In this document: positions 1 to 64,000 of the stretch, piece after piece | Layout: every line of letters begins with the position of its first letter | How positions within the stretch are numbered: the stretch's first letter is position 1 | DNA from: Methylotenera sp. | GTDB taxonomy: Bacteria; Pseudomonadota; Gammaproteobacteria; Burkholderiales; Methylophilaceae | Assembly (NCBI GenBank): GCA_013141075.1 | Contig: JABFRQ010000003.1 | Location: forward strand, 1-64,000 | DNA: 64,000 nucleotides | Reading direction: 5' to 3' | The notes under the pieces: model-generated | What the model saw: the letters and a program-made list of their open reading frames with translations, nothing else | The model's database searches: none | What the model was told of the DNA's origin: nothing | Made by a program: the position numbers and the translations under genes

Positions 1-1010
1 AAAACCCGCCACTGCCGCATGAGGTATCTAGCACCAGCGAATCATGCTTAATCGGCAACACATTGACAATAAACTGCACAATCGGGCGCGGGTAAAGTAT
101 TGCCCAAACTCCCCACGAAAAATGAACCCATAAAGGTTTCAAACGCACGGCCTTTACTGTCAAGGTCTGTTTTTGCTTAAGCCATGTCTTGCAGATATTC
201 CACAATGGTGCGCACGCGCTCAGGCGCAAGGCGAATGTTATCGCGGAATACTTCAGGGTCTTTTTTTTTACGGCCTTCTTCATACAGCGCGTTTACACGT
301 TTAAACAGGGCTTCATTGGTTTTAATCAGCGCAGCTTCTGGCTTAGTTTGCGTCTTCTTGAATAATTTGAAAATCAAAAGGCTCCTCGCCATTTTTACGC
401 GCCTTGCGCTCATCCCAAATTTTGCAAAAAATGAGTTTATCTAGCTCATCAAAAGCTTCAGACGGGTTAAGCTGCCCGCCCGCCCAAAGTGCATTGTGTG
501 CAAGCTTAAAGCGGCGCGTAAGCTCGTCTTCACTCACTACGCGAATATCAAAAACCGTTGGTCAGTGTTCTTGTAAGTGAGTTTGTCGGCATTTTTTACA
601 AACTTGTAAGGTGCGAGTTTATTACACCATAAGCAGGAATATCTGATTCTGCAATGCGTAAATCTTTGGCTTTATCAACCCGAAAGAATACGTTTTTTGA
701 TTTTTGAAGTCACCCAAACGTATTTCACATTATTGTAGCGCGTGGGCGTATGAATAAGCTTGATTAACGGCTTGCAAATTTGCTCTGAAACTTCTTGCTT
801 TTTGCACCCACCAAAATGTGGCTGTAGGCATTCATCATCGTTATACACAATAATGTCGGCTTCTTTTTTATCTACGCCCATAGTTACGGTAATAAAGTTT
901 TGCACGCGTTGCGCTGGGTAGCCGTATTCTAAAATTAAGCGGCAATAGGTTTCAACTTGCACTTGCTCTTCAGGGTTGGTGTAGTTGCGGCTTTCTTTTG
1001 ATCATCTTCC
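1..1010 (-). pseudogene. Decayed N6-adenine DNA methylase (HsdM-like) with HsdR-type N-terminal domain, 3' end outside window
   Basis: Translating the minus strand and moving between frames gives one recognisable protein in pieces. An N-terminal HsdR_N-like part lies at about 1010-675 (EEQVQVETYCRLILEYGYP, then KKEADIIVYNDDE and VKYVWVTS). A middle part at about 537-343 contains LNPSEAFDELDKLIFCKIWD, and a helical stretch follows at 413-177. A segment at the edge contains GQYFTPRPIVQF and methylase motif I as DTSCGSGGF at about 1-30. Consecutive pieces are in different frames with stops between them, so at least five small indels separate them, several at homopolymers. The family is the single-chain or HsdM-type methylase that modifies adenine in restriction-modification systems. 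The catalytic NPPY region would lie beyond the left edge. The neighbouring polymerase gene is intact, which favours true decay over local bad sequence. As it stands it cannot give a working enzyme. Confidence 0.75.
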
Positions 1011-2242
1011 ACCACTAAATCTGGAATATGCCCAAAAGCTATGCGCATCGGTGCATCTTTTAATGCCGCATGCGCGCCGCCAAAATAAATGGTGTTTTTG
1101 CCAAACTTTAGATTGAGCGTATCAATCGCTTTGTTGAGCTTTTTCTCATTATCTAGCGGCTCTATTTGAAATAAATCGCGCGCAACTTCTTCAGCCGTGA
1201 CTAAGCCCGAAAAAGATATGCCGACGGCAAAAGGTTCGTGCTTAGTTTTTGGATAACGTTGCCAAAAAGTTTCTAGCGCTTCGGTGAGTTGCAAGGTGCT
1301 ATCGGTCGGCGAAATTGCGCTTTCTATGCCCCAGCTTGGTACGGCCTTAAATTCAACAGCATCTTTAAACTTTACTTTAATGGCGATTTTAGAAGCGAGT
1401 AAGTCATAACTGCGCATACGCATGCAAGCTTTTTGTAGCAAGCGATGCATCACGGCTTTAGCGCCAATTTCATTACGCTGCTCGGGCGGCAATACGTGCG
1501 AATGGCCTAAGCTACTGCGTGCATTTTTAACGTAATATGGCTCTAAGCCGCGCAGCTTGTCGTAGTAGCGCTCGCCTTCTACACTGCCCCAAGCGGTGCT
1601 TAATTGCTGTTTGTTGGCCGCGTACAACTGCTCAATGGTGGTGATTTTGTAGCGATTTAAGCGTGCTTCCATTTGCTTGCCAATGCCATTAAGCTCGCGC
1701 AGTTTTAGGTGAAATAATCGTTGCGGCAGCTCGTGTTGCTCTATCAAAACGCAGCCATCAGGCTTTTGCATGTTAGAAGCAGTTTTGGCCAAAAATGTAT
1801 TGGGCGCAATGCCGATAGAGCAGCCAATATAATCGCCCACTTGCTTTTTAATGGCACGTTTAATTTTGGCGGCAAGTTTGCGTGCATTTTCTGGCACTTG
1901 TTGGCTGCCCGTGAGCTTGCACACCATTTCATCTATCGACAGCACTTTTTCTACATGCGTGCAACTTTCTACCACTTCAATAAGCTTATGGTGAAACGCT
2001 ACGTAAATAGCGGGTCGTGCTTCTACAAAAATAATATCTTTACACAACTTTCGTGCATCGCGCACCAACGTGCCCGTTTTAACGCCAAAGGCTTTAGCTT
2101 CGTAACTCGCGGCAATGCAACAAGTGGTTTCTGCCATCACCGCCAGCACGCCGATTGGCTTACCACGCAGCTCAGGCACCAATTGCTGCTCTACCGAGGC
2201 AAAGTATGAGTTAAAATCAACATATAAAGCATTCAGTAACAT
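935..2242 (-). CDS. dinB: Y-family DNA polymerase (DinB/Pol IV type)
   Basis: Error-prone translesion DNA polymerase that inserts nucleotides opposite damaged bases. The palm carries metal-binding motifs at residues 8-20 (VDFNSYFASVEQQ, catalytic Asp9) and 102-105 (SIDE). A helix-hairpin-helix region follows (LNGIGKQMEARL, about residue 184), and then the little-finger domain. At 435 residues it is longer than E. coli DinB (351) and matches the longer DinB-like group starting with DFNSYFASVEQ. No LexA box was identified upstream. The last 20 or so residues overlap, in another frame, the start of the decayed methylase next door. They look like read-through sequence rather than conserved polymerase, so the ancestral stop may have been lost through an indel. 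Assignment to the Y family is firm; the exact subfamily is less certain. Confidence 0.9.
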   Translation of the reverse strand: MLLNALYVDFNSYFASVEQQLVPELRGKPIGVLAVMAETTCCIAASYEAKAFGVKTGTLVRDARKLCKDIIFVEARPAIYVAFHHKLIEVVESCTHVEKVLSIDEMVCKLTGSQQVPENARKLAAKIKRAIKKQVGDYIGCSIGIAPNTFLAKTASNMQKPDGCVLIEQHELPQRLFHLKLRELNGIGKQMEARLNRYKITTIEQLYAANKQQLSTAWGSVEGERYYDKLRGLEPYYVKNARSSLGHSHVLPPEQRNEIGAKAVMHRLLQKACMRMRSYDLLASKIAIKVKFKDAVEFKAVPSWGIESAISPTDSTLQLTEALETFWQRYPKTKHEPFAVGISFSGLVTAEEVARDLFQIEPLDNEKKLNKAIDTLNLKFGKNTIYFGGAHAALKDAPMRIAFGHIPDLVVEDDQKKAATTPTLKSKCKLKPIAA

Positions 2243-2301
2243 GTAATGTTTTGCGCGTAAGTCAGACTAATCAATACGTTCATTTTAAAGGTTAATGCAC
2301 C

Positions 2302-2841
2302 ATGAGTAACGAACAAATTGCAATTTTCGCAGGCGGTTGTTTTTGGTGTACCGAGCCCGTTTTCAGCCAATTAAAAGGCGTAAGCAAAGTGGAATCTGGC
2401 TACATAGGTGGCCACACACAAAACCCAACCTATAAAGACATTTGCAATGGCGACACAGGTCATGCCGAGGGCGTCAGAATAACTTTTGATGCTGATGTAG
2501 TGAGCTTTGAAACGCTGTTGGAGGTGTTTTTAGTATCGCACGACCCCACAACATTAAACCGCCAAGGCAATGACATTGGCACGCAATATCGCTCAGCCGT
2601 GTTTTGCCAAAATGCCGCACAATATGTAGCAACCGAGAAAATGATTGAAACTTTTAACGAGGCTCTTATTTACAACGCAAAAATTGTGACTGAAATTAAC
2701 GGTGCAAGTACGTTTTACCCAGCCGAAGATTATCACCAACAATATTTTTATAAAAACCCAGCTAACCCATATTGCTTGGCAGTGGCGGCGCCTAAAGCAG
2801 CCAAGATTCGGGCGAAGTATGCGGGGTTGATTAAGCATTAG
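2302..2841 (+). CDS. msrA: Peptide methionine-S-sulfoxide reductase MsrA
   Basis: Reduces the S epimer of methionine sulfoxide, free or in proteins, back to methionine with thioredoxin as electron donor, and so repairs oxidised proteins. The MsrA signature GCFWC is at residues 12-16 with its nucleophilic cysteine. It is followed by the family blocks SGYIGGHTQNPTYKDIC, TGHAEGV and GTQYRSAVF. The length of 179 residues is normal for a stand-alone MsrA, and no MsrB domain is fused. The ATG is preceded by an AAAGG ribosome-binding site. The gene is transcribed away from dinB, and a short palindrome follows its stop codon and can act as a terminator. It sits alone between minus-strand genes, so it is probably monocistronic. 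Confidence 0.95.
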   Translation: MSNEQIAIFAGGCFWCTEPVFSQLKGVSKVESGYIGGHTQNPTYKDICNGDTGHAEGVRITFDADVVSFETLLEVFLVSHDPTTLNRQGNDIGTQYRSAVFCQNAAQYVATEKMIETFNEALIYNAKIVTEINGASTFYPAEDYHQQYFYKNPANPYCLAVAAPKAAKIRAKYAGLIKH

Positions 2842-2846
2842 ATTCC

Positions 2847-2874
2847 GTCATTGCGAGCGTAGCGCGGCAATGAC
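2847..2874. repeat. Short palindromic repeat of the GTCATTGCGAGCG family, between convergent msrA and corA
   Basis: GTCATTGC and GCAATGAC form 8-bp arms around a GC-rich centre (GAGCGTAGCGCG). The same core occurs as longer paired copies at 25736-25813 and 56268-56330. It lies between two convergent genes and could end transcription from both sides. It is a REP-like dispersed repeat, not a gene. Confidence 0.75.
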
Positions 2875-2879
2875 AAAGC

Positions 2880-3980
2880 CTAAGTCTTACTGCTCAACCA
2901 TTGCCGACGCCAAAAAATTAAAATCATCATTAGCGCAATGGTGGCCATTAGGCCTATCGCCCACCAAAAGCCATTTTTCTCGGCTAGCCACGGCATTTCG
3001 TGAAAGTTCATGCCAAAAATACCCGCAATCAGCGTGGCTGGCATAAACAGCATGGCGACCACAGTTAGCGCACGCACTTCTAAATTCACACGCTGGCTTA
3101 CGCTGGCCATGTAAATATCCATCATGCCACTTAAACTGTCGCGAATAGATTCTAACGATTCAATGAAATTCACGGTGTGGTCGTAAACGTCGCGCAAATA
3201 TGGCATGGTGGCGGGTTGAAAAAAGCCTTTTTCATTGCGCGTTAAACTGTTAATTACTTCACGCAAGGGCCACACGGCACGGCGTAATTCAATACTCACA
3301 TGTTTAAGTTGGTGAATGCTGTGTAGCTCGGCGTTGGTCGGGTGTAGCAATAACGTTTCTTCTAGCGCCTCGCTCGCCTCACCTACGTCTTCTAACACGC
3401 TAAAATATCTATCTACCACACTATCTAGTAATGCGTAAGCTAGATAATCAACCCCTAATTCGCGAATTTGCGCACGACTCGCCCGTAAACGCTCACGAAT
3501 TGGCTCAAAAGCGCCTGTTGAACGCTCTTGAAAAGTAAGCAAGAAATTGTGACCCAGCACCATGCTAATTTGCTCAGAACTCGCAGACATGCTGTCTTGG
3601 TGATAGTAAAACAGGCGTGTTTCTAAAAAAATATAATCGTCAAATTCATCAATTTTTGGGCGTTGCTCGGTGTTTAAAATATCTTCAACCACTAGCGGGT
3701 GCAGGTGAAAAATATCGCCAATTTTTTTAATTAAATCAACATCATGTACGCCGTGAATGTTTAACCAGAGCTTCTTATCAGCATCTGGCTTAAACATCGC
3801 AAGGTCTGCAAAAGATAATTCACACTGCTGCATATCATTAGCATCATAAATAATTTTGCTAATTTTAGGCGGCAAAAGCGGTTCACCTGCTGCATTAGTA
3901 GCATCACTTTGTGTGTTTGACGTCAGATCAATTTTATTGAAAATATGTTTTTTACGGCGATGTAGGCGAGGTTTTTTCAT
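2880..3980 (-). CDS. corA: Magnesium/cobalt transporter CorA
   Basis: Pentameric inner-membrane channel for Mg2+, and also Co2+ or Ni2+, driven by the membrane potential. A large soluble N-terminal domain takes up about 300 residues. Two membrane helices follow at about 303-322 and 335-355. The family's selectivity motif GMN is at residues 323-325 (GMNFHEMPW), with a basic tail after the second helix. The 366 residues are slightly more than for short CorA proteins; the extra length is a hydrophilic N-terminal extension rich in Lys and Arg. It is convergent with msrA and lies 74 bp downstream of a small unknown membrane protein on the same strand, so co-transcription from the gspD side is possible. 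No Mg2+-sensing leader was recognised. Confidence 0.93.
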   Translation of the reverse strand: MKKPRLHRRKKHIFNKIDLTSNTQSDATNAAGEPLLPPKISKIIYDANDMQQCELSFADLAMFKPDADKKLWLNIHGVHDVDLIKKIGDIFHLHPLVVEDILNTEQRPKIDEFDDYIFLETRLFYYHQDSMSASSEQISMVLGHNFLLTFQERSTGAFEPIRERLRASRAQIRELGVDYLAYALLDSVVDRYFSVLEDVGEASEALEETLLLHPTNAELHSIHQLKHVSIELRRAVWPLREVINSLTRNEKGFFQPATMPYLRDVYDHTVNFIESLESIRDSLSGMMDIYMASVSQRVNLEVRALTVVAMLFMPATLIAGIFGMNFHEMPWLAEKNGFWWAIGLMATIALMMILIFWRRQWLSSKT

Positions 3981-4054
3981 GTGCGCTTATGTTGGCTTAC
4001 TTTATTATTTCTATCTATACTAAACTGTAAATATTGCTGCAGCAGTCTGTGTAA

Positions 4055-4411
4055 TTATTCTACGCTAGGTGCATCTGCTAAGCCTGCTTTGATTGATTCT
4101 GCACTTAAAATTTCACGTTTTTCTTTTGGCAATGTTTGCCAAAGCTTGGCTTGCGCAAGTTCGGCATCGGCAGAGGTTTCTGCTACGCCCATTACTTCAT
4201 CAAGCGCTGGTTTTGCTTGAGTCTGCTGTATTTTAGCCGCCGCCATACCCGCTTGCCTAAAAACAGCACTTATGCGCAAACGCTCTGATGCTAGCTTGCG
4301 TTGCTCGGCTTGCTCTTGCTGCCACCAAGCAATGCCAAGCACGATTATCACCGCCACAACTGCAATTGTCAGCTGTGTTTTATTGGGTTTTATTTTATTG
4401 GGCATAAACAT
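4055..4411 (-). CDS. Hypothetical membrane-anchored periplasmic protein
   Basis: I do not recognise this 118-residue protein. A basic N-terminus is followed by one hydrophobic helix at about residues 14-32 (LTIAVVAVIIVLGIAWW). A highly charged, Gln/Glu/Ala-rich helical region to about residue 75 resembles a short coiled coil. The C-terminal tail is also charged. This is the layout of an N-in, C-periplasmic anchored protein. It lies 32 bp downstream of another unknown exported protein and, through that, downstream of gspD, all on the minus strand, so it may belong to a gspD transcript. No enzyme motif is visible and a role in secretion is only a guess from position. Confidence 0.6.
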   Translation of the reverse strand: MFMPNKIKPNKTQLTIAVVAVIIVLGIAWWQQEQAEQRKLASERLRISAVFRQAGMAAAKIQQTQAKPALDEVMGVAETSADAELAQAKLWQTLPKEKREILSAESIKAGLADAPSVE

Positions 4412-4443
4412 ATTTATAGCTCTTTATTTTATAGTTTTTGAAC

Positions 4444-4998
4444 TTATAAATTTTTTAAAGCTTCTGCGTACTGAGCACCGTAGCTAATCTCTAATTGCGT
4501 TTTTTCAACAGTTAAATCTATATTGGTCGAGTTGACCACCCACTGAGTATTCCAAAAATGCATATTACTAGGCGCAAAATCTTGCCATGATTGGCTAATA
4601 GGCTCGCCATACTTGGCGGTCAGTAACATTACATAGTGGGTATAAAGAGCTTTAATATATTCGCTATAAGCACCAGTGGTGTCGTTCAACTTAGGCACCA
4701 GCGTTAAAATAACTTCATTCAACTTGCCATTATTAAACATGAACCAACCTTTGAATGTTTCACCTGATATTTCAATGCTATCCAACATCGCTAATGCTTG
4801 TAAATTATGGTCGGCAGGTGGTGGAGTATCGTTACTTGGCGTGGATTGTGCGTGCGGCACACTAGCTAGCACTTCGTTAAGTGTCATGCCATAAAAACTT
4901 GCGCCCCAGAGCGGAACACGCTCAGCCGCCAGGGTGTTAGAAATTGAAACCAATAGGCAGAACAACACAAAAAATAAAGTTTTAAGCTGTTGTTTCAT
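4444..4998 (-). CDS. Hypothetical exported protein downstream of gspD
   Basis: A 184-residue protein of unknown function. It starts with a clear Sec signal peptide: MKQQ, a hydrophobic core rich in Leu and Phe, and likely cleavage after NTLAA at about residue 25. The mature part begins VPLWGASFYGMTLNEVLAS, contains a short Pro-rich loop near residue 58, and has a mixed alpha/beta look with the motif KYGEPISQSWQ near residue 133. It has one or no cysteine in the mature part and no lipobox, so it is probably soluble in the periplasm. A purine-rich GAAAGGAGAG ribosome-binding site precedes the ATG. It starts 63 bp after the gspD stop on the same strand and may be co-transcribed with it. Confidence 0.65.
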   Translation of the reverse strand: MKQQLKTLFFVLFCLLVSISNTLAAERVPLWGASFYGMTLNEVLASVPHAQSTPSNDTPPPADHNLQALAMLDSIEISGETFKGWFMFNNGKLNEVILTLVPKLNDTTGAYSEYIKALYTHYVMLLTAKYGEPISQSWQDFAPSNMHFWNTQWVVNSTNIDLTVEKTQLEISYGAQYAEALKNL

Positions 4999-5061
4999 CT
5001 CGCTCTCCTTTCTATTACCTTACACATCTGGCTTATGCCCAAAAACTTTTATCTGTAATAC

Positions 5062-7173
5062 TTAGTTAACTTTCAATGGTTTTTCAAGGGTTGGTTTTGT
5101 ATACAGCTTATCACCAATCTCTGGCAATTTTATCACGGGTAAATCTGGCAAAATCCAATGTGGTTTAGGTGTAACAGCCTCTTCTTCATTGCGAATATAG
5201 TCGTAACGATCATTAGTAATTGCGTTGGTAGAAGCGCTATCTCGCATCACATAAGGGCGCAAAAATACCATTAAATTGGTTTTTTTGTGGCTGCGGCCTT
5301 GGGTTTTAAATAAATTGCCGAGTAATGGAATATCACCTAACAGCGGCACTTTGTTAACGGTTTCGGTGATGCGGTCTTCAATAAGGCCGCCCAGCACAAT
5401 AATGTTGCCATCTTCAACCAATACTGAGGTTTCAATAGAGCGTTTATTGGTGGTAATTCCAGCTGCATTAGCACTGTCTAATACGCTTGAAACTTCTTGA
5501 AAGATTTGCAGTTTAATCGTGTCAGATTCTGAAATTTGCGGTTTCACTTTGAGGGTAAGGCCTACGTCTTTGCGTTCTACCGTTTGAAAGGGGTTTACAC
5601 CTCCAACGCCCGTTTGCGCATATTGCCCCGTTACAAATGGCACATTTTGACCAATCACAATTTTCGCTTCTTCGTTATCTAACGTAAGCAAATTAGGTTT
5701 TGATAAAATATTTGCATTCACGTTAGATTCTAAAGCATGCGCCAAAAGCCCGAGATTAGTCACCGTGCCAATGCCTGGAATATTGATTTGACCTTTCAGA
5801 ATACCAATATTCAGACCGTTGCTAGCGTTACTCACATTTTGTGCAACGCTGCTAATACTTGCACCATTCGCGTTAAATTTTGTACCTGCAATAGCTCCTA
5901 AGCTATTGTTACCAGACCTAAGATCACTTAAATCTTGCCATTGAATACCAAATTCTGACGCTTTATCAGTAGAAACTTCTGCCACTAACGCTTCAATATA
6001 AAGCTGTGCACGGCGCACATCTAATTTATCAATCACGCCACGCAGCATATTAAACACATGGTCTGGCGCCACAATAATAAGTGAGTTGGTAGCCGTATCT
6101 GCCTGCACCATGCTCGATGCTGGTGTCGCTGGCTCGCTTTCAAAGGGTGAAGTCGCAATAGAAGGGCTAGCTACGCTAGGCGCCGCAGGGGCATTTGCTA
6201 CAGGCGCATTTGCTACAGGTGTTATTTTTGCTGGCATTTCGGCAGCTGATGCATTACTAAAACCATCTAAAGAATTTGCGGTAAGCGCTTGTAAAGTCGC
6301 CGCAAGCTTTTTGGCATCCGCATTACGCAAATACACCACATGAATACTGTTGCCTGAAGTCGCCACGGTATCTAGCTGCGCAATTAAGCTTTTTGCGCGG
6401 CTAATTTGACCTGCGTTATCACCCCGTAAAATAATTGAGTTTGATCTTGGGTCTGGCACGATTGTTAATTTCCTGCTTGAATCTGCACTAACAGGGTCGG
6501 CCAACTTACCTAAAATTTGCGCCAGCTCTACCGCGTTAGCGTATTTCACTTTTACCAGCTCATTCTCAGCAGCACTTGGTTTATCAATCGCGCTGATTAG
6601 CTTAGCCACTTTTTTAAGGTTTTCAGCGTAATCAGTAATAATCAGCATATTGCTACTTGTATATGTATTGATAACATTATTTGGTGAAATAAGCGGCCTA
6701 AGCACAGGCACTAACAACCCTGCAGATTCATATTTAATGACAAATACTTGCGTTACAATTTGATCACCACTAACTCTGCTATTGCTGTTTAAAATTACAC
6801 TGTTGCGTAGCTTGGCATCTGCTTCTGGCAAAATAGTCACCACACCATCACCTTCTGAAGCCGTAAAACCCTGAGTTCTTAGTGCGGTAAGTAGTACTTG
6901 GTAAGCCATCGCAGGGGTAATAGGCGTAGCTGAAGAAATATTCACCGTACCTTTTACGCGTGGGTCAATTAAAAAGTTTTTGCCTGTAATTTGGCCAATC
7001 GCTTTAATCACTGATTCAATATCGGCATTCACAAAATTAAGTGATACTTTATCTTCATCCACTGCGTACGCCTTATTGCTAAACAATATGCTGCTCAACA
7101 TTGCACAAAATAATATTGCGCATATCAGCGTATAAATTAACTTATAAAATGGTTTTGTCATTTTTAATAGCAT
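5062..7173 (-). CDS. gspD: Type II secretion system secretin GspD
   Basis: Forms the outer-membrane ring through which folded proteins leave the periplasm. The 703-residue chain has a long signal peptide ending near residue 37 (NKAYA). The N0 domain follows (VSLNFVNADIESVIKAIGQ), then N1-N3 ring-building repeats. An Ala/Pro-rich linker at about 318-345 interrupts N3. The C-terminal secretin core has LSKPNLLTLDNEEA, VPFVTG and the block VPLLGDIPLLGNLF. The C-terminus after about residue 640 is short, and no pilotin-binding S-domain was recognised. gspD is divergent from gspE across 206 bp that must hold both promoters. It is separated from the main pseudopilin operon, which is a split version of the usual gsp order. 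Confidence 0.95.
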   Translation of the reverse strand: MLLKMTKPFYKLIYTLICAILFCAMLSSILFSNKAYAVDEDKVSLNFVNADIESVIKAIGQITGKNFLIDPRVKGTVNISSATPITPAMAYQVLLTALRTQGFTASEGDGVVTILPEADAKLRNSVILNSNSRVSGDQIVTQVFVIKYESAGLLVPVLRPLISPNNVINTYTSSNMLIITDYAENLKKVAKLISAIDKPSAAENELVKVKYANAVELAQILGKLADPVSADSSRKLTIVPDPRSNSIILRGDNAGQISRAKSLIAQLDTVATSGNSIHVVYLRNADAKKLAATLQALTANSLDGFSNASAAEMPAKITPVANAPVANAPAAPSVASPSIATSPFESEPATPASSMVQADTATNSLIIVAPDHVFNMLRGVIDKLDVRRAQLYIEALVAEVSTDKASEFGIQWQDLSDLRSGNNSLGAIAGTKFNANGASISSVAQNVSNASNGLNIGILKGQINIPGIGTVTNLGLLAHALESNVNANILSKPNLLTLDNEEAKIVIGQNVPFVTGQYAQTGVGGVNPFQTVERKDVGLTLKVKPQISESDTIKLQIFQEVSSVLDSANAAGITTNKRSIETSVLVEDGNIIVLGGLIEDRITETVNKVPLLGDIPLLGNLFKTQGRSHKKTNLMVFLRPYVMRDSASTNAITNDRYDYIRNEEEAVTPKPHWILPDLPVIKLPEIGDKLYTKPTLEKPLKVN

Positions 7174-7379
7174 TTCTTCAGTCTTATTTTAGTTAACGCT
7201 TAAATTAGTAAATCATGCAGCATATGATTACAATACCAAACTAATACCGTTACTTAGCTTGCATTATGAATTATTTTTAATTTTCAGGCTATGAAATTTA
7301 TAAATAACGTACTGATTAAGCTTAAACTATACCTCATTCACTTTAGGGTCGCTCTAATAATTCATATTGATTTAAAAAA

Positions 7380-8882
7380 ATGACTTCTGCATCCACATTA
7401 TCATCTTCGCGTTTTATTCCCTACGCTTTTGCTAAAGCTAAAGGCGTAGTATTAATTAACTATACGCCCGAGGGCGCAGAAATTGCTCTACGTGAAGGCG
7501 CAACAGCTGAAACTCTGGCTGAGGCCAAGCGCGTTTTAGGTGTAAAAGTGAAAGTTTCTATAGTCAATGCCGCGCAGTTTGACCAATTACTCACCAATAG
7601 TTACGCTCAAGAAGGCGGTGCAGCAGGCTTGGCAGACGATATTGAGCGTGATTTAGATTTATCGCAATTATTGCAAGAGCTACCTGCCGTTGAAGACTTG
7701 CTCGAGGCCGATGACGGCGCGCCTGTCATCCGCATGATTAACGCGATTTTAACGCAGGCCTTAGCGGCTAACGCCTCTGACATTCACATTGAGCCTTACG
7801 ACACGCGCTCTGTAGTGCGTTTTAGAATTGATGGCACCATGCGCAATATTGTAGAGCCGCACAAAGGCTTGCACGCAGCAATGGTGTCGCGCCTTAAAGT
7901 GATGGCGCAGTTAGATATTGCCGAAAAACGCTTGCCACAAGATGGCCGTATTACCTTAAGAATTGCGGGCAGACCTGTGGATGTGCGTGTTTCTACCCTG
8001 CCCACTGGGCATGGCGAGCGTGCAGTGCTGCGCATTTTAGAAAAAGATGCGAGCCGCATGAACCTTGCCAGCCTTGGCATGAGTGCTAGCACCTTAAAAG
8101 AAATTGACCATTTAATTCACCAGCCACACGGCATTATTTTGGTCACAGGCCCAACAGGTTCAGGCAAAACCACCACCTTGTATTCGGCGCTATCGCGTGT
8201 GGATGCTAGCAAGCTGAACATTATGACGGTGGAAGACCCCATTGAATATGACTTAGCGCAAATTGCCCAAACGCAAGTGAACACGCGCATTGACATGACG
8301 TTTTCAAAAGCTCTGCGCTCTATTTTGCGGCAAGACCCAGATGTGATTATGATTGGTGAAATTCGCGATGTAGAAACCGCGCAAATTGCCGTGCAAGCAA
8401 GCTTAACAGGGCATTTGGTGCTGGCAACTTTGCACACCAACGATGCCGCTTCAGCCGTGGCGCGACTTATGGACATGGGCATTGAACCATTTTTACTCGC
8501 CTCATCGTTATCTGGCGTGCTGGCACAACGCCTAGTGCGACAACTTTGTACACATTGCCGCGCCGCTTATGTGCCAGATGCTACCGAATTAGCACTTATC
8601 AATAATGCCAATAATCAAACCAATAATCCGCCAAAAATAATCTACCGCGCGGTAGGTTGTGAGCATTGTCATGGCACGGGCTACAGCGGCAGAACTGGTA
8701 TCTATGAGTTACTAACCATGGACGACACCTTACGCCGACTAGTGCATGACCGAGCCGCAGAGCAGCAACTACGCCAACACGCATTAAAAAACGGCATGTG
8801 CGATTTACGTGCAGACGGCATGCGCTGGGTGGTAGACGGCACGACTTCACTTGAAGAATTGCTTTCTGTGACGCGTGATTAA
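7380..8882 (+). CDS. gspE: Type II secretion ATPase GspE
   Basis: Cytoplasmic hexameric ATPase that drives pseudopilus assembly, docked on GspL and GspF. In order there are an N-terminal GspE domain, the AAA core with Walker A GPTGSGKTT at about residue 257, Asp and His boxes, Walker B with GEIRD at about 322, and a zinc-binding loop of two CxxC pairs (CTHC near 389, CEHC near 427). The Cys4 zinc element is typical of GspE/PilB rather than retraction ATPases. The length of 500 residues is normal. The ATG at 7380 follows an A-rich stretch with no good Shine-Dalgarno sequence. gspF follows in the same direction after a GC-rich repeat. Confidence 0.95.
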   Translation: MTSASTLSSSRFIPYAFAKAKGVVLINYTPEGAEIALREGATAETLAEAKRVLGVKVKVSIVNAAQFDQLLTNSYAQEGGAAGLADDIERDLDLSQLLQELPAVEDLLEADDGAPVIRMINAILTQALAANASDIHIEPYDTRSVVRFRIDGTMRNIVEPHKGLHAAMVSRLKVMAQLDIAEKRLPQDGRITLRIAGRPVDVRVSTLPTGHGERAVLRILEKDASRMNLASLGMSASTLKEIDHLIHQPHGIILVTGPTGSGKTTTLYSALSRVDASKLNIMTVEDPIEYDLAQIAQTQVNTRIDMTFSKALRSILRQDPDVIMIGEIRDVETAQIAVQASLTGHLVLATLHTNDAASAVARLMDMGIEPFLLASSLSGVLAQRLVRQLCTHCRAAYVPDATELALINNANNQTNNPPKIIYRAVGCEHCHGTGYSGRTGIYELLTMDDTLRRLVHDRAAEQQLRQHALKNGMCDLRADGMRWVVDGTTSLEELLSVTRD

Positions 8883-8916
8883 ACTTGAGAGAATTAAACT
8901 TAATTAAATCAATTAG

Positions 8917-9003
8917 CCCCTCCCCCTTGATGGGGGAGGGTTGGGGAGAGGGTGTGGAATTTAGCACCCCTCTCCCCAGCCCTCTCCCACAGGTGGAGAG
9001 GGA
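8917..9003. repeat. GC-rich double inverted repeat between gspE and gspF
   Basis: Two hairpins face each other: CCTCCCCCTTGATGGGGGAGG followed by a TTGGGGAGAGGGTG arm, and CACCCCTCTCCCCAGCC followed by CTCTCCCACAGGTGGAGAGG. The halves pair as one large inverted repeat of about 87 bp. The element fills most of the 158-bp gap between gspE and gspF and is unlike the surrounding base composition. It is a dispersed palindromic element of REP/BIME type. It could dampen gspF expression by partial termination. Confidence 0.8.
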
Positions 9004-9040
9004 GTTTTTCGTTACCTTCATCAACAAGCGCGGTTAAACA

Positions 9041-10258
9041 ATGGCGGTTTTTAGATTTGAAGCACTTGATACCTTGGGCAAAGTCAGCAAAGGCTCAATA
9101 GAAGCCGACACCCTACGCCTTGCGCGTAGCCGCTTGCGCGACATGCAACTCGCGCCGCTCACCGTTGAAGCCATAGATGAATCGCTAGAAACCAACCAAA
9201 CCAGCAACTTATTTGAGAAAAAAAGCTTTTCTTCTACTGAGTTAAGCTTAGTCACGCGCCAAATCTCCACCCTGCTCACCGCAGGCTTAACGGTTGACCA
9301 AGTGCTCAGCGCGATGATTGAGCAAGCCGACACCGACTACGCGCAACAAGTCATGCAAGGCTTACGCGCAGAGGTGATGGCGGGCAGCACTTTTTCAAAA
9401 GCATTAGCAAAATACCCAAAAATATTCCCTGATATTTACCGCGCTATTGTGTATGCAGGCGAAGAATCTGGCGAGCTTGGCAAGGTCATGTTGCGATTGG
9501 CGGAATACACAGAATCGCGCAATATTCTCAAGCAAAAAGTGATTATGGCGTTTATTTACCCCGCGCTAGTGACCATCGTCGCGCTGCTGGTGATGAGCGG
9601 CCTACTCATTTACGTGGTGCCGCAAGTGGTGAGTACGTTTGAGCAATCTAAACAAGCCTTACCCTTTCTCACCCGCGCGTTAATTGCACTAAGCGACTTT
9701 TTACGTGTGGCTTGGCCTTACTTACTGGCGTTGGTAGTGTTAGCCGTGTTTGCGGCGCGTAAAGCCTTGCAAAATGAACAAATTAAATTTCAATGGCACG
9801 AACAAGTGCTTAAACTACCACTCATCGGCAACTTAGTGCGCGGCCTCAATACAGCGCGGCTTGCCAGCACATTAGCGATATTAGTCGGCAGCGGCGTACC
9901 CATTATTAGCGCGCTCAAAGCGGCATCAAAAATCATCAGCAATTTACCCATGCGGCAAGCAGTAGATGAGGCCATAGACCAAGTGCGCGACGGCAAACCC
10001 TTAAGCCGCGCCTTAAAAACCAGAAATTTATTCCCCCCGATATTGATACACCTAATCGCCAGCGCAGAAGCCACAGGCAGATTAGATGAACTGCTAGAAA
10101 GCGCCGCCGCACAACAATCGCGTGAAATGGAAAACCGCATCGCCGTACTCACCGCACTACTCGAACCCGTGCTAATTTTGGTAATGGGCGCCATGGTGCT
10201 GGCGATTGTATTGGCGATATTGCTACCAATTATTGAGATGAATCAGCTGATTAAGTAA
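9041..10258 (+). CDS. gspF: Type II secretion inner-membrane platform protein GspF
   Basis: Polytopic platform protein that couples the GspE ATPase to pseudopilin assembly. The 405 residues hold two homologous cytoplasmic T2SSF domains. The first, near residues 70-170, contains LVTRQISTLLTAGLTVDQVL and GEESGELGKVMLRLAEY. The second, near 270-370, contains LASTLAILVGSGVPIISAL and EATGRLDELL. Membrane helices lie at about 168-192, 218-238 and 372-397. The start MAVFRFEALDTLGK is the conserved GspF/PilC beginning. It lies downstream of gspE, separated only by the palindromic repeat. After its stop comes the repeat island, so the plus-strand part of the cluster is just gspE-gspF. Confidence 0.95.
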   Translation: MAVFRFEALDTLGKVSKGSIEADTLRLARSRLRDMQLAPLTVEAIDESLETNQTSNLFEKKSFSSTELSLVTRQISTLLTAGLTVDQVLSAMIEQADTDYAQQVMQGLRAEVMAGSTFSKALAKYPKIFPDIYRAIVYAGEESGELGKVMLRLAEYTESRNILKQKVIMAFIYPALVTIVALLVMSGLLIYVVPQVVSTFEQSKQALPFLTRALIALSDFLRVAWPYLLALVVLAVFAARKALQNEQIKFQWHEQVLKLPLIGNLVRGLNTARLASTLAILVGSGVPIISALKAASKIISNLPMRQAVDEAIDQVRDGKPLSRALKTRNLFPPILIHLIASAEATGRLDELLESAAAQQSREMENRIAVLTALLEPVLILVMGAMVLAIVLAILLPIIEMNQLIK

Positions 10259-10300
10259 GCAAGTTAAACTCGCTCTAGTCCAGTGGCAGGTGTGAGGTTT

Positions 10301-10386
10301 GTAGGGCGGACTCGCGAAGCAGTCCGCCGAATGAAATATTGCAACATACGGCATACCGTAAACGGGGTACGCCTTACATGGGTTGA
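10301..10386 (+). repeat. BIME-like repeat, copy 1
   Basis: Two hairpins joined by a short spacer: GGCGGACTCGCGAAGCAGTC plus CGCC, and ATACGGCATACCGTAAACGG plus GGTACGCC. The same pair in the same order is found at 11169-11250, and inverted at 11761-11844 next to a RAYT transposase fragment. In this copy the GCATACC arm carries a mismatch to GGTACGCC, consistent with age. Confidence 0.8.
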
Positions 10387-10554
10387 TTTCATTGTCAAAG
10401 CACCAGCCTGCGAGCCGCACCCAGACTGCCTTGCAGGACAATGTAAACAACAATGAAGCGCGCATACACATACATGAGTGCGTGATGATGGTGTGTGCCG
10501 AAAGCGAAGTTTGACATGCGGCGCACCACCTTGATAGGTTCGCTGCGCCTTACA

Positions 10555-10790
10555 CTTGCTGTCATCCTGAATTTATTTCAGGATCTTGTACCATACCACT
10601 TATGGCTCACTCGTGACGAGATTCTGACCTTCGTCAGAATGACAGTATGATGGGTAGTGTTGAGGTTTTTAGCATTAAACCACACTGCCAGAACCCGCAT
10701 GGATATTGGCTTGCAGGCCTGCACTGGAATGCTTTAGTCCAGTGGTATGTGTAAAGCGTTTAAATGTGGCGAAAACGGATGGTTTTGTAG
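10555..10790 (+). repeat. Direct repeat unit A of the island
   Basis: Begins CTTGCTGTCATCCTGAATTT and runs through GACGAGATTCTGACCTTCGT, TTGAGGTTTTTAGCATTAAA, CCCGCATGGATATTGGCTTG and AAATGTGGCGAAAACG. Unit B at 10873 repeats this in the same order, 318 bp away, with scattered substitutions. Unit A has about 30 extra bases near 10720-10750 that contain CTGCACTGGA and TCCAGTGG. Confidence 0.8.
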
Positions 10791-10872
10791 GGTGGGCAAA
10801 ATGGGTTTATTTGCCCACCAATTTAATTAGTTCAAATACGGTGTGCAAGGTGAAACATTTTGCACACCCTAC

Positions 10873-11075
10873 CTTGCTGTCATCCTGAATTTATTTCAGG
10901 ATCTTGTACCATTACCACTTATGGCTTACTCGTGACGAGATTCTGACCTTCGTCAGAATGACAGTATGATGGAAAGTGTTGAGGTTTTTAGCATTAAAAC
11001 ACCCCGCCAGCACCCGCATGGATATTGGCTTGCAGGGCAGGTGTAAAACGTTGAAATGTGGCGAAAACGAGGGCT
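10873..11075 (+). repeat. Direct repeat unit B of the island
   Basis: Second copy of unit A, collinear from CTTGCTGTCATCCTG to AAATGTGGCGAAAACG, with substitutions and a shorter middle part. Both units contain the hairpin pair ATTCTGACCTTCGTCAGAAT and TCCTGAATTTATTTCAGGA. The unit is itself a mosaic of smaller palindromes that occur elsewhere in the window. Confidence 0.8.
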
Positions 11076-11168
11076 TTAGCCCGATGTTTCAGTGAAGACT
11101 AACCTTTAGGTGATGTCGGAGCTAAAATGGATGGTTTTGTAGAGCGTGCTCTCGAATGATTTTATCGG

Positions 11169-11250
11169 GGAGCTAACTCGTGAAGCAGTCCGCCGAATGG
11201 GGAGGTTTAACATACGGCGTACCGTGAACGGGTACGCCTTACACGGGTTA
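11169..11250 (+). repeat. BIME-like repeat, copy 2
   Basis: Same two-hairpin layout as copy 1: CTCGTGAAGCAGTCCGCCGA, spacer, then CATACGGCGTACCGTGAACG plus GGTACGCC. Its right end ACACGGGTTA overlaps the stop codon of the small minus-strand gene at 11248, so the insertion supplied or abuts that gene's end. Confidence 0.8.
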
Positions 11251-11505
11251 TTCTTTTTTATCAGGAAAAAACTCTTGCCATATCCACAAAATAGTTCCTG
11301 TCCAAATCGCTGCGTGAATAACAAATCCAACCGTTTTTTGAATTAAATCCCAACTAGGTATTAGCTCTAACTTACCAGTCAGAATGAATACAGCAATTGG
11401 TACACAAACAATAATACCGACCGCCATACCCAAACCAATCACAATAAGGTTTAGAATCCAAAATAACAGTAAACTTTTTAATAAGTTGATTAACCTTTTG
11501 AACAT
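11248..11505 (-). CDS. Small hypothetical membrane protein
   Basis: An 85-residue reading frame with a coherent membrane-protein pattern: a basic start (MFKRLINLLK), hydrophobic helices at about 10-45 (LLLFWILNLIVIGLGMAVG and a second helix rich in Val and Ile), and a third at about 60-76 (VGFVIHAAIWTGTILWIW), ending in a charged FFPDKKE. I do not recognise the family. It lies inside the repeat island with its stop codon in a BIME-like repeat, so the C-terminus may be newly acquired. The Shine-Dalgarno sequence is weak. It may be a real small protein or a cargo remnant. Confidence 0.5.
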   Translation of the reverse strand: MFKRLINLLKSLLLFWILNLIVIGLGMAVGIIVCVPIAVFILTGKLELIPSWDLIQKTVGFVIHAAIWTGTILWIWQEFFPDKKE

Positions 11506-11566
11506 TATTTAAGTAGCAAGCGTAGGGTGTGCAAATTGCTTTTTATTTGCGCACCGTTTATCTAAA

Positions 11567-11764
11567 TTATTCACCAAACGCCCCTTTACCATCAAAATCG
11601 TTTCCCCAATTCTCTGCATATAACCCTTCTTTTACATACCGATGAAACGTGCTGTGTGGCCAATCTTTTACATTATTCACTAATTCATGTTTTACTGGGT
11701 TGTAATGAATATAATCTACATGGTGTTGTAAATCAATATCATCTTTTATTTGATGCTCCCAACC
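11567..11764 (-). pseudogene. C-terminal fragment of a REP-associated tyrosine transposase (RAYT, Y1_Tnp/TnpA_REP family)
   Basis: The minus strand encodes about 65 residues beginning GWEHQIKDDIDLQHHVDYIH and continuing YNPVKHELVNNVKDWPHSTF, HRYVKEGLY and a short acidic end before a TAA stop. The HVDYIHYNPVKH and DWPHSTFHRYV blocks are the conserved end of RAYT transposases, which excise and move REP/BIME palindromes as single strands. The HUH motif and catalytic tyrosine regions of the full-length enzyme are absent. The reading frame breaks exactly where a BIME-like repeat begins at 11761. It is therefore a dead fragment cut by its own class of repeat. Confidence 0.85.
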
Positions 11765-11844
11765 CGTGTAAGGCGTACCCGTTTACGGTACGCCGTATGT
11801 TGAGCCCCCATTCGGCGGACTGCTTCGCGAGTCCGACCTACCGC
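11761..11844 (-). repeat. BIME-like repeat, copy 3 (inverted), abutting the RAYT remnant
   Basis: Reverse-complement copy of the units at 10301 and 11169: AAGGCGTACCCGTTTACGGT, then CATTCGGCGGACTGCTTCGC and GAGTCCG. It directly joins the truncated RAYT frame. The rest of the interval to gspC (11845-11905) holds nothing I recognise. Confidence 0.85.
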
Positions 11845-11905
11845 TCACAATGACGGTTGGAGGCATTAAAAAATGCTTTATTTTTATTTCGTGTAAGGTC
11901 AGAAA

Positions 11906-12511
11906 TTACTTTCCAAATCTTTCACCTTGCATCATTTTATTTAAATTAAATGCAGATTGTTGTTGCTCGGCGCGGCTTGGCGGGGCGTTTGTGGCCATTG
12001 GTTTAACCGTTTCACTCATGCTAGCGCTATTTTCTGGCTTCGCATTCAGATCTAGTTTTGTCACATTTTCTGCTAATTCAAGTGTACTTTCACTGCCATT
12101 TTGTGAAATGGTTGCGGTTGTTGGCGTTAAGCTAATAAGTTGAACGCCTGGTGCAATTTCGTGATTAAGTACCGCGTGTACTTGTTTGCCGTTAGCTAAT
12201 TGAAAAATGGCAAAGCCTGTTTGATTTTTACTTGGTGTCATTACACCTAGCAGCTTCATTTCTACATTTACGCTTACTTGCTTTGTGCCGCTTGTATTGG
12301 CTTGGTTAAACCAATGCCCGCCTAAAATTGTTGGCAAAATAGTTTGCACAGGCGGCGCGCTGGGCGCTACTGCGGCTATTTGGTGCGGCTTAAAAAATAC
12401 CCATACCCAATAAGCGAGCACTGCGGCAAAGGCCGCTACCATGGCGTAATTGATGAGCGTGATTAGCCAATTACGTAATGGTTTTGAAAAGTTAATTTGC
12501 GCTGATTTCAT
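11906..12511 (-). CDS. gspC: Type II secretion inner-membrane protein GspC
   Basis: Bitopic inner-membrane protein that links the inner-membrane platform to the secretin. The 201-residue protein has a short cytoplasmic start, one membrane helix at about residues 20-42 (YAMVAAFAAVLAYWVWVFF), an Ala/Pro linker, and a homology-region domain at about 65-140 with the pattern VEMKLLGVMTPSKNQTGFAI and VLNHEIAPGVQL. A Gln/Asn-rich tail replaces a PDZ or coiled-coil domain, so this is a short GspC. I place the start at ATG 12511, where GGGAG sits at proper spacing; a TTG two codons upstream is too close to it. It is the last gene of the operon that starts at gspG. Confidence 0.85.
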   Translation of the reverse strand: MKSAQINFSKPLRNWLITLINYAMVAAFAAVLAYWVWVFFKPHQIAAVAPSAPPVQTILPTILGGHWFNQANTSGTKQVSVNVEMKLLGVMTPSKNQTGFAIFQLANGKQVHAVLNHEIAPGVQLISLTPTTATISQNGSESTLELAENVTKLDLNAKPENSASMSETVKPMATNAPPSRAEQQQSAFNLNKMMQGERFGK

Positions 12512-12521
12512 ACTCAACTCC

Positions 12522-13238
12522 CTAACGACCTAACACTAGCCATAAAATGCCCAGCAAAATTGGCTGGTGCAGCATGTAAACCATTAAGCTGCGTTTGCCT
12601 AGCCATGTAAATGCTGTGCGCCAGCCTGTTTGGCTGCCAGTAAGCCAATTTAAATGTGATATGCGCACTAGCCATTGCGCGAAAAAAATGCCCAACAAAA
12701 CCACGCCCAGCCAAGGCAGCATGGGCACATAGTCTTCAGTAAAAGGTTTAAAGGTCATCAAACCCAGCCATTGCAACAAGGGTTGGTCAAATACGGCGTT
12801 TTTGTAAAAAATACCGAGCAGTAAAAAGCTCAAGCCTAGCGCCAAATTCGCCCAATAAAAACGCAACATCAAAGCGCCGATTAAGCTGGCGATTAAAATA
12901 AAGTGCAATATGCCAAAGAAAATATAACTCTCTGAAAACATAAACTTACTGCCAATTGTCACCAACGCTGCACAGCCTGCCAGCTTGAGTATGCGCTGCC
13001 AATAATGTTGGCTTTTTTGCAATGTTGCCAACACCAAGCTCATGCCCATGAGCATTAAAAAACTCGTCACAATTACCGCTCTGGCGCTTAACCAAAAGGT
13101 GGATTCGTTAAAATTTTGATGAATTACCCCATATTGGTTTAAATCAAAACTAAAGTGATACGCAATCATGCAGGTAATCGCCAAGCCGCGCAGCAGGTCA
13201 ATTAGCGCATAACGTGTTGATGTGTTTTCAGCGTTCAT
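12522..13238 (-). CDS. DUF1624 / heparan-alpha-glucosaminide N-acetyltransferase-like membrane protein
   Basis: A 238-residue polytopic protein. It begins with the conserved block RYALIDLLRGLAITCMIAYH, followed by FSFDLNQYG, and has six or seven membrane helices ending in the conserved SLMVYMLHQPILLGILWLV. This matches DUF1624, a family related to membrane acyltransferases that move acetyl groups across the membrane; the His in the first helix (AYHFSF) is the likely key residue. The substrate is unknown. It lies inside the secretion operon: its ATG overlaps the gspN stop by one base, and gspC follows 10 bp after its stop. Translational coupling with gspN is likely. A link to secretion is an inference from position only. 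Confidence 0.85.
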   Translation of the reverse strand: MNAENTSTRYALIDLLRGLAITCMIAYHFSFDLNQYGVIHQNFNESTFWLSARAVIVTSFLMLMGMSLVLATLQKSQHYWQRILKLAGCAALVTIGSKFMFSESYIFFGILHFILIASLIGALMLRFYWANLALGLSFLLLGIFYKNAVFDQPLLQWLGLMTFKPFTEDYVPMLPWLGVVLLGIFFAQWLVRISHLNWLTGSQTGWRTAFTWLGKRSLMVYMLHQPILLGILWLVLGR

Positions 13239-14008
13239 TATGGTTGGCTCACTTGTATTTGATAGCGCCCGCTACCCAGCGTTTGTTCATTGCCTAGCAC
13301 GTGCAACAATGGCGCTAACTCCTTTTGTTTGCTGGCTTCTGCACTGGCTGTGCCGTTAAATTGCAAACCAGTCTGAGCTGACCACGACCCGTTACCTTCT
13401 AACTGCAAAGCGCCACTCATTGTAGAAAGGCTAATATTAAGCGCGCCACCGTTGCCATCTAATAATGTTTGATAACTCCCCAGCGGGCTCACCGCGCTCA
13501 ATGGTGAGCTTGCATCACGCCAATTAACGCTGGCTTTGCCCTGTAACACTTGTTGGCTAATCGTAAAATTTTCCGTCGCAATATTGAATTGCCCACCCAA
13601 CTGCGCCACGTTTAAAGTCGGCACAAACAGGCTAATTACGCTGGCGGGCATTGTAATATTTAAGTGTTCAATATGCGTTTTATCGGCATCAATACTCAGC
13701 CAAGCAGGCTCGCCTGCATTTTGGTAAAGCGCTAGATAAAGGCGGCCTTGCAAAAGCTGCATGGGGTAAACCTGCCAGCGAATATTACCAATATTGACGC
13801 GGCTTTCTACATTGTCGCCTGCAAGCACCAAGTTTGCATTGCCTGCCCAAGCTGAGCCTTCAGCCTGCGTGAGCAACACGTGTTGCTGAGTTTTATTTGC
13901 AATTGCATTAGCCAGTAAAGTGGCGGGTGCCATCCACAAAAGCGCGAGCGCAAAAACCAACACGCCAAGCAATAGCATTATTTTTTTATTCGCCATTATG
14001 TTATTCAC
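13238..14008 (-). CDS. gspN: Type II secretion protein GspN
   Basis: Accessory inner-membrane protein found in some secretons; its precise role is not settled. The 256 residues start with one N-terminal membrane helix at about 9-30 (IMLLLGVLVFALALLWMAPA). A periplasmic beta-rich domain follows with GSAWAGNANLVL, IRWQVYPMQLLQGRLYLAL and QLGGQFNIATENFTIS, the typical GspN blocks. The ORF begins with GTG at 14008; an ATG four codons downstream (13996) is an equally good start. It follows gspM by 6 bp and overlaps the DUF1624 start by one base. Confidence 0.85.
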   Translation of the reverse strand: MNNIMANKKIMLLLGVLVFALALLWMAPATLLANAIANKTQQHVLLTQAEGSAWAGNANLVLAGDNVESRVNIGNIRWQVYPMQLLQGRLYLALYQNAGEPAWLSIDADKTHIEHLNITMPASVISLFVPTLNVAQLGGQFNIATENFTISQQVLQGKASVNWRDASSPLSAVSPLGSYQTLLDGNGGALNISLSTMSGALQLEGNGSWSAQTGLQFNGTASAEASKQKELAPLLHVLGNEQTLGSGRYQIQVSQP

Positions 14009-14014
14009 GTGGTT

Positions 14015-14509
14015 TTACTCAGATGTAAAACTAGCCTCTACCTTTACCAAGCCAGTATTGCCGCCCAAGCTTGCTATATGGCAACTGGCAATGCGCACTT
14101 GGTGCTCCGCTTGCAAGGCGCTTACCCAGCTTAGCCATTCATCAAAAGTAACACTGGCAAGCGCAATATTGATTGCGCCGCTTGAATCTTGCTCTAGCTT
14201 GCTAATTTTGCCACTCATGCCATGCAGTTTTGCTGAAGTTTCAAGCGCAGTTTGCAAGCCCGCCGAGCTGCTGTGACTTAATTTAAACGCACTTTTTAGT
14301 GCATTTATTTGCGCGGCTTGCACTTGCATTTGCACCAATTGTGCATTTTTTTCTTGTATGATTTTATCTAAGCGCACCCGTGCTTGTTGGCTTGGCAGCC
14401 ATATTAGGGCGTAAATTATTAGCGCGCTCACTAATGCAATTAAAATTGTGTATATGCGGCGGTCACTGGCTGATAAAGCATTCCACTTGCTTTTGAGTAG
14501 CACTATCAT
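14015..14509 (-). CDS. gspM: Type II secretion protein GspM
   Basis: Inner-membrane partner that stabilises GspL and recruits it to the platform. The 164 residues show a short cytoplasmic start (LKSKWNALSASDRRIY), one membrane helix at about 20-40 (ILIALVSALIIYALIWLP), a coiled-coil stretch with QQARVRLDKIIQEKNAQLVQ, and a small periplasmic ferredoxin-like domain (SFDEWLSW-like block VTFDEWLSWVSALQ). Sequence conservation in GspM is low; position directly after gspL, with a 4-base start/stop overlap, and topology make the call. Confidence 0.88.
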   Translation of the reverse strand: MIVLLKSKWNALSASDRRIYTILIALVSALIIYALIWLPSQQARVRLDKIIQEKNAQLVQMQVQAAQINALKSAFKLSHSSSAGLQTALETSAKLHGMSGKISKLEQDSSGAINIALASVTFDEWLSWVSALQAEHQVRIASCHIASLGGNTGLVKVEASFTSE

Positions 14510-15774
14510 TGTGTGCCTGCCTTAATTTCACTAGCCTTAAAAACAAGCTGAAAATCCACGCCGTTATTGGTCGTTTTCAAATTCTGAACTACCACTATGC
14601 GACCAGAAACGCCTAGCTTTTCCGCCAATTCTCGTGCGGCTTCTTCACTAGTCGCTTGTAACGATAAACTTAATTGCCCGTTTTGATAATCCATCACTGT
14701 GACATTCGCCAAGCCACCAGTACTCGCACTCACATCTGCCAATAAAGGTAAAAAATCACTGCTTTCTGTGCCGCCAGAGGCATGTTGCATTTCAGCTAAC
14801 TTTCTTTGCATTTGCAAAGGTGCATCCACCACATTAGTTGCTTCTGGAAAAGCATTCATAAATAAAGCTTTCATTTCTTTATCTAAACGATTTTTTTCAC
14901 TCGCTTTGCGCGCCCAATCTACGCTAGAGCCTATCAACGCAACTAGCAACATCGCTACAAGCATCACCAATGCTGGCTTCGCCTGGCTTAGCCAAGCCCA
15001 ACCTTGGCTTGCGGGCTGAAATTTTCCCTGTAAAAAATTCATGGCTGAGTTCATACCAAGCGCTGGCGGCGAGACCTTCCAATCAGCCTCTTTTGCCACA
15101 AAACGCACAGCTAACAATTGTGACCAAGCCGCTAAATCAAGCTGCTGATTGCCATACACGGCAATTTCATTAGGTAAGCTTTGCTCTGCTTTAGCTTGCT
15201 GTAACGCGAGCAACAAAGCTAATGGTGGCTCAGTTTGCAATGCATTTAACTCAAAGGCCAAGCCGCTTGCAGAGCCTGTGCGCACAAAGCTATCGTCGCC
15301 ATTGCAAACAAATGCCCAATTATTGGCAGACAATTTAGGCAGCAAAGTTGCAGGCAGTACGCGGCTCACAAGCACGCCGTGCGCTTTAAAAGTTTTGAGT
15401 AAATCCGCCAGCAATGCTTGGTCTGTGCTGGCAAGTACAGCATCATTTTCACTGAGTGATTCTGCAATAACCACATGCACTTGCTCTGGCGCGGTGATTA
15501 AATGGTCTTCAATCAAAAATGGCAGTGCATCTAACATGCGCTTGCGGTTGCCTGCGGGCAAAGTGGCGCGCACAAAACTCACGCTATTTGCTGGCAATAT
15601 GACTTCAGTTTGGCTGGCAAGCGGCAAGGCGGCAAGCGCATCATGACCGCTACGCAGCGGTTTGCCTGCGGCATCAAACAGCACCCAAGCGTATTGACGC
15701 AACGCCGCATCATTGCTGGTAGCTTGCGACTCTGCAATTGTGCTGGAGCTAATAAAAATGCGTAATGTTGTCAA
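14506..15774 (-). CDS. gspL: Type II secretion protein GspL
   Basis: Bitopic protein whose cytoplasmic actin-like domain binds the GspE ATPase and whose periplasmic part binds GspM. The 422 residues comprise a cytoplasmic domain to about 250 (ALPLASQTEVILPANSVSFV and LPFLIEDHLI are family blocks), a membrane helix near 265-285 (ALVMLVAMLLVALIGSSVDW), and a periplasmic ferredoxin-like region. It starts with TTG at 15774, supported by an AGGA about 8 nt upstream. It overlaps gspM by 4 bases. A palindromic repeat lies in the 217-bp gap to gspK. Confidence 0.9.
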   Translation of the reverse strand: MTTLRIFISSSTIAESQATSNDAALRQYAWVLFDAAGKPLRSGHDALAALPLASQTEVILPANSVSFVRATLPAGNRKRMLDALPFLIEDHLITAPEQVHVVIAESLSENDAVLASTDQALLADLLKTFKAHGVLVSRVLPATLLPKLSANNWAFVCNGDDSFVRTGSASGLAFELNALQTEPPLALLLALQQAKAEQSLPNEIAVYGNQQLDLAAWSQLLAVRFVAKEADWKVSPPALGMNSAMNFLQGKFQPASQGWAWLSQAKPALVMLVAMLLVALIGSSVDWARKASEKNRLDKEMKALFMNAFPEATNVVDAPLQMQRKLAEMQHASGGTESSDFLPLLADVSASTGGLANVTVMDYQNGQLSLSLQATSEEAARELAEKLGVSGRIVVVQNLKTTNNGVDFQLVFKASEIKAGTQ

Positions 15775-15858
15775 AAATTATCCTAATTAAAAACTAGCCT
15801 AGTTAAAACTTTTACGTAAACCAAAAGTGATTAAAATTTCAAAAAAATTTGCCCACTC

Positions 15859-15929
15859 GTCATTCCCGCGCAGGCGGGAATCCAGCTCACGTGTTAATTT
15901 GACTAGATTCCCGCCTACGCGGGAATGAC
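15859..15929. repeat. Paired palindromic repeat (GTCATTCCCGCG family) between gspK and gspL
   Basis: GTCATTCCCGCGCAGGCGGG and AATCC, a short spacer, and then the inverted copy GATTCCCGCCTACGCGGGAA plus TGAC. Each half is itself a hairpin (CCCGCGCAGGCGGG), so the unit is a BIME-like pair. It sits inside the gsp operon in the only long gap, between gspK and gspL, and may stabilise the upstream mRNA or reduce read-through. Confidence 0.85.
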
Positions 15930-15991
15930 AGTCGGAGAGTAATTTTATTATAAGTGCTTCCCATTTTTCGTGCTAAATATGCAATTTAAAC

Positions 15992-16927
15992 CTAGCCTAT
16001 TTTCTTCCAAAGAACCGTTGGCCAGCCACCGCCTTTGCGCTGCAATAAGGCTTGCACTTTAATCGTCGTTTTTTCAAACTGTGCAGTGCAGGTTACCAAA
16101 AAATAACGGCTATTAACAGCTAAATTACTACGGCTGGTATCAATATTTTTGTTGGGCAAGCGCGCATTAAAATCTGCCACATCGTTAAACGGCGCTACAT
16201 TGCGCACAGCGACAATTGCTTGCGCATCTTGTAGCGTTGCATTCGGCAGCATAAACGACAGCACTTCGGCCGAGGCCGTATTCACATTAAGCTCGGTATG
16301 CTCAGGCAGAACCACCGTGTAAGGCGCAATTTTATTGATGCTGGCTTTATCAAAGCCTTTCACGCGGATGAGATTTCCCATTTCAGTTAACAGCTGGTTA
16401 GCCGCCAAATACGGCGTGGTGAGCGAGCCATAATAAATGCTTTCCGCGCCCTCTGCACCGTTGGTAATATCATCGGCATCTACCCAATCTACTAGCGCAT
16501 CTGCCATATTTTGATTATTGCCAGCCATGCTAAGCAAGCGCTTAAACGCGGCTAAGTTTTCACCTGTTGCGCTGGTTTCACTAGCGAGATTATTCAAATT
16601 AAAAAACTGTTGTGCATCTACAATATGCCCAGTAATAGTACCGCCCTCAATTGGCGTGTTTGGCAAACGTGTTGCCCACACTTCTTTGTCGTAATCTATG
16701 CTGCTACTTTTGGCATCTTCTACCAAAAGTGCCCGCGTCCATTGCACAGCGGCATCGGCAATCAGGTTGGCTTGGGTAGCATTTTGCTGATTTTGCAACT
16801 CACTAATGAGTAATTGCTGCTGCCACACCATGCGCCCCACCACAATGGTAATAAGCGCCGCAAGCAGCATGGCAGAAATCACTGCGATGCCCTTTTGCTT
16901 AGCATGTTGTTTAGTTTGCTTTTTCAT
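15992..16927 (-). CDS. gspK: Type II secretion minor pseudopilin GspK
   Basis: Largest minor pseudopilin, which with GspI and GspJ caps the pseudopilus tip. The 311-residue protein begins with a basic leader (KKQTKQHAKQKG) and then IAVISAMLLAALITIVV, a hydrophobic pilin helix. The leader cleavage Gly is followed by Ile and the usual Glu at +5 is absent, as is normal for GspK. The alpha-domain insertion (DWVDADDITNGAEGAESIYY, residues about 164-185) is a GspK hallmark and carries the calcium-binding acidic residues. The start is ATG 16927 rather than GTG one codon upstream. It follows gspJ after 43 bp. Confidence 0.93.
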   Translation of the reverse strand: MKKQTKQHAKQKGIAVISAMLLAALITIVVGRMVWQQQLLISELQNQQNATQANLIADAAVQWTRALLVEDAKSSSIDYDKEVWATRLPNTPIEGGTITGHIVDAQQFFNLNNLASETSATGENLAAFKRLLSMAGNNQNMADALVDWVDADDITNGAEGAESIYYGSLTTPYLAANQLLTEMGNLIRVKGFDKASINKIAPYTVVLPEHTELNVNTASAEVLSFMLPNATLQDAQAIVAVRNVAPFNDVADFNARLPNKNIDTSRSNLAVNSRYFLVTCTAQFEKTTIKVQALLQRKGGGWPTVLWKKIG

Positions 16928-16970
16928 CACAAATTATAAATTCGATTCATTTTTTCACCAGAAACCAATG

Positions 16971-17546
16971 TCAGGTCACGCTCACTTCAACCGCTTTGGG
17001 AAAAACGCTCGCATTCACATCCACCACAGGCCAAGCATTGACCCAAGTGTGCGATTTATTCAGCATATAGCGCAAAGTAAACGTTTTAACACCAGTTAAT
17101 ACGGGGTAACTGGCAGGCTTGCTGATAGCGTCGCTATCTAGAACAGGCCAAATGAGCATTTCAACATTGCCTGCTTTTAAGCGGTAAGCCATGCGCCTTG
17201 TGTCCATCAACCAGCCATTTTGCTCGGGGTTGCCTAGTGCGCTAAAAATCAATTGCGCATCATTTTCATTCTCTAATTCAGGCTTTGCCAACCAAACTGG
17301 TTGCGTCTGTTTTTGTAATTTAACTGATCGATTTACATGCCGTTTAAAATCACTATCTAGCCGATTAAAAAATATCATCACTTCGCGCCAGCGCGTGGTT
17401 TCGGCCTCTACGCGCTCACGGGTTTGTAACAGCACGCTTAAACTGCGGTAACTTAGCGCAGATAACACGGCAAAAATCACCAAAGCCACCAACACCTCAA
17501 TAAGGGTGAAGCCGCGTGCAGGCTTTATGAAGGTGTTATGGCGCAT
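16971..17546 (-). CDS. gspJ: Type II secretion minor pseudopilin GspJ
   Basis: Minor pseudopilin of the tip complex. At 191 residues it has a prepilin leader ending in RG followed by FTLIEVLVALVIFAVLSALS. That gives the consensus cleavage site G|FTLIE with the Glu at +5. Downstream blocks such as RDLDSDFKRH-like NRLDSDFKRHVNRSV and MAYRL are typical of GspJ. It overlaps the gspI stop by 11 bases, so translation is coupled. It needs a prepilin peptidase, GspO or PilD, which is not encoded here. Confidence 0.92.
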   Translation of the reverse strand: MRHNTFIKPARGFTLIEVLVALVIFAVLSALSYRSLSVLLQTRERVEAETTRWREVMIFFNRLDSDFKRHVNRSVKLQKQTQPVWLAKPELENENDAQLIFSALGNPEQNGWLMDTRRMAYRLKAGNVEMLIWPVLDSDAISKPASYPVLTGVKTFTLRYMLNKSHTWVNAWPVVDVNASVFPKAVEVSVT

Positions 17547-17922
17547 ATTGATAAGCGGGATTCACCAAAAAACCCACCAAACGGCGTAAATTGTGCCCTG
17601 CATCGGCGGGGTCAGCTACTGTGACCACAATTTTCATAAACGCTGGGTTGGGCGTGGGTGTAATTTCTTCTTTCCACTGAAATAGCACATTGCCTTGCGT
17701 AATAGAGCCTTTAAAGCTGCCTTGTTGCCAATCATCTTGCGCCAAATGCGTAGCCAAACGGTTTTGTGCCACCATATCAGCCAGCACGCGTTGCTTAATA
17801 TCCGCGCTGTGGTTAATTGCCAAACCCGCTGCGCGGCTTGCTGCGGCAAGTGCGACCGCTAAAATTGCCATGGCAACAAGCACTTCTATTAGCGTAAACC
17901 CTTTAGCTTGATTACGCTTCAT
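17536..17922 (-). CDS. gspI: Type II secretion minor pseudopilin GspI
   Basis: Minor pseudopilin that initiates tip assembly with GspJ and GspK. At 128 residues it has the leader MKRNQAKG and mature start FTLIEVLVAMAILAVALAAA. GspI-type features follow: VADMVAQNRLA-like block LADMVAQNRLATHLAQDDWQ near residue 45-65, and a conserved C-terminal RRLVGFL. Its ATG overlaps the gspH stop by 4 bases (ATGA), and its end overlaps gspJ. The tight H-I-J overlap indicates stoichiometric co-translation. Confidence 0.93.
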   Translation of the reverse strand: MKRNQAKGFTLIEVLVAMAILAVALAAASRAAGLAINHSADIKQRVLADMVAQNRLATHLAQDDWQQGSFKGSITQGNVLFQWKEEITPTPNPAFMKIVVTVADPADAGHNLRRLVGFLVNPAYQYAP

Positions 17923-18419
17923 GGCTTGATTTCCTGCGCAGGAAAATCCACAACTTTCCCCAACAAATCGCCAGTAATAGTCAAGCGCGCATGTTCAGAT
18001 TGCAAGGTTAAATCAAATGCTGGGTTTAAGCCTGAGGGCGAAAAAATAACCATGTCATTCGAATTGGCAGGCAAGCCTGCAATGTGCGCTGTGCTTAAAC
18101 GCATATTTTCTGGCAATTCACGTACGCGCAAATTGCTGTCGTTTTGCAGAGATTGCCAGCTTTGCCCGTCTGTCTCTAATTGCAAAAAAATATAGCCTTG
18201 TTTGGTGGCCTGCCAAGCAATTGGCTTGCCCGTGGTGCGTGCTGTGTCGCTTGCGTGGCGCATTAACAAGGCTAATTTATGCGCTTCTTGCTGCAATGAT
18301 TGCCTCTCATCCATCGCAAAATTAGCGGTGACCAAGCCCAGCATAATGCTCATAATCGTGAGCACTACCAGCACCTCAATTAGAGTAAATCCCTTAATAT
18401 TTTGGCGCCAATTAGCCAT
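17919..18419 (-). CDS. gspH: Type II secretion minor pseudopilin GspH
   Basis: Minor pseudopilin thought to join the tip complex to the GspG shaft. The 166 residues include the leader ANWRQNIKG and mature start FTLIEVLVVLTIMSIMLGLV, with cleavage at G|FTLIE and Glu at +5. The GspH/FimT-like domain follows (QEAHKLALLMRHASDTARTT near residues 41-60). The start is placed at ATG 18419; a TTG two codons upstream is less likely. It lies 9 bp downstream of gspG and overlaps gspI by 4 bases. Confidence 0.92.
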   Translation of the reverse strand: MANWRQNIKGFTLIEVLVVLTIMSIMLGLVTANFAMDERQSLQQEAHKLALLMRHASDTARTTGKPIAWQATKQGYIFLQLETDGQSWQSLQNDSNLRVRELPENMRLSTAHIAGLPANSNDMVIFSPSGLNPAFDLTLQSEHARLTITGDLLGKVVDFPAQEIKP

Positions 18420-18428
18420 GCGCAAGCT

Positions 18429-18875
18429 TTACTTTTCCGCCCAATTACCAATATCAGCATCGTTGCCTTCGCCGCCAGCTGCGCCATCTGCACCATAACT
18501 CATAATATCTAGCTCGCCATGCACGCCAGGGTTTAAATACACATAAGCATTGCCCCACGGGTCAATCGGCATGCGCTCTAAATAGCCACCCGCTTTCCAA
18601 TTATTAGGTAATGGCGTTGTTGTTGGCTTTGTGACTAGTGCTTGCAAGCCTTGCTCGGTTGATGGGTATCTTTGGTTGTCTAGCCTGTAAAGTTTAAGCG
18701 CCTGCATAATGGACGACATATCTTGCTTAGCCGCCACAGTGCGCGCTTCATCTGGCCGCCCCATAATTTTAGGCACAATAAGCGCGGCCAAAATACCGAT
18801 AATGACCATCACCACCATAATTTCAATCAGCGTAAAACCGTTAAGTTTCTTTCTATTCTGCAATGCATATTTCAT
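18429..18875 (-). CDS. gspG: Type II secretion major pseudopilin GspG
   Basis: Main subunit of the pseudopilus that pushes substrates through the secretin. The 148 residues comprise the leader MKYALQNRKKLNG and mature helix FTLIEIMVVMVIIGILAALI, with consensus cleavage G|FTLIE. The diagnostic GspG C-terminal half has MQALKLYRLDNQRYPSTEQG and DPWGNAYVYLNPG, the latter contributing to calcium binding. The open frame extends upstream to 19052, but ATG 18875 is right: AGGA lies at correct spacing, and the upstream part is non-conserved and overlaps the guaB promoter. It is the first gene of the minus-strand operon. Confidence 0.95.
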   Translation of the reverse strand: MKYALQNRKKLNGFTLIEIMVVMVIIGILAALIVPKIMGRPDEARTVAAKQDMSSIMQALKLYRLDNQRYPSTEQGLQALVTKPTTTPLPNNWKAGGYLERMPIDPWGNAYVYLNPGVHGELDIMSYGADGAAGGEGNDADIGNWAEK

Positions 18876-19018
18876 TATTATTTTCCTAAAAGATACCAAA
18901 AAGCGCCAAAACTTAAGCTTGCCATAATTTTTGTAAAAAATGTTAAGAAAGTCAGCATCAGACCTAATTATCGTTAAATATATTAACAGTTTTACTCGCG
19001 CCTTTTGCCGTAAATCTG

Positions 19019-20511
<1,493 letters not shown>

Positions 20512-20530
20512 ACATTACGTACTCATCAAG

Positions 20531-20571
20531 CATGCCCTGCAAGCCGCATAGATACTGGCTTGCAGGGCATG
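20531..20571. repeat. Palindromic repeat (GCCCTGCAAGCC family), guaB-guaA gap
   Basis: CATGCCCTGCAAGCC and GGCTTGCAGGGCATG form 15-bp perfect arms around an 11-base centre (GCATAGATACT), and TCTTTT follows. Related copies are at 26160-26198, 55824-55868 and, inside a coding frame, 61589-61633. It can form an intrinsic-terminator-like hairpin on either strand. Confidence 0.9.
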
Positions 20572-20597
20572 TCTTTTAATCACTTACTTATATCAAC

Positions 20598-22202
20598 ATG
20601 ACGCACTCAAAAATTCTTATTCTAGATTTCGGCTCACAAGTCACCCAACTCATCGCCCGCCGTGTGCGCGAGGCGCACGTGTATTGCGAAATCCATCCTT
20701 GTGATGTGTCTGATGAGTTTGTGCGCAGCTTTGGTGCGGATGGCATTATTTTAAGTGGTAGCCATGCCAGCGCTTATGAAGAAGAGTCTGACAGCGCTCC
20801 GCAAGCTGTATTTACACTTGGCGTGCCAGTTTTGGGCATTTGTTACGGTATGCAAACCATGGCGCAGCAGCTCGGCGGCAAGGTAGAAGCTGGCACTAAA
20901 CGTGAATTTGGTTATGCTGAAATTCGCGCACGTGGGCATTCTGCTTTATTTAAAGATATTCAAGATCGCGTAAACACTGAAGGCCACGGCCTGCTTGATG
21001 TGTGGATGAGCCATGGCGACAAAGTAACTGAATTACCTACTGGCTTCAAAATAATCGCCAGCAACGATACCACTCCAATCGCAGCTTTTGCTGATGAAAC
21101 ACGCCATTTTTACGGTGTGCAATTTCACCCAGAAGTTACGCACACCAAGCTCGGCCAAGCCATGTTAGAACGCTTTGTATTGGGCATTTGCCAAGCAAAA
21201 CCCGATTGGATTATGGGCGACTATATTACTGAAGCTGTTGCAAAAATCAAAGCACAAGTTGGCGATGAAGAAGTGATTTTAGGCCTTTCAGGCGGCGTGG
21301 ATTCTAGTGTAGCCGCAGCGCTCATTCACCGCGCGATTGGCGACCAACTCACTTGCGTGTTTGTAGACCACGGCTTACTGCGCTTAAATGAAGGCGACAT
21401 GGTAATGGAAATGTTCGCAGGTCGCTTGCATGTAAATGTGATTCGCGTAGACGCTAGCGCCCAATTTATGGGGCATTTGGCTGGCGTGAGTGAGCCAGAA
21501 GCCAAACGTAAAATTATTGGCCGCGAATTTGTAGAAGTATTTAAAGCTGAAGCCGCGAAACTCAAAGCGGGCAATGGTGGCCATAAAGGCGCTAAATGGC
21601 TAGCACAAGGTACAATTTACCCTGATGTAATCGAATCAGGTGGCGCAAAAAGCAAAAAAGCTGTGACCATTAAAAGCCACCACAACGTGGGCGGTTTGCC
21701 AGAAAAATTGGGCTTGAAATTACTTGAGCCTTTACGCGATTTATTTAAAGATGAAGTGCGCGAGCTCGGCGTGGCGCTTGGCTTGCCGCCTGATATGGTG
21801 TATCGCCACCCTTTCCCTGGGCCAGGGCTAGGCGTGCGTATTTTGGGCGAAGTAAAACCTGAGTTTACCTTGCTCTTGCAACGCGCCGATGCTATTTTTA
21901 TTGAAGAATTACGCAATACTAAAAACGAAGCAGGCAAAACTTGGTATGAACTTACCAGCCAAGCCTTTACCGTATTCTTACCTGTAAAATCAGTGGGAGT
22001 AATGGGCGATGGCCGCACTTATGATTATGTAGTGGCTTTGCGTGCTGTAGTCACCAGCGATTTTATGACCGCACATTGGGCAGAATTACCCTACGATTTA
22101 CTAGGCCGCGTTTCAAACCGCATAATTAACGAAGTGCGCGGCATTAACCGCGTGGTGTACGATATTTCAGGAAAACCGCCAGCCACCATTGAGTGGGAAT
22201 AA
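20598..22202 (+). CDS. guaA: GMP synthase (glutamine-hydrolysing) GuaA
   Basis: Converts XMP to GMP using ATP and the amide nitrogen of glutamine. The 534 residues hold an N-terminal class I glutamine amidotransferase domain with the nucleophile in GICYGMQ near residue 81 and the partner His/Glu in FHPEVTHT near 178. The ATP pyrophosphatase domain has the P-loop GLSGGVDSS near 234, and the C-terminal dimerisation domain ends in KPPATIEWE, the invariant GuaA end. It lies downstream of guaB. The enzyme is single-chain and of normal length. Confidence 0.97.
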
Positions 22203-22303
22203 TTGAAAATTGAATTTTACAATTCAATAATATAATCAAAAGGTTAAGCGTGGTATTATGCGCATTAAAATTTGACTGATTGATTATTGAATTAGGAGTT
22301 AAG

Positions 22304-22771
22304 ATGAAACTATTAAACACATTAACATTAACAGCGGTTTTATTTTCGCTAAGTGCCTGCTCATACTTCGGCACAAAAGCGGACAACAAAGCTTATTACA
22401 GCCCGCAAAAAATTCTTAAAGCCGTGAGTGATAAATACCCGACGGAAAAAGCTGATTTAATTTACATAGGCGCGCCAGTTGGCTTTATTGCACCGCGTGA
22501 AAATAACAATGAAGTGAGTTCTGGCGCAGATGCTGGAAAAGTTGTGGATATTATTACCGCGCTTACCGTAAAAACTTCAAAAATAGTGATTACTGGCACA
22601 GATAACACGCTAACCGCAATTACATTAGAGCGCGCATTGACCGCAAAAAATAGTAAGATTTCTGGCGGTAATGTGATTTACGTAGGTGCGACTAAAGCAG
22701 AATCAGACAATCTAAGTAAGTTGGCTCAAGCTGCTGGCGTGAACATTGAGTTTATGGATTTACCAAGTTAG
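22304..22771 (+). CDS. Hypothetical lipoprotein
   Basis: A 155-residue protein of unknown function. The N-terminus MKLLNTLTLTAVLFSLSACS is a signal peptide with lipobox LSAC, so the Cys is the likely lipidated residue. The mature part contains APVGFIAPRENNNEVSSGAD, predicted beta strands, and a repeated ITGTDNTLTAITLERALTAK-type region. It has no recognised enzyme motif. The start is ATG 22304, preceded by TAGGAG; the frame also opens upstream at a TTG without support. It follows guaA by about 100 bp and is closed by a strong terminator, so it is probably transcribed on its own or by read-through from guaA. Confidence 0.75.
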   Translation: MKLLNTLTLTAVLFSLSACSYFGTKADNKAYYSPQKILKAVSDKYPTEKADLIYIGAPVGFIAPRENNNEVSSGADAGKVVDIITALTVKTSKIVITGTDNTLTAITLERALTAKNSKISGGNVIYVGATKAESDNLSKLAQAAGVNIEFMDLPS

Positions 22772-22817
22772 TTTAATTTTAGCCAAATTAGTTTAGTTTT
22801 AGATAGCTTTTTAATTA

Positions 22818-22845
22818 AGCCGAGCTTGCTCGGCTCAATTTTTTT
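22818..22845 (+). terminator. Rho-independent terminator after the lipoprotein gene
   Basis: AGCCGAG-CTTG-CTCGGCT forms a 7-bp stem with a 4-base loop, followed by CAATTTTTTTA. It is oriented for the plus strand and separates the lipoprotein gene from greB. Confidence 0.85.
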
Positions 22846-22879
22846 ATAGTTTCACACAATATACAAAGTAACAGCCATT

Positions 22880-23389
22880 ATGAGCCGTGGGTTTGTTAAA
22901 GAAGATGATTTAGAGCACGCTGGCACAGATTTACCAGAGCGGCAATTAAGCACGCAACCAAATTATGTCACCGCGAATGGTTACGCCCAATTACAACAAT
23001 TGGCAGAGTCATTAGAACAAGCAAGATTGGCGCTAAGCGCTAATAAAGATGAGCCAGCTGCACAGCAAAAATTGCTGATGATTAACCGTGATTTACGCTA
23101 CGTTGCGGCACGTTTAGAAAATGCTCAAGTGATTAAACCAGCGGTAACCAAGTTTGATTTGGCGGTACAGCAGGTGTTGTTTGGTGCGACTGTTTTGGTA
23201 GAAGATGAAGAAGGCGCTCGCCACACTTATGAAATTGTGGGTGAAGACGAAGCAGATATTCATGCCAATAAAGTAAGCTGGATTTCGCCGCTGGCTAAAG
23301 CGCTCATCGGCCATAAAGTGGGTGATAGCGTCACGTGGTTACGCCCTGCTGGAAATATAGTTTTAGAAATTATTGCACTTCACTATTGA
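22880..23389 (+). CDS. greB: Transcription elongation factor GreB
   Basis: Enters the RNA polymerase secondary channel and stimulates cleavage of backtracked RNA. The 169 residues include an N-terminal part with YVTANGYAQLQQLAESLEQA and an antiparallel coiled coil (residues about 45-90). A C-terminal FKBP-like domain carries FGATVLVEDEEG, YEIVGEDEADI and SWISPLAKALIGHKVGDSV. The acidic tip of the coiled coil is less obvious than in E. coli, where two acidic residues chelate Mg2+; here the stretch is SANKDEPAAQQ. GreB rather than GreA is suggested by the longer N-terminus and the RDLRYVAARLENAQVI block. A nitroreductase gene follows 12 bp after its stop, which suggests co-transcription. Confidence 0.85.
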   Translation: MSRGFVKEDDLEHAGTDLPERQLSTQPNYVTANGYAQLQQLAESLEQARLALSANKDEPAAQQKLLMINRDLRYVAARLENAQVIKPAVTKFDLAVQQVLFGATVLVEDEEGARHTYEIVGEDEADIHANKVSWISPLAKALIGHKVGDSVTWLRPAGNIVLEIIALHY

Positions 23390-23401
23390 AAGAAATTGAA
23401 A

Positions 23402-24004
23402 ATGAATGTCACTGAAGCTATTGTAAAACGCCGCGCTGTTAAGGCCTTTGACCCGCACCACCGCTTTACTGAGGCCGAAACTGCTAAGTTGTTGTCGCTT
23501 GCGATGCTCTCGCCAACCGCCTTTAACATTCAAAATTGGCGTTTTGTGCTGGTCACAGACCCAATATTACGCCAACAAATTCGCGCAGTGAGTTGGAATC
23601 AAGCACAGGTAGAAGAAGCTTCATTGCTCATTGTACTCACGGCTGATTTAAAATCTTGGGCAAAACAGCCTGAGCGTTATTGGCAAAATGCGCCTAAAGC
23701 GGCATCAGATATTTTAGTGCCGATGATAGGCCATTATTACCAAGGCAATGAGCAAGTACAACGCGATGAAGCCATGCGCTCTTGCGGCATGGCAGCCATG
23801 ACCATAATGTTAGCTGCTAAAGAAATGGGTTACGATACTTGCCCGATGGATGGCTTTGATTTTGATGCAGTAGCAAAATTACTTAACCTGCCTGAAGATC
23901 ATATTCCTACAATGTTTGTGGTGGTTGGCAAGGCATTACAAGAAGCCTCAGCGCGTGGCGGGCAGCTCAATATGGACGAAGTGGTTGTACAGAATAAGTT
24001 TTAG
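23402..24004 (+). CDS. Nitroreductase family flavoprotein
   Basis: Likely FMN-dependent NAD(P)H oxidoreductase; the physiological substrate cannot be read from sequence. The 200 residues begin MNVTEAIVKRRAVKAFDPHH, with the FMN phosphate-binding Arg pair. SLAMLSPTAFNIQNWRFVLV follows, a hallmark of the family, and near the C-terminus GYDTCPMDGFD binds the isoalloxazine side. The length fits minimal nitroreductases of the NfnB/YdgI kind. The start is ATG 23402; a TTG two codons upstream is possible. It lies 12 bp after greB and 37 bp before ybiT, all on the plus strand. Confidence 0.88.
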   Translation: MNVTEAIVKRRAVKAFDPHHRFTEAETAKLLSLAMLSPTAFNIQNWRFVLVTDPILRQQIRAVSWNQAQVEEASLLIVLTADLKSWAKQPERYWQNAPKAASDILVPMIGHYYQGNEQVQRDEAMRSCGMAAMTIMLAAKEMGYDTCPMDGFDFDAVAKLLNLPEDHIPTMFVVVGKALQEASARGGQLNMDEVVVQNKF

Positions 24005-24041
24005 TTTTTATTTTTAGGTTATTTTTATAAGGTATTAAATT

Positions 24042-25637
24042 TTGTTAATCAGCAACAACATCACCGTACAGTTTGGCGCTAAGCCATTATTTGAAAACGT
24101 TTCTATTAAATTTGGCGATAACAATCGCTATGGTTTAATTGGCGCCAATGGCTGTGGAAAATCCACTTACATGAAAGTACTGGCGGGCGAATTAGTGCCA
24201 AGCGCTGGCAACATTTCGATTGATAGCCATGAGCGTATGGCGTTTCTTCACCAAGACCAATTTGCTTACGAAGACCAACGTGTGTTGGACGTAGTAATGA
24301 TGGGCCATGAAGAAATGTGGGCGGCGAACGTTGAAAAAAACGCCATTTATGCCAACTTAGAAGCCACTGAAGATGACTACATGCGCGCAGCAGAACTCGA
24401 AGGCGTGTTTGCAGAATTCGATGGCTACACCGCAGAAGCCCGTGCTGGCGAGCTGTTGATGGCTGTTGGCATTCCTATTGAGCAACACACTGGCTTAATG
24501 AGCTCGGTAGCGCCAGGTTGGAAGTTGCGCGTGTTGCTAGTGCAAGCGCTGTTTTCTAACCCCGATATTTTATTGCTCGATGAACCAACCAACAACTTGG
24601 ACATCAACACCATTCGCTGGTTAGAAGACGTGCTGAATAATCGCGATTGCACCATGGTGATTATCTCGCATGACCGCCACTTTTTAAACCAAGTATGCAC
24701 GCATACTTGCGACATGGACTACGGCAAAATCGCTATGTACCCAGGTAATTATGACGATTATATGGAAGCTAGCACCGCCGCACGCGCGCAAGCCACCAAA
24801 GATAACGACAAAGCCAAATTGATGGTGGCAGAGTTGCAAGACTTTGTGCGTCGCTTCTCGGCCAACGCCTCAAAAGCTAAGCAAGCGACTAGCCGCGCTA
24901 AGAAAATTGATAAAATTAAAATTGAAGAATTCAAACCTTCAAGTCGCCAATATCCATTTATTCGCTTTGAATATGATGAGAAAGAAAAACTTTATCGCAA
25001 CGCAGTAGAGCTGAAAAAACTCAGCCACGGCTTTGACAAACCCCTGTTTAACGACGTTGATATGATGTTTGAAGCAGGCGAAAAAGTAGCCATTATTGGT
25101 GAAAACGGTATTGGTAAAACCACGTTTTTACGCTGTTTAGCGGGCGATTTGCAACCTAAACACGGTGAAGTGAAATGGGCAGAAAAAGCCAACATCGGCT
25201 ACTTTGCACAAGACCATGAATACGAATTTGACAATGGCGAAGACCTATTTGAATGGATGTCACGCTTCAGACAAACAGGCGACGACGACCAAGTAGTCCG
25301 TAGCATGTTAGGCCGCTTATTGTTTGGTGGTGACGATACTAAAAAATCCGTCAAAGTGTTATCAGGCGGCGAAAAAGGCCGTATGCTTTACGGAAAAATG
25401 ATGCTCGCCCGCACCAATGTGATGCTAATGGATGAGCCAACCAACCACATGGACATGGAGTCAATCGAAGCGCTCAACACCGCGCTAGACAAATACAAAG
25501 GTACGCTATTTTTCGTAAGCCACGACCGCGAATTTGTAAGCTCAATCGCCACCCGCATTATTGAAATTAAAGCCGATGGCATTATAGACTTCACGGGTAA
25601 TTATGAAGATTACTTGGCGAGCCAAGGCGTAGAATAG
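24042..25637 (+). CDS. ybiT: ABC-F family ATPase YbiT
   Basis: Soluble ATPase with two ABC domains that acts on ribosomes rather than membranes. The 531 residues have Walker A motifs GANGCGKST near residue 34 and GENGIGKTT near 352, and Walker B motifs [11 protein letters not shown] and [10 protein letters not shown]. An interdomain linker ([20 protein letters not shown]) carries the P-site tRNA-interaction motif region. The first signature is degenerate ([11 protein letters not shown]) while the second is LSGGEKGRM, a combination typical of YbiT. Translation starts at a TTG (TTGTTAATCAGC), with AAGGT upstream and the conserved N-terminus [11 protein letters not shown] directly following. Confidence 0.93.
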
Positions 25638-25735
25638 TCTGCTGTAATCTCGTAGGGCAGGAAAAATACTTTATCTTGCCCACCAATACATACCACAATG
25701 CAACTGTGGGCAAATACACAACCATTATCCTTGCA

Positions 25736-25813
25736 GTCATTGCGAGCGAAGCGCGGCAATCTACGATGATGAATATTCCCACATTCAGATTGCCGCGCTT
25801 CGCTCGCAATAAC
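25736..25813. repeat. Paired inverted repeat (GTCATTGCGAGCG family)
   Basis: GTCATTGCGAGCGAAGCGCG plus GCAATCT, a 30-base spacer, and the inverted copy AGATTGCCGCGCTTCGCTCG plus CAATAAC. The rest of the 357-bp stretch from 25638 to 25994 contains a GCCCACC/GGGTGGGC-type remnant at 25676 and nothing else I recognise. Copies of the same repeat are at 2847-2874 and 56268-56330. Confidence 0.85.
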
Positions 25814-25994
25814 AATATTGAATGGCTTTGTTGAAGCCCAAAAATTACTGAACATGTCCATAACACCATTTCAATATGCGACAAAATGACACACACTTGA
25901 CTTACATCAACAGTTTAGCAAGATGAAAAGCGCACATTATCAATGTTGCTACAACACGTAGCATTATTGATTTTTAGCGTAAAGGGTTTTCATC

Positions 25995-26138
25995 ATGAAA
26001 TTGCTCACCGACTTACTTTCTACTGGCTACGGCTTACTGAGTGTAGCCACTATTGCCTTTGTATTAGGCATGTGCGTTTTCTTTTATTTTTACATCAAAC
26101 GCATGGTAGAAAAAGACACTAAAAACGCAAAGAAATAA
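25995..26138 (+). CDS. Small single-span membrane protein, DUF3149 family
   Basis: A 47-residue protein. Its sequence begins MKLLTDLLSTGYGLLSVATI, then AFVLGMCVFFYFYIKRMV, and ends in a charged EKDTKNAKK. The pattern of a short amphipathic start with a GLLS motif, one membrane helix at about 15-38 and a positively charged tail matches DUF3149, a family of tiny proteobacterial proteins of unknown function. GGG at 25984 gives a modest Shine-Dalgarno sequence. It stands alone between repeats in the gap between ybiT and convergent typA. Confidence 0.75.
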   Translation: MKLLTDLLSTGYGLLSVATIAFVLGMCVFFYFYIKRMVEKDTKNAKK

Positions 26139-26159
26139 CTACATAATAGACAAAATATT

Positions 26160-26198
26160 ATGCCCTGCAAGCCGCATGGATATTGGTTCGCAGAGCAT
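26160..26198. repeat. Palindromic repeat (GCCCTGCAAGCC family), degenerate copy
   Basis: ATGCCCTGCAAGCCGCATGG then ATATTGGTTCGCAGAGCAT. The arms match the copy at 20531 apart from three substitutions in the right arm. It lies 3' of the DUF3149 gene and may end its transcript. Confidence 0.8.
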
Positions 26199-26256
26199 CT
26201 ATTTACAGCTCTATCGCACTTGCCTTGAACTAGATTCAGAGCCTTAGTAATTGCAT

Positions 26257-26282
26257 AAAAAAACCCAGCGCGAGGCTGGGTC
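26257..26282 (-). terminator. Rho-independent terminator of typA
   Basis: Read on the minus strand, ACCCAGCCTCGCGCTGGGT forms an 8-bp stem and is followed by seven T residues. It lies 26 bp after the typA stop. Confidence 0.88.
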
Positions 26283-26308
26283 TAAATCAATTTAAAAACA
26301 ATTTAACG

Positions 26309-28123
26309 CTAAGATTTATTAGTGCCAGAACGCTTACGCTCATTTTCTGTTAAAAAGCGTTTGCGAATACGAATAGTTTTTGGCGTAATTTCTACTAATT
26401 CATCATCATCAATAAACTCAACGGCACTTTCTAATGACAAGGCAATTGGCGTAATTAAACGAACCGCTTCATCAGTGCCTGACGAACGCACGTTGGTTAA
26501 TTGTTTACCTTTAATTGGGTTCACTACCAAGTCGTTATCACGGCTATGAACGCCGATAATCATACCTTCGTACAATTTATCGCCAGGTACTGTAAACATT
26601 TTTCCGCGGTCTTGCAATTTCCACAGCGCGTAAGCAACGGCTTCACCGTGCTCAGCTGAAATCAACACGCCATTACGGCGGCCTGGCATATCTGCTTTGA
26701 CTGGTGCGTATTCATCAAACACGTGACCCATTAAGCCTGTGCCGCGCGTCATGGTTAGAAACTCACCTTGAAAACCAATCAAACCACGTGCTGGAATACG
26801 ATATTCTAAACGGGTACGGCCGTTACCGTCTGATTCCATATTTTGCATTTCACCACGGCGGCGACCGAGCTCTTCCATGGCCGCACCTTGATTTTCATCT
26901 TCTAAATCTACCGTTAAAATTTCATACGGCTCACATTTTTCACCGTTAATTTCACGGTAAACCACTTTTGGCTTACCAACCGCCAATTCAAAACCTTCAC
27001 GGCGCATATTTTCAAGCAGAATCGTGAGGTGCAACTCACCACGGCCAGAAACACGGAACACGTCATTATCTTCAGTTTCATCTACACGCAATGCCACGTT
27101 TACTAATAACTCTTTAGTTAAACGGTCACGGATTTGGCGTGAAGTAACAAATTTACCTTCAGTACCTGCTAATGGTGAAGTGTTCACCATAAAGTCCATG
27201 GTCAAGGTTGGCTCATCTACGCCTAAATGCGGCAAGCCTTTTGGATTTTCACGGTCGCACACGGTAAAGCCAATACCAATATCGTCTAAACCAGAAATAA
27301 TCACAATATCGCCCGCTTCAGCTTCTTCCACTGGCACGCGCTCAAGGCCTTTAAAACCAAGCACTTGGTTTATTTTACCTGTGGCAATTTGTTTATCTTC
27401 ATTCATCACTGTAACGGTTTGGCCAGGCTTAATTTTACCGTTGGTAATACGGCCTATGCCTAAGCGGCCTGTATATGTAGAGTAATCTAAGGCTGAAATT
27501 TGCAATTGCAAAGGTGCACTGCTGTCGCCTGCAGGACAGTCAACATGGCTTAAAATAGTGTCGAACAGCGCGCGCATATTGTCGCTAGTCGTTTTCATGT
27601 CTAACATGGCATAGCCGTTAATCGCTGATGCGTACACAATCGGGAAGTCTAATTGCTCATCTGTTGCGCCTAAATTTGCGAACAAATCAAATGTTTGGTT
27701 AATCACCCAATCTGTACGTGCACCTGGGCGGTCTACCTTGTTAATTACCACGATTGGTTTTAAGCCAAGCGCCAAGGCTTTTTTAGTTACAAAACGCGTT
27801 TGCGGCATTGGGCCTTCAACCGCATCTACCAACAACAACACACCATCTACCATGCCTAAAACGCGCTCAACCTCACCACCAAAGTCGGCATGGCCTGGCG
27901 TATCAACAATATTGATATGCGTACCTTCATACACCAAAGAAGTGTTTTTAGCCAAAATGGTAATGCCACGTTCTTTTTCAATATCACCACTATCCATCAC
28001 ACGCTCAACCACCGCGTGGTGTGATGAAAAAGTACCTGCTTGTTGTAAAAGTTTATCCACCATGGTCGTTTTACCATGGTCAACGTGGGCGATAATTGCG
28101 ACATTACGTAAATTGCGAGACAT
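26309..28123 (-). CDS. typA: Ribosome-associated GTPase TypA/BipA
   Basis: Translational GTPase of the EF-G/LepA superfamily that assists 50S assembly and stress or cold adaptation. The G domain shows G1 AHVDHGKTT near residue 12, G2 with RGITI, G3 DTPGHADF and G4 NKVDRPGA. Domain II, an EF-G-like domain III/V pair and the TypA-specific C-terminal domain follow (RVRSSGTDEA-like NVRSSGTDEAVRLI and ALEFI-like SLESAVEFIDDDELVEITP). I start at ATG 28123 (MSRNLRNVAIIAHVDHGK), which gives 604 residues, the family norm; an in-frame ATG six codons upstream (28141) has no better ribosome-binding site. It is transcribed alone and divergently from rhlE. Confidence 0.95.
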   Translation of the reverse strand: MSRNLRNVAIIAHVDHGKTTMVDKLLQQAGTFSSHHAVVERVMDSGDIEKERGITILAKNTSLVYEGTHINIVDTPGHADFGGEVERVLGMVDGVLLLVDAVEGPMPQTRFVTKKALALGLKPIVVINKVDRPGARTDWVINQTFDLFANLGATDEQLDFPIVYASAINGYAMLDMKTTSDNMRALFDTILSHVDCPAGDSSAPLQLQISALDYSTYTGRLGIGRITNGKIKPGQTVTVMNEDKQIATGKINQVLGFKGLERVPVEEAEAGDIVIISGLDDIGIGFTVCDRENPKGLPHLGVDEPTLTMDFMVNTSPLAGTEGKFVTSRQIRDRLTKELLVNVALRVDETEDNDVFRVSGRGELHLTILLENMRREGFELAVGKPKVVYREINGEKCEPYEILTVDLEDENQGAAMEELGRRRGEMQNMESDGNGRTRLEYRIPARGLIGFQGEFLTMTRGTGLMGHVFDEYAPVKADMPGRRNGVLISAEHGEAVAYALWKLQDRGKMFTVPGDKLYEGMIIGVHSRDNDLVVNPIKGKQLTNVRSSGTDEAVRLITPIALSLESAVEFIDDDELVEITPKTIRIRKRFLTENERKRSGTNKS

Positions 28124-28212
28124 ATTTTGCAGCCAGTTCATTGAAAGGCGGCGATTTTAACACACTTAACAACTATTTAATTGAGTAATTTAGCTATGTA
28201 AGTAGATTTAAA

Positions 28213-28240
28213 TTGACAAACTAATTTAAATGGTTATACT
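28213..28240 (+). promoter_or_regulatory. Consensus sigma-70 promoter of the first rhlE gene
   Basis: A perfect -35 TTGACA at 28213-28218 and a -10 TATACT at 28235-28240 are separated by 16 bp. Transcription from it would begin near 28247, about 360 nt upstream of the helicase start codon. It lies in the typA-rhlE divergent gap of 486 bp. Confidence 0.75.
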
Positions 28241-28246
28241 GCGCGC

Positions 28247-28609
28247 TTCATTCGCGTTACTGCATTTTAAAGTACCGCTTGAATCATTGCCCTGACCCTT
28301 TTGATGCTCGTGAAATTTTGTAGCATCTATCAAAAAAATCAAGTTTGATTTTTACTGGTTAGCGGCTGTGCCCGTGCGCTGGTAAAGATTATATTAGTTT
28401 GTTTAAAGTAAACTTTTAAAAGTTAAGCCGTTTATTCTGCTTGATTAAAATTCACTTAAACCCAATATTCTCTGCGTTTATATTGCCCTTGAGCATCAAG
28501 CTTAACTAATTGCTTGTGTTCAAATGATATGCCCGTTTTTACTAAGCGCCCTTTTTGTTTTACTAATATGGGTTATCACTTATAGGTGATAACTTTGAAA
28601 GGGAATACT
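28247..28609 (+). promoter_or_regulatory. Long structured 5' leader of the rhlE mRNA (candidate cis-regulatory RNA)
   Basis: About 360 untranslated nucleotides separate the promoter from the helicase start. Visible hairpins are AAAAATCA-AGTT-TGATTTTT near 28332-28351, and GTTATCAC-TTATAG-GTGATAAC at 28572-28593. The second ends 3 nt before the Shine-Dalgarno sequence GAAAGGGA (28597-28604). Long leaders with cold or self-responsive folding are known for DEAD-box helicase and cold-shock genes. Control of this kind here is inference. On the minus strand a 38-codon open stretch (28446-28559) lacks a start codon and was not called. Confidence 0.5.
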
Positions 28610-30475
28610 TTGTCTTTTGAATCGTTAAATCTTGACTCTGCCTTACTTCGTGCTATTGAAGAATCTGGCTACACTACTCCAACCGCTATTCAGGCGCAGG
28701 CTATTCCTGTTGTGACCGCTGGTCATGACTTGATGGCTTCTGCCCAAACAGGTACTGGTAAAACTGCTGCATTTATGTTGCCAGCACTTAACTTACTAGC
28801 TACACCGCACGAGCTTAAAAGCCGCGGCCCACGTATTTTAGTATTAACCCCAACACGTGAACTTGCAGCGCAAGTTAACGAAGCAGCCCGTAAGTACGGT
28901 AAATTCATCCGCGCACGTACAGTAAGTATCGTCGGCGGCATGCCTTACCCATTACAAAACAAATTACTATCTCAACCACTTGATATTTTAGTGGCAACAC
29001 CAGGTCGCTTGTTAGACCACATGGAGCGCGGCCGCATTGATTTGTCACGTTTACAAATGTTGATTTTAGATGAAGCGGACCGTATGCTAGACATGGGCTT
29101 TTTGCCTGATGTTGAGCGCATTTGCGAGCAATTATCTGCTGATCGTCAAACATTATTGTTCTCAGCCACGTTAGATGGTGACATTGCACGTATTGCAAAA
29201 CAAATTCTAAAAAATCCAAAAACAATTCAAATTGCCACGCAAAAAGAAAAACATGCCAACATTGAGCAACGCTTGCATTACGTTGACGATATGACACACA
29301 AAAACAAATTGCTTGAGCATTTGTTAATCGCACCTGAAGTGAACCAAGTAATTATTTTCACTAGCACCAAGCGCCATTGCGACGTGTTAGCTGAAGATTT
29401 ATATGCTGCGGGTCACAAAACTGCGGCTTTACATGGCGACATGACACAAGGCGCACGTAACCGTACGTTGACTAAATTGCGTCAAGGCGATGTAAAAGTA
29501 TTGGTAGCGACGGATGTTGCGGCACGTGGTATTGACATCAACGGCATTACACACGTAATTAACTACGATTTACCAAAATTTGCTGAAGACTATGTGCATC
29601 GTATTGGGCGTACTGGCCGTGCTGGTAAAACAGGTATTGCGGTTTCATTTGCATCTAATATGGACCGTCATATTTTACGTAAAATTGAACAATTTACAGG
29701 CAATCGTTTAGAGTCAAGCACTGTTGAAGGCTTTGAGCCAAAACGTGCCATCAAAATGGATGGCACAACTGGCCGTGGTGACCGCGGTGAAATTCGCCGT
29801 GATGCTCACAAACCAGGTGGCCGCGGTGGCTTTAAACCGCGTGATGACCGTGGCTCAAGTGACCGTGGCGGTTTTAATAACCGTAACAGCGAGCCTCGTG
29901 GCGAACGTGCTAGCTTTAGCCGCGATAACGAAAGTCGTGGCAACCGTGAATCAGCGCCACGTGAATCGAATGGTAACTCAGCTGGCTATGCAGGTCGTAC
30001 AGATGCTAACCGTTCAGAAAGACCTTCTGGTGATCGTCCACGTAGTTTTGGTGACCGTAATACTGGTGGTGATCGCTCAAATAGTGACCGTAACCGTAGC
30101 GAGCGTCCAAGCGGCGGCCGTCCTAGCGGTGACCGTAGTTTTGGCGATCGTTCTAATGCAAGTGCTGGTGCGCCTAACCGTAGTTTTGGTGACGCTGCTG
30201 CATTTGGCAAAAAACCTTTTGCACGTGATAACACAAGTGCTCCGCGTGGCGATAGCAACCGCGACAGCCGTGGCAACCGCCCAGATGCAAATCGCGGCGA
30301 CAACCGCGTACTAGGCGCACGTTACGAAGGCCGCACAGATGCACCACGCGGTGACCGTTCAGCAGCGCCTGCACGTGATAGCCGACCAGCAGCTCGCCCA
30401 GCAGACTCACGTAGCTTTGGCAATGCAAACGCTGGTGGAAGTGGCGCACCACGCCGTCCACGTAGCTTTGCTTAA
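28610..30475 (+). CDS. rhlE: DEAD-box RNA helicase RhlE with long RG-rich disordered tail
   Basis: ATP-dependent RNA helicase for ribosome assembly and RNA turnover. The 621 residues start SFESLNLDSALLRAIEESGY. The core to about residue 380 has the Q motif (TPTAIQAQ), motif I AQTGTGKT, Ia PTRELA, II DEADRMLDMGF, III SAT, and VI HRIGRTGRAG. From about 387 to the end the protein is low-complexity, dominated by Arg, Gly, Asp, Ser and Asn (repeats such as GDRS, SFGDR, NRGD), and is much longer than in standard RhlE. Such tails bind RNA and promote condensates. The start is TTG 28610 with GAAAGGGA 5 nt upstream; the frame is open to a GTG at 28586, which lies inside a hairpin. A second RhlE paralogue follows 24 bp downstream. 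Confidence 0.92.
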   Translation: MSFESLNLDSALLRAIEESGYTTPTAIQAQAIPVVTAGHDLMASAQTGTGKTAAFMLPALNLLATPHELKSRGPRILVLTPTRELAAQVNEAARKYGKFIRARTVSIVGGMPYPLQNKLLSQPLDILVATPGRLLDHMERGRIDLSRLQMLILDEADRMLDMGFLPDVERICEQLSADRQTLLFSATLDGDIARIAKQILKNPKTIQIATQKEKHANIEQRLHYVDDMTHKNKLLEHLLIAPEVNQVIIFTSTKRHCDVLAEDLYAAGHKTAALHGDMTQGARNRTLTKLRQGDVKVLVATDVAARGIDINGITHVINYDLPKFAEDYVHRIGRTGRAGKTGIAVSFASNMDRHILRKIEQFTGNRLESSTVEGFEPKRAIKMDGTTGRGDRGEIRRDAHKPGGRGGFKPRDDRGSSDRGGFNNRNSEPRGERASFSRDNESRGNRESAPRESNGNSAGYAGRTDANRSERPSGDRPRSFGDRNTGGDRSNSDRNRSERPSGGRPSGDRSFGDRSNASAGAPNRSFGDAAAFGKKPFARDNTSAPRGDSNRDSRGNRPDANRGDNRVLGARYEGRTDAPRGDRSAAPARDSRPAARPADSRSFGNANAGGSGAPRRPRSFA

Positions 30476-30499
30476 TTCAATTAATCAGCGTCCAACAAC

Positions 30500-31888
30500 A
30501 TGACAGAAACAGTAAATTTTGACAGTCTTGGTTTAGCGCCAGAATTACTTAAAGCGCTTACCGACTCTGGTTACACTACGCCCACACCGATTCAAGCACA
30601 GGCGATTCCTGTGGTGTTAGCGGGCGCAGATTTAATGGCAGGCGCGCAAACAGGCACAGGTAAAACTGCGGCTTTTGCGTTGCCATTGCTACAAAAATTA
30701 CTGCCGTTTGCCAATAATAGTGCGTCACCTGCTAAACATCCAGTTCGCGCGTTAATTTTAGTACCTACGCGTGAGCTGGCAATACAAGTTGAAGCAAGCG
30801 TACGCACCTATGCAAAACATACACCTTTGCGTAGTTTGGTGGTATTTGGCGGAGTAGATATTAAAACGCAAACGCCGCATTTAAAAACTGGCATTGAGGT
30901 TTTAGTCGCAACGCCAGGCCGTTTGTTGGATCATATTGAACAAAAAACTTTACAGCTCAATCAAGTGCAAATTTTAGTGCTGGATGAAGCCGATAGAATG
31001 TTAGATATGGGCTTTATGCCTGATTTAAAACGGATTTTGGCGTTGCTACCTAAGCAACGTCAAAATTTAATGTTTTCTGCCACATTTTCAAATGAAATCA
31101 AAAAATTATCCGATGACTTTTTAACCAATCCACAGCTAATTGAAGTGGCGCGCAGTAACGCTACCAATGATAATGTAGAACAAAAAGTCTATCACGTTGC
31201 ACAAAGCGACAAAGAAACATTACTTACCCAATTACTCAAAGCATCTGGCGCCGCGCAAGTGATTGTGTTTACTAAAACAAAAATCACCGCTAGCCGATTA
31301 AGCCGTAGCTTAGTTAAAAACGGTATTGCCGCAGATGCGATTCATGGCGATAAAAGCCAAAAAGAACGCATTGACGCTTTAGACGCATTTAAAGCAAATA
31401 AAATCACTGTGCTTGTGGCTACAGATGTGGCCGCACGAGGCCTAGATATTAGTGAATTACCGATGGTCATTAACTATGAAATTCCTAGCGCACCAGAAGA
31501 TTACGTGCATCGCATTGGTCGTACAGGCCGCGCGGGTGCTAGTGGTACAGCCATTTCATTAGTAAGCCCTGAAGAAGAAAAATATTTGGTAGAAATTGAA
31601 AAGCTTATCAAACGCCAAATTACTAAAGAAACCGTTGCCCTTGAAAAAACTGCTAGGCCATCAGCAAACACGCGTAATATTGAAGACAAATCTAGCCATA
31701 GTCGTTCAAGCGCACCGCATTCAGAAGCTGCAACTAAACGCATGCCGCCTAAGAAAAAAGCCACTGACCCGTGGTTTGATAAACCTTACGAAGCCAGCGC
31801 AAGCCGTCAAGAATCAACCGTTAGAGCTATGCCAGCTAGAAAAATACCTGTCGCCGCCTTGCTTGGTGGCATACGACCGAACAAATAA
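30500..31888 (+). CDS. DEAD-box RNA helicase, RhlE family, second copy
   Basis: A 462-residue paralogue of the preceding helicase. It has Q motif TPTPIQAQAIP, motif I AQTGTGKTAAF, II DEADRMLDMGFMPD, III SATFS, and VI HRIGRTGRAGASGTAIS. It differs from its neighbour by a short tail of about 90 residues, Lys/Arg/Ser rich and without RG repeats, ending in AALLGGIRPNK. It lies 24 bp after the first gene with no promoter visible between them, and a terminator follows. The two may divide labour, one with and one without an RNA-binding tail. The gene symbol is left open because both are RhlE-like. Confidence 0.9.
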   Translation: MTETVNFDSLGLAPELLKALTDSGYTTPTPIQAQAIPVVLAGADLMAGAQTGTGKTAAFALPLLQKLLPFANNSASPAKHPVRALILVPTRELAIQVEASVRTYAKHTPLRSLVVFGGVDIKTQTPHLKTGIEVLVATPGRLLDHIEQKTLQLNQVQILVLDEADRMLDMGFMPDLKRILALLPKQRQNLMFSATFSNEIKKLSDDFLTNPQLIEVARSNATNDNVEQKVYHVAQSDKETLLTQLLKASGAAQVIVFTKTKITASRLSRSLVKNGIAADAIHGDKSQKERIDALDAFKANKITVLVATDVAARGLDISELPMVINYEIPSAPEDYVHRIGRTGRAGASGTAISLVSPEEEKYLVEIEKLIKRQITKETVALEKTARPSANTRNIEDKSSHSRSSAPHSEAATKRMPPKKKATDPWFDKPYEASASRQESTVRAMPARKIPVAALLGGIRPNK

Positions 31889-31912
31889 ACTCGACTTGTA
31901 AATCTTGTTAAC

Positions 31913-31940
31913 AAAATGCGCCTAAATTAGGCGCATTTTT
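31913..31940. terminator. Bidirectional terminator between rhlE and the truncated haemoglobin gene
   Basis: AAATGCGCCTA and TAGGCGCATTT pair as an 11-bp perfect stem around AAT, flanked by A-rich and T-rich sides. It serves the two convergent units. Confidence 0.88.
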
Positions 31941-31965
31941 ATTTTCAACTTTACATAATCTCCGA

Positions 31966-32388
31966 TTACCCTTGATTGCGCATAAAGTCTGCTACACCAT
32001 ACAATTGTTCTACAAGTTTTGTCATAAGCGCTTCATCAAAAGCTAATGCATGCATGGCTTTAATCATGCAATACATCCATTGGTCGCGCGCAGACTCATC
32101 AATCGCAAAGGGTAAATGGCGCTTACGAAGCATTGGGTGACCGTAGCGCTCAATATAAAGCTGCGGGCCGCCTGTCCAGCCAGTGAGAAACATAAACAGC
32201 TTTTCACGCGCCTCGGTTAAATCTGGCTGGTGCATAGCGCGAATTGGCGCGGCTTTTGGGTCACTATCCATAATGTCGTAGAAAGTCTCTACTAAATTAC
32301 GGATATTTTCTATGCCTTTTTCTTCCCCACCTAATAGGTCAAAAAATGTGCTTTTTATACTACCAACTTCTTCAATTTTATTAAGCAT
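31966..32388 (-). CDS. Group II truncated haemoglobin
   Basis: Small haem protein that binds O2 and NO, usually for detoxification of NO or reactive oxygen. The 140 residues show the 2/2 globin layout: NLVETFYDIMDSDPKAAPIR (helices B-C), FLTGWTGGPQLYIERYGHP with the group II GWTGGP motif, then LRKRHLPFAI with the proximal His (F8) region and RDQWMYCMIKAM with the Trp of position G8 that marks group II. It lies 2 bp downstream of the purT stop codon, so the two genes are co-transcribed and probably translationally coupled. No regulatory site was noticed. Confidence 0.9.
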   Translation of the reverse strand: MLNKIEEVGSIKSTFFDLLGGEEKGIENIRNLVETFYDIMDSDPKAAPIRAMHQPDLTEAREKLFMFLTGWTGGPQLYIERYGHPMLRKRHLPFAIDESARDQWMYCMIKAMHALAFDEALMTKLVEQLYGVADFMRNQG

Positions 32389-32390
32389 GA

Positions 32391-33602
32391 CTACGCTTTA
32401 GTTGTTACAAGGCTGGCAGCTAACTTGGCGCGGCTTCTAGCTTCTTCAATATCTTTACCAGTTGCCAAGGCTACACCCATGCGACGTTTAACAAATGATT
32501 CTGGCTTGCCAAATAAACGAAGGTCGCTGCAAGGCACAGCCAGCGCGGCTTCCAGACCATCATATTTTAGGTTTTTGCTGTCTATTCCACCGTAAATTAC
32601 AGCGCTAGCACCCGCGTTTGTCAGGCTTACATCCACAGGCAAGCCTAAAATAGCACGCGCATGCAAATCAAACTCGCTAAATCTTTGGCTACACATCGTG
32701 ACCATGCCTGTGTCATGCGGGCGCGGGCTGACTTCGCTAAACCAGACCTTATCACCCTTAATAAACAGCTCCACGCCAAACAAGCCTAAGCCACCCAAGC
32801 TATCTGTGACTGCTGTTGCGATGCGCTTAGATTCTTCTAAAGCGCCTGCCGTCATGGCTTGTGGCTGCCAGCTTTCTACATAATCACCATTTTTTTGCAC
32901 ATGGCCGATAGGTGCGCAAAAGTAGGTTTCAATTTCGCCCGCTGCATTTTTAGCACGCACAGTGAGCAAAGTAATTTCGTAATCAAAATCAATCTGCCCT
33001 TCAACTATCACCACGCCTAAATTCACGCGCCCGCCAGTTGCGGCGTAATCCCAAGCGGCTTGTACTTCTGATGCTTGCGTAACGCGCGATTGACCTTTAC
33101 CTGAAGATGACATAGTGGGTTTAATAAAGCAAGGGTAACCAATGCCAGCAGCGCCAGCATGCCCGTCAATACTTGTTCGCAGGGCATCTGCGCTACGTGC
33201 GAATGCATAAGGTGAAGTGGGTAAGTTTAATTCTTCAGCCGCTAGCCGACGAATACCTTCGCGGTTCATTGTGAGTTGCACGGCTTTTACCGTTGGGATT
33301 ACCGTGGCAATACCAGCGGCTTCAATCGCGGCGAGCGTATCAGTATTGAGCGCTTCAATCTCAGGTACAATTAAATGTGGTTTTTCTTTGGCGATTAAGT
33401 CACGCAATGCTTTATCGTCTGTCATATCAATGGTGTAAGCGCGGTGCGCTAGTTGGTGGCCAGGTGCATTTTCGTACCTATCTACCGCAATCACTTCAAC
33501 ACCTAAACGCTGTAGCGCGATGATGACTTCTTTACCAAGTTCGCCGCTGCCAAGTAACATAACGCGAGTAGCACTAGGGCTTAATGGTGTTCCAATTTGC
33601 AT
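32391..33602 (-). CDS. purT: Formate-dependent phosphoribosylglycinamide formyltransferase PurT
   Basis: ATP-grasp enzyme that formylates GAR with formate and ATP in purine synthesis, bypassing the folate-dependent PurN. The 403 residues begin with the Rossmann-like preATP-grasp segment ([20 protein letters not shown]). The ATP-grasp core has [15 protein letters not shown], the ligand loop [18 protein letters not shown] and the C-terminal lid with AVIYGG. A GAAAG ribosome-binding site precedes the ATG at 33602. Use of formate as one-carbon donor would suit a methylotroph, but the gene is widespread. It is transcribed with the truncated haemoglobin gene. Confidence 0.96.
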
Positions 33603-33697
33603 GATTTTCTTTCAGTTTTTGATTAACTGAATCATACCATGCGGCGCATTTTATATGAAAAAGCACCGTGATTTTTACATGAAATCTCTAACGACCG

Positions 33698-35125
33698 TTA
33701 GATTTTAATATTATGCTTATCCATACGATACCGCATGGTCATGCGGGTAATGCCTAGCTTGCGTGCAGCTTTTGAAACATTGTTTTCCGCTTCCGCTAAC
33801 ACTTTTAATAAAATCAATTTTTCAGCATCATCAAGCGTTTTTGGCTCATTTGCAGAGGTGTTGGTTTGCGCGTATACCTCATCACTCACTTGAAATATTG
33901 GTAATGCTAAATCTACATCAGTTATTCGCCCTTCATGGCTCAGCAACATGGCACGGCTTACTTGGTGGCGTAGCTCGCGCACGTTGCCTGGCCAAGTGTA
34001 GCGCTGAATTATTTTAATCGCATTTACAGAAAATACAGCGTTGGCCAAACCATAGCGACGTGCAGTTTGGGCTGCAAAATATTGCGCCAGCAGCATCAAA
34101 TCACCGTCTCTTTCACGCAGCGGCGGCATTGTAAGGCTCATCACATTCAGCCGATAATATAAATCTTGCCGAAAGCTGCCCTTAATTGACATGGTATGTA
34201 AGTCACGATTGGTAGCCGCAATAAACCGTGCGGGCACGGCGCGCTCTTTGGTGGAGCCGATTCTACGTACCACACGGCGTTCAAGCACATTCAGCAGCTT
34301 GGCTTGTAAGCTTAATGGTAGCTCACCAATTTCATCTAAAAAAAGGGTGCCATCTTCAGCCGCCTCAATCAAACCTGGACGTGTAGCCGTGGCGCCTGTA
34401 AACGCGCCCTTCTCATGGCCAAATAGCTCACTTTCAATCAGCTCCGCAGGAAAAGATGCGCAATCAATATGCACGAAAGGCTTATCTTTTTGTTTATTTT
34501 GGCAAGATAAATGCAGCAACCTTGCCGCGACATCTTTACCTGTGCCCGTTTCACCACTAATTAGCACTGTGGGTGGCACGGTATCAACCGCCACAATTTG
34601 TGCAATGCGTTGTATTTGCGCTTTAACGTTTTGCATCGCTAAGCTATCGCCTAGCAACTCAACGCCTTCAATAGCGTGGGCATTACGTTGGCGCGAATAA
34701 TCTAAACTGTTACTTTGAATAGTTGCCGCTTCTGCCTTTTGCACAGAAAGCAGCAATTCTTCAAGATCTATCGGTTTTTTAAGGTAATCTACCGCGCCTA
34801 GCTTCATGGCGTTCACGGCATCACTCACTTCGCCATGTGCGGTCATTACGATGACTGCGGCTTCTTTAGCCACAAATTCTGCTAATAAATCCAAGCCATT
34901 GCCGTCTGGGAGGCGCATGTCTAGCAACACCATATCAGGCAAAAATTGTTTGGTAATATTACGCGCTTCTTGCAGGCTTTCTACATGCTCACACTCATAA
35001 CCTGCTTTTTGCAGCCGACGCATCACCGCACGCGCAAATAAAGCCTCATCTTCAACAATCAAAATTTTTGATTGCTGTTTAATGATAGTCGAAGCGTTGC
35101 TCGTAGTGATGTGTGCTAATTGCAA
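33698..35125 (-). CDS. Sigma-54-dependent two-component response regulator, NtrC family (orphan)
   Basis: Transcription activator that works on sigma-54 promoters when phosphorylated. The 475 residues contain a receiver domain (KILIVEDE at about 20, phospho-acceptor Asp in MVLLDMRLPDG near 69, Lys in GAVDYLKKPID near 118). The AAA+ domain has Walker A GETGTGKD near 190 and the sigma-54 contact loop GAFTGA near 239. A Fis-type HTH lies at the C-terminus (SKAARKLGITRMTMRYRM). Translation starts at TTG 35125 with AGGA upstream. There is no histidine kinase gene next to it, so its partner and target are unknown. It is close to ActR-like or PrrA-like NtrC regulators only in general architecture. 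Confidence 0.9.
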   Translation of the reverse strand: MQLAHITTSNASTIIKQQSKILIVEDEALFARAVMRRLQKAGYECEHVESLQEARNITKQFLPDMVLLDMRLPDGNGLDLLAEFVAKEAAVIVMTAHGEVSDAVNAMKLGAVDYLKKPIDLEELLLSVQKAEAATIQSNSLDYSRQRNAHAIEGVELLGDSLAMQNVKAQIQRIAQIVAVDTVPPTVLISGETGTGKDVAARLLHLSCQNKQKDKPFVHIDCASFPAELIESELFGHEKGAFTGATATRPGLIEAAEDGTLFLDEIGELPLSLQAKLLNVLERRVVRRIGSTKERAVPARFIAATNRDLHTMSIKGSFRQDLYYRLNVMSLTMPPLRERDGDLMLLAQYFAAQTARRYGLANAVFSVNAIKIIQRYTWPGNVRELRHQVSRAMLLSHEGRITDVDLALPIFQVSDEVYAQTNTSANEPKTLDDAEKLILLKVLAEAENNVSKAARKLGITRMTMRYRMDKHNIKI

Positions 35126-35160
35126 AAGTTTTTCCTAATTCGTTTATTACATTACGTAAA

Positions 35161-35189
35161 ACAAAATGCCGACTTAATCGGCATTTTGT
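35161..35189 (-). terminator. Terminator after the TonB-dependent receptor gene
   Basis: ACAAAATGCCGA and TCGGCATTTTGT form a 12-bp perfect stem around CTTAA and are followed by T-rich sequence on the minus strand. It separates the receptor gene from the response regulator gene downstream. Confidence 0.88.
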
Positions 35190-35198
35190 TTAACTCAC

Positions 35199-37709
35199 CT
35201 AGTCAACATCAACCGATGCTGCAGAAGCTTTTGGTTTACCAAAGTCATAACGTACACCAATCCAGCCAGCGCGCGGTGCACCTGGTGCTACAAACAGCTC
35301 TTTATTTGATCCTGCAGCAGTATCAAAAGTACTACCTGCTCCAATAAACGCATTTTCGCCCAACAAGCCACTACTGTAATACTTGTGGTCAAACACATTA
35401 TTTACTTTCCCAAATAACTGCCAGCCTGTATTGCCAAATTTATAGCGTGTGTCTAGGTTAAATACTGCATAACCAGCTACTTTTCCAGAGCCCGCATAGC
35501 TATTATCATCTGCTCCAGCAGTAGCAACTAGTTGCTCGGCCTGCGTCATGGCTTTATGTTGGTTATTCTCATTACCACGTGCATATTGATCTGAGAACGC
35601 CACCATTGATGCGCCAATCGCCCAGTTAGGTAACGCTTGCCACTCACCGCGCAATTTGAGTTGGTGTTTAGGAATACCTACAAGGTTGTCACCTTTAGAA
35701 ACAGTGATGACATCATTATCTAAAATATTAGGGCGACGAGATGAGTTCGCTTGTGAAGCTATCTCGAAGCTATCTTCATAAGTTGCATCAATAAAGCTAT
35801 AGCCTGCTGACCATTTGAAATCACCCGTTGTGCCATTTACACCAAAATCTAAACCTTGACGTCGCGTTTTACCAACATTATCAAAATAGCCAGCACCTGT
35901 AGATCCTGTAGCAACAAATTGCAAATCATTGTAATTTGTTGAACGGTAAGCCCCAGCAGACCAACCAATATCTTTACCCAACTTGCCACGGAAGCCACCT
36001 TCAAAGGTTTTAGCCACCACTTGTTTTAATGGTGGGTCACCCGCCATCGCATTAGGTAATAAGCATGGGAATGCGGGGTCTGCGCAGCCTGTTTCAATTG
36101 GGCTTGGAGCGCGATTGCCTTCGTTGTACCCTAAATAAGTGTTTAACTCTGGCGCAAAGTTATAAGTTAAACCAATTGCTGGGTTAAAACGCTTAAATGT
36201 ATGCTTACCACCTGCATCGCCCCCTGCGGCAGAAACTAAGGTTTGCCCAGGGCCTGGCAACGTATCATTTGCACAGTCAGCTATAGCTCCTGAAGCATCA
36301 TCAATACAAAGACCCTCTTTATTCCCCGCCAAATTATCAACCAAACTAACTCGAGCATAGTTGTAACGTCCAGATGCTGTTAGTGCCAATTGCGGTGTTA
36401 CGTTAAACGTATCCGTTGCAAATAAGCTCCAAGTTCTGTTGCGACCGTTTAAGTCATTCGCTGTTTCTACAGTTGGATCTATTCCAATCAACCCACGTGC
36501 TGCATCAAAACCAGCTCCAGCTTGTTCAGTTTGAGTAAAACTCGTTCTAGCTAAATCTATACTCATGCCACCTGTAAGCTGGTTGCGTTCTGTTGCCCAA
36601 GTCAACTGCATTGCGCCGCCATAACCTTTGTTCGTGGTTTGGCTACGATTAAGCACGCCTTGAGAGTAAAGAGTATCGCAGCCTGGTGCGCCAGCTATAT
36701 CACAAGCATCCCATAAAGCCTCATACTCATCATTACCATCACCATTCAATGTTTTTGTTTTATTACGACGATAATATGCATTGGTAGCGAGTAAAAATTC
36801 ATCAGAAAGCCAAGTGCTGACTTTAGCATTGATGAAACCCATTTTATTTTGGGTGGTATCAGGCTTCGTGTATATAGAACTATACCCAAACGTATTTAAC
36901 AAGGTTTGTGCTTGATAACCATTACCTGTTAAGTCAGTCTCTGCACCGCTAAAACTAATATCCACATCGGTTTTATCATTACCCCAACTCAGCTTACCAA
37001 AGCCTTGTAGCACATTTGATGGTGAAGCATCACGCCAGCCGCGCTCATCAAAGGTATTGCCTGCAAAGAAGTAACTTACACCATTATCTAACTTACCACC
37101 GTATTCACCCTCAACTGCCCAGCGACCAAAAGAACCGCCTGTCATTTGCACACCACCACCTGGGTAGTGTTCACCACTTTTTGTTTGCACTGAAAGTGCA
37201 CCGCCTAAAGTATTTAGGCCGAATAGCGGGTTAGAACCTGGCATTAAAGTCATACTGGAAATTGCATTCTGTGGAATTAAATCCCAATTGACAGTGTCGC
37301 CAAATGGCTCGTTCACGCGCACACCATCTTGATACACTGACAAACCTTGTGGCGTACCCAATAACGGTGACGCTGTAAAGCCGCGAAAATTCACATCAGG
37401 CTGGTATGGGTTATTTTGCGCCTCATTAACATTGACGCTAGATAGATTTTGATTCATAAAATCTGCGATATTTAGTCCTTGCTGATTTTGAATTTCCTTT
37501 CCCTTAACCAATTGCACGTTAGATGGAACCTGGTTAATTGGCACGCCAAGGCTAGATAACGGCGTAGTACCAACCACCTCAATTTTACCGAGCTCAATCG
37601 CTTCGGCTTTATTTTCTGCCATTGCCATTTGCGGCGTTGCATATGCCGCTAAAATTGCGACTAATATTAGTTTTGGTTTCATGGTTTTTTGTTGTAATGT
37701 GTTTTGCAT
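35199..37709 (-). CDS. TonB-dependent outer-membrane receptor
   Basis: Outer-membrane beta-barrel that imports a scarce ligand (siderophore, metal, vitamin or other) with energy from TonB. The 836 residues start with a signal peptide (MKPKLILVAILAAYATPQ from residue 10, cleavage after AMA near 31). A short TonB-box-like stretch follows (IELGKIEVVG). The plug domain, about 55-175, contains FRGFTASPLLGTPQGLSVYQ and GLNTLGGALSVQTKSG. A 22-strand barrel ends near WIGVRYDFGKP, after which a few extra residues follow the expected terminal aromatic. ATG 37709 has an AGGGG ribosome-binding site. The ligand cannot be inferred. It is divergent from a FecR/OmpA pair, and a GTATAC operator candidate lies between them. 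Confidence 0.92.
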   Translation of the reverse strand: MQNTLQQKTMKPKLILVAILAAYATPQMAMAENKAEAIELGKIEVVGTTPLSSLGVPINQVPSNVQLVKGKEIQNQQGLNIADFMNQNLSSVNVNEAQNNPYQPDVNFRGFTASPLLGTPQGLSVYQDGVRVNEPFGDTVNWDLIPQNAISSMTLMPGSNPLFGLNTLGGALSVQTKSGEHYPGGGVQMTGGSFGRWAVEGEYGGKLDNGVSYFFAGNTFDERGWRDASPSNVLQGFGKLSWGNDKTDVDISFSGAETDLTGNGYQAQTLLNTFGYSSIYTKPDTTQNKMGFINAKVSTWLSDEFLLATNAYYRRNKTKTLNGDGNDEYEALWDACDIAGAPGCDTLYSQGVLNRSQTTNKGYGGAMQLTWATERNQLTGGMSIDLARTSFTQTEQAGAGFDAARGLIGIDPTVETANDLNGRNRTWSLFATDTFNVTPQLALTASGRYNYARVSLVDNLAGNKEGLCIDDASGAIADCANDTLPGPGQTLVSAAGGDAGGKHTFKRFNPAIGLTYNFAPELNTYLGYNEGNRAPSPIETGCADPAFPCLLPNAMAGDPPLKQVVAKTFEGGFRGKLGKDIGWSAGAYRSTNYNDLQFVATGSTGAGYFDNVGKTRRQGLDFGVNGTTGDFKWSAGYSFIDATYEDSFEIASQANSSRRPNILDNDVITVSKGDNLVGIPKHQLKLRGEWQALPNWAIGASMVAFSDQYARGNENNQHKAMTQAEQLVATAGADDNSYAGSGKVAGYAVFNLDTRYKFGNTGWQLFGKVNNVFDHKYYSSGLLGENAFIGAGSTFDTAAGSNKELFVAPGAPRAGWIGVRYDFGKPKASAASVDVD

Positions 37710-37832
37710 AATATCCCCTAGGTTGAATAATAAATAACCCTGATAACAAGCAAGAATTATTCCAATAGTAGGTTGTTGAATATTTCTTAATTAAATCAAT
37801 TATGTAATGATTTTTATTTTTTAACATCTGCA

Positions 37833-37880
37833 GTATACAACCAATAATTGGTTGTATACAACCATTGGCTGTATACAGCC
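37833..37880. promoter_or_regulatory. Triple GTATAC operator candidate between the TonB receptor and fecR-like genes
   Basis: A perfect 27-bp palindrome at 37833-37859 has arms GTATACAACCAAT and ATTGGTTGTATAC around one base. Immediately after it, GTATAC recurs at 37871-37876, and the second and third sites form a less perfect inverted pair (GTATACAACCA...TGGCTGTATAC). The three sites are spaced 21 and 17 bp, close to two helical turns. This fits cooperative binding of a dimeric regulator. The regulator is unknown. Confidence 0.7.
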
Positions 37881-38004
37881 AGCTTGGCACAGTTTTTCAC
37901 TAAAACTTTTCACCTCTTTACACAATCAACATAACGTTGCATTATGTTAAACCATAAAATGGTGATTAAAAGAAAATTAGGTAACAATAATGATAGGTAA
38001 TAAT

Positions 38005-38457
38005 ATGAAAAAATACTTAGCCTTGTGCATTACTGCACTCATCTCACTACTACTTTTGAACCAAAATGCAGTTGCTGCTGAAAATGCACGTAGCGGCACC
38101 ATTAAAAACATTAAAGGCAATGTGAGTGTTGAAAGTAAAGGCGTTTTACGTGCAGTAAGCGCTGGTTCGGCCATTTTTGAGAGTGACCAAATAGTCACAG
38201 GTAAAAATAGCGGCGCGGGGTTAACGCTTGCCGATGGCACTGTCATCACTATGGGCGCTAATTCTAAGTTAGATATGGCAAAATTTCAATTTGACGCTGT
38301 GACTGAAGAAGGCAATATTTTAGTCAAGCTAATTCGTGGCAGCATGCGCATGATTACTGGCTTAGTCGGCAAACATAATTCACAAAATGTGCAAGTCACT
38401 ACGCGCTCCGCCACTATTGGTATTAGAGGCACTGATTTTATTGTTGAAACTCAGTAG
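38005..38457 (+). CDS. FecR-domain exported protein
   Basis: A 150-residue protein with a signal peptide (KKYLALCITALISLLLLNQN, cleavage after AVAA near residue 25) and a FecR domain. The motifs are SGTIKNIKGNVSVESKG, GAGLTLADGTVITMGANS, GSMRMITG and the end TTRSATIGIRGTDFIVET. FecR proteins usually sense outer-membrane receptor state and control a sigma factor. This short periplasmic form has no anti-sigma domain or membrane anchor and no sigma factor gene nearby. The start is ATG 38005 with AGGTAA upstream; an in-frame ATG five codons earlier is an alternative. An OmpA-like lipoprotein gene follows 11 bp later. Confidence 0.85.
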   Translation: MKKYLALCITALISLLLLNQNAVAAENARSGTIKNIKGNVSVESKGVLRAVSAGSAIFESDQIVTGKNSGAGLTLADGTVITMGANSKLDMAKFQFDAVTEEGNILVKLIRGSMRMITGLVGKHNSQNVQVTTRSATIGIRGTDFIVETQ

Positions 38458-38468
38458 GCATAAATAAG

Positions 38469-39062
38469 ATGAAGAAAATAATTACGTTATTACTAATATC
38501 ACTACTCACTGCCTGCGCAACAACGCGCGACAAAGTAATATTGCTACCGCAGGCAAATGGTCAAGCGAGCGCGGTTGAGGTTATGTCAAATGAAGGCAGT
38601 AAAGTAGTGTTAGATCAACCGTATCAAGCAGTAAAAGGCAAATCAAATGGCAAATGGACGGCTAACAATAACGTGAATGCTGATTTTGTAAAAAGTAACT
38701 ACAGTGATTTAATCAACTTGCAACCGCAAAATGAAGCGCGTTATACATTGTATTTTAAGCCTAACACATCAGAACTCACACAAGAATCTAGCGCGCAATT
38801 GCCTGAAATTATCAATGACGCCTCCGCAAGATCTGGTGGAGAAATTAGCATTTTTGGCTATACAGACACGGTGGGTGCCGCTGATGGAAATCAGGCACTT
38901 TCACAACAACGCGCACTTATAATAAAAAATATTTTAATTAAAAGTGGTTTTAATGCAGATTTAATTACAGCAACAGGTCGCGGAGAGCTTAATTTAGCCG
39001 TACCGACTGACGATGAAGTAGATGAAGCTAAAAACAGGCGTGTTGAAATTACAGTACGTTAA
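38469..39062 (+). CDS. OmpA-family peptidoglycan-binding lipoprotein
   Basis: The 197-residue protein begins MKKIITLLLISLLTACATTR with lipobox LTAC, so it is probably lipidated and held in the outer membrane. Residues about 90-197 form an OmpA C-like domain: YTLYFKPNTSELTQESSAQL, EISIFGYTDTVGAADGNQAL, RALIIKNILI and the end EAKNRRVEITVR. The Asp of TDTVG and the Arg of NRRVEI are the diaminopimelate-binding residues. It follows the FecR-like gene by 11 bp as a two-gene operon. FecR-OmpA pairs often precede a CHASE2 adenylate cyclase; none is present here, and the next gene is on the other strand. Confidence 0.88.
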   Translation: MKKIITLLLISLLTACATTRDKVILLPQANGQASAVEVMSNEGSKVVLDQPYQAVKGKSNGKWTANNNVNADFVKSNYSDLINLQPQNEARYTLYFKPNTSELTQESSAQLPEIINDASARSGGEISIFGYTDTVGAADGNQALSQQRALIIKNILIKSGFNADLITATGRGELNLAVPTDDEVDEAKNRRVEITVR

Positions 39063-39083
39063 AAATACTGGATGTTAATTTTT

Positions 39084-40424
39084 TTACAACTGTTGCCAAT
39101 CTATCACAAGCCCAAGCTCATTTTCTGCCGCCTGCAACTCGTGCGCAACGCCAATGTTAGGCACAAAGGCCAGCGTGTCATGCCAATAAATAAGAGGTAA
39201 GCTATCGCGCTGCCAAGGTGGAATATTCGCTTCTTGCAATAAATGTTTCAGCGTTCTGGTGGGTCTTAGTGAGTTAGGTTTAAAGCGTTCGCCGCCATTT
39301 CGGTTGGTAATTCTTAGTTTTTCCATCCCAAATTTAAGCGCTAAACCAGCGCCTTTAACTTGCGTAAACACTAACTTCCCACCGTTTGGTAATGCTAAAA
39401 AATTCTCGCCACTCCATACTAAATCAAAAGTATGTGCCTCATGCGCTTGAATCAAATAGGCTTTTTGTTGATAACGCTTTAAAGTTAAATGCTGCAAAGA
39501 GATGTTTAAATTAGCATCTACTTTGGCATTCAGTAGCTGCGTAATAATTTCATCTAAATGTTCAGCATTTGGCATGACTAGCTTATTTTTGGCAAACCAC
39601 CAACGCAGTACATTTTTGGCACGCGGTTTATTCCACGGATTATTCAAGGCTTCTTCGTCTAAAGCACTTAACCCTTGCAAGCACAAACTGTTTTCTTTTA
39701 ATAAGTTTTCAGCATCTAAGCTTGCTAGGGTATCAAGTAAGTTATTTGCTTCAGCTAGATGTGACGCGGTTCTAGCAAGTACAGATTTGATCGCTGGATA
39801 ATGCATTTGCACAACAGGCAACACTTCATGTCGCACAAAGTTTCGCTCAAAATCTGTATTACTATTACTTTCATCATCACACCAAGCTATGCCGCGTTCT
39901 ACTGCATAAGCTTGCAACGTACTACGTGAAATATCTAATAATGGCCGCATCAAGCGCCTAGGCGCATCAACCATAGCCATGCTTGCTAAACCCTTAACAC
40001 CCGCGCCCCTAAATAGTTGTAAAAGTAAGGTTTCGGCTTGGTCATCTTGGTGATGTGCTGTAACAACAAAATCTGCTGAAACATTACTAAATAACACTTC
40101 GTAACGCAGCTTTCTGGCAGCAGCTTCAATGCCTAACTTTGCATGAGCGTTAAGGTTCACGTGAACAATTTCCAGCGGCACATTCAATAACTCGCATTGC
40201 TCAGCACAAAACGCAGCCCATGCATCCGCATTAGCGCTTAGGCCATGGTGCACATGCAGTGCGCGTAAATTAAAGTTGTGGGTTTGTTTTGCGCCTACCA
40301 GTAAATGCAGGAGAACGCATGAATCTAAACCGCCACTTAAAGCTAGCAATAGCGTAGCATTTGGCTTTAAATGGCAACTTAAATATGTTTGAAGCGTAGC
40401 CAACAATGGGCTTTGCTCACGCAT
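39084..40424 (-). CDS. tilS: tRNA(Ile)-lysidine synthase TilS
   Basis: Converts C34 of the CAU-anticodon isoleucine tRNA to lysidine, which allows it to read AUA codons; essential. The protein has a PP-loop ATPase domain with LALSGGLDS near residues 28-36 and HHGLSANADAWAAFC. VTAHHQDDQAETLLLQLFRG follows, and then the TilS linker and C-terminal domains (GGERFKPNSLRPTRTLKHLL). I start at ATG 40424, 7 nt after the accA stop, giving 446 residues. The frame opens further upstream to 40487 but that would overlap accA with non-conserved sequence. It is co-transcribed with accA. Confidence 0.93.
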   Translation of the reverse strand: MREQSPLLATLQTYLSCHLKPNATLLLALSGGLDSCVLLHLLVGAKQTHNFNLRALHVHHGLSANADAWAAFCAEQCELLNVPLEIVHVNLNAHAKLGIEAAARKLRYEVLFSNVSADFVVTAHHQDDQAETLLLQLFRGAGVKGLASMAMVDAPRRLMRPLLDISRSTLQAYAVERGIAWCDDESNSNTDFERNFVRHEVLPVVQMHYPAIKSVLARTASHLAEANNLLDTLASLDAENLLKENSLCLQGLSALDEEALNNPWNKPRAKNVLRWWFAKNKLVMPNAEHLDEIITQLLNAKVDANLNISLQHLTLKRYQQKAYLIQAHEAHTFDLVWSGENFLALPNGGKLVFTQVKGAGLALKFGMEKLRITNRNGGERFKPNSLRPTRTLKHLLQEANIPPWQRDSLPLIYWHDTLAFVPNIGVAHELQAAENELGLVIDWQQL

Positions 40425-40431
40425 TTTTTTG

Positions 40432-41427
40432 TTATTTACTGGTTGATTGGCGGCGGTCTTTTTCAACGACTTCTTTGAAACTACCATAGCTCATTAAGCG
40501 CTCGTAACGGGTGACCAGCAATGTTTTGATTGATTTGTTTTTTAATTTGGTCAATTCTTCTTTTAATGCGCCACGTAAGGTTGCCATCAACACCTCTGGT
40601 GCGCGATGCGAGCCACCTAGCGGCTCTGGAATAATGCGGTCAACCAAACCCATTGCTTTCAAACGATCTGCCGTAATCGCGAGCGATTCTGCGGCTACTG
40701 AAGCTTTGTCAGCACTTTTGTATAAAATTGAAGCGCATCCTTCAGGTGATATCACTGAGTATGTGCCGTATTGCAACATCAATAACTGGTCTACCACGCC
40801 CAAAGCTAACGCGCCGCCTGAGCCGCCTTCACCGATAATCACGCCAATAATCGGCGTTTTAAGTTCTGCCATTACGTATAAATTACGCGCGATAGCTTCT
40901 GACTGTCCGCGCTCTTCAGCGCCAATGCCTGGGTAAGCGCCTGGGGTATCAATAAGAGTGATAATTGGAATGCCAAATTTTTCTGCCATGCGGAATAAGC
41001 GCAAAGCCTTGCGATAGCCTTCAGGGCGTGGCATACCAAAATTTCGGTATTGGCGCTCTTTTACATCGCGGCCTTTTTGGTGGCCAATCACCATCACTGG
41101 CTGGCCTTCAAATCGTGCTAAACCGCCAACAATGGCTGGGTCATCGGCATAAGCTCTATCGCCATGCAGCTCTTCAAAATCTGTAAACATGCCTGAAATG
41201 TAATCCAGCGTGTAAGGCCGCTGCGGGTGACGCGCCAATTGCGAAATTTGCCACGCAGTTAAATTACCGTAAATATCTTCAGATAATTTTTTATTTTTCT
41301 TTTCTAATGCGGTGAGCTCTTTAGAAATATCTAAAGCGTCATTAGTATCGTGCGCCAACTGCAAACCTTCAATTTGGTTTTCAAGTTCGGCGATGGGTTG
41401 TTCAAAATCTAGGTAGGTTATTTTCAT
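40432..41427 (-). CDS. accA: Acetyl-CoA carboxylase carboxyltransferase alpha subunit AccA
   Basis: With AccD it transfers the carboxyl group from carboxybiotin to acetyl-CoA, making malonyl-CoA for fatty acids. The 331 residues start with the helical region ([20 protein letters not shown]). The crotonase-like core contains [54 protein letters not shown] and the oxyanion-hole region [13 protein letters not shown]. It lies between dnaE upstream and tilS downstream, an order familiar from beta- and gammaproteobacteria. It starts 55 bp after dnaE. Confidence 0.97.
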
Positions 41428-41482
41428 GCTTTATCGTACTCTCAAAATCATGCACTTTAAAATTCAAGTTTATAAATCAGGT

Positions 41483-44400
41483 TCAATTATATAGGATTTT
41501 TACATTACTTTTGCTCAACCATTGCGTTAAACCCGCAATCAACTCTTCATGCAAATCTACGCGCCAATCGTTGCCTAGCATCAGCTCCACTTTACTGCTT
41601 TTATTATGATATTCTACTTTGACTGCACAACCACGCTGCTCATCAGAAGCACTTTTGCGATAAGGCGCTAATAAAGCTTTGAGTTTTTCTGCATCCGCTT
41701 GACCATTACACGAGATTTTCAAAAAGCTTGCTTTACTGTTTCTTAAAGTAGGTAAATCAAACAGCTTTCTAGCATTCACTCTCACGCCGCCAGAAAACTC
41801 GTCGTTACTCACGCGACCTTCTACAATAATCAGCTGATCGCCTTTTAATAACTGCTGTGATTGATTGAGCAGCTCGCTGCCCACTACCACTTCAATGCGT
41901 GTGGTGCCATCATCTAGCGTCACAATGGCCATTTTTCCGCGTCCTGTCATACGAATACGTATGCCAGAAATAATGCCCGCCAATAATTGCGGCTGCTCTT
42001 TAGGCGTTAAATTAGCTAAAGTAGTGCTGATAAATTGACTTAAATCTGCTTGATAGGCGCGATACGGATGCCCGCTAAAATAAAAACCAAGCGCGGCTTT
42101 TTCTTCTAACAATTGTTGTTGCTCGCTCCAAGTAGGCACGCTAGGCAACACGTTTGCGGCTTTATCTTCCACCTCGCCAAACAAACTATTTTGATTGCTA
42201 TTGGCGCTATTTTGCTCGGCTGCAGCCATGGCCATCGCTACGCCCGCTAATAAAGCATTGCGGCTGTGAGATAGTTTATCAAAAGCACCTGCGCGAATTA
42301 AAGATTCCACCACACGGCGGTTTACTTTGCGTAAATCTAGGCGATTACAAAAATCGAATAAATCTTTAAACGGGCCCTCTTTTTGTCGCGCTTGTAAAAT
42401 CACTTCAATCGCGGCTAAACCCGTACCTTTTACCGCGCCTAAACCATAAAGCATCTGATTTTTGCTAATGGGCGTGAATTTAAACTCGCTTTGGTTTACG
42501 TCTGGCGCCAATACTTCAATCTGGTTAGGCAAGCAATCATCGTAAAAAATATGCACGCTGTCTGTGTTGTTCATGTCAGCAGACATGGTAGATGCCAAAA
42601 ACGCCGCAGGATAATGTGCTTTTAAATACGCAGTTTGATACGCAACTAAGGCATAAGCTGCGGCGTGCGATTTATTAAAGCCATAACCTGCAAACTTTTC
42701 GAGCAAGTCAAATAACTCAGTCGCTTGGCGCTCGGTCATATTGTTTTTTACCGCGCCTTCGGTAAATGTTTTGCGCTGCGCGTCCATTTCCTCGATCTTC
42801 TTTTTACCCATCGCGCGACGTAGCAAATCTGCGCCGCCTAGGCTGTAGCCCGCCACCACTTGCGCAATCTGCATCACCTGCTCTTGATACACAGCAATAC
42901 CGTAGGTTTCTTTTAAAATTGGTTCGGTGAGTGGGTGCGGATATTCGACACGCTGCTTACCATGTTTACGGCGACAAAAATCAGGTATCAAATCCATCGG
43001 GCCTGGGCGATACAAAGCCACCAACGCGATAATATCTTCAAAGCAATCAGGCATCGCCTGCTTAAGCATGTCTTTCATGCCTTTAGATTCTAGCTGGAAT
43101 ACCGCAGTAGTATTGGCGGTTTTAAGTAGCTGAAATGTTGCTTTATCGTCTAACGGCAAAGTGGCAAAAGATAATGGTGCTAAATCTTCTTCCGCACGTT
43201 GTTTATTGGCATTGAGCAACGCCAGCTCTAAAATTGTGAGTGTGCGCAAGCCCAAAAAGTCAAACTTAACTAAACCTACAGATTCAACATCGTCTTTATC
43301 ATATTGGCTGACTAAACTCGCGCCATCTGCCTGACAATACACAGGTGAGAAATCAGAAATTTTACCTGGTGAAATTAGTACGCCGCCTGCATGCATGCCA
43401 ACGTTGCGCACTAAGCCTTCAAGACGTAAAGCCAGCTCGAGCAGCTCGCGCAATTCTTCTTCATTCTCACGCCTTTCTGCGAGTTGCGGCTCTTTTACAA
43501 GCGCGTCAGATAAAGTAATGCCGAGCTCTAACGGAATCAGTTTACTGATGCCGTCCACAAAGTGAAATGGTAAATCTAGTACGCGTCCAACGTCGCGAAT
43601 CACTGCTTTAGCAGCCATAGTACCGAAAGTGGCAATTTGTGAAACGGCATCTAAGCCATATTTTTGTTTCACGTAATCAATGACGCGGTCGCGCCCTTCT
43701 TGGCAAAAGTCAATATCGAAGTCGGGCATGGAAACGCGATCTGGGTTTAGAAAACGCTCAAACAATAAATTGTAGGCTAGCGGATCTAAATCGGTAATAC
43801 CTAGGCTATACGCCACCACAGAACCAGCACCAGAGCCACGCCCAGGGCCAACTGGCACACCGTTATTTTTCGCCCAATTGATAAAGTCGGCCACAATTAA
43901 AAAGTAGCCAGCAAAGCCCATTTGGTTAATGACGTTAGTTTCAAAGTCTAAACGCGCATCGTAAGTGGCTTGTTTTGAAGCGCGGGTTTGCGCATCTGGA
44001 TACAGCACTTGCAAACGTAGCGCTAAGCCTCGGCGGGCTTCGGCGATTAAATATTCGTTCAAACTTTCGCCATTGGGTGTGGGAAAGTTTGGTAAATAAT
44101 TTTTGCCCAGTACCAAGGTTAAATTGCAACGCTTAGCAATTTCTACGCTGTTCGCCAGCGCTTCAGGCATATCAGCAAATAATTCTGCTATTTGCGCCTG
44201 TGTTTTAAAATATTGCTCGGTGCTAAAGTTTTTCGGACGGCGCGTATCGGCCAACACGTAACCTTCTGAAATACAAGTACGCGCCTCGTGCGCTCTAAAA
44301 TCATCAGGCGTAATAAATTGAATGGGGTGTGTAGCGACGATTGGTAAATTAAGAGCGCTAGCAATATTGCGTACGTGTTGAATATATTGTTCTTGCTGTG

Positions 44401-44962
44401 ATTTATTTTCTGCCGCACTACGTTGTACTTCTAAATAAAACCTATCTGGAAACAGATTTTGCCAATCGCTGGCAAGCTTGCTGGCTAAACTTAGGTTTTC
44501 TTGCACGCAAGCTTGGCCAATATCACCAGCCATTGCGCCTGAAAGTAACAACAAACCTTCTGTACCACATTCTACAAACCATTCGCGCTTGAACTCCGCG
44601 CGACCGCGGTATTGGTTGGTTAAATAGGCACGGCTAATGAGTTGGCAAAGCAATAAATATCCCGCTTGCGATTGGCATAACAACAACAAGCGCGAGGGCT
44701 GATCGCGATTTTCAGCATTTTCTAGCCAAATATCGCAACCGATAATCGGCTTTATACCCTTGCCACGCGAGGCTTTATAAAACTTAATTGCGCCAAACAA
44801 ATTACTTAAATCGGTGAGTGCCAAGGCTGGCATTTGGTCGTTTAGTGCGTGTTGTACGTAATCGTCAATTCGCACAATGCCGTCCACAATTGAATACTCA
44901 CTATGACAACGCAAGTGAATAAATTGGGTGATATTTTGAGGCGATTGAGCAGTTTGCAGCAT
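41483..44962 (-). CDS. dnaE: DNA polymerase III alpha subunit DnaE
   Basis: Catalytic subunit of the replicative polymerase. The 1159 residues are normal for DnaE1. In order there are a PHP domain (FIHLRCHSEYSIVDGIVRID), and the palm with PGRGSGAGSVVAYSLGITD and the catalytic Asp pair in MPDFDIDFCQEGRDRVIDYV. Fingers follow with YRPGPMDLIPDFCRRKHG and GYGFNKSHAAAYALVAYQTA, then a helix-hairpin-helix region and an OB fold (GIISGIRIRMTGRGKMAIV). The final part has the tau-binding region. It is transcribed ahead of accA-tilS. Confidence 0.97.
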   Translation of the reverse strand: MLQTAQSPQNITQFIHLRCHSEYSIVDGIVRIDDYVQHALNDQMPALALTDLSNLFGAIKFYKASRGKGIKPIIGCDIWLENAENRDQPSRLLLLCQSQAGYLLLCQLISRAYLTNQYRGRAEFKREWFVECGTEGLLLLSGAMAGDIGQACVQENLSLASKLASDWQNLFPDRFYLEVQRSAAENKSQQEQYIQHVRNIASALNLPIVATHPIQFITPDDFRAHEARTCISEGYVLADTRRPKNFSTEQYFKTQAQIAELFADMPEALANSVEIAKRCNLTLVLGKNYLPNFPTPNGESLNEYLIAEARRGLALRLQVLYPDAQTRASKQATYDARLDFETNVINQMGFAGYFLIVADFINWAKNNGVPVGPGRGSGAGSVVAYSLGITDLDPLAYNLLFERFLNPDRVSMPDFDIDFCQEGRDRVIDYVKQKYGLDAVSQIATFGTMAAKAVIRDVGRVLDLPFHFVDGISKLIPLELGITLSDALVKEPQLAERRENEEELRELLELALRLEGLVRNVGMHAGGVLISPGKISDFSPVYCQADGASLVSQYDKDDVESVGLVKFDFLGLRTLTILELALLNANKQRAEEDLAPLSFATLPLDDKATFQLLKTANTTAVFQLESKGMKDMLKQAMPDCFEDIIALVALYRPGPMDLIPDFCRRKHGKQRVEYPHPLTEPILKETYGIAVYQEQVMQIAQVVAGYSLGGADLLRRAMGKKKIEEMDAQRKTFTEGAVKNNMTERQATELFDLLEKFAGYGFNKSHAAAYALVAYQTAYLKAHYPAAFLASTMSADMNNTDSVHIFYDDCLPNQIEVLAPDVNQSEFKFTPISKNQMLYGLGAVKGTGLAAIEVILQARQKEGPFKDLFDFCNRLDLRKVNRRVVESLIRAGAFDKLSHSRNALLAGVAMAMAAAEQNSANSNQNSLFGEVEDKAANVLPSVPTWSEQQQLLEEKAALGFYFSGHPYRAYQADLSQFISTTLANLTPKEQPQLLAGIISGIRIRMTGRGKMAIVTLDDGTTRIEVVVGSELLNQSQQLLKGDQLIIVEGRVSNDEFSGGVRVNARKLFDLPTLRNSKASFLKISCNGQADAEKLKALLAPYRKSASDEQRGCAVKVEYHNKSSKVELMLGNDWRVDLHEELIAGLTQWLSKSNVKILYN

Positions 44963-45100
44963 AAGGTAAATTTTACCTTATTGGCAGATTTTTAGAGAGT
45001 AAATCTTAAAAGTAAAGCGCAGATAAAATAGCAATTTCGTACATATTAGCATTGACAAAACAAGTGTTGCCAAACCAAAAAATAGCTTAAATTATCCTCG

Positions 45101-45128
45101 AGAGAAAAACACTGCCCTGCGAGGCAGT
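45101..45128 (-). terminator. Terminator after chpA
   Basis: On the minus strand, ACTGCC-TCGCAG-GGCAGT forms a 6-bp stem with a 6-base loop and is followed by GTTTTTCTCT. It lies about 80 bp after the chpA stop and upstream of dnaE. The loop resembles half of the GCCCTGC repeat family. Confidence 0.75.
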
Positions 45129-45206
45129 ATCAGCGCGGCTCTCAGGCGTGCGACTAAGAGTTGCGCCTATTTTCTGCTTTAAATGATGATTATTTTGATG
45201 TAAAAA

Positions 45207-48200
45207 CTATTTTAGCAACGCGTTCACTTGCGTTAATAATTCGTCATCTTGCACTGGCTTGCCCAAGAAAGCATTCACGCCTATTTCTTTGGCAAAGTTA
45301 CGATGTTTATCGGCTGTACGTGAGCTAATAATAATAAGCGGAATATGCGAAGTTTCTTCATTTTCACGCACATGGCGAGAGAATTCAAAGCCATCCATAC
45401 GCGGCATTTCGATGTCAGACAAGATAATATTTGGCTTAATGAGCTGAAGTTTTTGAATCGCATCCAACCCGTCATTGGCCGTGATTACATCAAAACCATC
45501 ACGCTCAAGCACGCGTGCGAGCACTTTACGCATGGTAAGTGAGTCATCTACCACCAAGGCAATTTTCTTCAATTGCTCAACTTCAGGTGCAATCGTGGTC
45601 ACTTTAATCGCGCCAACTGAGAGCTCTTCACGGTTAGCAAGTTGCACAGGGTTAATGACTAATACAATTTGCCCGTCGCCCATAACAGTGGCGCCAATCA
45701 TGCCCGGTACGCGCGCAAGTTGCGTACCCATTTGCTTCATCACCACCTCTTGGTTACCTTGCACTTCGTCTACATGCAAAGCAGTACGGTAAGTACCACT
45801 TCTTAGCAATACCAATGGCGTATAAACTTGGTGCCTTGCTACGCGGTCATGATCACCAATCAATTTAGCTAAATAATGTAGCGGATATTCACGCTTAGAC
45901 CACTCAATTTTGTGCGCTTCGTAGGCATTAGCCAAGTCTATTTGCTTCAACTTTTGCACTTGCTCGACCATGACAGATGGAATCGCAAACATTTTATTGC
46001 CTACACGCACCATGGTTACTTGCGCCACAGATAAGGTAACGGGTAAGTAAACATTAAACATAGCGCCCGTGCCAACTACATTACTCACGTCAATACGACC
46101 ACTTAAAGCGGCAATATCACTACGCACTGCATCTAATCCTACGCCACGGCCTGCGATTTGTGAAATCGTTTCTGCTGTTGAAAAACCAGGCTCAAAAATA
46201 ATCGCCATTAGAGCTTGGTCGCTTACTTTTTGGTCTGCCGCGAGCAAGCCTTTTTCTATGGCTTTCTGTTTTACTTTTTTCAGGTTGATGCCCGATCCAT
46301 CATCAGTTACTACCAGTGTAATTTCATCATTTTCTAAGCTCACTTTCAGCTTGATATGACCAACTTCTGACTTGCCAATTTTTTTACGTGATTGCGTTGA
46401 TTCAAGCCCGTGTGCTACTGCATTGCGCAACAAGTGTTCAAGTGGTGCGCCTAGTTTATCTAGCACGCCACGATCCATCTCGATGCTTTCACCTTCAACG
46501 GTCATTTCCACTTGCTTATTCAACTCACGCGCGGTTTGCCGCACTATCCGTTGCAAGCGTTCAACAATGGTCTCAAAGGGCAACATACGCACGCCCATCA
46601 GGCCTTGTTGCAACTCACGATTCATTCGGCTTTGCTGTTGCAAGGCAGCATCAGTTTGATCAAGGTTTAATAATAAACCGCCTTGTATTGTCGCCACGTC
46701 GTTCACACTCTCGGCCATCATGCGAGTTAGTTCTTGCAAACGAGTAAATCGGTCAAACTCTAATGGGTCAAACGTTTCATTGGCTTCTTGCAACAAACTC
46801 ATACGCGATTGCATTTGCGTTTCAGCTTCTAACTCTAACTCACGCAAATATGTACGCATACGCGTAATACTGTCGGTTAAATCAACAGATGATTGCTTGA
46901 AGTTCTGCAGCTCTCTATCCATACGAGAACGCATAATTGAAACTTCACCAGCTTCACTAATCAATCTGTCGAGCACATCTGCACGCATGCGCAAGAATTG
47001 CGATTTACGTTCAGCAGCACGTGTAGGCACTGGTGCTGCAGCTACTTTTTCTACACCAGGCACTACTTTTACACCGCCAGTAATTTCTTCTAACATATAG
47101 CCAATGCGGTCAAACTCAGTGAACATCTCATCAAAGTCGTCTGCCGTTGCCTTATGCCTTAGCGCACGGATTACACGATCTTCCATGCTATGCACGTTAT
47201 CACCAATATTGGCTTGCCCCGCCATGCGCGCACTGCCTTTAAGCGTGTGCAATAGTCGTTGCAATGAATCTGGGTACTCTTTCGCCTCGGGCGTTGCACG
47301 CCAATTACGTAAATCTCGACCGACTTGCGGCACAATTTCACGCGCTTCTTCTACAAACAAACCCAGTAATTCTTGGTTAACAGCAGTATCAGCTGGCGCA
47401 CTAGCTTGAATCACTATTTGTGTAGTTTCCGAAGTTACTTCTTCTACATGTAATGTTCCTAGCGCTTCTATTGGTGATGTAGTTTCGACCATTAAAACTT
47501 CATCTGCCATCATTTCAGAAGCTACAATTTCAGGCGTTGAAATCACAGATGTTAGAGTATTTGTGCCTGAAACTTCTTCTACCACAACCTCAGTTTTAAC
47601 ATTTTTGCTTGGTTTAGCGTCTTTCTGCGTTTTATTCACGGCAGCGTCAGCTTGTTCTGCCGCCGCAGCTTGCATTGCAGCGGTAGAAGATGCTAGTGCA
47701 ATAATGAGCGCACGGCTAGATTTTGGATTTTTCAGCGCACGTGCTTTTTCTAAGCCATCTTCAAGTGCACTTACTACATTGCCATACAAGGCGATGTGTT
47801 GTTCTGTCCAAGCGCCAGTATGTACTTCAAGCCAATGCGTTAATGCGCGTGCTAAATCACCTATAGGGATAAAACCAGCTGTCAACGCATTGCTACCTAG
47901 CGTGTGCGCCGCACGGCAACTATCTGCAGAAGACGCTTCAATCGCATTGGTGATCAATGCCGATTGTGCCTCTTTTAAAGCTTCAACATGTTGTTGCGCT
48001 TCTGCCATAAATATATTGTAGAAAACTCGGCTTAATCTGCGTGTACCGCCGATTAACACTTCTTCCTTTTGCGGTTTTAGGTTGGCGGTTGCTGCATCAT
48101 GGTCATTTTCAAGCACACTAGCCTCTTGTTGAAAAGGCGCTGGATTTAACGTTACCTTATCATCCACAAGTAATGTGGCAGACCAAGCTGCAAATGCTGC

Positions 48201-50315
48201 GCTTACTTTTTCAACAAACGCTAATTGCGCGGGCGTAGGGAACGCTTTACGTTCCATAATACCGTTTAGCAGCTTCTCTACAGACCAAGCCACAGCGCCC
48301 ATGCCTGTGAGGCCAATGGTATTGCCGCTACCTTTAAGTGTGTGGTAGGCACGGCGCACTTCTACTAGCGCTTCGCTATCAGTGGCGTTTACACGTAGCG
48401 CCTGTAAATTTTGCGCTAAAGTCGCTTGCACCTCTTCAGATTCAATTAAGAATATATCTTGCAGCTCAGGGTCTATCGCAACATCTGTCATGTCGCCAAC
48501 AGGTGCTTCTTTATGAGCAACGATTGTGCTTGTTTTTGCTAGCACTGCCTCAACGCCAGCTTCTTTGGCTGGTGTTGAGGCTACTATTTTACTGGCCTTA
48601 GTCGATGAAACTTTTACCTTCAAGCCTAATGCTTGTGCGCCTTGCTCTAAGCGCTGCAACGCACCTTCAAGTGCAGCTTCTGATTCTGCACGAGTATTTG
48701 GCAGTTCTTCAGCATAAAGCCCTAGCATACTCAAACTCTCAGCCACAATCTCAAAGTTCGCGCGGTTTGAAGTTTCAGCGGCATGTTTTTTAAAATGCGC
48801 AACATAAGCCGTGCTTAACTGCGTGATTGCTTTGGGTATTGGCATTTCCAGCATTTCAAATGCTGCTGAAATTTGTTGTAAGGGCTTAGTTGCATCATCT
48901 AGCACCGCAACTTCGCTTGGATTTCGGAAGAATGTATCCAAAGATTTTTCAACCAACTGCAATGCACCAATAATTTGTTTTGCCACTGCCTCAATAACGC
49001 TAGCATCAAGTTTAACGGATGCAAATGCATCTGCAGCATCAACTAAAGCAACGCCTTCCATAATCGATTGCAGACGTGCGGTTTGCGTGGAAATTTTTTG
49101 CTGAACCTCCACGTCAAGCTGTTGATAATTAACGCTGATGTGTTCAAGCAAATTGAGCGATGCCGCCACCTCAATAAATGCCGTTTCATTAACCTTAGTT
49201 TCATCCGCATGAAATACGTGCATGGTTGCATTGGCAGCATTTACAAGCTTAAGCACATTTTGATTGCTCATACCTTGTAAAGCGGTATTGAAATAATCTA
49301 TTTTTTCGCTAAAAGCAGAAAAATCGGTCTTATAGTTACCACGGCTAATGCTAGCCCACAAATCTTTTAACTGGGGCAACTCAGCATGTAATAAGGCCAA
49401 TACAGCACGCTCAGCTTCTGATTCTGCCGCACCGCCAGCCATAGTTACCGCTGGCAATAAATCATCCAATTCAAACACATCTTTAACTTTGGCAATATCA
49501 TCGGTGCTTCTATCGCTAATTGCCACGTAATAAAGTACGTTGCGTAGCAATTGCGAAGGCACTTTGGTGTCCCCCATCGACATGTTGCGTAGCTGCTGGT
49601 CTAGCCTACGACAAAGTTTTTTTGCGCCAGAATCTTCTGCTATTAGATTTTGCGCCAAGGCGTCTGTAAAAGCTGTGGCAGTCCACCATAGAGTTTTGAG
49701 GCCACTTTTTTGTGGCACTTGCTGTACGTTTGAAATCGCCAAGCGCATATTTGCAAGTGAATCAGCATCTTTACTACGTAGCCAATCTAACAATGATTTT
49801 TGAAAACTTGTCCGCTGCTCACCCACAAAAATTGGCACAGCATCTTCTGCAATCGGGTTAGTAGGTAAATTTTTAGGGGCGCTATTACTAGTATCTGGGT
49901 AAAACAAATCACCAATTTCTAACGTTTCACCCTGCGCATCAACCAAAGGTTTCAAGTGGTGATAAAGCCTAGTCGGCGTATCTGGCTGTCCATTGAGTAA
50001 GTCTTGTAAATATTGCGATAGCGCATCAACTGCTTGCGTTAAATGCACCATTATCTCGTTACTAACAGCAATTTCATGTTTTTCTAACTTGCTTGTAAGC
50101 TTCTCAATTTCCGTACAATAACGTTTGCAACCTTCAAGCCCTACCATATCTAATGCGCCGCTTACTTGGTTTAAGTGCGCAATGGTAAAACGTAAAGATG
50201 CATACGTTTCAGGTTTATCATTGACTTCAACGAAACTGCTTCTCACTTTTTTAAGTGATAAATCAATCTCATCTTTTACCCAAGACAATGGACCAATATC
50301 AAATACTTCAGCCAT
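45207..50315 (-). CDS. chpA: Hybrid chemosensory histidine kinase ChpA/PilL (CheA-like)
   Basis: Large CheA-type kinase that controls type IV pili. The 1702 residues contain an N-terminal degenerate Hpt-like helical region, then phosphotransfer domains with AYHTLKGSGNTIGL near residue 657 and LHTLKGSARMAG near 1022, and a modified one with AAHTLGSNALTAG near 800. Dimerisation and HATPase domains follow (SEAGEVSIMRSRMDRELQNF near 1108, EHLLRNAVAHGLE near 1295, GRGVGLDAVRSDI). A CheW-like domain is near 1430-1560, and a C-terminal receiver has its Asp in NIILSDIEMPRMDG near 1631. It is shorter than Pseudomonas ChpA, which has more Hpt domains. It ends the pilGHIJ-chpA operon. Confidence 0.93.
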   Translation of the reverse strand: MAEVFDIGPLSWVKDEIDLSLKKVRSSFVEVNDKPETYASLRFTIAHLNQVSGALDMVGLEGCKRYCTEIEKLTSKLEKHEIAVSNEIMVHLTQAVDALSQYLQDLLNGQPDTPTRLYHHLKPLVDAQGETLEIGDLFYPDTSNSAPKNLPTNPIAEDAVPIFVGEQRTSFQKSLLDWLRSKDADSLANMRLAISNVQQVPQKSGLKTLWWTATAFTDALAQNLIAEDSGAKKLCRRLDQQLRNMSMGDTKVPSQLLRNVLYYVAISDRSTDDIAKVKDVFELDDLLPAVTMAGGAAESEAERAVLALLHAELPQLKDLWASISRGNYKTDFSAFSEKIDYFNTALQGMSNQNVLKLVNAANATMHVFHADETKVNETAFIEVAASLNLLEHISVNYQQLDVEVQQKISTQTARLQSIMEGVALVDAADAFASVKLDASVIEAVAKQIIGALQLVEKSLDTFFRNPSEVAVLDDATKPLQQISAAFEMLEMPIPKAITQLSTAYVAHFKKHAAETSNRANFEIVAESLSMLGLYAEELPNTRAESEAALEGALQRLEQGAQALGLKVKVSSTKASKIVASTPAKEAGVEAVLAKTSTIVAHKEAPVGDMTDVAIDPELQDIFLIESEEVQATLAQNLQALRVNATDSEALVEVRRAYHTLKGSGNTIGLTGMGAVAWSVEKLLNGIMERKAFPTPAQLAFVEKVSAAFAAWSATLLVDDKVTLNPAPFQQEASVLENDHDAATANLKPQKEEVLIGGTRRLSRVFYNIFMAEAQQHVEALKEAQSALITNAIEASSADSCRAAHTLGSNALTAGFIPIGDLARALTHWLEVHTGAWTEQHIALYGNVVSALEDGLEKARALKNPKSSRALIIALASSTAAMQAAAAEQADAAVNKTQKDAKPSKNVKTEVVVEEVSGTNTLTSVISTPEIVASEMMADEVLMVETTSPIEALGTLHVEEVTSETTQIVIQASAPADTAVNQELLGLFVEEAREIVPQVGRDLRNWRATPEAKEYPDSLQRLLHTLKGSARMAGQANIGDNVHSMEDRVIRALRHKATADDFDEMFTEFDRIGYMLEEITGGVKVVPGVEKVAAAPVPTRAAERKSQFLRMRADVLDRLISEAGEVSIMRSRMDRELQNFKQSSVDLTDSITRMRTYLRELELEAETQMQSRMSLLQEANETFDPLEFDRFTRLQELTRMMAESVNDVATIQGGLLLNLDQTDAALQQQSRMNRELQQGLMGVRMLPFETIVERLQRIVRQTARELNKQVEMTVEGESIEMDRGVLDKLGAPLEHLLRNAVAHGLESTQSRKKIGKSEVGHIKLKVSLENDEITLVVTDDGSGINLKKVKQKAIEKGLLAADQKVSDQALMAIIFEPGFSTAETISQIAGRGVGLDAVRSDIAALSGRIDVSNVVGTGAMFNVYLPVTLSVAQVTMVRVGNKMFAIPSVMVEQVQKLKQIDLANAYEAHKIEWSKREYPLHYLAKLIGDHDRVARHQVYTPLVLLRSGTYRTALHVDEVQGNQEVVMKQMGTQLARVPGMIGATVMGDGQIVLVINPVQLANREELSVGAIKVTTIAPEVEQLKKIALVVDDSLTMRKVLARVLERDGFDVITANDGLDAIQKLQLIKPNIILSDIEMPRMDGFEFSRHVRENEETSHIPLIIISSRTADKHRNFAKEIGVNAFLGKPVQDDELLTQVNALLK

Positions 50316-50358
50316 TAAGTGTACTCATCATATTGATTCGCAAGAGATTGTTCAGTGA

Positions 50359-52122
50359 TTAAAGCTTAAAGCCCGCTACAGATGCACGCAATTCTTCAGC
50401 AAGTGCTGTTAACTGCCCTACTGAATCTGCCGTTAACTTCGTACCATCTGATGTTTGTGTGGTAATTTCTTGAATCAACTGCATATTGTTCGATACCGTA
50501 GTTGCAGAAGCAGACTGAGCACTTGTTGCGGCGGAAATTGATTGAATCAAACGCGCCAAATTATTGGTAACTGTTTCAATCTCAGTCAGGGCTTTACCTG
50601 CCGCATCGGCAACTCGCGCACCCTCAACAACACCCTCAGTAGATTTCTCCATCGCCGCCACCGCGCCGTGCGTATCGGTTTGAATGGTTTTAACAATTGC
50701 ACTAATTTGTTTGGTCGCTTCAGATGAGCGTTCCGCTAATCGTTGCACCTCTTCCGCAACCACGGTAAAGCCTCTACCCGCTTCACCCGCAGAAGCCGCT
50801 TGAATAGCCGCGTTCAACGCTAAAATATTAGTTTGTTCGGTAATGTCTGAAATCAACTCCACAATTTCACTAATTTCTTGTGAGCTTTCGCCCAAACGTT
50901 TAATACGTTTTGAAGTTTCTTGAATCTGCGTACGAATATCATTCATACCAGCAATGGTATTTTGTACCGCTTGCGAACCTTGTGTAGCCGCCTGCAGTGA
51001 GCGACTCGCCACATCAGATGCTAGCGCCGCATTATTAGACACTTGCAAAATAGACCGCGTCATGTCTGTAACCGCGTCAGTTGTTTGCATAATTTGATCT
51101 GATTGCGTTTCAGCCGCTAATAACAATTGCGCTGAAGTACCTTGCGCAACCGATGTTGCAGAAGACACCTGCTCAGTGGCTCGGTTAATACCCGCAACCA
51201 AGTCACGTAAGTTATCAATGGTATAGTTAATAGAGTCGGCAATCGCACCAGTAATGCTATCTCGCACTTCCGCTTTTACGGTTAAGTCACCATCAGCCAA
51301 ATCGCCCATTTCATCTAGTAGCTGCAAAACGGCTGCCTGGTTATCTTGACCATCTTTCGCAAGCTGATCAGTCAGCACCATAGATTGCGCAGTTTGTTTT
51401 TTACCAAAAAAGTACATCAGTAGCACTAACACTAAACCCAATAACAATAAGCCTAACAACACAAATTTAATGAAATTAGTTTGAGATGAAAGTAATTTTT
51501 TATTTTCAGCATCAATCGCTACAACAAAGTCATTACTGGCTTTTTGAGAAGCTTCAAACGCCACAGTTAAATCAGATAACGGTGCAGTTGCAGCCACTGT
51601 ACCCATAGGAATCGCTGGCACTAAACGCAGATTAGCAATTCGAAAGAAGTTATTACCCGCTTGAATTACCGCTTCTAGTAATGGCTGTAATTTATCATTA
51701 TCAAGATTTTTTTGCCAATAAGCTGTACGAATTTTAAACGCATCTTCAAACTGCGCAGCGTTAGCTAAGGCTTTATCACGCTTTTCGTTATTAAAGTTAA
51801 TTGAAGCAATATAGGCCTCGTTGTAATAAGCAAAGGCATCCACGGGGTATAGTGGGGGCGGTAGCGCGTCGGCTGTTAAATCTTGGTATTCTTTCAAGGT
51901 GTTATACACAGGGCCATTTACACGCACTTGGTTAATTACCCAAAAGCTCAACACCGCAAATAATATAAACGCAGCAATTTGCAAGTAAAGCTGCCTTAAG
52001 CCTGTACCTAATTGATCAGTGCCTGCGCCACTAGTTTTACTTTTTAAATTATTAAAAAAGTTGTTTAGTTGTTGCGGCAAACTTTTTACAATTGCTAAAT
52101 CTAATGCCATTTTTAACCCCAA
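50359..52122 (-). CDS. pilJ: Twitching-motility methyl-accepting chemoreceptor PilJ
   Basis: Transmembrane sensor of the Pil/Chp pathway. The 587 residues show a short cytoplasmic start and a membrane helix near 47-66 ([20 protein letters not shown]). A periplasmic domain carries PilJ-like blocks, a second helix lies near 218-240 ([20 protein letters not shown]), and a HAMP-like linker ([16 protein letters not shown]) follows. The signalling domain contains the hairpin tip [20 protein letters not shown] and [18 protein letters not shown]. The tip sequence binds CheA and CheW homologues. No C-terminal CheR-tether pentapeptide is present. It is downstream of pilI and 43 bp upstream of chpA. Confidence 0.94.
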
Positions 52123-52335
52123 TTCACAAATTATTTTGCATTATAAAAATTGCAGCGATATTTTAAGTACTTGCCGCTAAGTTTTATCTCTACTTTCCTT
52201 CAATAACATTCAATGCTACTTGCTGTATATCTTCAGTGCTAATAGTAATTTCTTATCAAAAACTTCAATTCTCTACCATCGAAAACATATGAACATGATT
52301 GCAACTCACTCATTACTTAAAAAGTATCGTAATAT

Positions 52336-52857
52336 TTATATCGTTGGTTGAATAAAGTTTTTATCTTGCATTAAAGCTTCAATATCAAGCTCGAACCACT
52401 CGTTCTTATCGGTATCTTCAAAAGCTTGCTTACTAAACAAAACTTCGCCCGCTGCCGCTGCTTTTTTAACCTGCATAGAATCAACACCACGCAATCCAAT
52501 TAAACTACCCACAACCAGCGCTGCTTGCGTTGTAACTTCAGAATTCAATAATACTATGCGATTGCTGGCAGATTTTGGCGTAGGTGGCAGCCCCATTAGC
52601 TGTGCTAAGTCTGAAATGTTGTACAAATTACCACGAATGTTAGCCACGCCCAAAAACCAAGGTTGTGTTAATGGTACGGCTTGCAGCGGCGGCATTGGTA
52701 AGAGCTCAGTCATATCCGCCAAGTTAATCAGCATTCTTTTATTAGCCACCATTACCCCCAAACGTGAGGAAGATGCAACAGCACCGTGCGCCGTAGCATC
52801 TTTAAGCTTTAAAAGAATCGCTTCTTGAAATTGACGTAAGTTAGCGCTTTTGGCCAT
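52336..52857 (-). CDS. pilI: CheW-like adaptor PilI
   Basis: Adaptor that joins the PilJ receptor to the ChpA kinase. The 173 residues form a single CheW domain: LGVMVANKRMLINLADMTEL, the block PWFLGVANIRGNLYNISDLA and SNRIVLLNSEVTTQAALVVG are the typical beta-strand motifs. The N-terminus LRQFQEAILLKLKDA matches PilI of twitching systems. It lies between pilH and pilJ; the 213-bp gap to pilJ is larger than usual and holds nothing I recognise, so pilJ may have an added promoter. Confidence 0.92.
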   Translation of the reverse strand: MAKSANLRQFQEAILLKLKDATAHGAVASSSRLGVMVANKRMLINLADMTELLPMPPLQAVPLTQPWFLGVANIRGNLYNISDLAQLMGLPPTPKSASNRIVLLNSEVTTQAALVVGSLIGLRGVDSMQVKKAAAAGEVLFSKQAFEDTDKNEWFELDIEALMQDKNFIQPTI

Positions 52858-52899
52858 GGCTATTTGTTATTCAATGCACCCAATGATTGCAAAAATCAA

Positions 52900-53265
52900 T
52901 TACTCTAACGTTTTAATTAAGGATAATAATTCAGCACTTACCACTGGCTTGGTAACACATGCTTTGGCGCCCATTTTTAAAGCCCAAGCTAAATCTGTTG
53001 CTTGCGATTTCCCTGTACATAAAATGACTGGGATATTTGCTGTAACAGGGTCTTTAGTGAGCATACGTGTGAGTTGAAATCCCGTTAGGCCTGGCATCAC
53101 AACATCGCATAAAATTAAATCAGGATGCTTTTCTGCAACTTTAGTTAAACATTCTTCACCACTTTCTGCACCAACCACATTAAAGCCCGCAGTTTCTAGC
53201 AATTCAGTTAAAAAGAAGCGATCCGTAGCAGAATCATCTACCACTAATATATTTTTAATTGCCAT
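52900..53265 (-). CDS. pilH: Response regulator PilH
   Basis: Single-domain CheY-like receiver. In twitching bacteria PilH is thought to regulate pilus retraction or act as a phosphate sink. The 121 residues have acidic pocket VVDDSATDR at about 8-16, phospho-acceptor Asp in LILCDVVMPGLTG near 53, and the conserved Lys in GAKACVTKPV near 104. The sequence DRFFLTELLETAGFNV is close to PilH proteins. It lies 2 bp after pilG, which indicates translational coupling. Confidence 0.92.
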   Translation of the reverse strand: MAIKNILVVDDSATDRFFLTELLETAGFNVVGAESGEECLTKVAEKHPDLILCDVVMPGLTGFQLTRMLTKDPVTANIPVILCTGKSQATDLAWALKMGAKACVTKPVVSAELLSLIKTLE

Positions 53266-53267
53266 GT

Positions 53268-53696
53268 TTACTCACCCTCTGGTTGATTGGTTTGACTAAT
53301 AGCCGCATAAGTTTGCACGGCATCTATCAGCGTTTCTTGCGTAAAAGGTTTGGTAAGATATTGATCTGAGCCCACCATGCGACCACGTGCACGGTCAAAC
53401 AGGCCATCTTTACTTGAAAGCATAATGACTGGGGTGGATTTATAACGTGCATTTCTTTTGATGAGCGAACAGGTTTGATAGCCATCAAGCCTAGGCATCA
53501 TGATGTCAACAAAGATAATATCAGGCTGTTCATTAGAGATTTTAGCCAATGCATCAAAGCCATCTTCCGCTAAAATCACCTTGCAGCCTGCATTTTTAAG
53601 AAAAATCTCCGCACTACGACGAATCGTATTGCTGTCATCAATCACCATTACCTTAATAGCAGATAACTGACTTAAACTTAATTTTTCTTGGTTCAC
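53268..53696 (-). CDS. pilG: Response regulator PilG
   Basis: Single-domain CheY-like receiver that promotes pilus extension and cAMP signalling in Pseudomonas. The 142 residues have the PilG-specific block KVMVIDDSNTIRRSAEIFLK, the phospho-acceptor in DIIFVDIMMPRLDGYQTC, and a Lys in DQYLTKPFTQETL. I place the start at GTG 53696, where AGGGG lies 9 nt upstream; the frame opens two codons earlier at a TTG that is too close. It is the first gene of the operon and is divergent from the FIST-domain gene. Confidence 0.92.
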   Translation of the reverse strand: MNQEKLSLSQLSAIKVMVIDDSNTIRRSAEIFLKNAGCKVILAEDGFDALAKISNEQPDIIFVDIMMPRLDGYQTCSLIKRNARYKSTPVIMLSSKDGLFDRARGRMVGSDQYLTKPFTQETLIDAVQTYAAISQTNQPEGE

Positions 53697-53965
53697 AAGC
53701 AAGCGCCCCTATTTGACACATTGTAAAAACTTATTTTTTTTGTAACTACGCTATTTATGATTCATTGTAGCTATAAAATCATGCAATTAGCAATAGCATT
53801 TAATATATTACGTTAATTTGTTTTTTAAGATAATATACAGTAAAATTATTATCCCTACCACCCATAAGGGTAGTATATAATAAAATTGAACAATTCAATA
53901 ACATGTTAAAAATAAGAAGCTGTATTTTATGGGCTCAGTAATTACTAAATTATTTAGGGGTTTGC

Positions 53966-55117
53966 ATGATAGTTAAACAAGAGTCATTAACTGCCAAAAT
54001 GACGTTAAAAGATTTACCTGCGGCATCTCCACTACCAACCGCCAACTTAGTGCTGGTATTTGGCTCGGTAAAACGCTTTGGTGAAGCCAAGCTACAAAGC
54101 ACATTAAAATCACGCTACCCTGCGGCGCAAATTATTGGCTGTTCTACAGCGGGCGAAATTTCTGCGAATGGCGTATTTGATGACAGCTTGCAAATTACCG
54201 CAGTTTTGTGGGAAAGAACAACTCAACGTGTTACACAAATTAAAATGTCTGGCATGCAAAATTCTTTTGAAACGGCTGTAGGTTTAGCGCGCCAATTAAG
54301 AGCGGATGATTTAAAGGCAGTACTAGTTTATTCTGACGGCCTACAAGTCAATGGCTCTGAGCTACTAGAAGGCTTTAAAAGCGTGTTAGGTGAAGTGCCA
54401 CTGATGGGCGGCATGGCTGGCGATGGCTTTAACTTTAGTCAAACTTTGCAAGTTTTTAACGATACCATTTCAAGTGGCTTGGTCATTGCGGTTGGCTTAT
54501 ATGGCAAAAATCTAGTGGCGACTACTGGCGTTGGCCGCGGCTGGAAACCTTATGGCCCGCCACGTAAAGTAACAAAATCAATTAAAAACGTGGTGCTAGA
54601 GCTTGATGGTAAACCAGCCTTACCGCTCTACAACATGTATATTGGCGCAAATTCAGCCAAAGAATTGCCTGGTAGCGGCTTAAAATTTCCGTTTGCGATT
54701 ATTGAAGAAGGCAAGCGCGACATTGAAAAAATTCGCACATTATTAGCCATTGATACTGCTGCAAATAGCCTAACTTTTGCAGGTAACGTAGATGAAGGCG
54801 AAACCGTGCGTTTATGCCAAGCTACACATGAAAGACTGGTTGAAGGTGCTGGCGCTGCGGCACATTTAGTGACGGGTAAAGTAAGCACGCATCAAACAGG
54901 ATTAGCAATCTGCGTGAGTTGCGTTGGTCGTAAAGGCGTAATGGCGGAGCAAGTAGTGGATGAAGTAAAGTTAGTGCAGCAGATTTTAGGCCCGCAAACT
55001 TCACTAACCGGTTTTTATTCTTACGGTGAGTTCTCACCACGCCCAGACACAGCGGATAGCGTGCTACATAATCAAACCATGACGATTGGTTATTTAAGCG
55101 AAAATTTATTGGCATAA
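53966..55117 (+). CDS. FIST-domain sensory protein
   Basis: A 383-residue cytoplasmic protein with FIST N and FIST C domains, predicted small-ligand sensors of signal-transduction proteins. Blocks are LVLVFGSVKRFGEAKLQSTL, AAQIIGCSTAGEISANGVFD, VLVYSDGLQVNGSELLEGF, GEVPLMGGMAGDGFNFSQTL and, near the end, SLTGFYSYGEFSPRPD. It has no signal peptide and no kinase or cyclase domain attached. AGGGG precedes the ATG. It is divergent from pilG, with a 269-bp gap that contains AT-rich promoter-like sequence. Position suggests a link with the Pil/Chp pathway, which is not proven. Confidence 0.9.
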   Translation: MIVKQESLTAKMTLKDLPAASPLPTANLVLVFGSVKRFGEAKLQSTLKSRYPAAQIIGCSTAGEISANGVFDDSLQITAVLWERTTQRVTQIKMSGMQNSFETAVGLARQLRADDLKAVLVYSDGLQVNGSELLEGFKSVLGEVPLMGGMAGDGFNFSQTLQVFNDTISSGLVIAVGLYGKNLVATTGVGRGWKPYGPPRKVTKSIKNVVLELDGKPALPLYNMYIGANSAKELPGSGLKFPFAIIEEGKRDIEKIRTLLAIDTAANSLTFAGNVDEGETVRLCQATHERLVEGAGAAAHLVTGKVSTHQTGLAICVSCVGRKGVMAEQVVDEVKLVQQILGPQTSLTGFYSYGEFSPRPDTADSVLHNQTMTIGYLSENLLA

Positions 55118-55178
55118 ATATAACCACACCTACAAAAACCCTAACAAAACAAGGGAATATAATCATAGAAATAATCTA

Positions 55179-55210
55179 AACGCTCAGTGCAAACTGGGCG
55201 TTTTTGTTTT
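55179..55210 (+). terminator. Rho-independent terminator of the FIST gene
   Basis: AACGCTCAGT-GCAA-ACTGGGCGTT forms a 10-bp stem with one G-T pair, followed by TTTGTTTT. It is placed 60 bp after the FIST stop. Confidence 0.88.
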
Positions 55211-55274
55211 ATGATAGGTGAACCAAACGATTAAATTCGTTAAATTAACAAAACTATCCACTTAGGGAGTCATC

Positions 55275-55778
55275 ATGACAAACGCAGTCACATTAAAAGG
55301 TAGTCCAGTCGAGCTATCAGGCACATTACCTAAAGTAGGCGCTACCGCTTTAAATTTCACGCTGGTAGATAAAGCGCTACAAGATGTTACCTTAGAAAAC
55401 TTTGCTGGCAAACGCAAAGTGTTGAACATTTTTCCTAGTATTGATACACCTACCTGCGCATCTTCAGTGCGTGCGTTTAACCAACGTGCAGGTAGTATGG
55501 ATAATACTGTTGTGCTCAATATTTCAGCCGATTTACCTTTTGCGCAAACGCGTTTTTGTGCGGCTGAAGGTATAGAAAACGTGCAAAATTTATCTACCAT
55601 GCGTGGCCGTGATTTTTTAATGAACTACGGCTTATTGATTAGAACCACGAAATTAGCAGGTTTAGCATCGCGCGCGGTGTTGGTATTAGATGAAAACAAT
55701 GTGATTACCTACATTGAGTTAGTAAGCGAAATTGCTCAAGAGCCAAATTACGACGCGGCTTTAGCAGCATTGAAGTAA
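55275..55778 (+). CDS. tpx: Thiol peroxidase Tpx
   Basis: Atypical 2-Cys peroxiredoxin that reduces H2O2 and lipid hydroperoxides with thioredoxin. The 167 residues show the peroxidatic cysteine in [15 protein letters not shown] near 60 and the resolving cysteine in [17 protein letters not shown] near 94, the standard Tpx pair. The C-terminal block [14 protein letters not shown] is present in the form [25 protein letters not shown] precedes the ATG. It is monocistronic, with a palindromic repeat downstream. Confidence 0.96.
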
Positions 55779-55823
55779 GTTTTTTAAAAAAAAATTACTT
55801 AACGGCTAAAACACGAAGAAAAA

Positions 55824-55868
55824 GCAATGCCCTGCGAGCCGCACCAATATTGGCTCGCAGGGCATTGC
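55824..55868. repeat. Palindromic repeat (GCCCTGCGAGCC family) between tpx and the MazG-like gene
   Basis: GCAATGCCCTGCGAGCC and GGCTCGCAGGGCATTGC form perfect 17-bp arms around GCACCAATATT. It lies between two convergent genes and can terminate both. It is the most regular copy in the window. Confidence 0.92.
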
Positions 55869-55885
55869 TTATTTAGCCATTAAAA

Positions 55886-56239
55886 TTACTGATAATCAGT
55901 ATATTTATTATTTTTACCACGCGCTTTTTCTACAGGGTATTTCAGCGCATTGAGCGCTATTTTTTTGTTGGCTACTTCAATTAAATCTATATCCAACACT
56001 TGCGAAATTCTGAGCAAATACACAAAAGTATCTGCTAATTCATGCCCAACTTGCTCGCGTTTTTCTGCCGACAATATTTGGCTTTCAGATTCCGTATTCC
56101 ACTGAAAATGCTCAACTAATTCTGCGGCCTCAACAATCATTGCCATAGCGAGATTTTTGGGTGAGTGAAACTGCGCCCAATCGCGTTCATCTACAAAATT
56201 TTGTAGCTTTTGTTTTAGTTCGGTTAATGAATCTGGCAT
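55886..56239 (-). CDS. MazG-like nucleotide pyrophosphohydrolase (RS21-C6 type)
   Basis: Probable all-alpha NTP pyrophosphatase that cleaves unwanted nucleotides such as modified dCTP to monophosphates. The 117 residues include WAQFHSPKNLAMAMIVEAAE, with the metal-binding ExxE motif in EAAELVEHFQW, and HELADTFVYLLRISQVLDID with the second ExxD motif. This is the arrangement of RS21-C6/dCTPase proteins. It is single-domain and stands alone between two palindromic repeats. Confidence 0.88.
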   Translation of the reverse strand: MPDSLTELKQKLQNFVDERDWAQFHSPKNLAMAMIVEAAELVEHFQWNTESESQILSAEKREQVGHELADTFVYLLRISQVLDIDLIEVANKKIALNALKYPVEKARGKNNKYTDYQ

Positions 56240-56267
56240 TGTAAATTCTCTAAAAAATCTAACTCAC

Positions 56268-56330
56268 GTCATTGCGAGCGTAGCGCGGCAATCTAAAGGC
56301 GTTAGATTGCCGCGCTACGCTCGCAATGAC
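56268..56330. repeat. Paired inverted repeat (GTCATTGCGAGCG family)
   Basis: GTCATTGCGAGCGTAGCGCG plus GCAATCTAA and its inverted copy TTAGATTGCCGCGCTACGCT plus CGCAATGAC meet around AGGCG. The arms are 29 bp and nearly perfect. It fills most of the gap between the THUMP methyltransferase gene and the downstream MazG-like gene. Confidence 0.9.
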
Positions 56331-56342
56331 CGACCAATTACG

Positions 56343-57488
56343 CTATTTTCTATTACTGCCTGCCACCATTTTAATCTCAAACAACCTGCATTCAAGCGCG
56401 CCGTTATACAGCGGTGTGCGTTTGCTTGGCGTGAGACGCATTACTTTTGGCATGGTTAAGTCATTGGTTAAAAAGTAAGTATTCCAGCCTGCAAATCTGC
56501 GTTTAAGCGCTTCGCCCATTTTTGGGTAGAGCAATACTAAATCGTCTTCTTCGCCAATGCGCACGCCGTATGGCGGGTTCGCGACCATCACGCCACTGTC
56601 TGCTGGTGGAATCACGTTGATAATATCTTGCTGAGATAATTGCACGGCAGCCAGCAAACCTGCGTCTTCAAGATTCTTTTTGGCAATGCGCACGGCGCGT
56701 AAATCAACGTCTGAGCCGTAAATTTTTTGAAATGTCACTGGCTTTACTTTGGCTGCGGCTTGCGCTTTAAGCTTATTCCAAACATGCGGCTCAAAGTTAT
56801 TGAGCACTTCAAAACCAAAGCTACGTTTATGGCCTGGCGCCATGTCTAGCGCCACCATGGCGGCTTCTAACAAAAATGTGCCGCTGCCACACATTGGGTC
56901 TAGCAAGGCTTGGCCTGGTTGCCAGCCTGATAACTTTAAAATACCTGCGGCTAAATTTTCACGCAAAGGCGCTTCAATACTTGCGCCACGATTGCCACGT
57001 TGATACAAAGCCGCGCCTGAAGTATCTAAATAAAATTGATATTCATCGGCCGCCAAGTAAGCATGAATGCGCACTGCAGGGGTTTTGGTGTCAATATAAG
57101 GCCGTGCGCCAACAGCTAATCTAAATTTATCGCATACTGCATCTTTAATTTTTAAAGTGGCAAATTCTAAGCTTTTTAGCGGGCATTTTACGCCTGTAAC
57201 CTTCACCATAAAGTCATGTTTTACATCAAACCACTGCGACCAATTAAGCTTATAGGCGGCTTCAAATAAGTCTTCTTCATTCAAATATTTACCGCGCGCC
57301 ACTTGCCACAAAATACGCGTGGCAATGCGCGAATGCAAGTTTGCCGCGTAACACACCGCCCAATCGCCATCAAAACTCACGCCGCCATCGGTGAGCTTAA
57401 TAGACTTTGCTTGCACTGCTTGCAACTCATCGGCCAGCAATTGCTCTAAGCCGCGTGGGCAGGTGGCGAAATATCGGTTTGGAATCAT
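56343..57488 (-). CDS. THUMP-domain class I SAM-dependent RNA methyltransferase (RlmL-like)
   Basis: Probable guanine-N2 methyltransferase of 23S rRNA or tRNA. The 381 residues include an N-terminal ferredoxin-like and THUMP region (YFATCPRGLEQLLADELQAV, residues about 6-155). The catalytic Rossmann domain has motif I DPMCGSGTFLLEAAMVALD near 200 and the motif IV NPPYGVRIGEE near 306 that binds the target base. This is the single-domain version, equivalent to the first half of E. coli RlmKL, without the RlmK half. It follows the spermidine-synthase-like gene by 21 bp on the same strand and is the last gene of a three-gene run. Confidence 0.9.
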   Translation of the reverse strand: MIPNRYFATCPRGLEQLLADELQAVQAKSIKLTDGGVSFDGDWAVCYAANLHSRIATRILWQVARGKYLNEEDLFEAAYKLNWSQWFDVKHDFMVKVTGVKCPLKSLEFATLKIKDAVCDKFRLAVGARPYIDTKTPAVRIHAYLAADEYQFYLDTSGAALYQRGNRGASIEAPLRENLAAGILKLSGWQPGQALLDPMCGSGTFLLEAAMVALDMAPGHKRSFGFEVLNNFEPHVWNKLKAQAAAKVKPVTFQKIYGSDVDLRAVRIAKKNLEDAGLLAAVQLSQQDIINVIPPADSGVMVANPPYGVRIGEEDDLVLLYPKMGEALKRRFAGWNTYFLTNDLTMPKVMRLTPSKRTPLYNGALECRLFEIKMVAGSNRK

Positions 57489-57509
57489 GTTAGTTTTTTG
57501 TCGCTTTAA

Positions 57510-58316
57510 TTAAATGTCTGAGGCAGCTATTCTGTTTAAGAATAACCGATTATTACTGCTTGAGTTATGTTCTGCTAGCTTTTCTACAAATTGTAAAAAC
57601 TCGATTTTATGGGTTTGTTCTAGCATTTTTGCACGTTCGCGTAGGCTGGCAAGGCGCAAATCAGCAGGCTCACGTTTAAAGCCAAATACGGCGATATTAC
57701 CAGGTTTGCCAGTAGGTAAAATCAGCACTTTGCCATCAAAGCTTTGCTCTATACGTTGCAAATACACGTCAAATTTTTTGTCACTACCCCATAAGTTAAT
57801 GGCTAGAATACCATTATTATTCAATGTGTTGGCACATTGGTCAAAAAAGTCTTGGCTGCAAAAATCAGGCGGAATGCCGTTACTATCAAACGCATCAATC
57901 AACAATACATCGGCCACATTGTTATTATCGGCTAAATATTGCAGGCCGTCGCCTTCAATAATATTTAAGCGTTCGTCATTGTCTGGCACATAAAATTGGC
58001 TACGCGCAACTTGTATAATTTGCGGGTTTAGCTCAACCACGGTGCTGGTAATTTCAGGGCAATAAGCGTGAATATATTTGGTGAGTGAGCCACCGCCTAA
58101 GCCGATTGCCAGCACATTTTTAACGTTGGCGTTAAACAGTAAAAAGCACATCATGCCGCGCGTGTAGGTGAGTTCAAGCGCATTCGGGTCGCGAATGCGC
58201 ATGGCGCTTTGAATGGTGACTGAGCCTAAATGTAGCGAGCGCACGCCATCGGTTTCGCTCACATCTACGGATTCGCCCATCACGGCTTTCATCAAATGTT
58301 TGGCTACTCTAAACAT
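57510..58316 (-). CDS. Spermidine-synthase-like methyltransferase-fold protein
   Basis: The 268 residues have the polyamine aminopropyltransferase/SpeE fold. The nucleotide motif VLAIGLGGGSLTKYIHAYCP is near residue 67, an acidic loop VVELNPQIIQVARSQF near 92, and IIEGDGLQYL and VLLIDAFDSNGIPPDF follow. The N-terminal strand domain of true spermidine synthases is short here, and the substrate-binding Asp and Tyr set is incomplete, so the reaction is uncertain. Many such proteins in betaproteobacteria have no proven function. Its ATG overlaps the stop of the RNB gene upstream (TAATG), so translation is coupled. Confidence 0.8.
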   Translation of the reverse strand: MFRVAKHLMKAVMGESVDVSETDGVRSLHLGSVTIQSAMRIRDPNALELTYTRGMMCFLLFNANVKNVLAIGLGGGSLTKYIHAYCPEITSTVVELNPQIIQVARSQFYVPDNDERLNIIEGDGLQYLADNNNVADVLLIDAFDSNGIPPDFCSQDFFDQCANTLNNNGILAINLWGSDKKFDVYLQRIEQSFDGKVLILPTGKPGNIAVFGFKREPADLRLASLRERAKMLEQTHKIEFLQFVEKLAEHNSSSNNRLFLNRIAASDI

Positions 58317-60310
58317 TAGGCAGAAATCTCTTCACTGGGGTTGGTGGTTTCAGGATTAGCATTTTCTTGCTCAATGATTCCAGCTTCAACTTTAGGCTCA
58401 AGCACCGCAGGCTCTTCAATAAATACTTCATCTTCATCAATCGCCAATATTGCGGCTTCTTCAGCCAGCACGCCCATAAATTTGGTGCGTAATTCCATCA
58501 TTAAAGTATCCACTTCTTGCACTTGCAGATTCACGCGTGTGCCAGGTTTTAGCTCAGGCATGCCGTACACTTTAGTCATGTACGGTGGATTATCTAAGCG
58601 CACTAAATTTTCACGCCAAACGGTGGCGTGCGCTTCGGTTAAGCCTTCTTGAATCACATATTGCAAGCACCAAAAGCGCTCCATACGGGTTTGAAAATCG
58701 CTATACACTTTATACGTTTGTTCAAAGTTGCGCATGTGCGTGGTAAGCGCGCCGCTATTGGGCGGGTAAGCAGGTTCGGTATTTTGCACCACACTCATAA
58801 TTTGGCGCTGGTTAATTAAGTCAACGGCGCGGCGTAATGGCGATGTGCTCCACGCATATTGCGCCACGCCCAAGCCCTGGTGCGGCTCTGCTTTGGTGGT
58901 CATATATACTTTGCCGCCCATTTGCGCGCGATACAAGCCTGGCACCACGTGCGTGGCCAGCAACGCGCCCCATTGGTTATTCGCTTCTATCATCAACTCG
59001 GCAACAAGCTTATCCATAGGCGCACCACGGCGGCGGCCAACAATGCGCACAATGCCGTTTTCTACATAAAAATTGTAGTCCACTTTGGGTGGTTGTGTGG
59101 GGTCGTATTTACCGCGTGCTTTTTCAAGAGATTCCGCCAAGTTAAATAAATACAACAACTTAGCCCAATACGGATGGCCGCTATCTGCGCTTAAGGTTTC
59201 TTCGTTAAAAAATGGCTCTAATGCATCGTGCCGAAGATTATCGGCCATTTTAATGCGCTCTACTTTGCTATCGCGCTGGGTAATTTCAAAGTTTGCATTC
59301 ACATACAAATAAAGCGAAAGCACCGGCTTAATTTGCCCTGCATCTAAGCTAAATGGCCGAATGGCGGCTTCTGGCATCATGGTAATTTTTTCGCCAGGCA
59401 TGTAAACGGTAGAAAGCCGCTGCATCACCTCCACATCTAGCGGGCTATCCACCGCAATGCCTAACGCAGGCGCGGCAATGTGGATACCCACGCGGGTGAT
59501 GCCGTCGGCTAACTGTAGAATAGAAAAAGCATCGTCAATTTCAGTGGTTGAGCTGTCATCAATACTGAAAGCTTCAGCGTCTGCCTGCGGCAAATCTTCA
59601 AACTGCAAATCGATAGCCACTGTAGAAATTGCTTCAGCACTAAACTCAGTACCCTTAGAAAAATTTTCGCGTAAAAATGCACCCAAATGGTAGTCGTGCG
59701 CAGATGGAATCGCCCCACACGCTTGCAATAGCTTAATGTGGCTAATGTGCAAGTCATTGGCAGCGGCATCTACCGTTTTGTACTCAAACGCATTTTTATC
59801 AGGCTCGTAGAGCAGCATATCTAGCTTTTGCATGAGCTCATCAGGCATTGTATTGGCTTTAAGTTGCGCCACAAAACCCGCCATTTTTTCAGCCAGCAAT
59901 CGCTTTTTCTCAAGCCCAGCCAGCGCGGCTTTTAAAATCTCCGCAGGCGCAGCCTTATAGCGGCCTTTGCCCTTGCGGTTAAAGTAAACTGGCGCGCTGT
60001 GTAATTTAATGGCGATTGCCGCAGTTTCAATAGGCGTGGGTTTGCGGCCGTAATATTCGGTGGCAAAATCAACCGAGCCAAACTCATCTTGGCCGCAACA
60101 TTCCCACAAAAAATCTAAATCTAGCGTGGCGGCTTCAACATTGGCGGCATCCATAAAGCCCGCCAACGGCGCTTCAAAACGCAACAACACCACATTGGCT
60201 TTAATTTTGCTGCGCTTACCACTGGCAGATTCAATTTGCAGCGCGCTATCAGTCTCGCTCATGATGCTCGCGACTTTAAAACTGCCGTCTTCTTCAAAAA
60301 ATACGTTCAT
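58316..60310 (-). CDS. RNB-domain exoribonuclease (RNase II/R family)
   Basis: Processive 3'-5' exoribonuclease that degrades RNA. The 664 residues have an N-terminal OB-like and helical region. The RNB catalytic domain starts near 250 with AFSIDDSSTTEIDDAFSIL, the metal-binding Asp cluster. YMPGEKITMMPEAAIRPFSL, NNQWGALLATHVVPGLYRAQ and STSPLRRAVDLINQRQIMSV follow. A C-terminal S1-like part and an acidic tail rich in Glu and Pro complete the chain. Where E. coli RNase II has Asp207 in the cluster, this protein has Glu, as seen in several betaproteobacterial homologues. It is the first gene of the run RNB, SpeE-like, THUMP. Confidence 0.88.
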   Translation of the reverse strand: MNVFFEEDGSFKVASIMSETDSALQIESASGKRSKIKANVVLLRFEAPLAGFMDAANVEAATLDLDFLWECCGQDEFGSVDFATEYYGRKPTPIETAAIAIKLHSAPVYFNRKGKGRYKAAPAEILKAALAGLEKKRLLAEKMAGFVAQLKANTMPDELMQKLDMLLYEPDKNAFEYKTVDAAANDLHISHIKLLQACGAIPSAHDYHLGAFLRENFSKGTEFSAEAISTVAIDLQFEDLPQADAEAFSIDDSSTTEIDDAFSILQLADGITRVGIHIAAPALGIAVDSPLDVEVMQRLSTVYMPGEKITMMPEAAIRPFSLDAGQIKPVLSLYLYVNANFEITQRDSKVERIKMADNLRHDALEPFFNEETLSADSGHPYWAKLLYLFNLAESLEKARGKYDPTQPPKVDYNFYVENGIVRIVGRRRGAPMDKLVAELMIEANNQWGALLATHVVPGLYRAQMGGKVYMTTKAEPHQGLGVAQYAWSTSPLRRAVDLINQRQIMSVVQNTEPAYPPNSGALTTHMRNFEQTYKVYSDFQTRMERFWCLQYVIQEGLTEAHATVWRENLVRLDNPPYMTKVYGMPELKPGTRVNLQVQEVDTLMMELRTKFMGVLAEEAAILAIDEDEVFIEEPAVLEPKVEAGIIEQENANPETTNPSEEISA

Positions 60311-60453
60311 AGGGCTATTGCAATAATGAGTTAAACCGCATTTTACCTTGTTTAACCTTTAAGCCGATATTGTAAGCGAGATATTTACATTGAAAGCGCC
60401 GCAAACCAAGCGTGAAACTTAGAAAATGGATGCGTCATAACACGCCCTTAAAG

Positions 60454-61299
60454 CTATTTAGGCCAGCGATACCTATACCAAAACTCTTTAGGGTCAAGCA
60501 ATGTCACGGGGCCCATTCTTGGTACTTTATTTTTAATCGCCTCAACATCTGGCTCGGCTAATGGCACGCTATTATCAATAAAAAATTGGTCAGCTTGGTT
60601 AAGTTTGTTTAGCACCTCAGGGGCAATGATTACGCCTTTTTTATTGAGTGTGTTTAAAGTTGCGTGTAAACATTCACGGGTAAACATATCGTGGTCAATA
60701 TCGTCTTGATTATCTTTACCCACCAAACCCTGCACAATCTGCGCCCAATCATCCACATCGCTTACTAAACTTGCTATGGTAGCACTGTCATCTTCAGGCG
60801 CGGGCTGCCACTCAATTGCATAAGGGTCATACAACTCATCTTCAGCCGTTGCGTGGCGCATAGGCGGGTTGGTGCTCAATGGGCGCTCATAACCTTTGGC
60901 AAATCTAATTTCAACGATACTTGAAGAAGCCTTAATTACCGTACCGCAACCATAATGCGGATAAAAAATGCGCTCGCCCTCTTTATATTTTAGTTGATAA
61001 GGATAATTCCTCAATTCTGCTTCAAATTCTGCCTCCTCTTGGCGGCGCAAGGCCTCACGTTTTAATCTATTATCATGTTCAAGGTGCGCAGCTTCAAGCG
61101 CGTAATGAAATTTGGGCGATTGTCCTTCAACCCAAAGATTTGTGGCACATTGAGTCGTCACCTTTCCATCATCCCACTTTACTATAACCGTAAATAGCTC
61201 AGCAATTCCAGAATTTCCATTGATGGAAAGCACAGTGCCTATTCGCTGCCAAAAAGTACAAACACGATTACCTACTTTAAATTCATGCTCAACTACCAT
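60454..61299 (-). CDS. Hypothetical protein with two SH3/Tudor-like segments, downstream of the type ISP gene
   Basis: A 281-residue cytoplasmic protein of unknown function. Two segments look like small beta-barrel domains of the CarD, KOW or UvrD-Tudor kind: residues about 7-55 (FKVGNRVCTFWQRIGTVLSI, then FTVIVKWDDGKVTTQ) and about 106-142 (YKEGERIFYPHYGCGTVIKA, then VEIRFAKGYERPL). Between them is a charged helix (EALRRQEEAEFEAELRNYP). The C-terminal half is acidic and ends in DPKEFWYRYRWPK. The gene starts 3 bp after the type ISP stop on the same strand, so it is almost certainly co-transcribed. It could bind DNA or an RNA polymerase or translocase partner. Its function is not known. Confidence 0.7.
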   Translation of the reverse strand: MVVEHEFKVGNRVCTFWQRIGTVLSINGNSGIAELFTVIVKWDDGKVTTQCATNLWVEGQSPKFHYALEAAHLEHDNRLKREALRRQEEAEFEAELRNYPYQLKYKEGERIFYPHYGCGTVIKASSSIVEIRFAKGYERPLSTNPPMRHATAEDELYDPYAIEWQPAPEDDSATIASLVSDVDDWAQIVQGLVGKDNQDDIDHDMFTRECLHATLNTLNKKGVIIAPEVLNKLNQADQFFIDNSVPLAEPDVEAIKNKVPRMGPVTLLDPKEFWYRYRWPK

Positions 61300-61302
61300 C
61301 TG

Positions 61303-63810
61303 CTAGACCTCAAACACCGCATCTACCGCCCGCATTAACCTATCGGTTTCTGCAAGTGCGGCGATTATTTTTTGGTAATGCGCAATATCTTCATAATTGA
61401 GCGTACGGCCTTTGCGGTCTTTTAGCCATTTTTGTGCGGGTTGATAGCCGCCAATGTAGAAGTTCCAAGCCAGTTCTGGCACATTTTCAAAATACTGCGT
61501 GGCGTTAATGTACACTTTGCCAGCGTCAAAGCTTGGCTTATCTACTACGTTATTACCGCCTACTGGGTAGTTAATGGCGTAGCTAATAGGCATGCCCTGC
61601 GAGCCAGTATCCATGCGGGTCGCAGGGCATGCCTCTAGCAGATGTGTTTGGCGTAATTGGCCACCTAAAGCCACTAATTGCCAAAAAATGGCGGCATTTT
61701 TTGGGTAAGGCACGCGCGGAAAATCTATTTTTAAAAATTCTTTATAGGTTTCGCGGTAGCGCGGGCTGTGTAATACAGCATAGATGTAATCCAGCAAATC
61801 AATCGGCGCAAAGGTTTTTAATTCCCCTTCTGTAGAAGGGGTGGCACGAAGTGACGGGGTAGTTGTATTTAATTTCACCAACTCAATCACACCACTCAAA
61901 CTCTTTTTAACTTCAATATCCTGCACATGCAAAACATTCAAACCTAGCCCTTTTAGAAATACGTCACGTTGGGCATCATATTCTTGTTTATCATCATGCG
62001 TGCTACCGTCAATCTCAACAATCAGCGCACATTCATGACAATAAAAATCAACAATGTAATTGCCAATCACACGTTGCCTATCAAAATCCAATCCGTTAAG
62101 TTGCTTGTTTTTAACTGCATTCCAAAACAGCACCTCACTTAAATTGCCTGCTTTACGAAGCTCACGCGCTCTTTCTTTTAGGGCGGGGTTATAGGGTAGG
62201 TCGTTTAACTTCGCAACTACCCCGTCACTTCGTGCCACCCCTTCATTTTGAAGGGGAATTTTTTCAGGAGTAAAACTTAGCCCCAAGCCCTGTGCAATGG
62301 CGCCCACAATTTGCATATTAAGGTTGGGCGTGCGGGTGGTTTCGGCGAGTAAGTCGGTGGAGTTAGGGTAAAGATAAAGTGGCGCAACATATGCCTTAGA
62401 AAACATAGTTCCTAAAACGTGAGACTCTACCAAGTTACTGCTAATAAAAATATTTGTATAATCACCTAATGTAAAGCCACGCTCAAAAATTAGAGTTGAA
62501 TTTTCATTGCTGAAAAAATGTTGCATGACTTCATTTCTAGGCCTACCCATAATGCCATTGCTTTTTCCAGTATAAATTGAATACTTAAAGTCAAATGGCC
62601 TGTAGCTGATTTTTGCTATTATGGGCTTATTATTAGCGACATCTACAATAGCCTTTTGCAGCTTATCTTTTTTATCTATTTCTATTTTATGTTTAGATAA
62701 AATATCGCTTAAAGGCATTGTTAATAAATCATTGAGCAAGTTACGCGCTTCATTTTCAGTTTGCTGAATCGCGCATTCGTCAAACTCAGTTGTTAATCCT
62801 GCGTTGTACAAAGGAAATAGCTCGCTTAGCACAAACCCATTTTCATAAGTCTTTTCCAAATCAAAATCTTTGACCGTAAAGAAATAATCAGGCGCTTTCA
62901 CTTCCAACCGTTGCCATGGCAAACTCGCAATCGCACCCGCATTTAAAGCCTCATATTTGGCTTCGCGCTTGCCATATAAGCTGTGGTGAAATACTTTGGC
63001 TAATTGTTTGCCACCTGCAACTACCCCGTCACTTCGTGCCACCCCTTCATTTTGAAGGGGAATCACTGCTTTAAATTCCCCTTCTTTAGAAGGGGTGGCG
63101 CGTAGCGACGGGGTAGCAGTTTTAACAAACAAGTTAATGCTCACGCCTTGCATAATATCAAACACGTTTTCATCTTTGCTGCCATCGGGCGCGGTTTCTT
63201 TCTTTTTAGCGTTGCCGTGCAGGTCTAAAATGTAAATTTCATCAAAACTTTCTAACAAGTTTTTACGCATTTGGCGGTGAATTAAGCCATCAATAAAGCT
63301 GTTGTTGCTAATGTAAGCCAGCACGCCTTCGCCATTTTTATCAATAAAGTGTTGCCCAAAGCGGATGAATTTTATGTAATCGTCTGAGAGCGGTTGTATG
63401 TTGCGCTCGTTCAAATCTTTTTTGTAATCCACCAGCAGATTTTGAATCCAATCACTTTTGTTGCTGCTGCTCACGCTATAAGGCGGGTTGCCCATCACCA
63501 CCATCACAGGCGCATCGCGCTTAATGCGGTTGGCTTCGTTGGCCTCTGCGCTTAAATAGTTAAACAGCGGCAAATCGGGCGCGTCGTCGTTTTCTAAACT
63601 ATTAGTGAGGTAAATGCGCAGGCGGTCTGCCGCGCTGTCGTTTACGTAGCCTGTTTCTGTTAGCAGCATATCCAGCTTTAAGTGTGCCATGGCGTAGCTA
63701 GTCATCAGCAGCTCAAAGCCGTTAAGCCGTGGAATCAAATGCTCTTTTACATATTGCGGCCACATGCCTTGCATATTGCTAAACTGTTTGCCGTAAATGT
63801 GGCGCACCAC
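61303..63810 (-). CDS. Type ISP restriction-modification enzyme, methylase and specificity part, with in-frame repeat and DUF559 insertions
   Basis: C-terminal 835 residues of a single-chain type ISP (LlaBIII-like) enzyme, which normally unites Mrr-like nuclease, helicase, N6-adenine methylase and target-recognition domains. The methylase motif IV is VVMGNPPYSVSSS near residue 105 of this frame; motif I (DPATGTGTFL) lies just upstream, past a frameshift at 63895-63899. The C-terminal specificity region includes FAPIDLLDYIYAVLHSPRYR and AWNFYIGGYQPAQKWLKDRK. Three foreign pieces interrupt it in frame: an empty repeat pair (63017-63116), a DUF559 nuclease domain bounded by repeats (61821-62259), and a palindrome (61589-61633). 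The nuclease and helicase parts lie beyond the right edge. A small Tudor-like partner follows 3 bp later. Confidence 0.85.
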   Translation of the reverse strand: MVRHIYGKQFSNMQGMWPQYVKEHLIPRLNGFELLMTSYAMAHLKLDMLLTETGYVNDSAADRLRIYLTNSLENDDAPDLPLFNYLSAEANEANRIKRDAPVMVVMGNPPYSVSSSNKSDWIQNLLVDYKKDLNERNIQPLSDDYIKFIRFGQHFIDKNGEGVLAYISNNSFIDGLIHRQMRKNLLESFDEIYILDLHGNAKKKETAPDGSKDENVFDIMQGVSINLFVKTATPSLRATPSKEGEFKAVIPLQNEGVARSDGVVAGGKQLAKVFHHSLYGKREAKYEALNAGAIASLPWQRLEVKAPDYFFTVKDFDLEKTYENGFVLSELFPLYNAGLTTEFDECAIQQTENEARNLLNDLLTMPLSDILSKHKIEIDKKDKLQKAIVDVANNKPIIAKISYRPFDFKYSIYTGKSNGIMGRPRNEVMQHFFSNENSTLIFERGFTLGDYTNIFISSNLVESHVLGTMFSKAYVAPLYLYPNSTDLLAETTRTPNLNMQIVGAIAQGLGLSFTPEKIPLQNEGVARSDGVVAKLNDLPYNPALKERARELRKAGNLSEVLFWNAVKNKQLNGLDFDRQRVIGNYIVDFYCHECALIVEIDGSTHDDKQEYDAQRDVFLKGLGLNVLHVQDIEVKKSLSGVIELVKLNTTTPSLRATPSTEGELKTFAPIDLLDYIYAVLHSPRYRETYKEFLKIDFPRVPYPKNAAIFWQLVALGGQLRQTHLLEACPATRMDTGSQGMPISYAINYPVGGNNVVDKPSFDAGKVYINATQYFENVPELAWNFYIGGYQPAQKWLKDRKGRTLNYEDIAHYQKIIAALAETDRLMRAVDAVFEV
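61589..61633. repeat. GCCCTGCGAGCC-family palindrome inserted in frame in the type ISP gene
   Basis: GGCATGCCCTGCGAGCCAGT then ATCCATGCGGGTCGCAGGGC plus ATGCC, the same family as the intergenic copies at 20531, 26160 and 55824. Here it encodes ACPATRMDTGSQGMP between LLE and ISYAINYPVGGNN, in a variable loop of the specificity domain, and keeps the frame. Confidence 0.85.
61821..62259 (-). mobile_element. DUF559 nuclease module bounded by inverted repeats, inserted in frame
   Basis: Left repeat 61821-61865 (ATTCCCCTTCTGTAGAAGGG through GACGGGGTAGTTG) and right repeat 62213-62259 are inverted copies. Between them about 347 bp encode a complete DUF559 domain: NDLPYNPALKERARELRKAG, SEVLFWNAVKNKQLNGLDFD, RQRVIGNYIVDFYCHECALI, VEIDGSTHDDKQEYDAQRD and LKGLGLNVLHVQDIEV. 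The Asp of VDFYC and Glu-Asp of VEIDG match the PD-(D/E)xK-type active site of this Vsr-like family. The domain has no start codon or stop of its own and is read only as part of the host enzyme. Host sequence resumes at FAPIDLLDYIYAV. It is an insertion, not an intein: no splicing motifs are seen. Confidence 0.8.
63017..63116. repeat. Empty back-to-back copies of the DUF559-associated repeat, in frame
   Basis: 63017-63063 is identical over 47 bp to the right repeat of the DUF559 module (62213-62259). 63075-63116 is an inverted copy. Only 11 bp separate them, so there is no cargo. Each copy has a CCCCTTC/GAAGGGG hairpin and a CAC-GAA-GTG hairpin. In 63075-63116 the latter is CGC-GTA-GCG, a compensatory change. 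The pair encodes about 33 in-frame residues (TPSLRATPSKEGEF and IPLQNEGVARSDGVVA). Confidence 0.85.
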
Positions 63811-64000
63811 TTGCGCTAAAAATGTGCCTGTGCCCGTGGCTGGGTCTAGTATTTGTACTTTGTGAATCTCTTTAGCTAATGTTTCTGTTTTGCCTTTTTG
63901 CCTGCGCCTTGCACTTCTACTTTAACAGTAGTTTTGCTGGTGTCGCCCAAGCCTTGCGGTAAATTAAACTTGATTTTTAAAATGTCATCTACCGCGCGCA
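63811..64000 (-). pseudogene. Upstream part of the type ISP gene, separated by a one-base frameshift; continues past the right edge
   Basis: On the minus strand, one frame reads AVDDILKIKFNLPQGLGDTS and KTTVKVEVQGAGKK and then hits a stop. The next frame picks up KGKTETLAKEIHKVQILDPA and TGTGTFLAQVVRHIYG, joining the long downstream frame. The break is at the T5 run 63895-63899 (A5 on the coding strand); six would restore the frame. The methylase motif I (DPATGTGTFL) lies just after it. Either the gene is freshly inactivated or this is a base-calling error in a homopolymer. Confidence 0.75.

What the first reader, a model, noticed from the sequence alone, without database searches (positions are those of the whole stretch)
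61821..62259. A DUF559 nuclease domain carried as an inverted-repeat-bounded module inside a type ISP restriction enzyme
Seen: inverted 45-47-bp repeats flank a complete DUF559 coding segment without start or stop codon, and host homology runs up to the left repeat (FTPEK) and resumes after the right (FAPIDLLDYIYAV), all in one frame. Known: DUF559 proteins are Vsr/PD-(D/E)xK-like and RAYT enzymes mobilise REP palindromes. Inference: the nuclease and its repeats form a mobile unit that enters coding genes without killing them, in the manner of a homing domain but without protein splicing. It may also give the host restriction enzyme a second nuclease.
Basis: partly seen in the sequence, partly recalled or inferred. 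Interest (0 to 1): 0.8.

Follow-up and report, generated by a model that had tools for sequence, protein, structure and literature searches.

The report
Nuclease-carrying palindrome element inside genes
A small bacterial nuclease gene bracketed by mirror-image hairpin repeats sits in reading frame inside a restriction-enzyme gene, and the same kind of unit turns up in many other bacteria, sometimes inside essential genes, which suggests a widespread selfish element that rides inside proteins without being cut out.

Summary
In detail: a DUF559 nuclease domain lies in frame in a type ISP gene between inverted hairpin repeats. A second repeat pair, without nuclease, lies 0.8 kb away. Relatives have empty sites. 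The pattern is general: pyrimidine/purine hairpins lie within 300 nt of 102 of 104 DUF559 loci against 24 of 525 shifted windows, and of 48 of 48 in a second, partly overlapping sample. Repeat type tends to follow the nuclease tree. Units also sit in frame in ValS, Mfd, PriA, HrpA, MmeI and YgiQ (profile matches on both sides) and in HsdM, IspE and an M14 peptidase (profile on one side). The own genome, 90% complete, shows no Y1/RAYT transposase. Best explanation: a REP-like mobile element whose dedicated enzyme is a Vsr/homing-like nuclease, read through as an unspliced internal domain. Association, in-frame residence and empty sites are shown; movement by the nuclease is inferred. Purifying selection on the ISP copies leaves a role in the host enzyme open. 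Nine open-access searches showed no paper tying DUF559 to palindromic repeats, mostly judged from listings.

The parts
61303..63810 (-). Type ISP restriction-modification gene, host of the insert (stop-free frame to 63921; the N-terminal part lies in another frame further up)
61816..61869 (+). Terminal repeat (3' end in gene direction): outer hairpin TTCCCCTTC..GAAGGGG, mini-hairpin linker, tail GGGGTAG towards the nuclease; read as TTTPSLRATPSTEGELK
61876..62181 (-). DUF559 (PF04480) PD-(D/E)XK / Vsr-like nuclease domain with the conserved D, E, D and H
62213..62259 (-). Terminal repeat (5' end in gene direction), inverted to the first; read as IPLQNEGVARSDGVVA
63017..63063 (-). Second repeat pair, first member, 47 of 47 nt identical to 62213-62259, in frame in the same gene
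63070..63123 (+). Second repeat pair, other member; no nuclease between

Best explanation
The unit (about 444 nt, 61816-62259) is one copy of a REP-like mobile element: terminal palindromes plus a dedicated DUF559 nuclease of the Vsr/homing-endonuclease type. The ends have no stop codon in the frames used, so an insert of a length divisible by three in a permissive linker leaves the host protein made, with the nuclease as an unspliced internal domain. Single repeats and repeat pairs are its non-autonomous forms. Likely mechanism (inferred): the nuclease recognises its cognate hairpin ends, cuts or nicks a target or a solo repeat, and host repair copies the unit in. Shown: association, cognate pairing, repeats elsewhere in the genomes, empty sites, in-frame residence in unrelated genes. 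Inferred: cutting, copying, and that DUF559 drives it.
For: Hairpin within 300 nt: 102 of 104 DUF559 loci against 24 of 525 shifted windows, then 48 of 48 against 17 of 176; 0 of 30 GIY-YIG genes, four of them placed only roughly and only 7 of the 30 in strong-DUF559 genomes. Flanking inverted repeat score 18 or more: 50 of 77 against 0 of 533 (one N-run locus removed), 29 of 48 against 1 of 176. Two or more genomic hairpins: 18 of 22 genomes with a strong DUF559 match, 6 of 121 without, p 2.6e-14. Window-type repeat: 5 of 5 genomes with the window-type nuclease, 2 of the other 145. Repeat type on the nuclease tree: 26 changes, shuffled 42, 0 of 200 as low. In-frame units with host profile on both sides: ValS, Mfd, PriA, HrpA, MmeI, YgiQ, ISP. 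Empty sites: ISP, YgiQ, a single 45-nt repeat in G102 against 5 empty genes. In G150 the DUF559-bearing ValS is the only ValS match over cut-off, and the model runs 3-209, 207-474, 473-796 across the inserts. Nearest solved relatives: 3hrl (E 1.3e-38) and 3r3p 'Mobile intron protein' (E 9.7e-5).
Against: No transposition or cutting is shown, and no target-site duplication could be defined, since insertion sites are variable linkers. In the own genome the window-type repeat occurs only inside this one gene (4 copies). The ISP-type nuclease has stayed at one ISP site in 4 species with dN/dS 0.05-0.10, as a useful domain would. Many in-frame hosts are restriction-modification genes, which a random inserter should not favour (background not tested). 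The inverted-repeat score alone fails for 27 of 77 loci and 19 of 48. Inverted repeats of other families also flank 5 of 30 GIY-YIG genes. Samples overlap: L253 is the L169 locus, L101 the L076 locus. Repeat types C and G do not cluster on the tree.
Confidence: 0.7

Rival explanations
1. Domesticated domain: the unit came in once as an insert but is now a working second nuclease of type ISP (and other R-M) proteins, kept for restriction.
For: dN/dS 0.05-0.10 in 8 computable of 10 pairs, several with dS above 1; same site in 4 ISP genes; many in-frame hosts are R-M genes: ISP, MmeI, HsdM.
Against: 5 of 10 close ISP genes were read as without it and a sixth has no DUF559 match on its contig; the ISP frames of the window and of G102 are interrupted; the same kind of unit sits in ValS, PriA, HrpA, Mfd and YgiQ.
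Confidence: 0.13
2. The repeats are moved by a RAYT-like Y1 transposase and DUF559 is a passenger.
For: REPs with GTAG tails are linked to RAYTs in print (PMC3733652, passages); the window repeat happens to end in GTAG.
Against: No PF01797 match in the own genome (90% complete), and none in 9 of 28 genomes tested that bear the repeats. Nearly every DUF559 locus has the hairpins, and repeat type tends to follow the DUF559 tree.
Confidence: 0.05
3. DUF559 is a host nuclease that acts on G-rich hairpins (repair or control of the repeats) and sits next to its targets for that reason, without moving itself.
For: Kinship with Vsr-type nucleases (PMC1189080, passages on YcjD); a Caulobacter DUF559 protein is implicated in DNA damage and proposed as a mismatch-repair enzyme (PMC12907096, passages).
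Against: Does not explain inverted flanks at both ends, empty sites, and presence inside unrelated coding genes of distant bacteria.
Confidence: 0.12

Closest known systems
REP elements with RAYT transposases (REPtrons)
   Same: Short palindromes, dispersed single and paired copies, a dedicated gene flanked by inverted copies, some copies inside genes (PMC3733652, abstract and passages)
   Different: Enzyme is a PD-(D/E)XK nuclease, not an HUH tyrosine transposase; own genome has no Y1 match; the gene itself can be fused in frame into host proteins
Rickettsia palindromic elements (RPEs) and CGTC-tagged REPs
   Same: Palindromes read in frame inside genes; CGTC REPs are said to lack a dedicated transposase (PMC3733652, PMC10969869, passages)
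   Different: Here the element carries a nuclease; stems are CCCTCTCCC/GGGAGAGGG-like or CCCCTTC/GAAGGGG, not the AT-starting stem of CGTC REPs
Vsr-like homing endonuclease of PDB 3r3p ('Mobile intron protein'; name I-Bth0305I recalled)
   Same: Related nuclease domain (E 9.7e-5); a selfish nuclease placed in host genes (recalled)
   Different: Phage intron context (recalled); ours has no intron or intein and has flanking hairpin repeats
Inteins with homing endonucleases
   Same: Nuclease read in frame inside essential proteins
   Different: Pfam shows no splicing domain; the insert stays in the protein as far as the sequence shows
YcjD / PRK09767 / COG2852 DUF559 proteins
   Same: Same domain family; YcjD placed near Vsr in print (PMC1189080, passages)
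   Different: The passages seen describe them as proteins, without repeats

Membership tests
DUF559 (PF04480) nucleases | Profile match over the curated cut-off | tested here: met
   102 and 107 bits against cut-off 20.6
DUF559 (PF04480) nucleases | Conserved acidic and His residues of the PD-(D/E)XK/Vsr type | tested here: met
   E26, D55, E66, D68, H72 invariant in 28 of 28 rows; one row of the 23 has H for the last D; catalytic role recalled
REP/RAYT system | Short palindromes with inverted flanking copies round a dedicated gene | tested here: met
REP/RAYT system | HUH tyrosine (Y1) transposase | tested here: not met
   No PF01797 match in G000, nor in 9 of 28 genomes tested, G000 among them
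CGTC-tagged REP / dRS3 | CGTC tag next to an 8-9 bp stem starting with AT, short tail | tested here: not met
   Window stem is CCCCTTC/GAAGGGG; the letters CGTC occur only within the linker
RPE | Palindrome inserted in frame in a gene whose relatives lack it | tested here: met
   Sites in the ISP gene; sequence kinship with RPEs not tested
Homing endonuclease | Cuts the empty allele and is copied in by repair | not testable with these tools
   Needs bench work
Intein | Splicing domain around the nuclease | tested here: not met
   Only repeats and short linkers flank DUF559; no Hint domain among the Pfam matches

The most novel reading that the evidence does not exclude
DUF559 nucleases are the dedicated mobility enzymes of a third, bacteria-wide class of REP elements. 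Each nuclease clade has its own hairpin ends, built as pyrimidine arm, purine arm and a third G-rich strand that mirrors the purine arm, possibly folding as a triplex. The complete unit lives as a translated, unspliced module inside proteins, essential ones included, which would supply a mobility model for RPE-like coding palindromes.
Probability: 0.5. Interest if true: 0.92.

Novelty: new variant of a known kind. Interest (0 to 1): 0.8.

Why it matters
Palindromes that sit in frame inside bacterial genes have been known since 2000 (RPEs, as cited in PMC10969869), and CGTC REPs are described in print as apparently lacking a dedicated transposase (PMC3733652). A nuclease that is paired with its own class of such palindromes, and is itself found in frame in valyl-tRNA synthetase, PriA and others, gives that open question a testable enzyme type. 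It would also give a role to a common domain of unknown function (145 of 398 genomes sampled in the phylum) and a natural source of internal domain fusions in restriction enzymes.

Tried and rejected
RAYT as agent: the own genome has no Y1 match. Our repeat as a CGTC REP: the CGTC letters are in the linker only. Native ISP domain: 5 of 10 close ISP genes read as empty, a sixth without DUF559 match on its contig. Target-site duplication: looked for by eye in the YgiQ and ISP alignments, not definable because the linkers vary. E. coli presence/absence polymorphism: a Cedecea DUF559 stretch found no match. A plasmid search listed 50 records with DUF559 and was not followed. The first mirror count mixed both strands and was weak (182 against 107); it was repeated on ends with a G-rich tail only, a choice that may favour a G-rich match of either kind. 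A G-quadruplex reading of the tail is possible for GGGAGAGGG types, but the window type has only two long G runs; neither that nor a triplex was tested. Structure prediction never ran. Genes interrupted out of frame were not counted, so no in-frame excess is claimed. R-M enrichment among hosts was not tested against a background.

Full report
Observation. The window holds a type ISP gene on the minus strand (61303-63810) with a DUF559 domain in frame between two inverted repeats. The arms are identical over 31 nt and carry an outer hairpin (TTCCCCTTC..GAAGGGG), a linker that can form a mini-hairpin, and a tail GGGGTAG pointing at the nuclease. A second pair, 63017-63063 and 63070-63123, lies in frame in the same gene with no nuclease between and with hairpins inward. 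The core pattern occurs 4 times in the window and 0 times in 100 shuffles; in the own 2.48-Mb genome (90% complete), with up to 3 mismatches, it occurs only at these 4 places.

Empty sites. Of 150 genomes of the same family, 13 matched the ISP C-terminal part, with 14 matches. Ten matches had 70% identity or more. Four of these carry the DUF559 unit (G000, G134, G102 and one of two ISP genes of G131), all with repeats. The site was read in five of the other six: four have a six-residue linker between FT(P/T)EK and F(A/S)PI, and G036 has a different palindrome pair read as VIPAKAGIH..MDSHFHGND. G055 was not read; its frame is 1057 aa and one search shows no DUF559 match on that contig. Three other places in the ISP gene also took repeats in some species and not in others; the cleanest is a single 45-nt repeat in G102 against five empty genes. 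In genus g22 the YgiQ gene of G038 holds a unit in frame (904 aa). Of the 13 other YgiQ matches, 11 have frames of 730-750 aa and 2 are shorter (586 and 375 aa). Seven of the 13 were aligned at the site and all seven are empty, with the left junction at the first bases of the palindrome.

Generality. A genome-contig scan with a DUF559 alignment kept the best 80 of at least 584 relatives, from several phyla. In 78 with enough flank, the best flanking inverted repeat scored 18 or more in 51 (50 of 77 without one locus that matched on runs of N), against 0 of 533 shifted windows of the same loci; a direct-repeat score of 18 or more was reached in 29 of 78, as expected when both flanks hold palindromes. 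Pyrimidine/purine hairpins lie within 300 nt of 102 of 104 DUF559 loci (the 80 named, and 24 of the 26 family loci; L074 and L086 were left out), against 24 of 525 shifted windows. A second sample of 48 loci from 398 genomes of the phylum (28 of the 29 new best loci, one dropped at a contig edge, and 20 taken down the list) gave 48 of 48 against 17 of 176 windows, and inverted repeats in 29 of 48 against 1 of 176. L253 in that sample repeats L169. As a control, the 30 best GIY-YIG genes of the same 150 genomes had no such hairpin (0 of 30), though four were placed only roughly, only 7 lie in genomes with a strong DUF559 match, and 5 of the 30 are flanked by inverted repeats of other families.

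Cognate pairing. A hairpin pattern was found in 30 of 30 DUF559 genomes tried (chosen from the 80 loci), 3 to 333 copies each including those at the nuclease, against 0 to 5 for the pattern with arms swapped. In the 150 family genomes, 18 of 22 with a strong DUF559 match had two or more hairpins, against 6 of 121 without; 7 weak-match genomes were set aside (0 of 7); Fisher 2.6e-14. The window-type repeat is in 5 of 5 genomes with the window-type nuclease and 2 of the other 145. On a tree of 81 nucleases with a typed repeat (22 untyped left out), the seven repeat types need 26 changes, shuffled mean 42.0, 0 of 200 as low. Types A, B, D, E and F cluster, C and G do not; the tree is poorly resolved (8 of 78 branches starred) and contains near-copies. 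The own genome's two nuclease genes have different repeats.

Anatomy of the ends. The nearest hairpin has its G-rich tail towards the nuclease on 121 of 135 sides where it could be told, 47 undetermined; loci with runs of N were left out. The tail resembles the mirror image of the purine arm with one A changed to T (GGGGGAAGG - TTA - GGATGGGGG; GAAGGGG .. GGGGTAG). Among 148 ends with asymmetric arms and a G-rich tail the mirror match beat the direct match in 84, lost in 22, tied in 42 (ends are not independent). In the window type the 3-nt linker is replaced by a mini-hairpin whose middle pair is A-T in four and G-C in three of seven variants and broken in none, and three further variants have longer stems, one with a G-T pair. 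This fits a nucleic-acid structure, perhaps a triplex; no folding test was made.

Residence in other genes. Of the 80 named loci, 13 met a simple long-frame criterion. Profiles of the host lie on both sides of the unit in ValS and Mfd (both from Rickettsiales AM-377-L16), PriA and HrpA, and in the family in MmeI and YgiQ and ISP. In HsdM (L072, L169), IspE and an M14 peptidase the profile covers one side and the other side was recognised by eye. In HsdM of L155 the unit lies near the C end and the frame meets the contig end. A methylase-like gene of G084 has no Pfam hit other than DUF559. The remaining long frames were not shown to be inserts. In the ValS gene the model continues across the unit without loss (3-209, then 207-474) and across a second insert (473-796), which is a repeat pair with hairpins outward and no nuclease, like the unit without its middle. 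It is the only ValS match over cut-off in that genome, whose completeness is not given.

Selection. Five window-type domains give dN/dS 0.05-0.10 in 8 computable of 10 pairs, with dS often above 1, similar to the host C-terminal part (0.05-0.11, 3 computable of 6). The 28-nt repeat core is identical between species whose nuclease dS exceeds 1, which points to constraint or gene conversion at DNA level. So the nuclease is kept working, either for the element or for the host enzyme. The ISP frame of the window is interrupted further up (around 63879-63921) and that of G102 likewise, but G134 and G131 have single frames of 1308 and 1331 aa.

Enzyme. The profile finds PDB 3hrl (endonuclease-like protein, E 1.3e-38) and 3r3p (mobile intron protein, E 9.7e-5). 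Vsr (1cw0) appears only at E 0.27, below unrelated chance matches, so this search does not itself establish the Vsr link; PMC1189080 reports it for YcjD (passages). PF01797 (Y1 transposase) is absent from the own genome and eight more of 28 genomes tested.

Literature. Nine searches of the open-access library. No paper holds both DUF559 and 'inverted repeat'; two hold DUF559, repeat and palindromic and look unrelated from the listing. I read passages of PMC3733652 (abstract), PMC12907096, PMC1189080 and PMC10969869; the other listed papers were judged from the listing. Most subscription journals and preprints were not covered, so novelty is provisional. [quoted passage not shown] the class here fits neither GTAG/RAYT nor CGTC.

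Verdict. A real and general element. Association and in-frame residence are shown; movement by the nuclease is the best inference.

Noticed in passing
L217 (G006:C1:959834-960055), L210, L211, L223, L227: 5 of 30 small GIY-YIG nuclease genes are flanked by inverted palindromes of other families; that of L217 (TGTCATTCCAGCGCAAGCTGGAATCCAG) looks like a CGTC-type REP. GIY-YIG nucleases may be a partner of CGTC REPs, in parallel with DUF559.
   Followed up: partly
L092 (G036 ISP gene), site between FTTEK and TFAPID: The same ISP linker that holds the DUF559 unit in the window holds a different in-frame palindrome pair (VIPAKAGIH..MDSHFHGND) in G036.
   Followed up: partly
window 63879-63921: The ISP frame of the window is interrupted here: the N-terminal part lies in another frame (L037 8880-10010). 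Pseudogene or sequencing error not decided.
   Followed up: partly
window 61588-61634: Another inverted repeat (18 nt, 94%) in frame in the ISP gene, read around ACPATRMDTGSQGMPI; the G102 protein has no counterpart there, so it may be a further palindromic insert.
   Followed up: no
own genome G000:C7:14528-14842 and G000:C10:59491-59786: A free-standing DUF559 gene flanked by CCCTCTCCC-type repeats, and a broken DUF559 remnant.
   Followed up: partly
L113 5234-5359: ValS of a Rickettsiales genome carries a second in-frame insert: a repeat pair with hairpins outward and no nuclease, as if the nuclease had been deleted from a unit.
   Followed up: partly
L270 (G445:C63): DUF559 in a 1223-aa frame that looks by eye like a type I restriction subunit (HsdR); not checked with profiles.
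   Followed up: no
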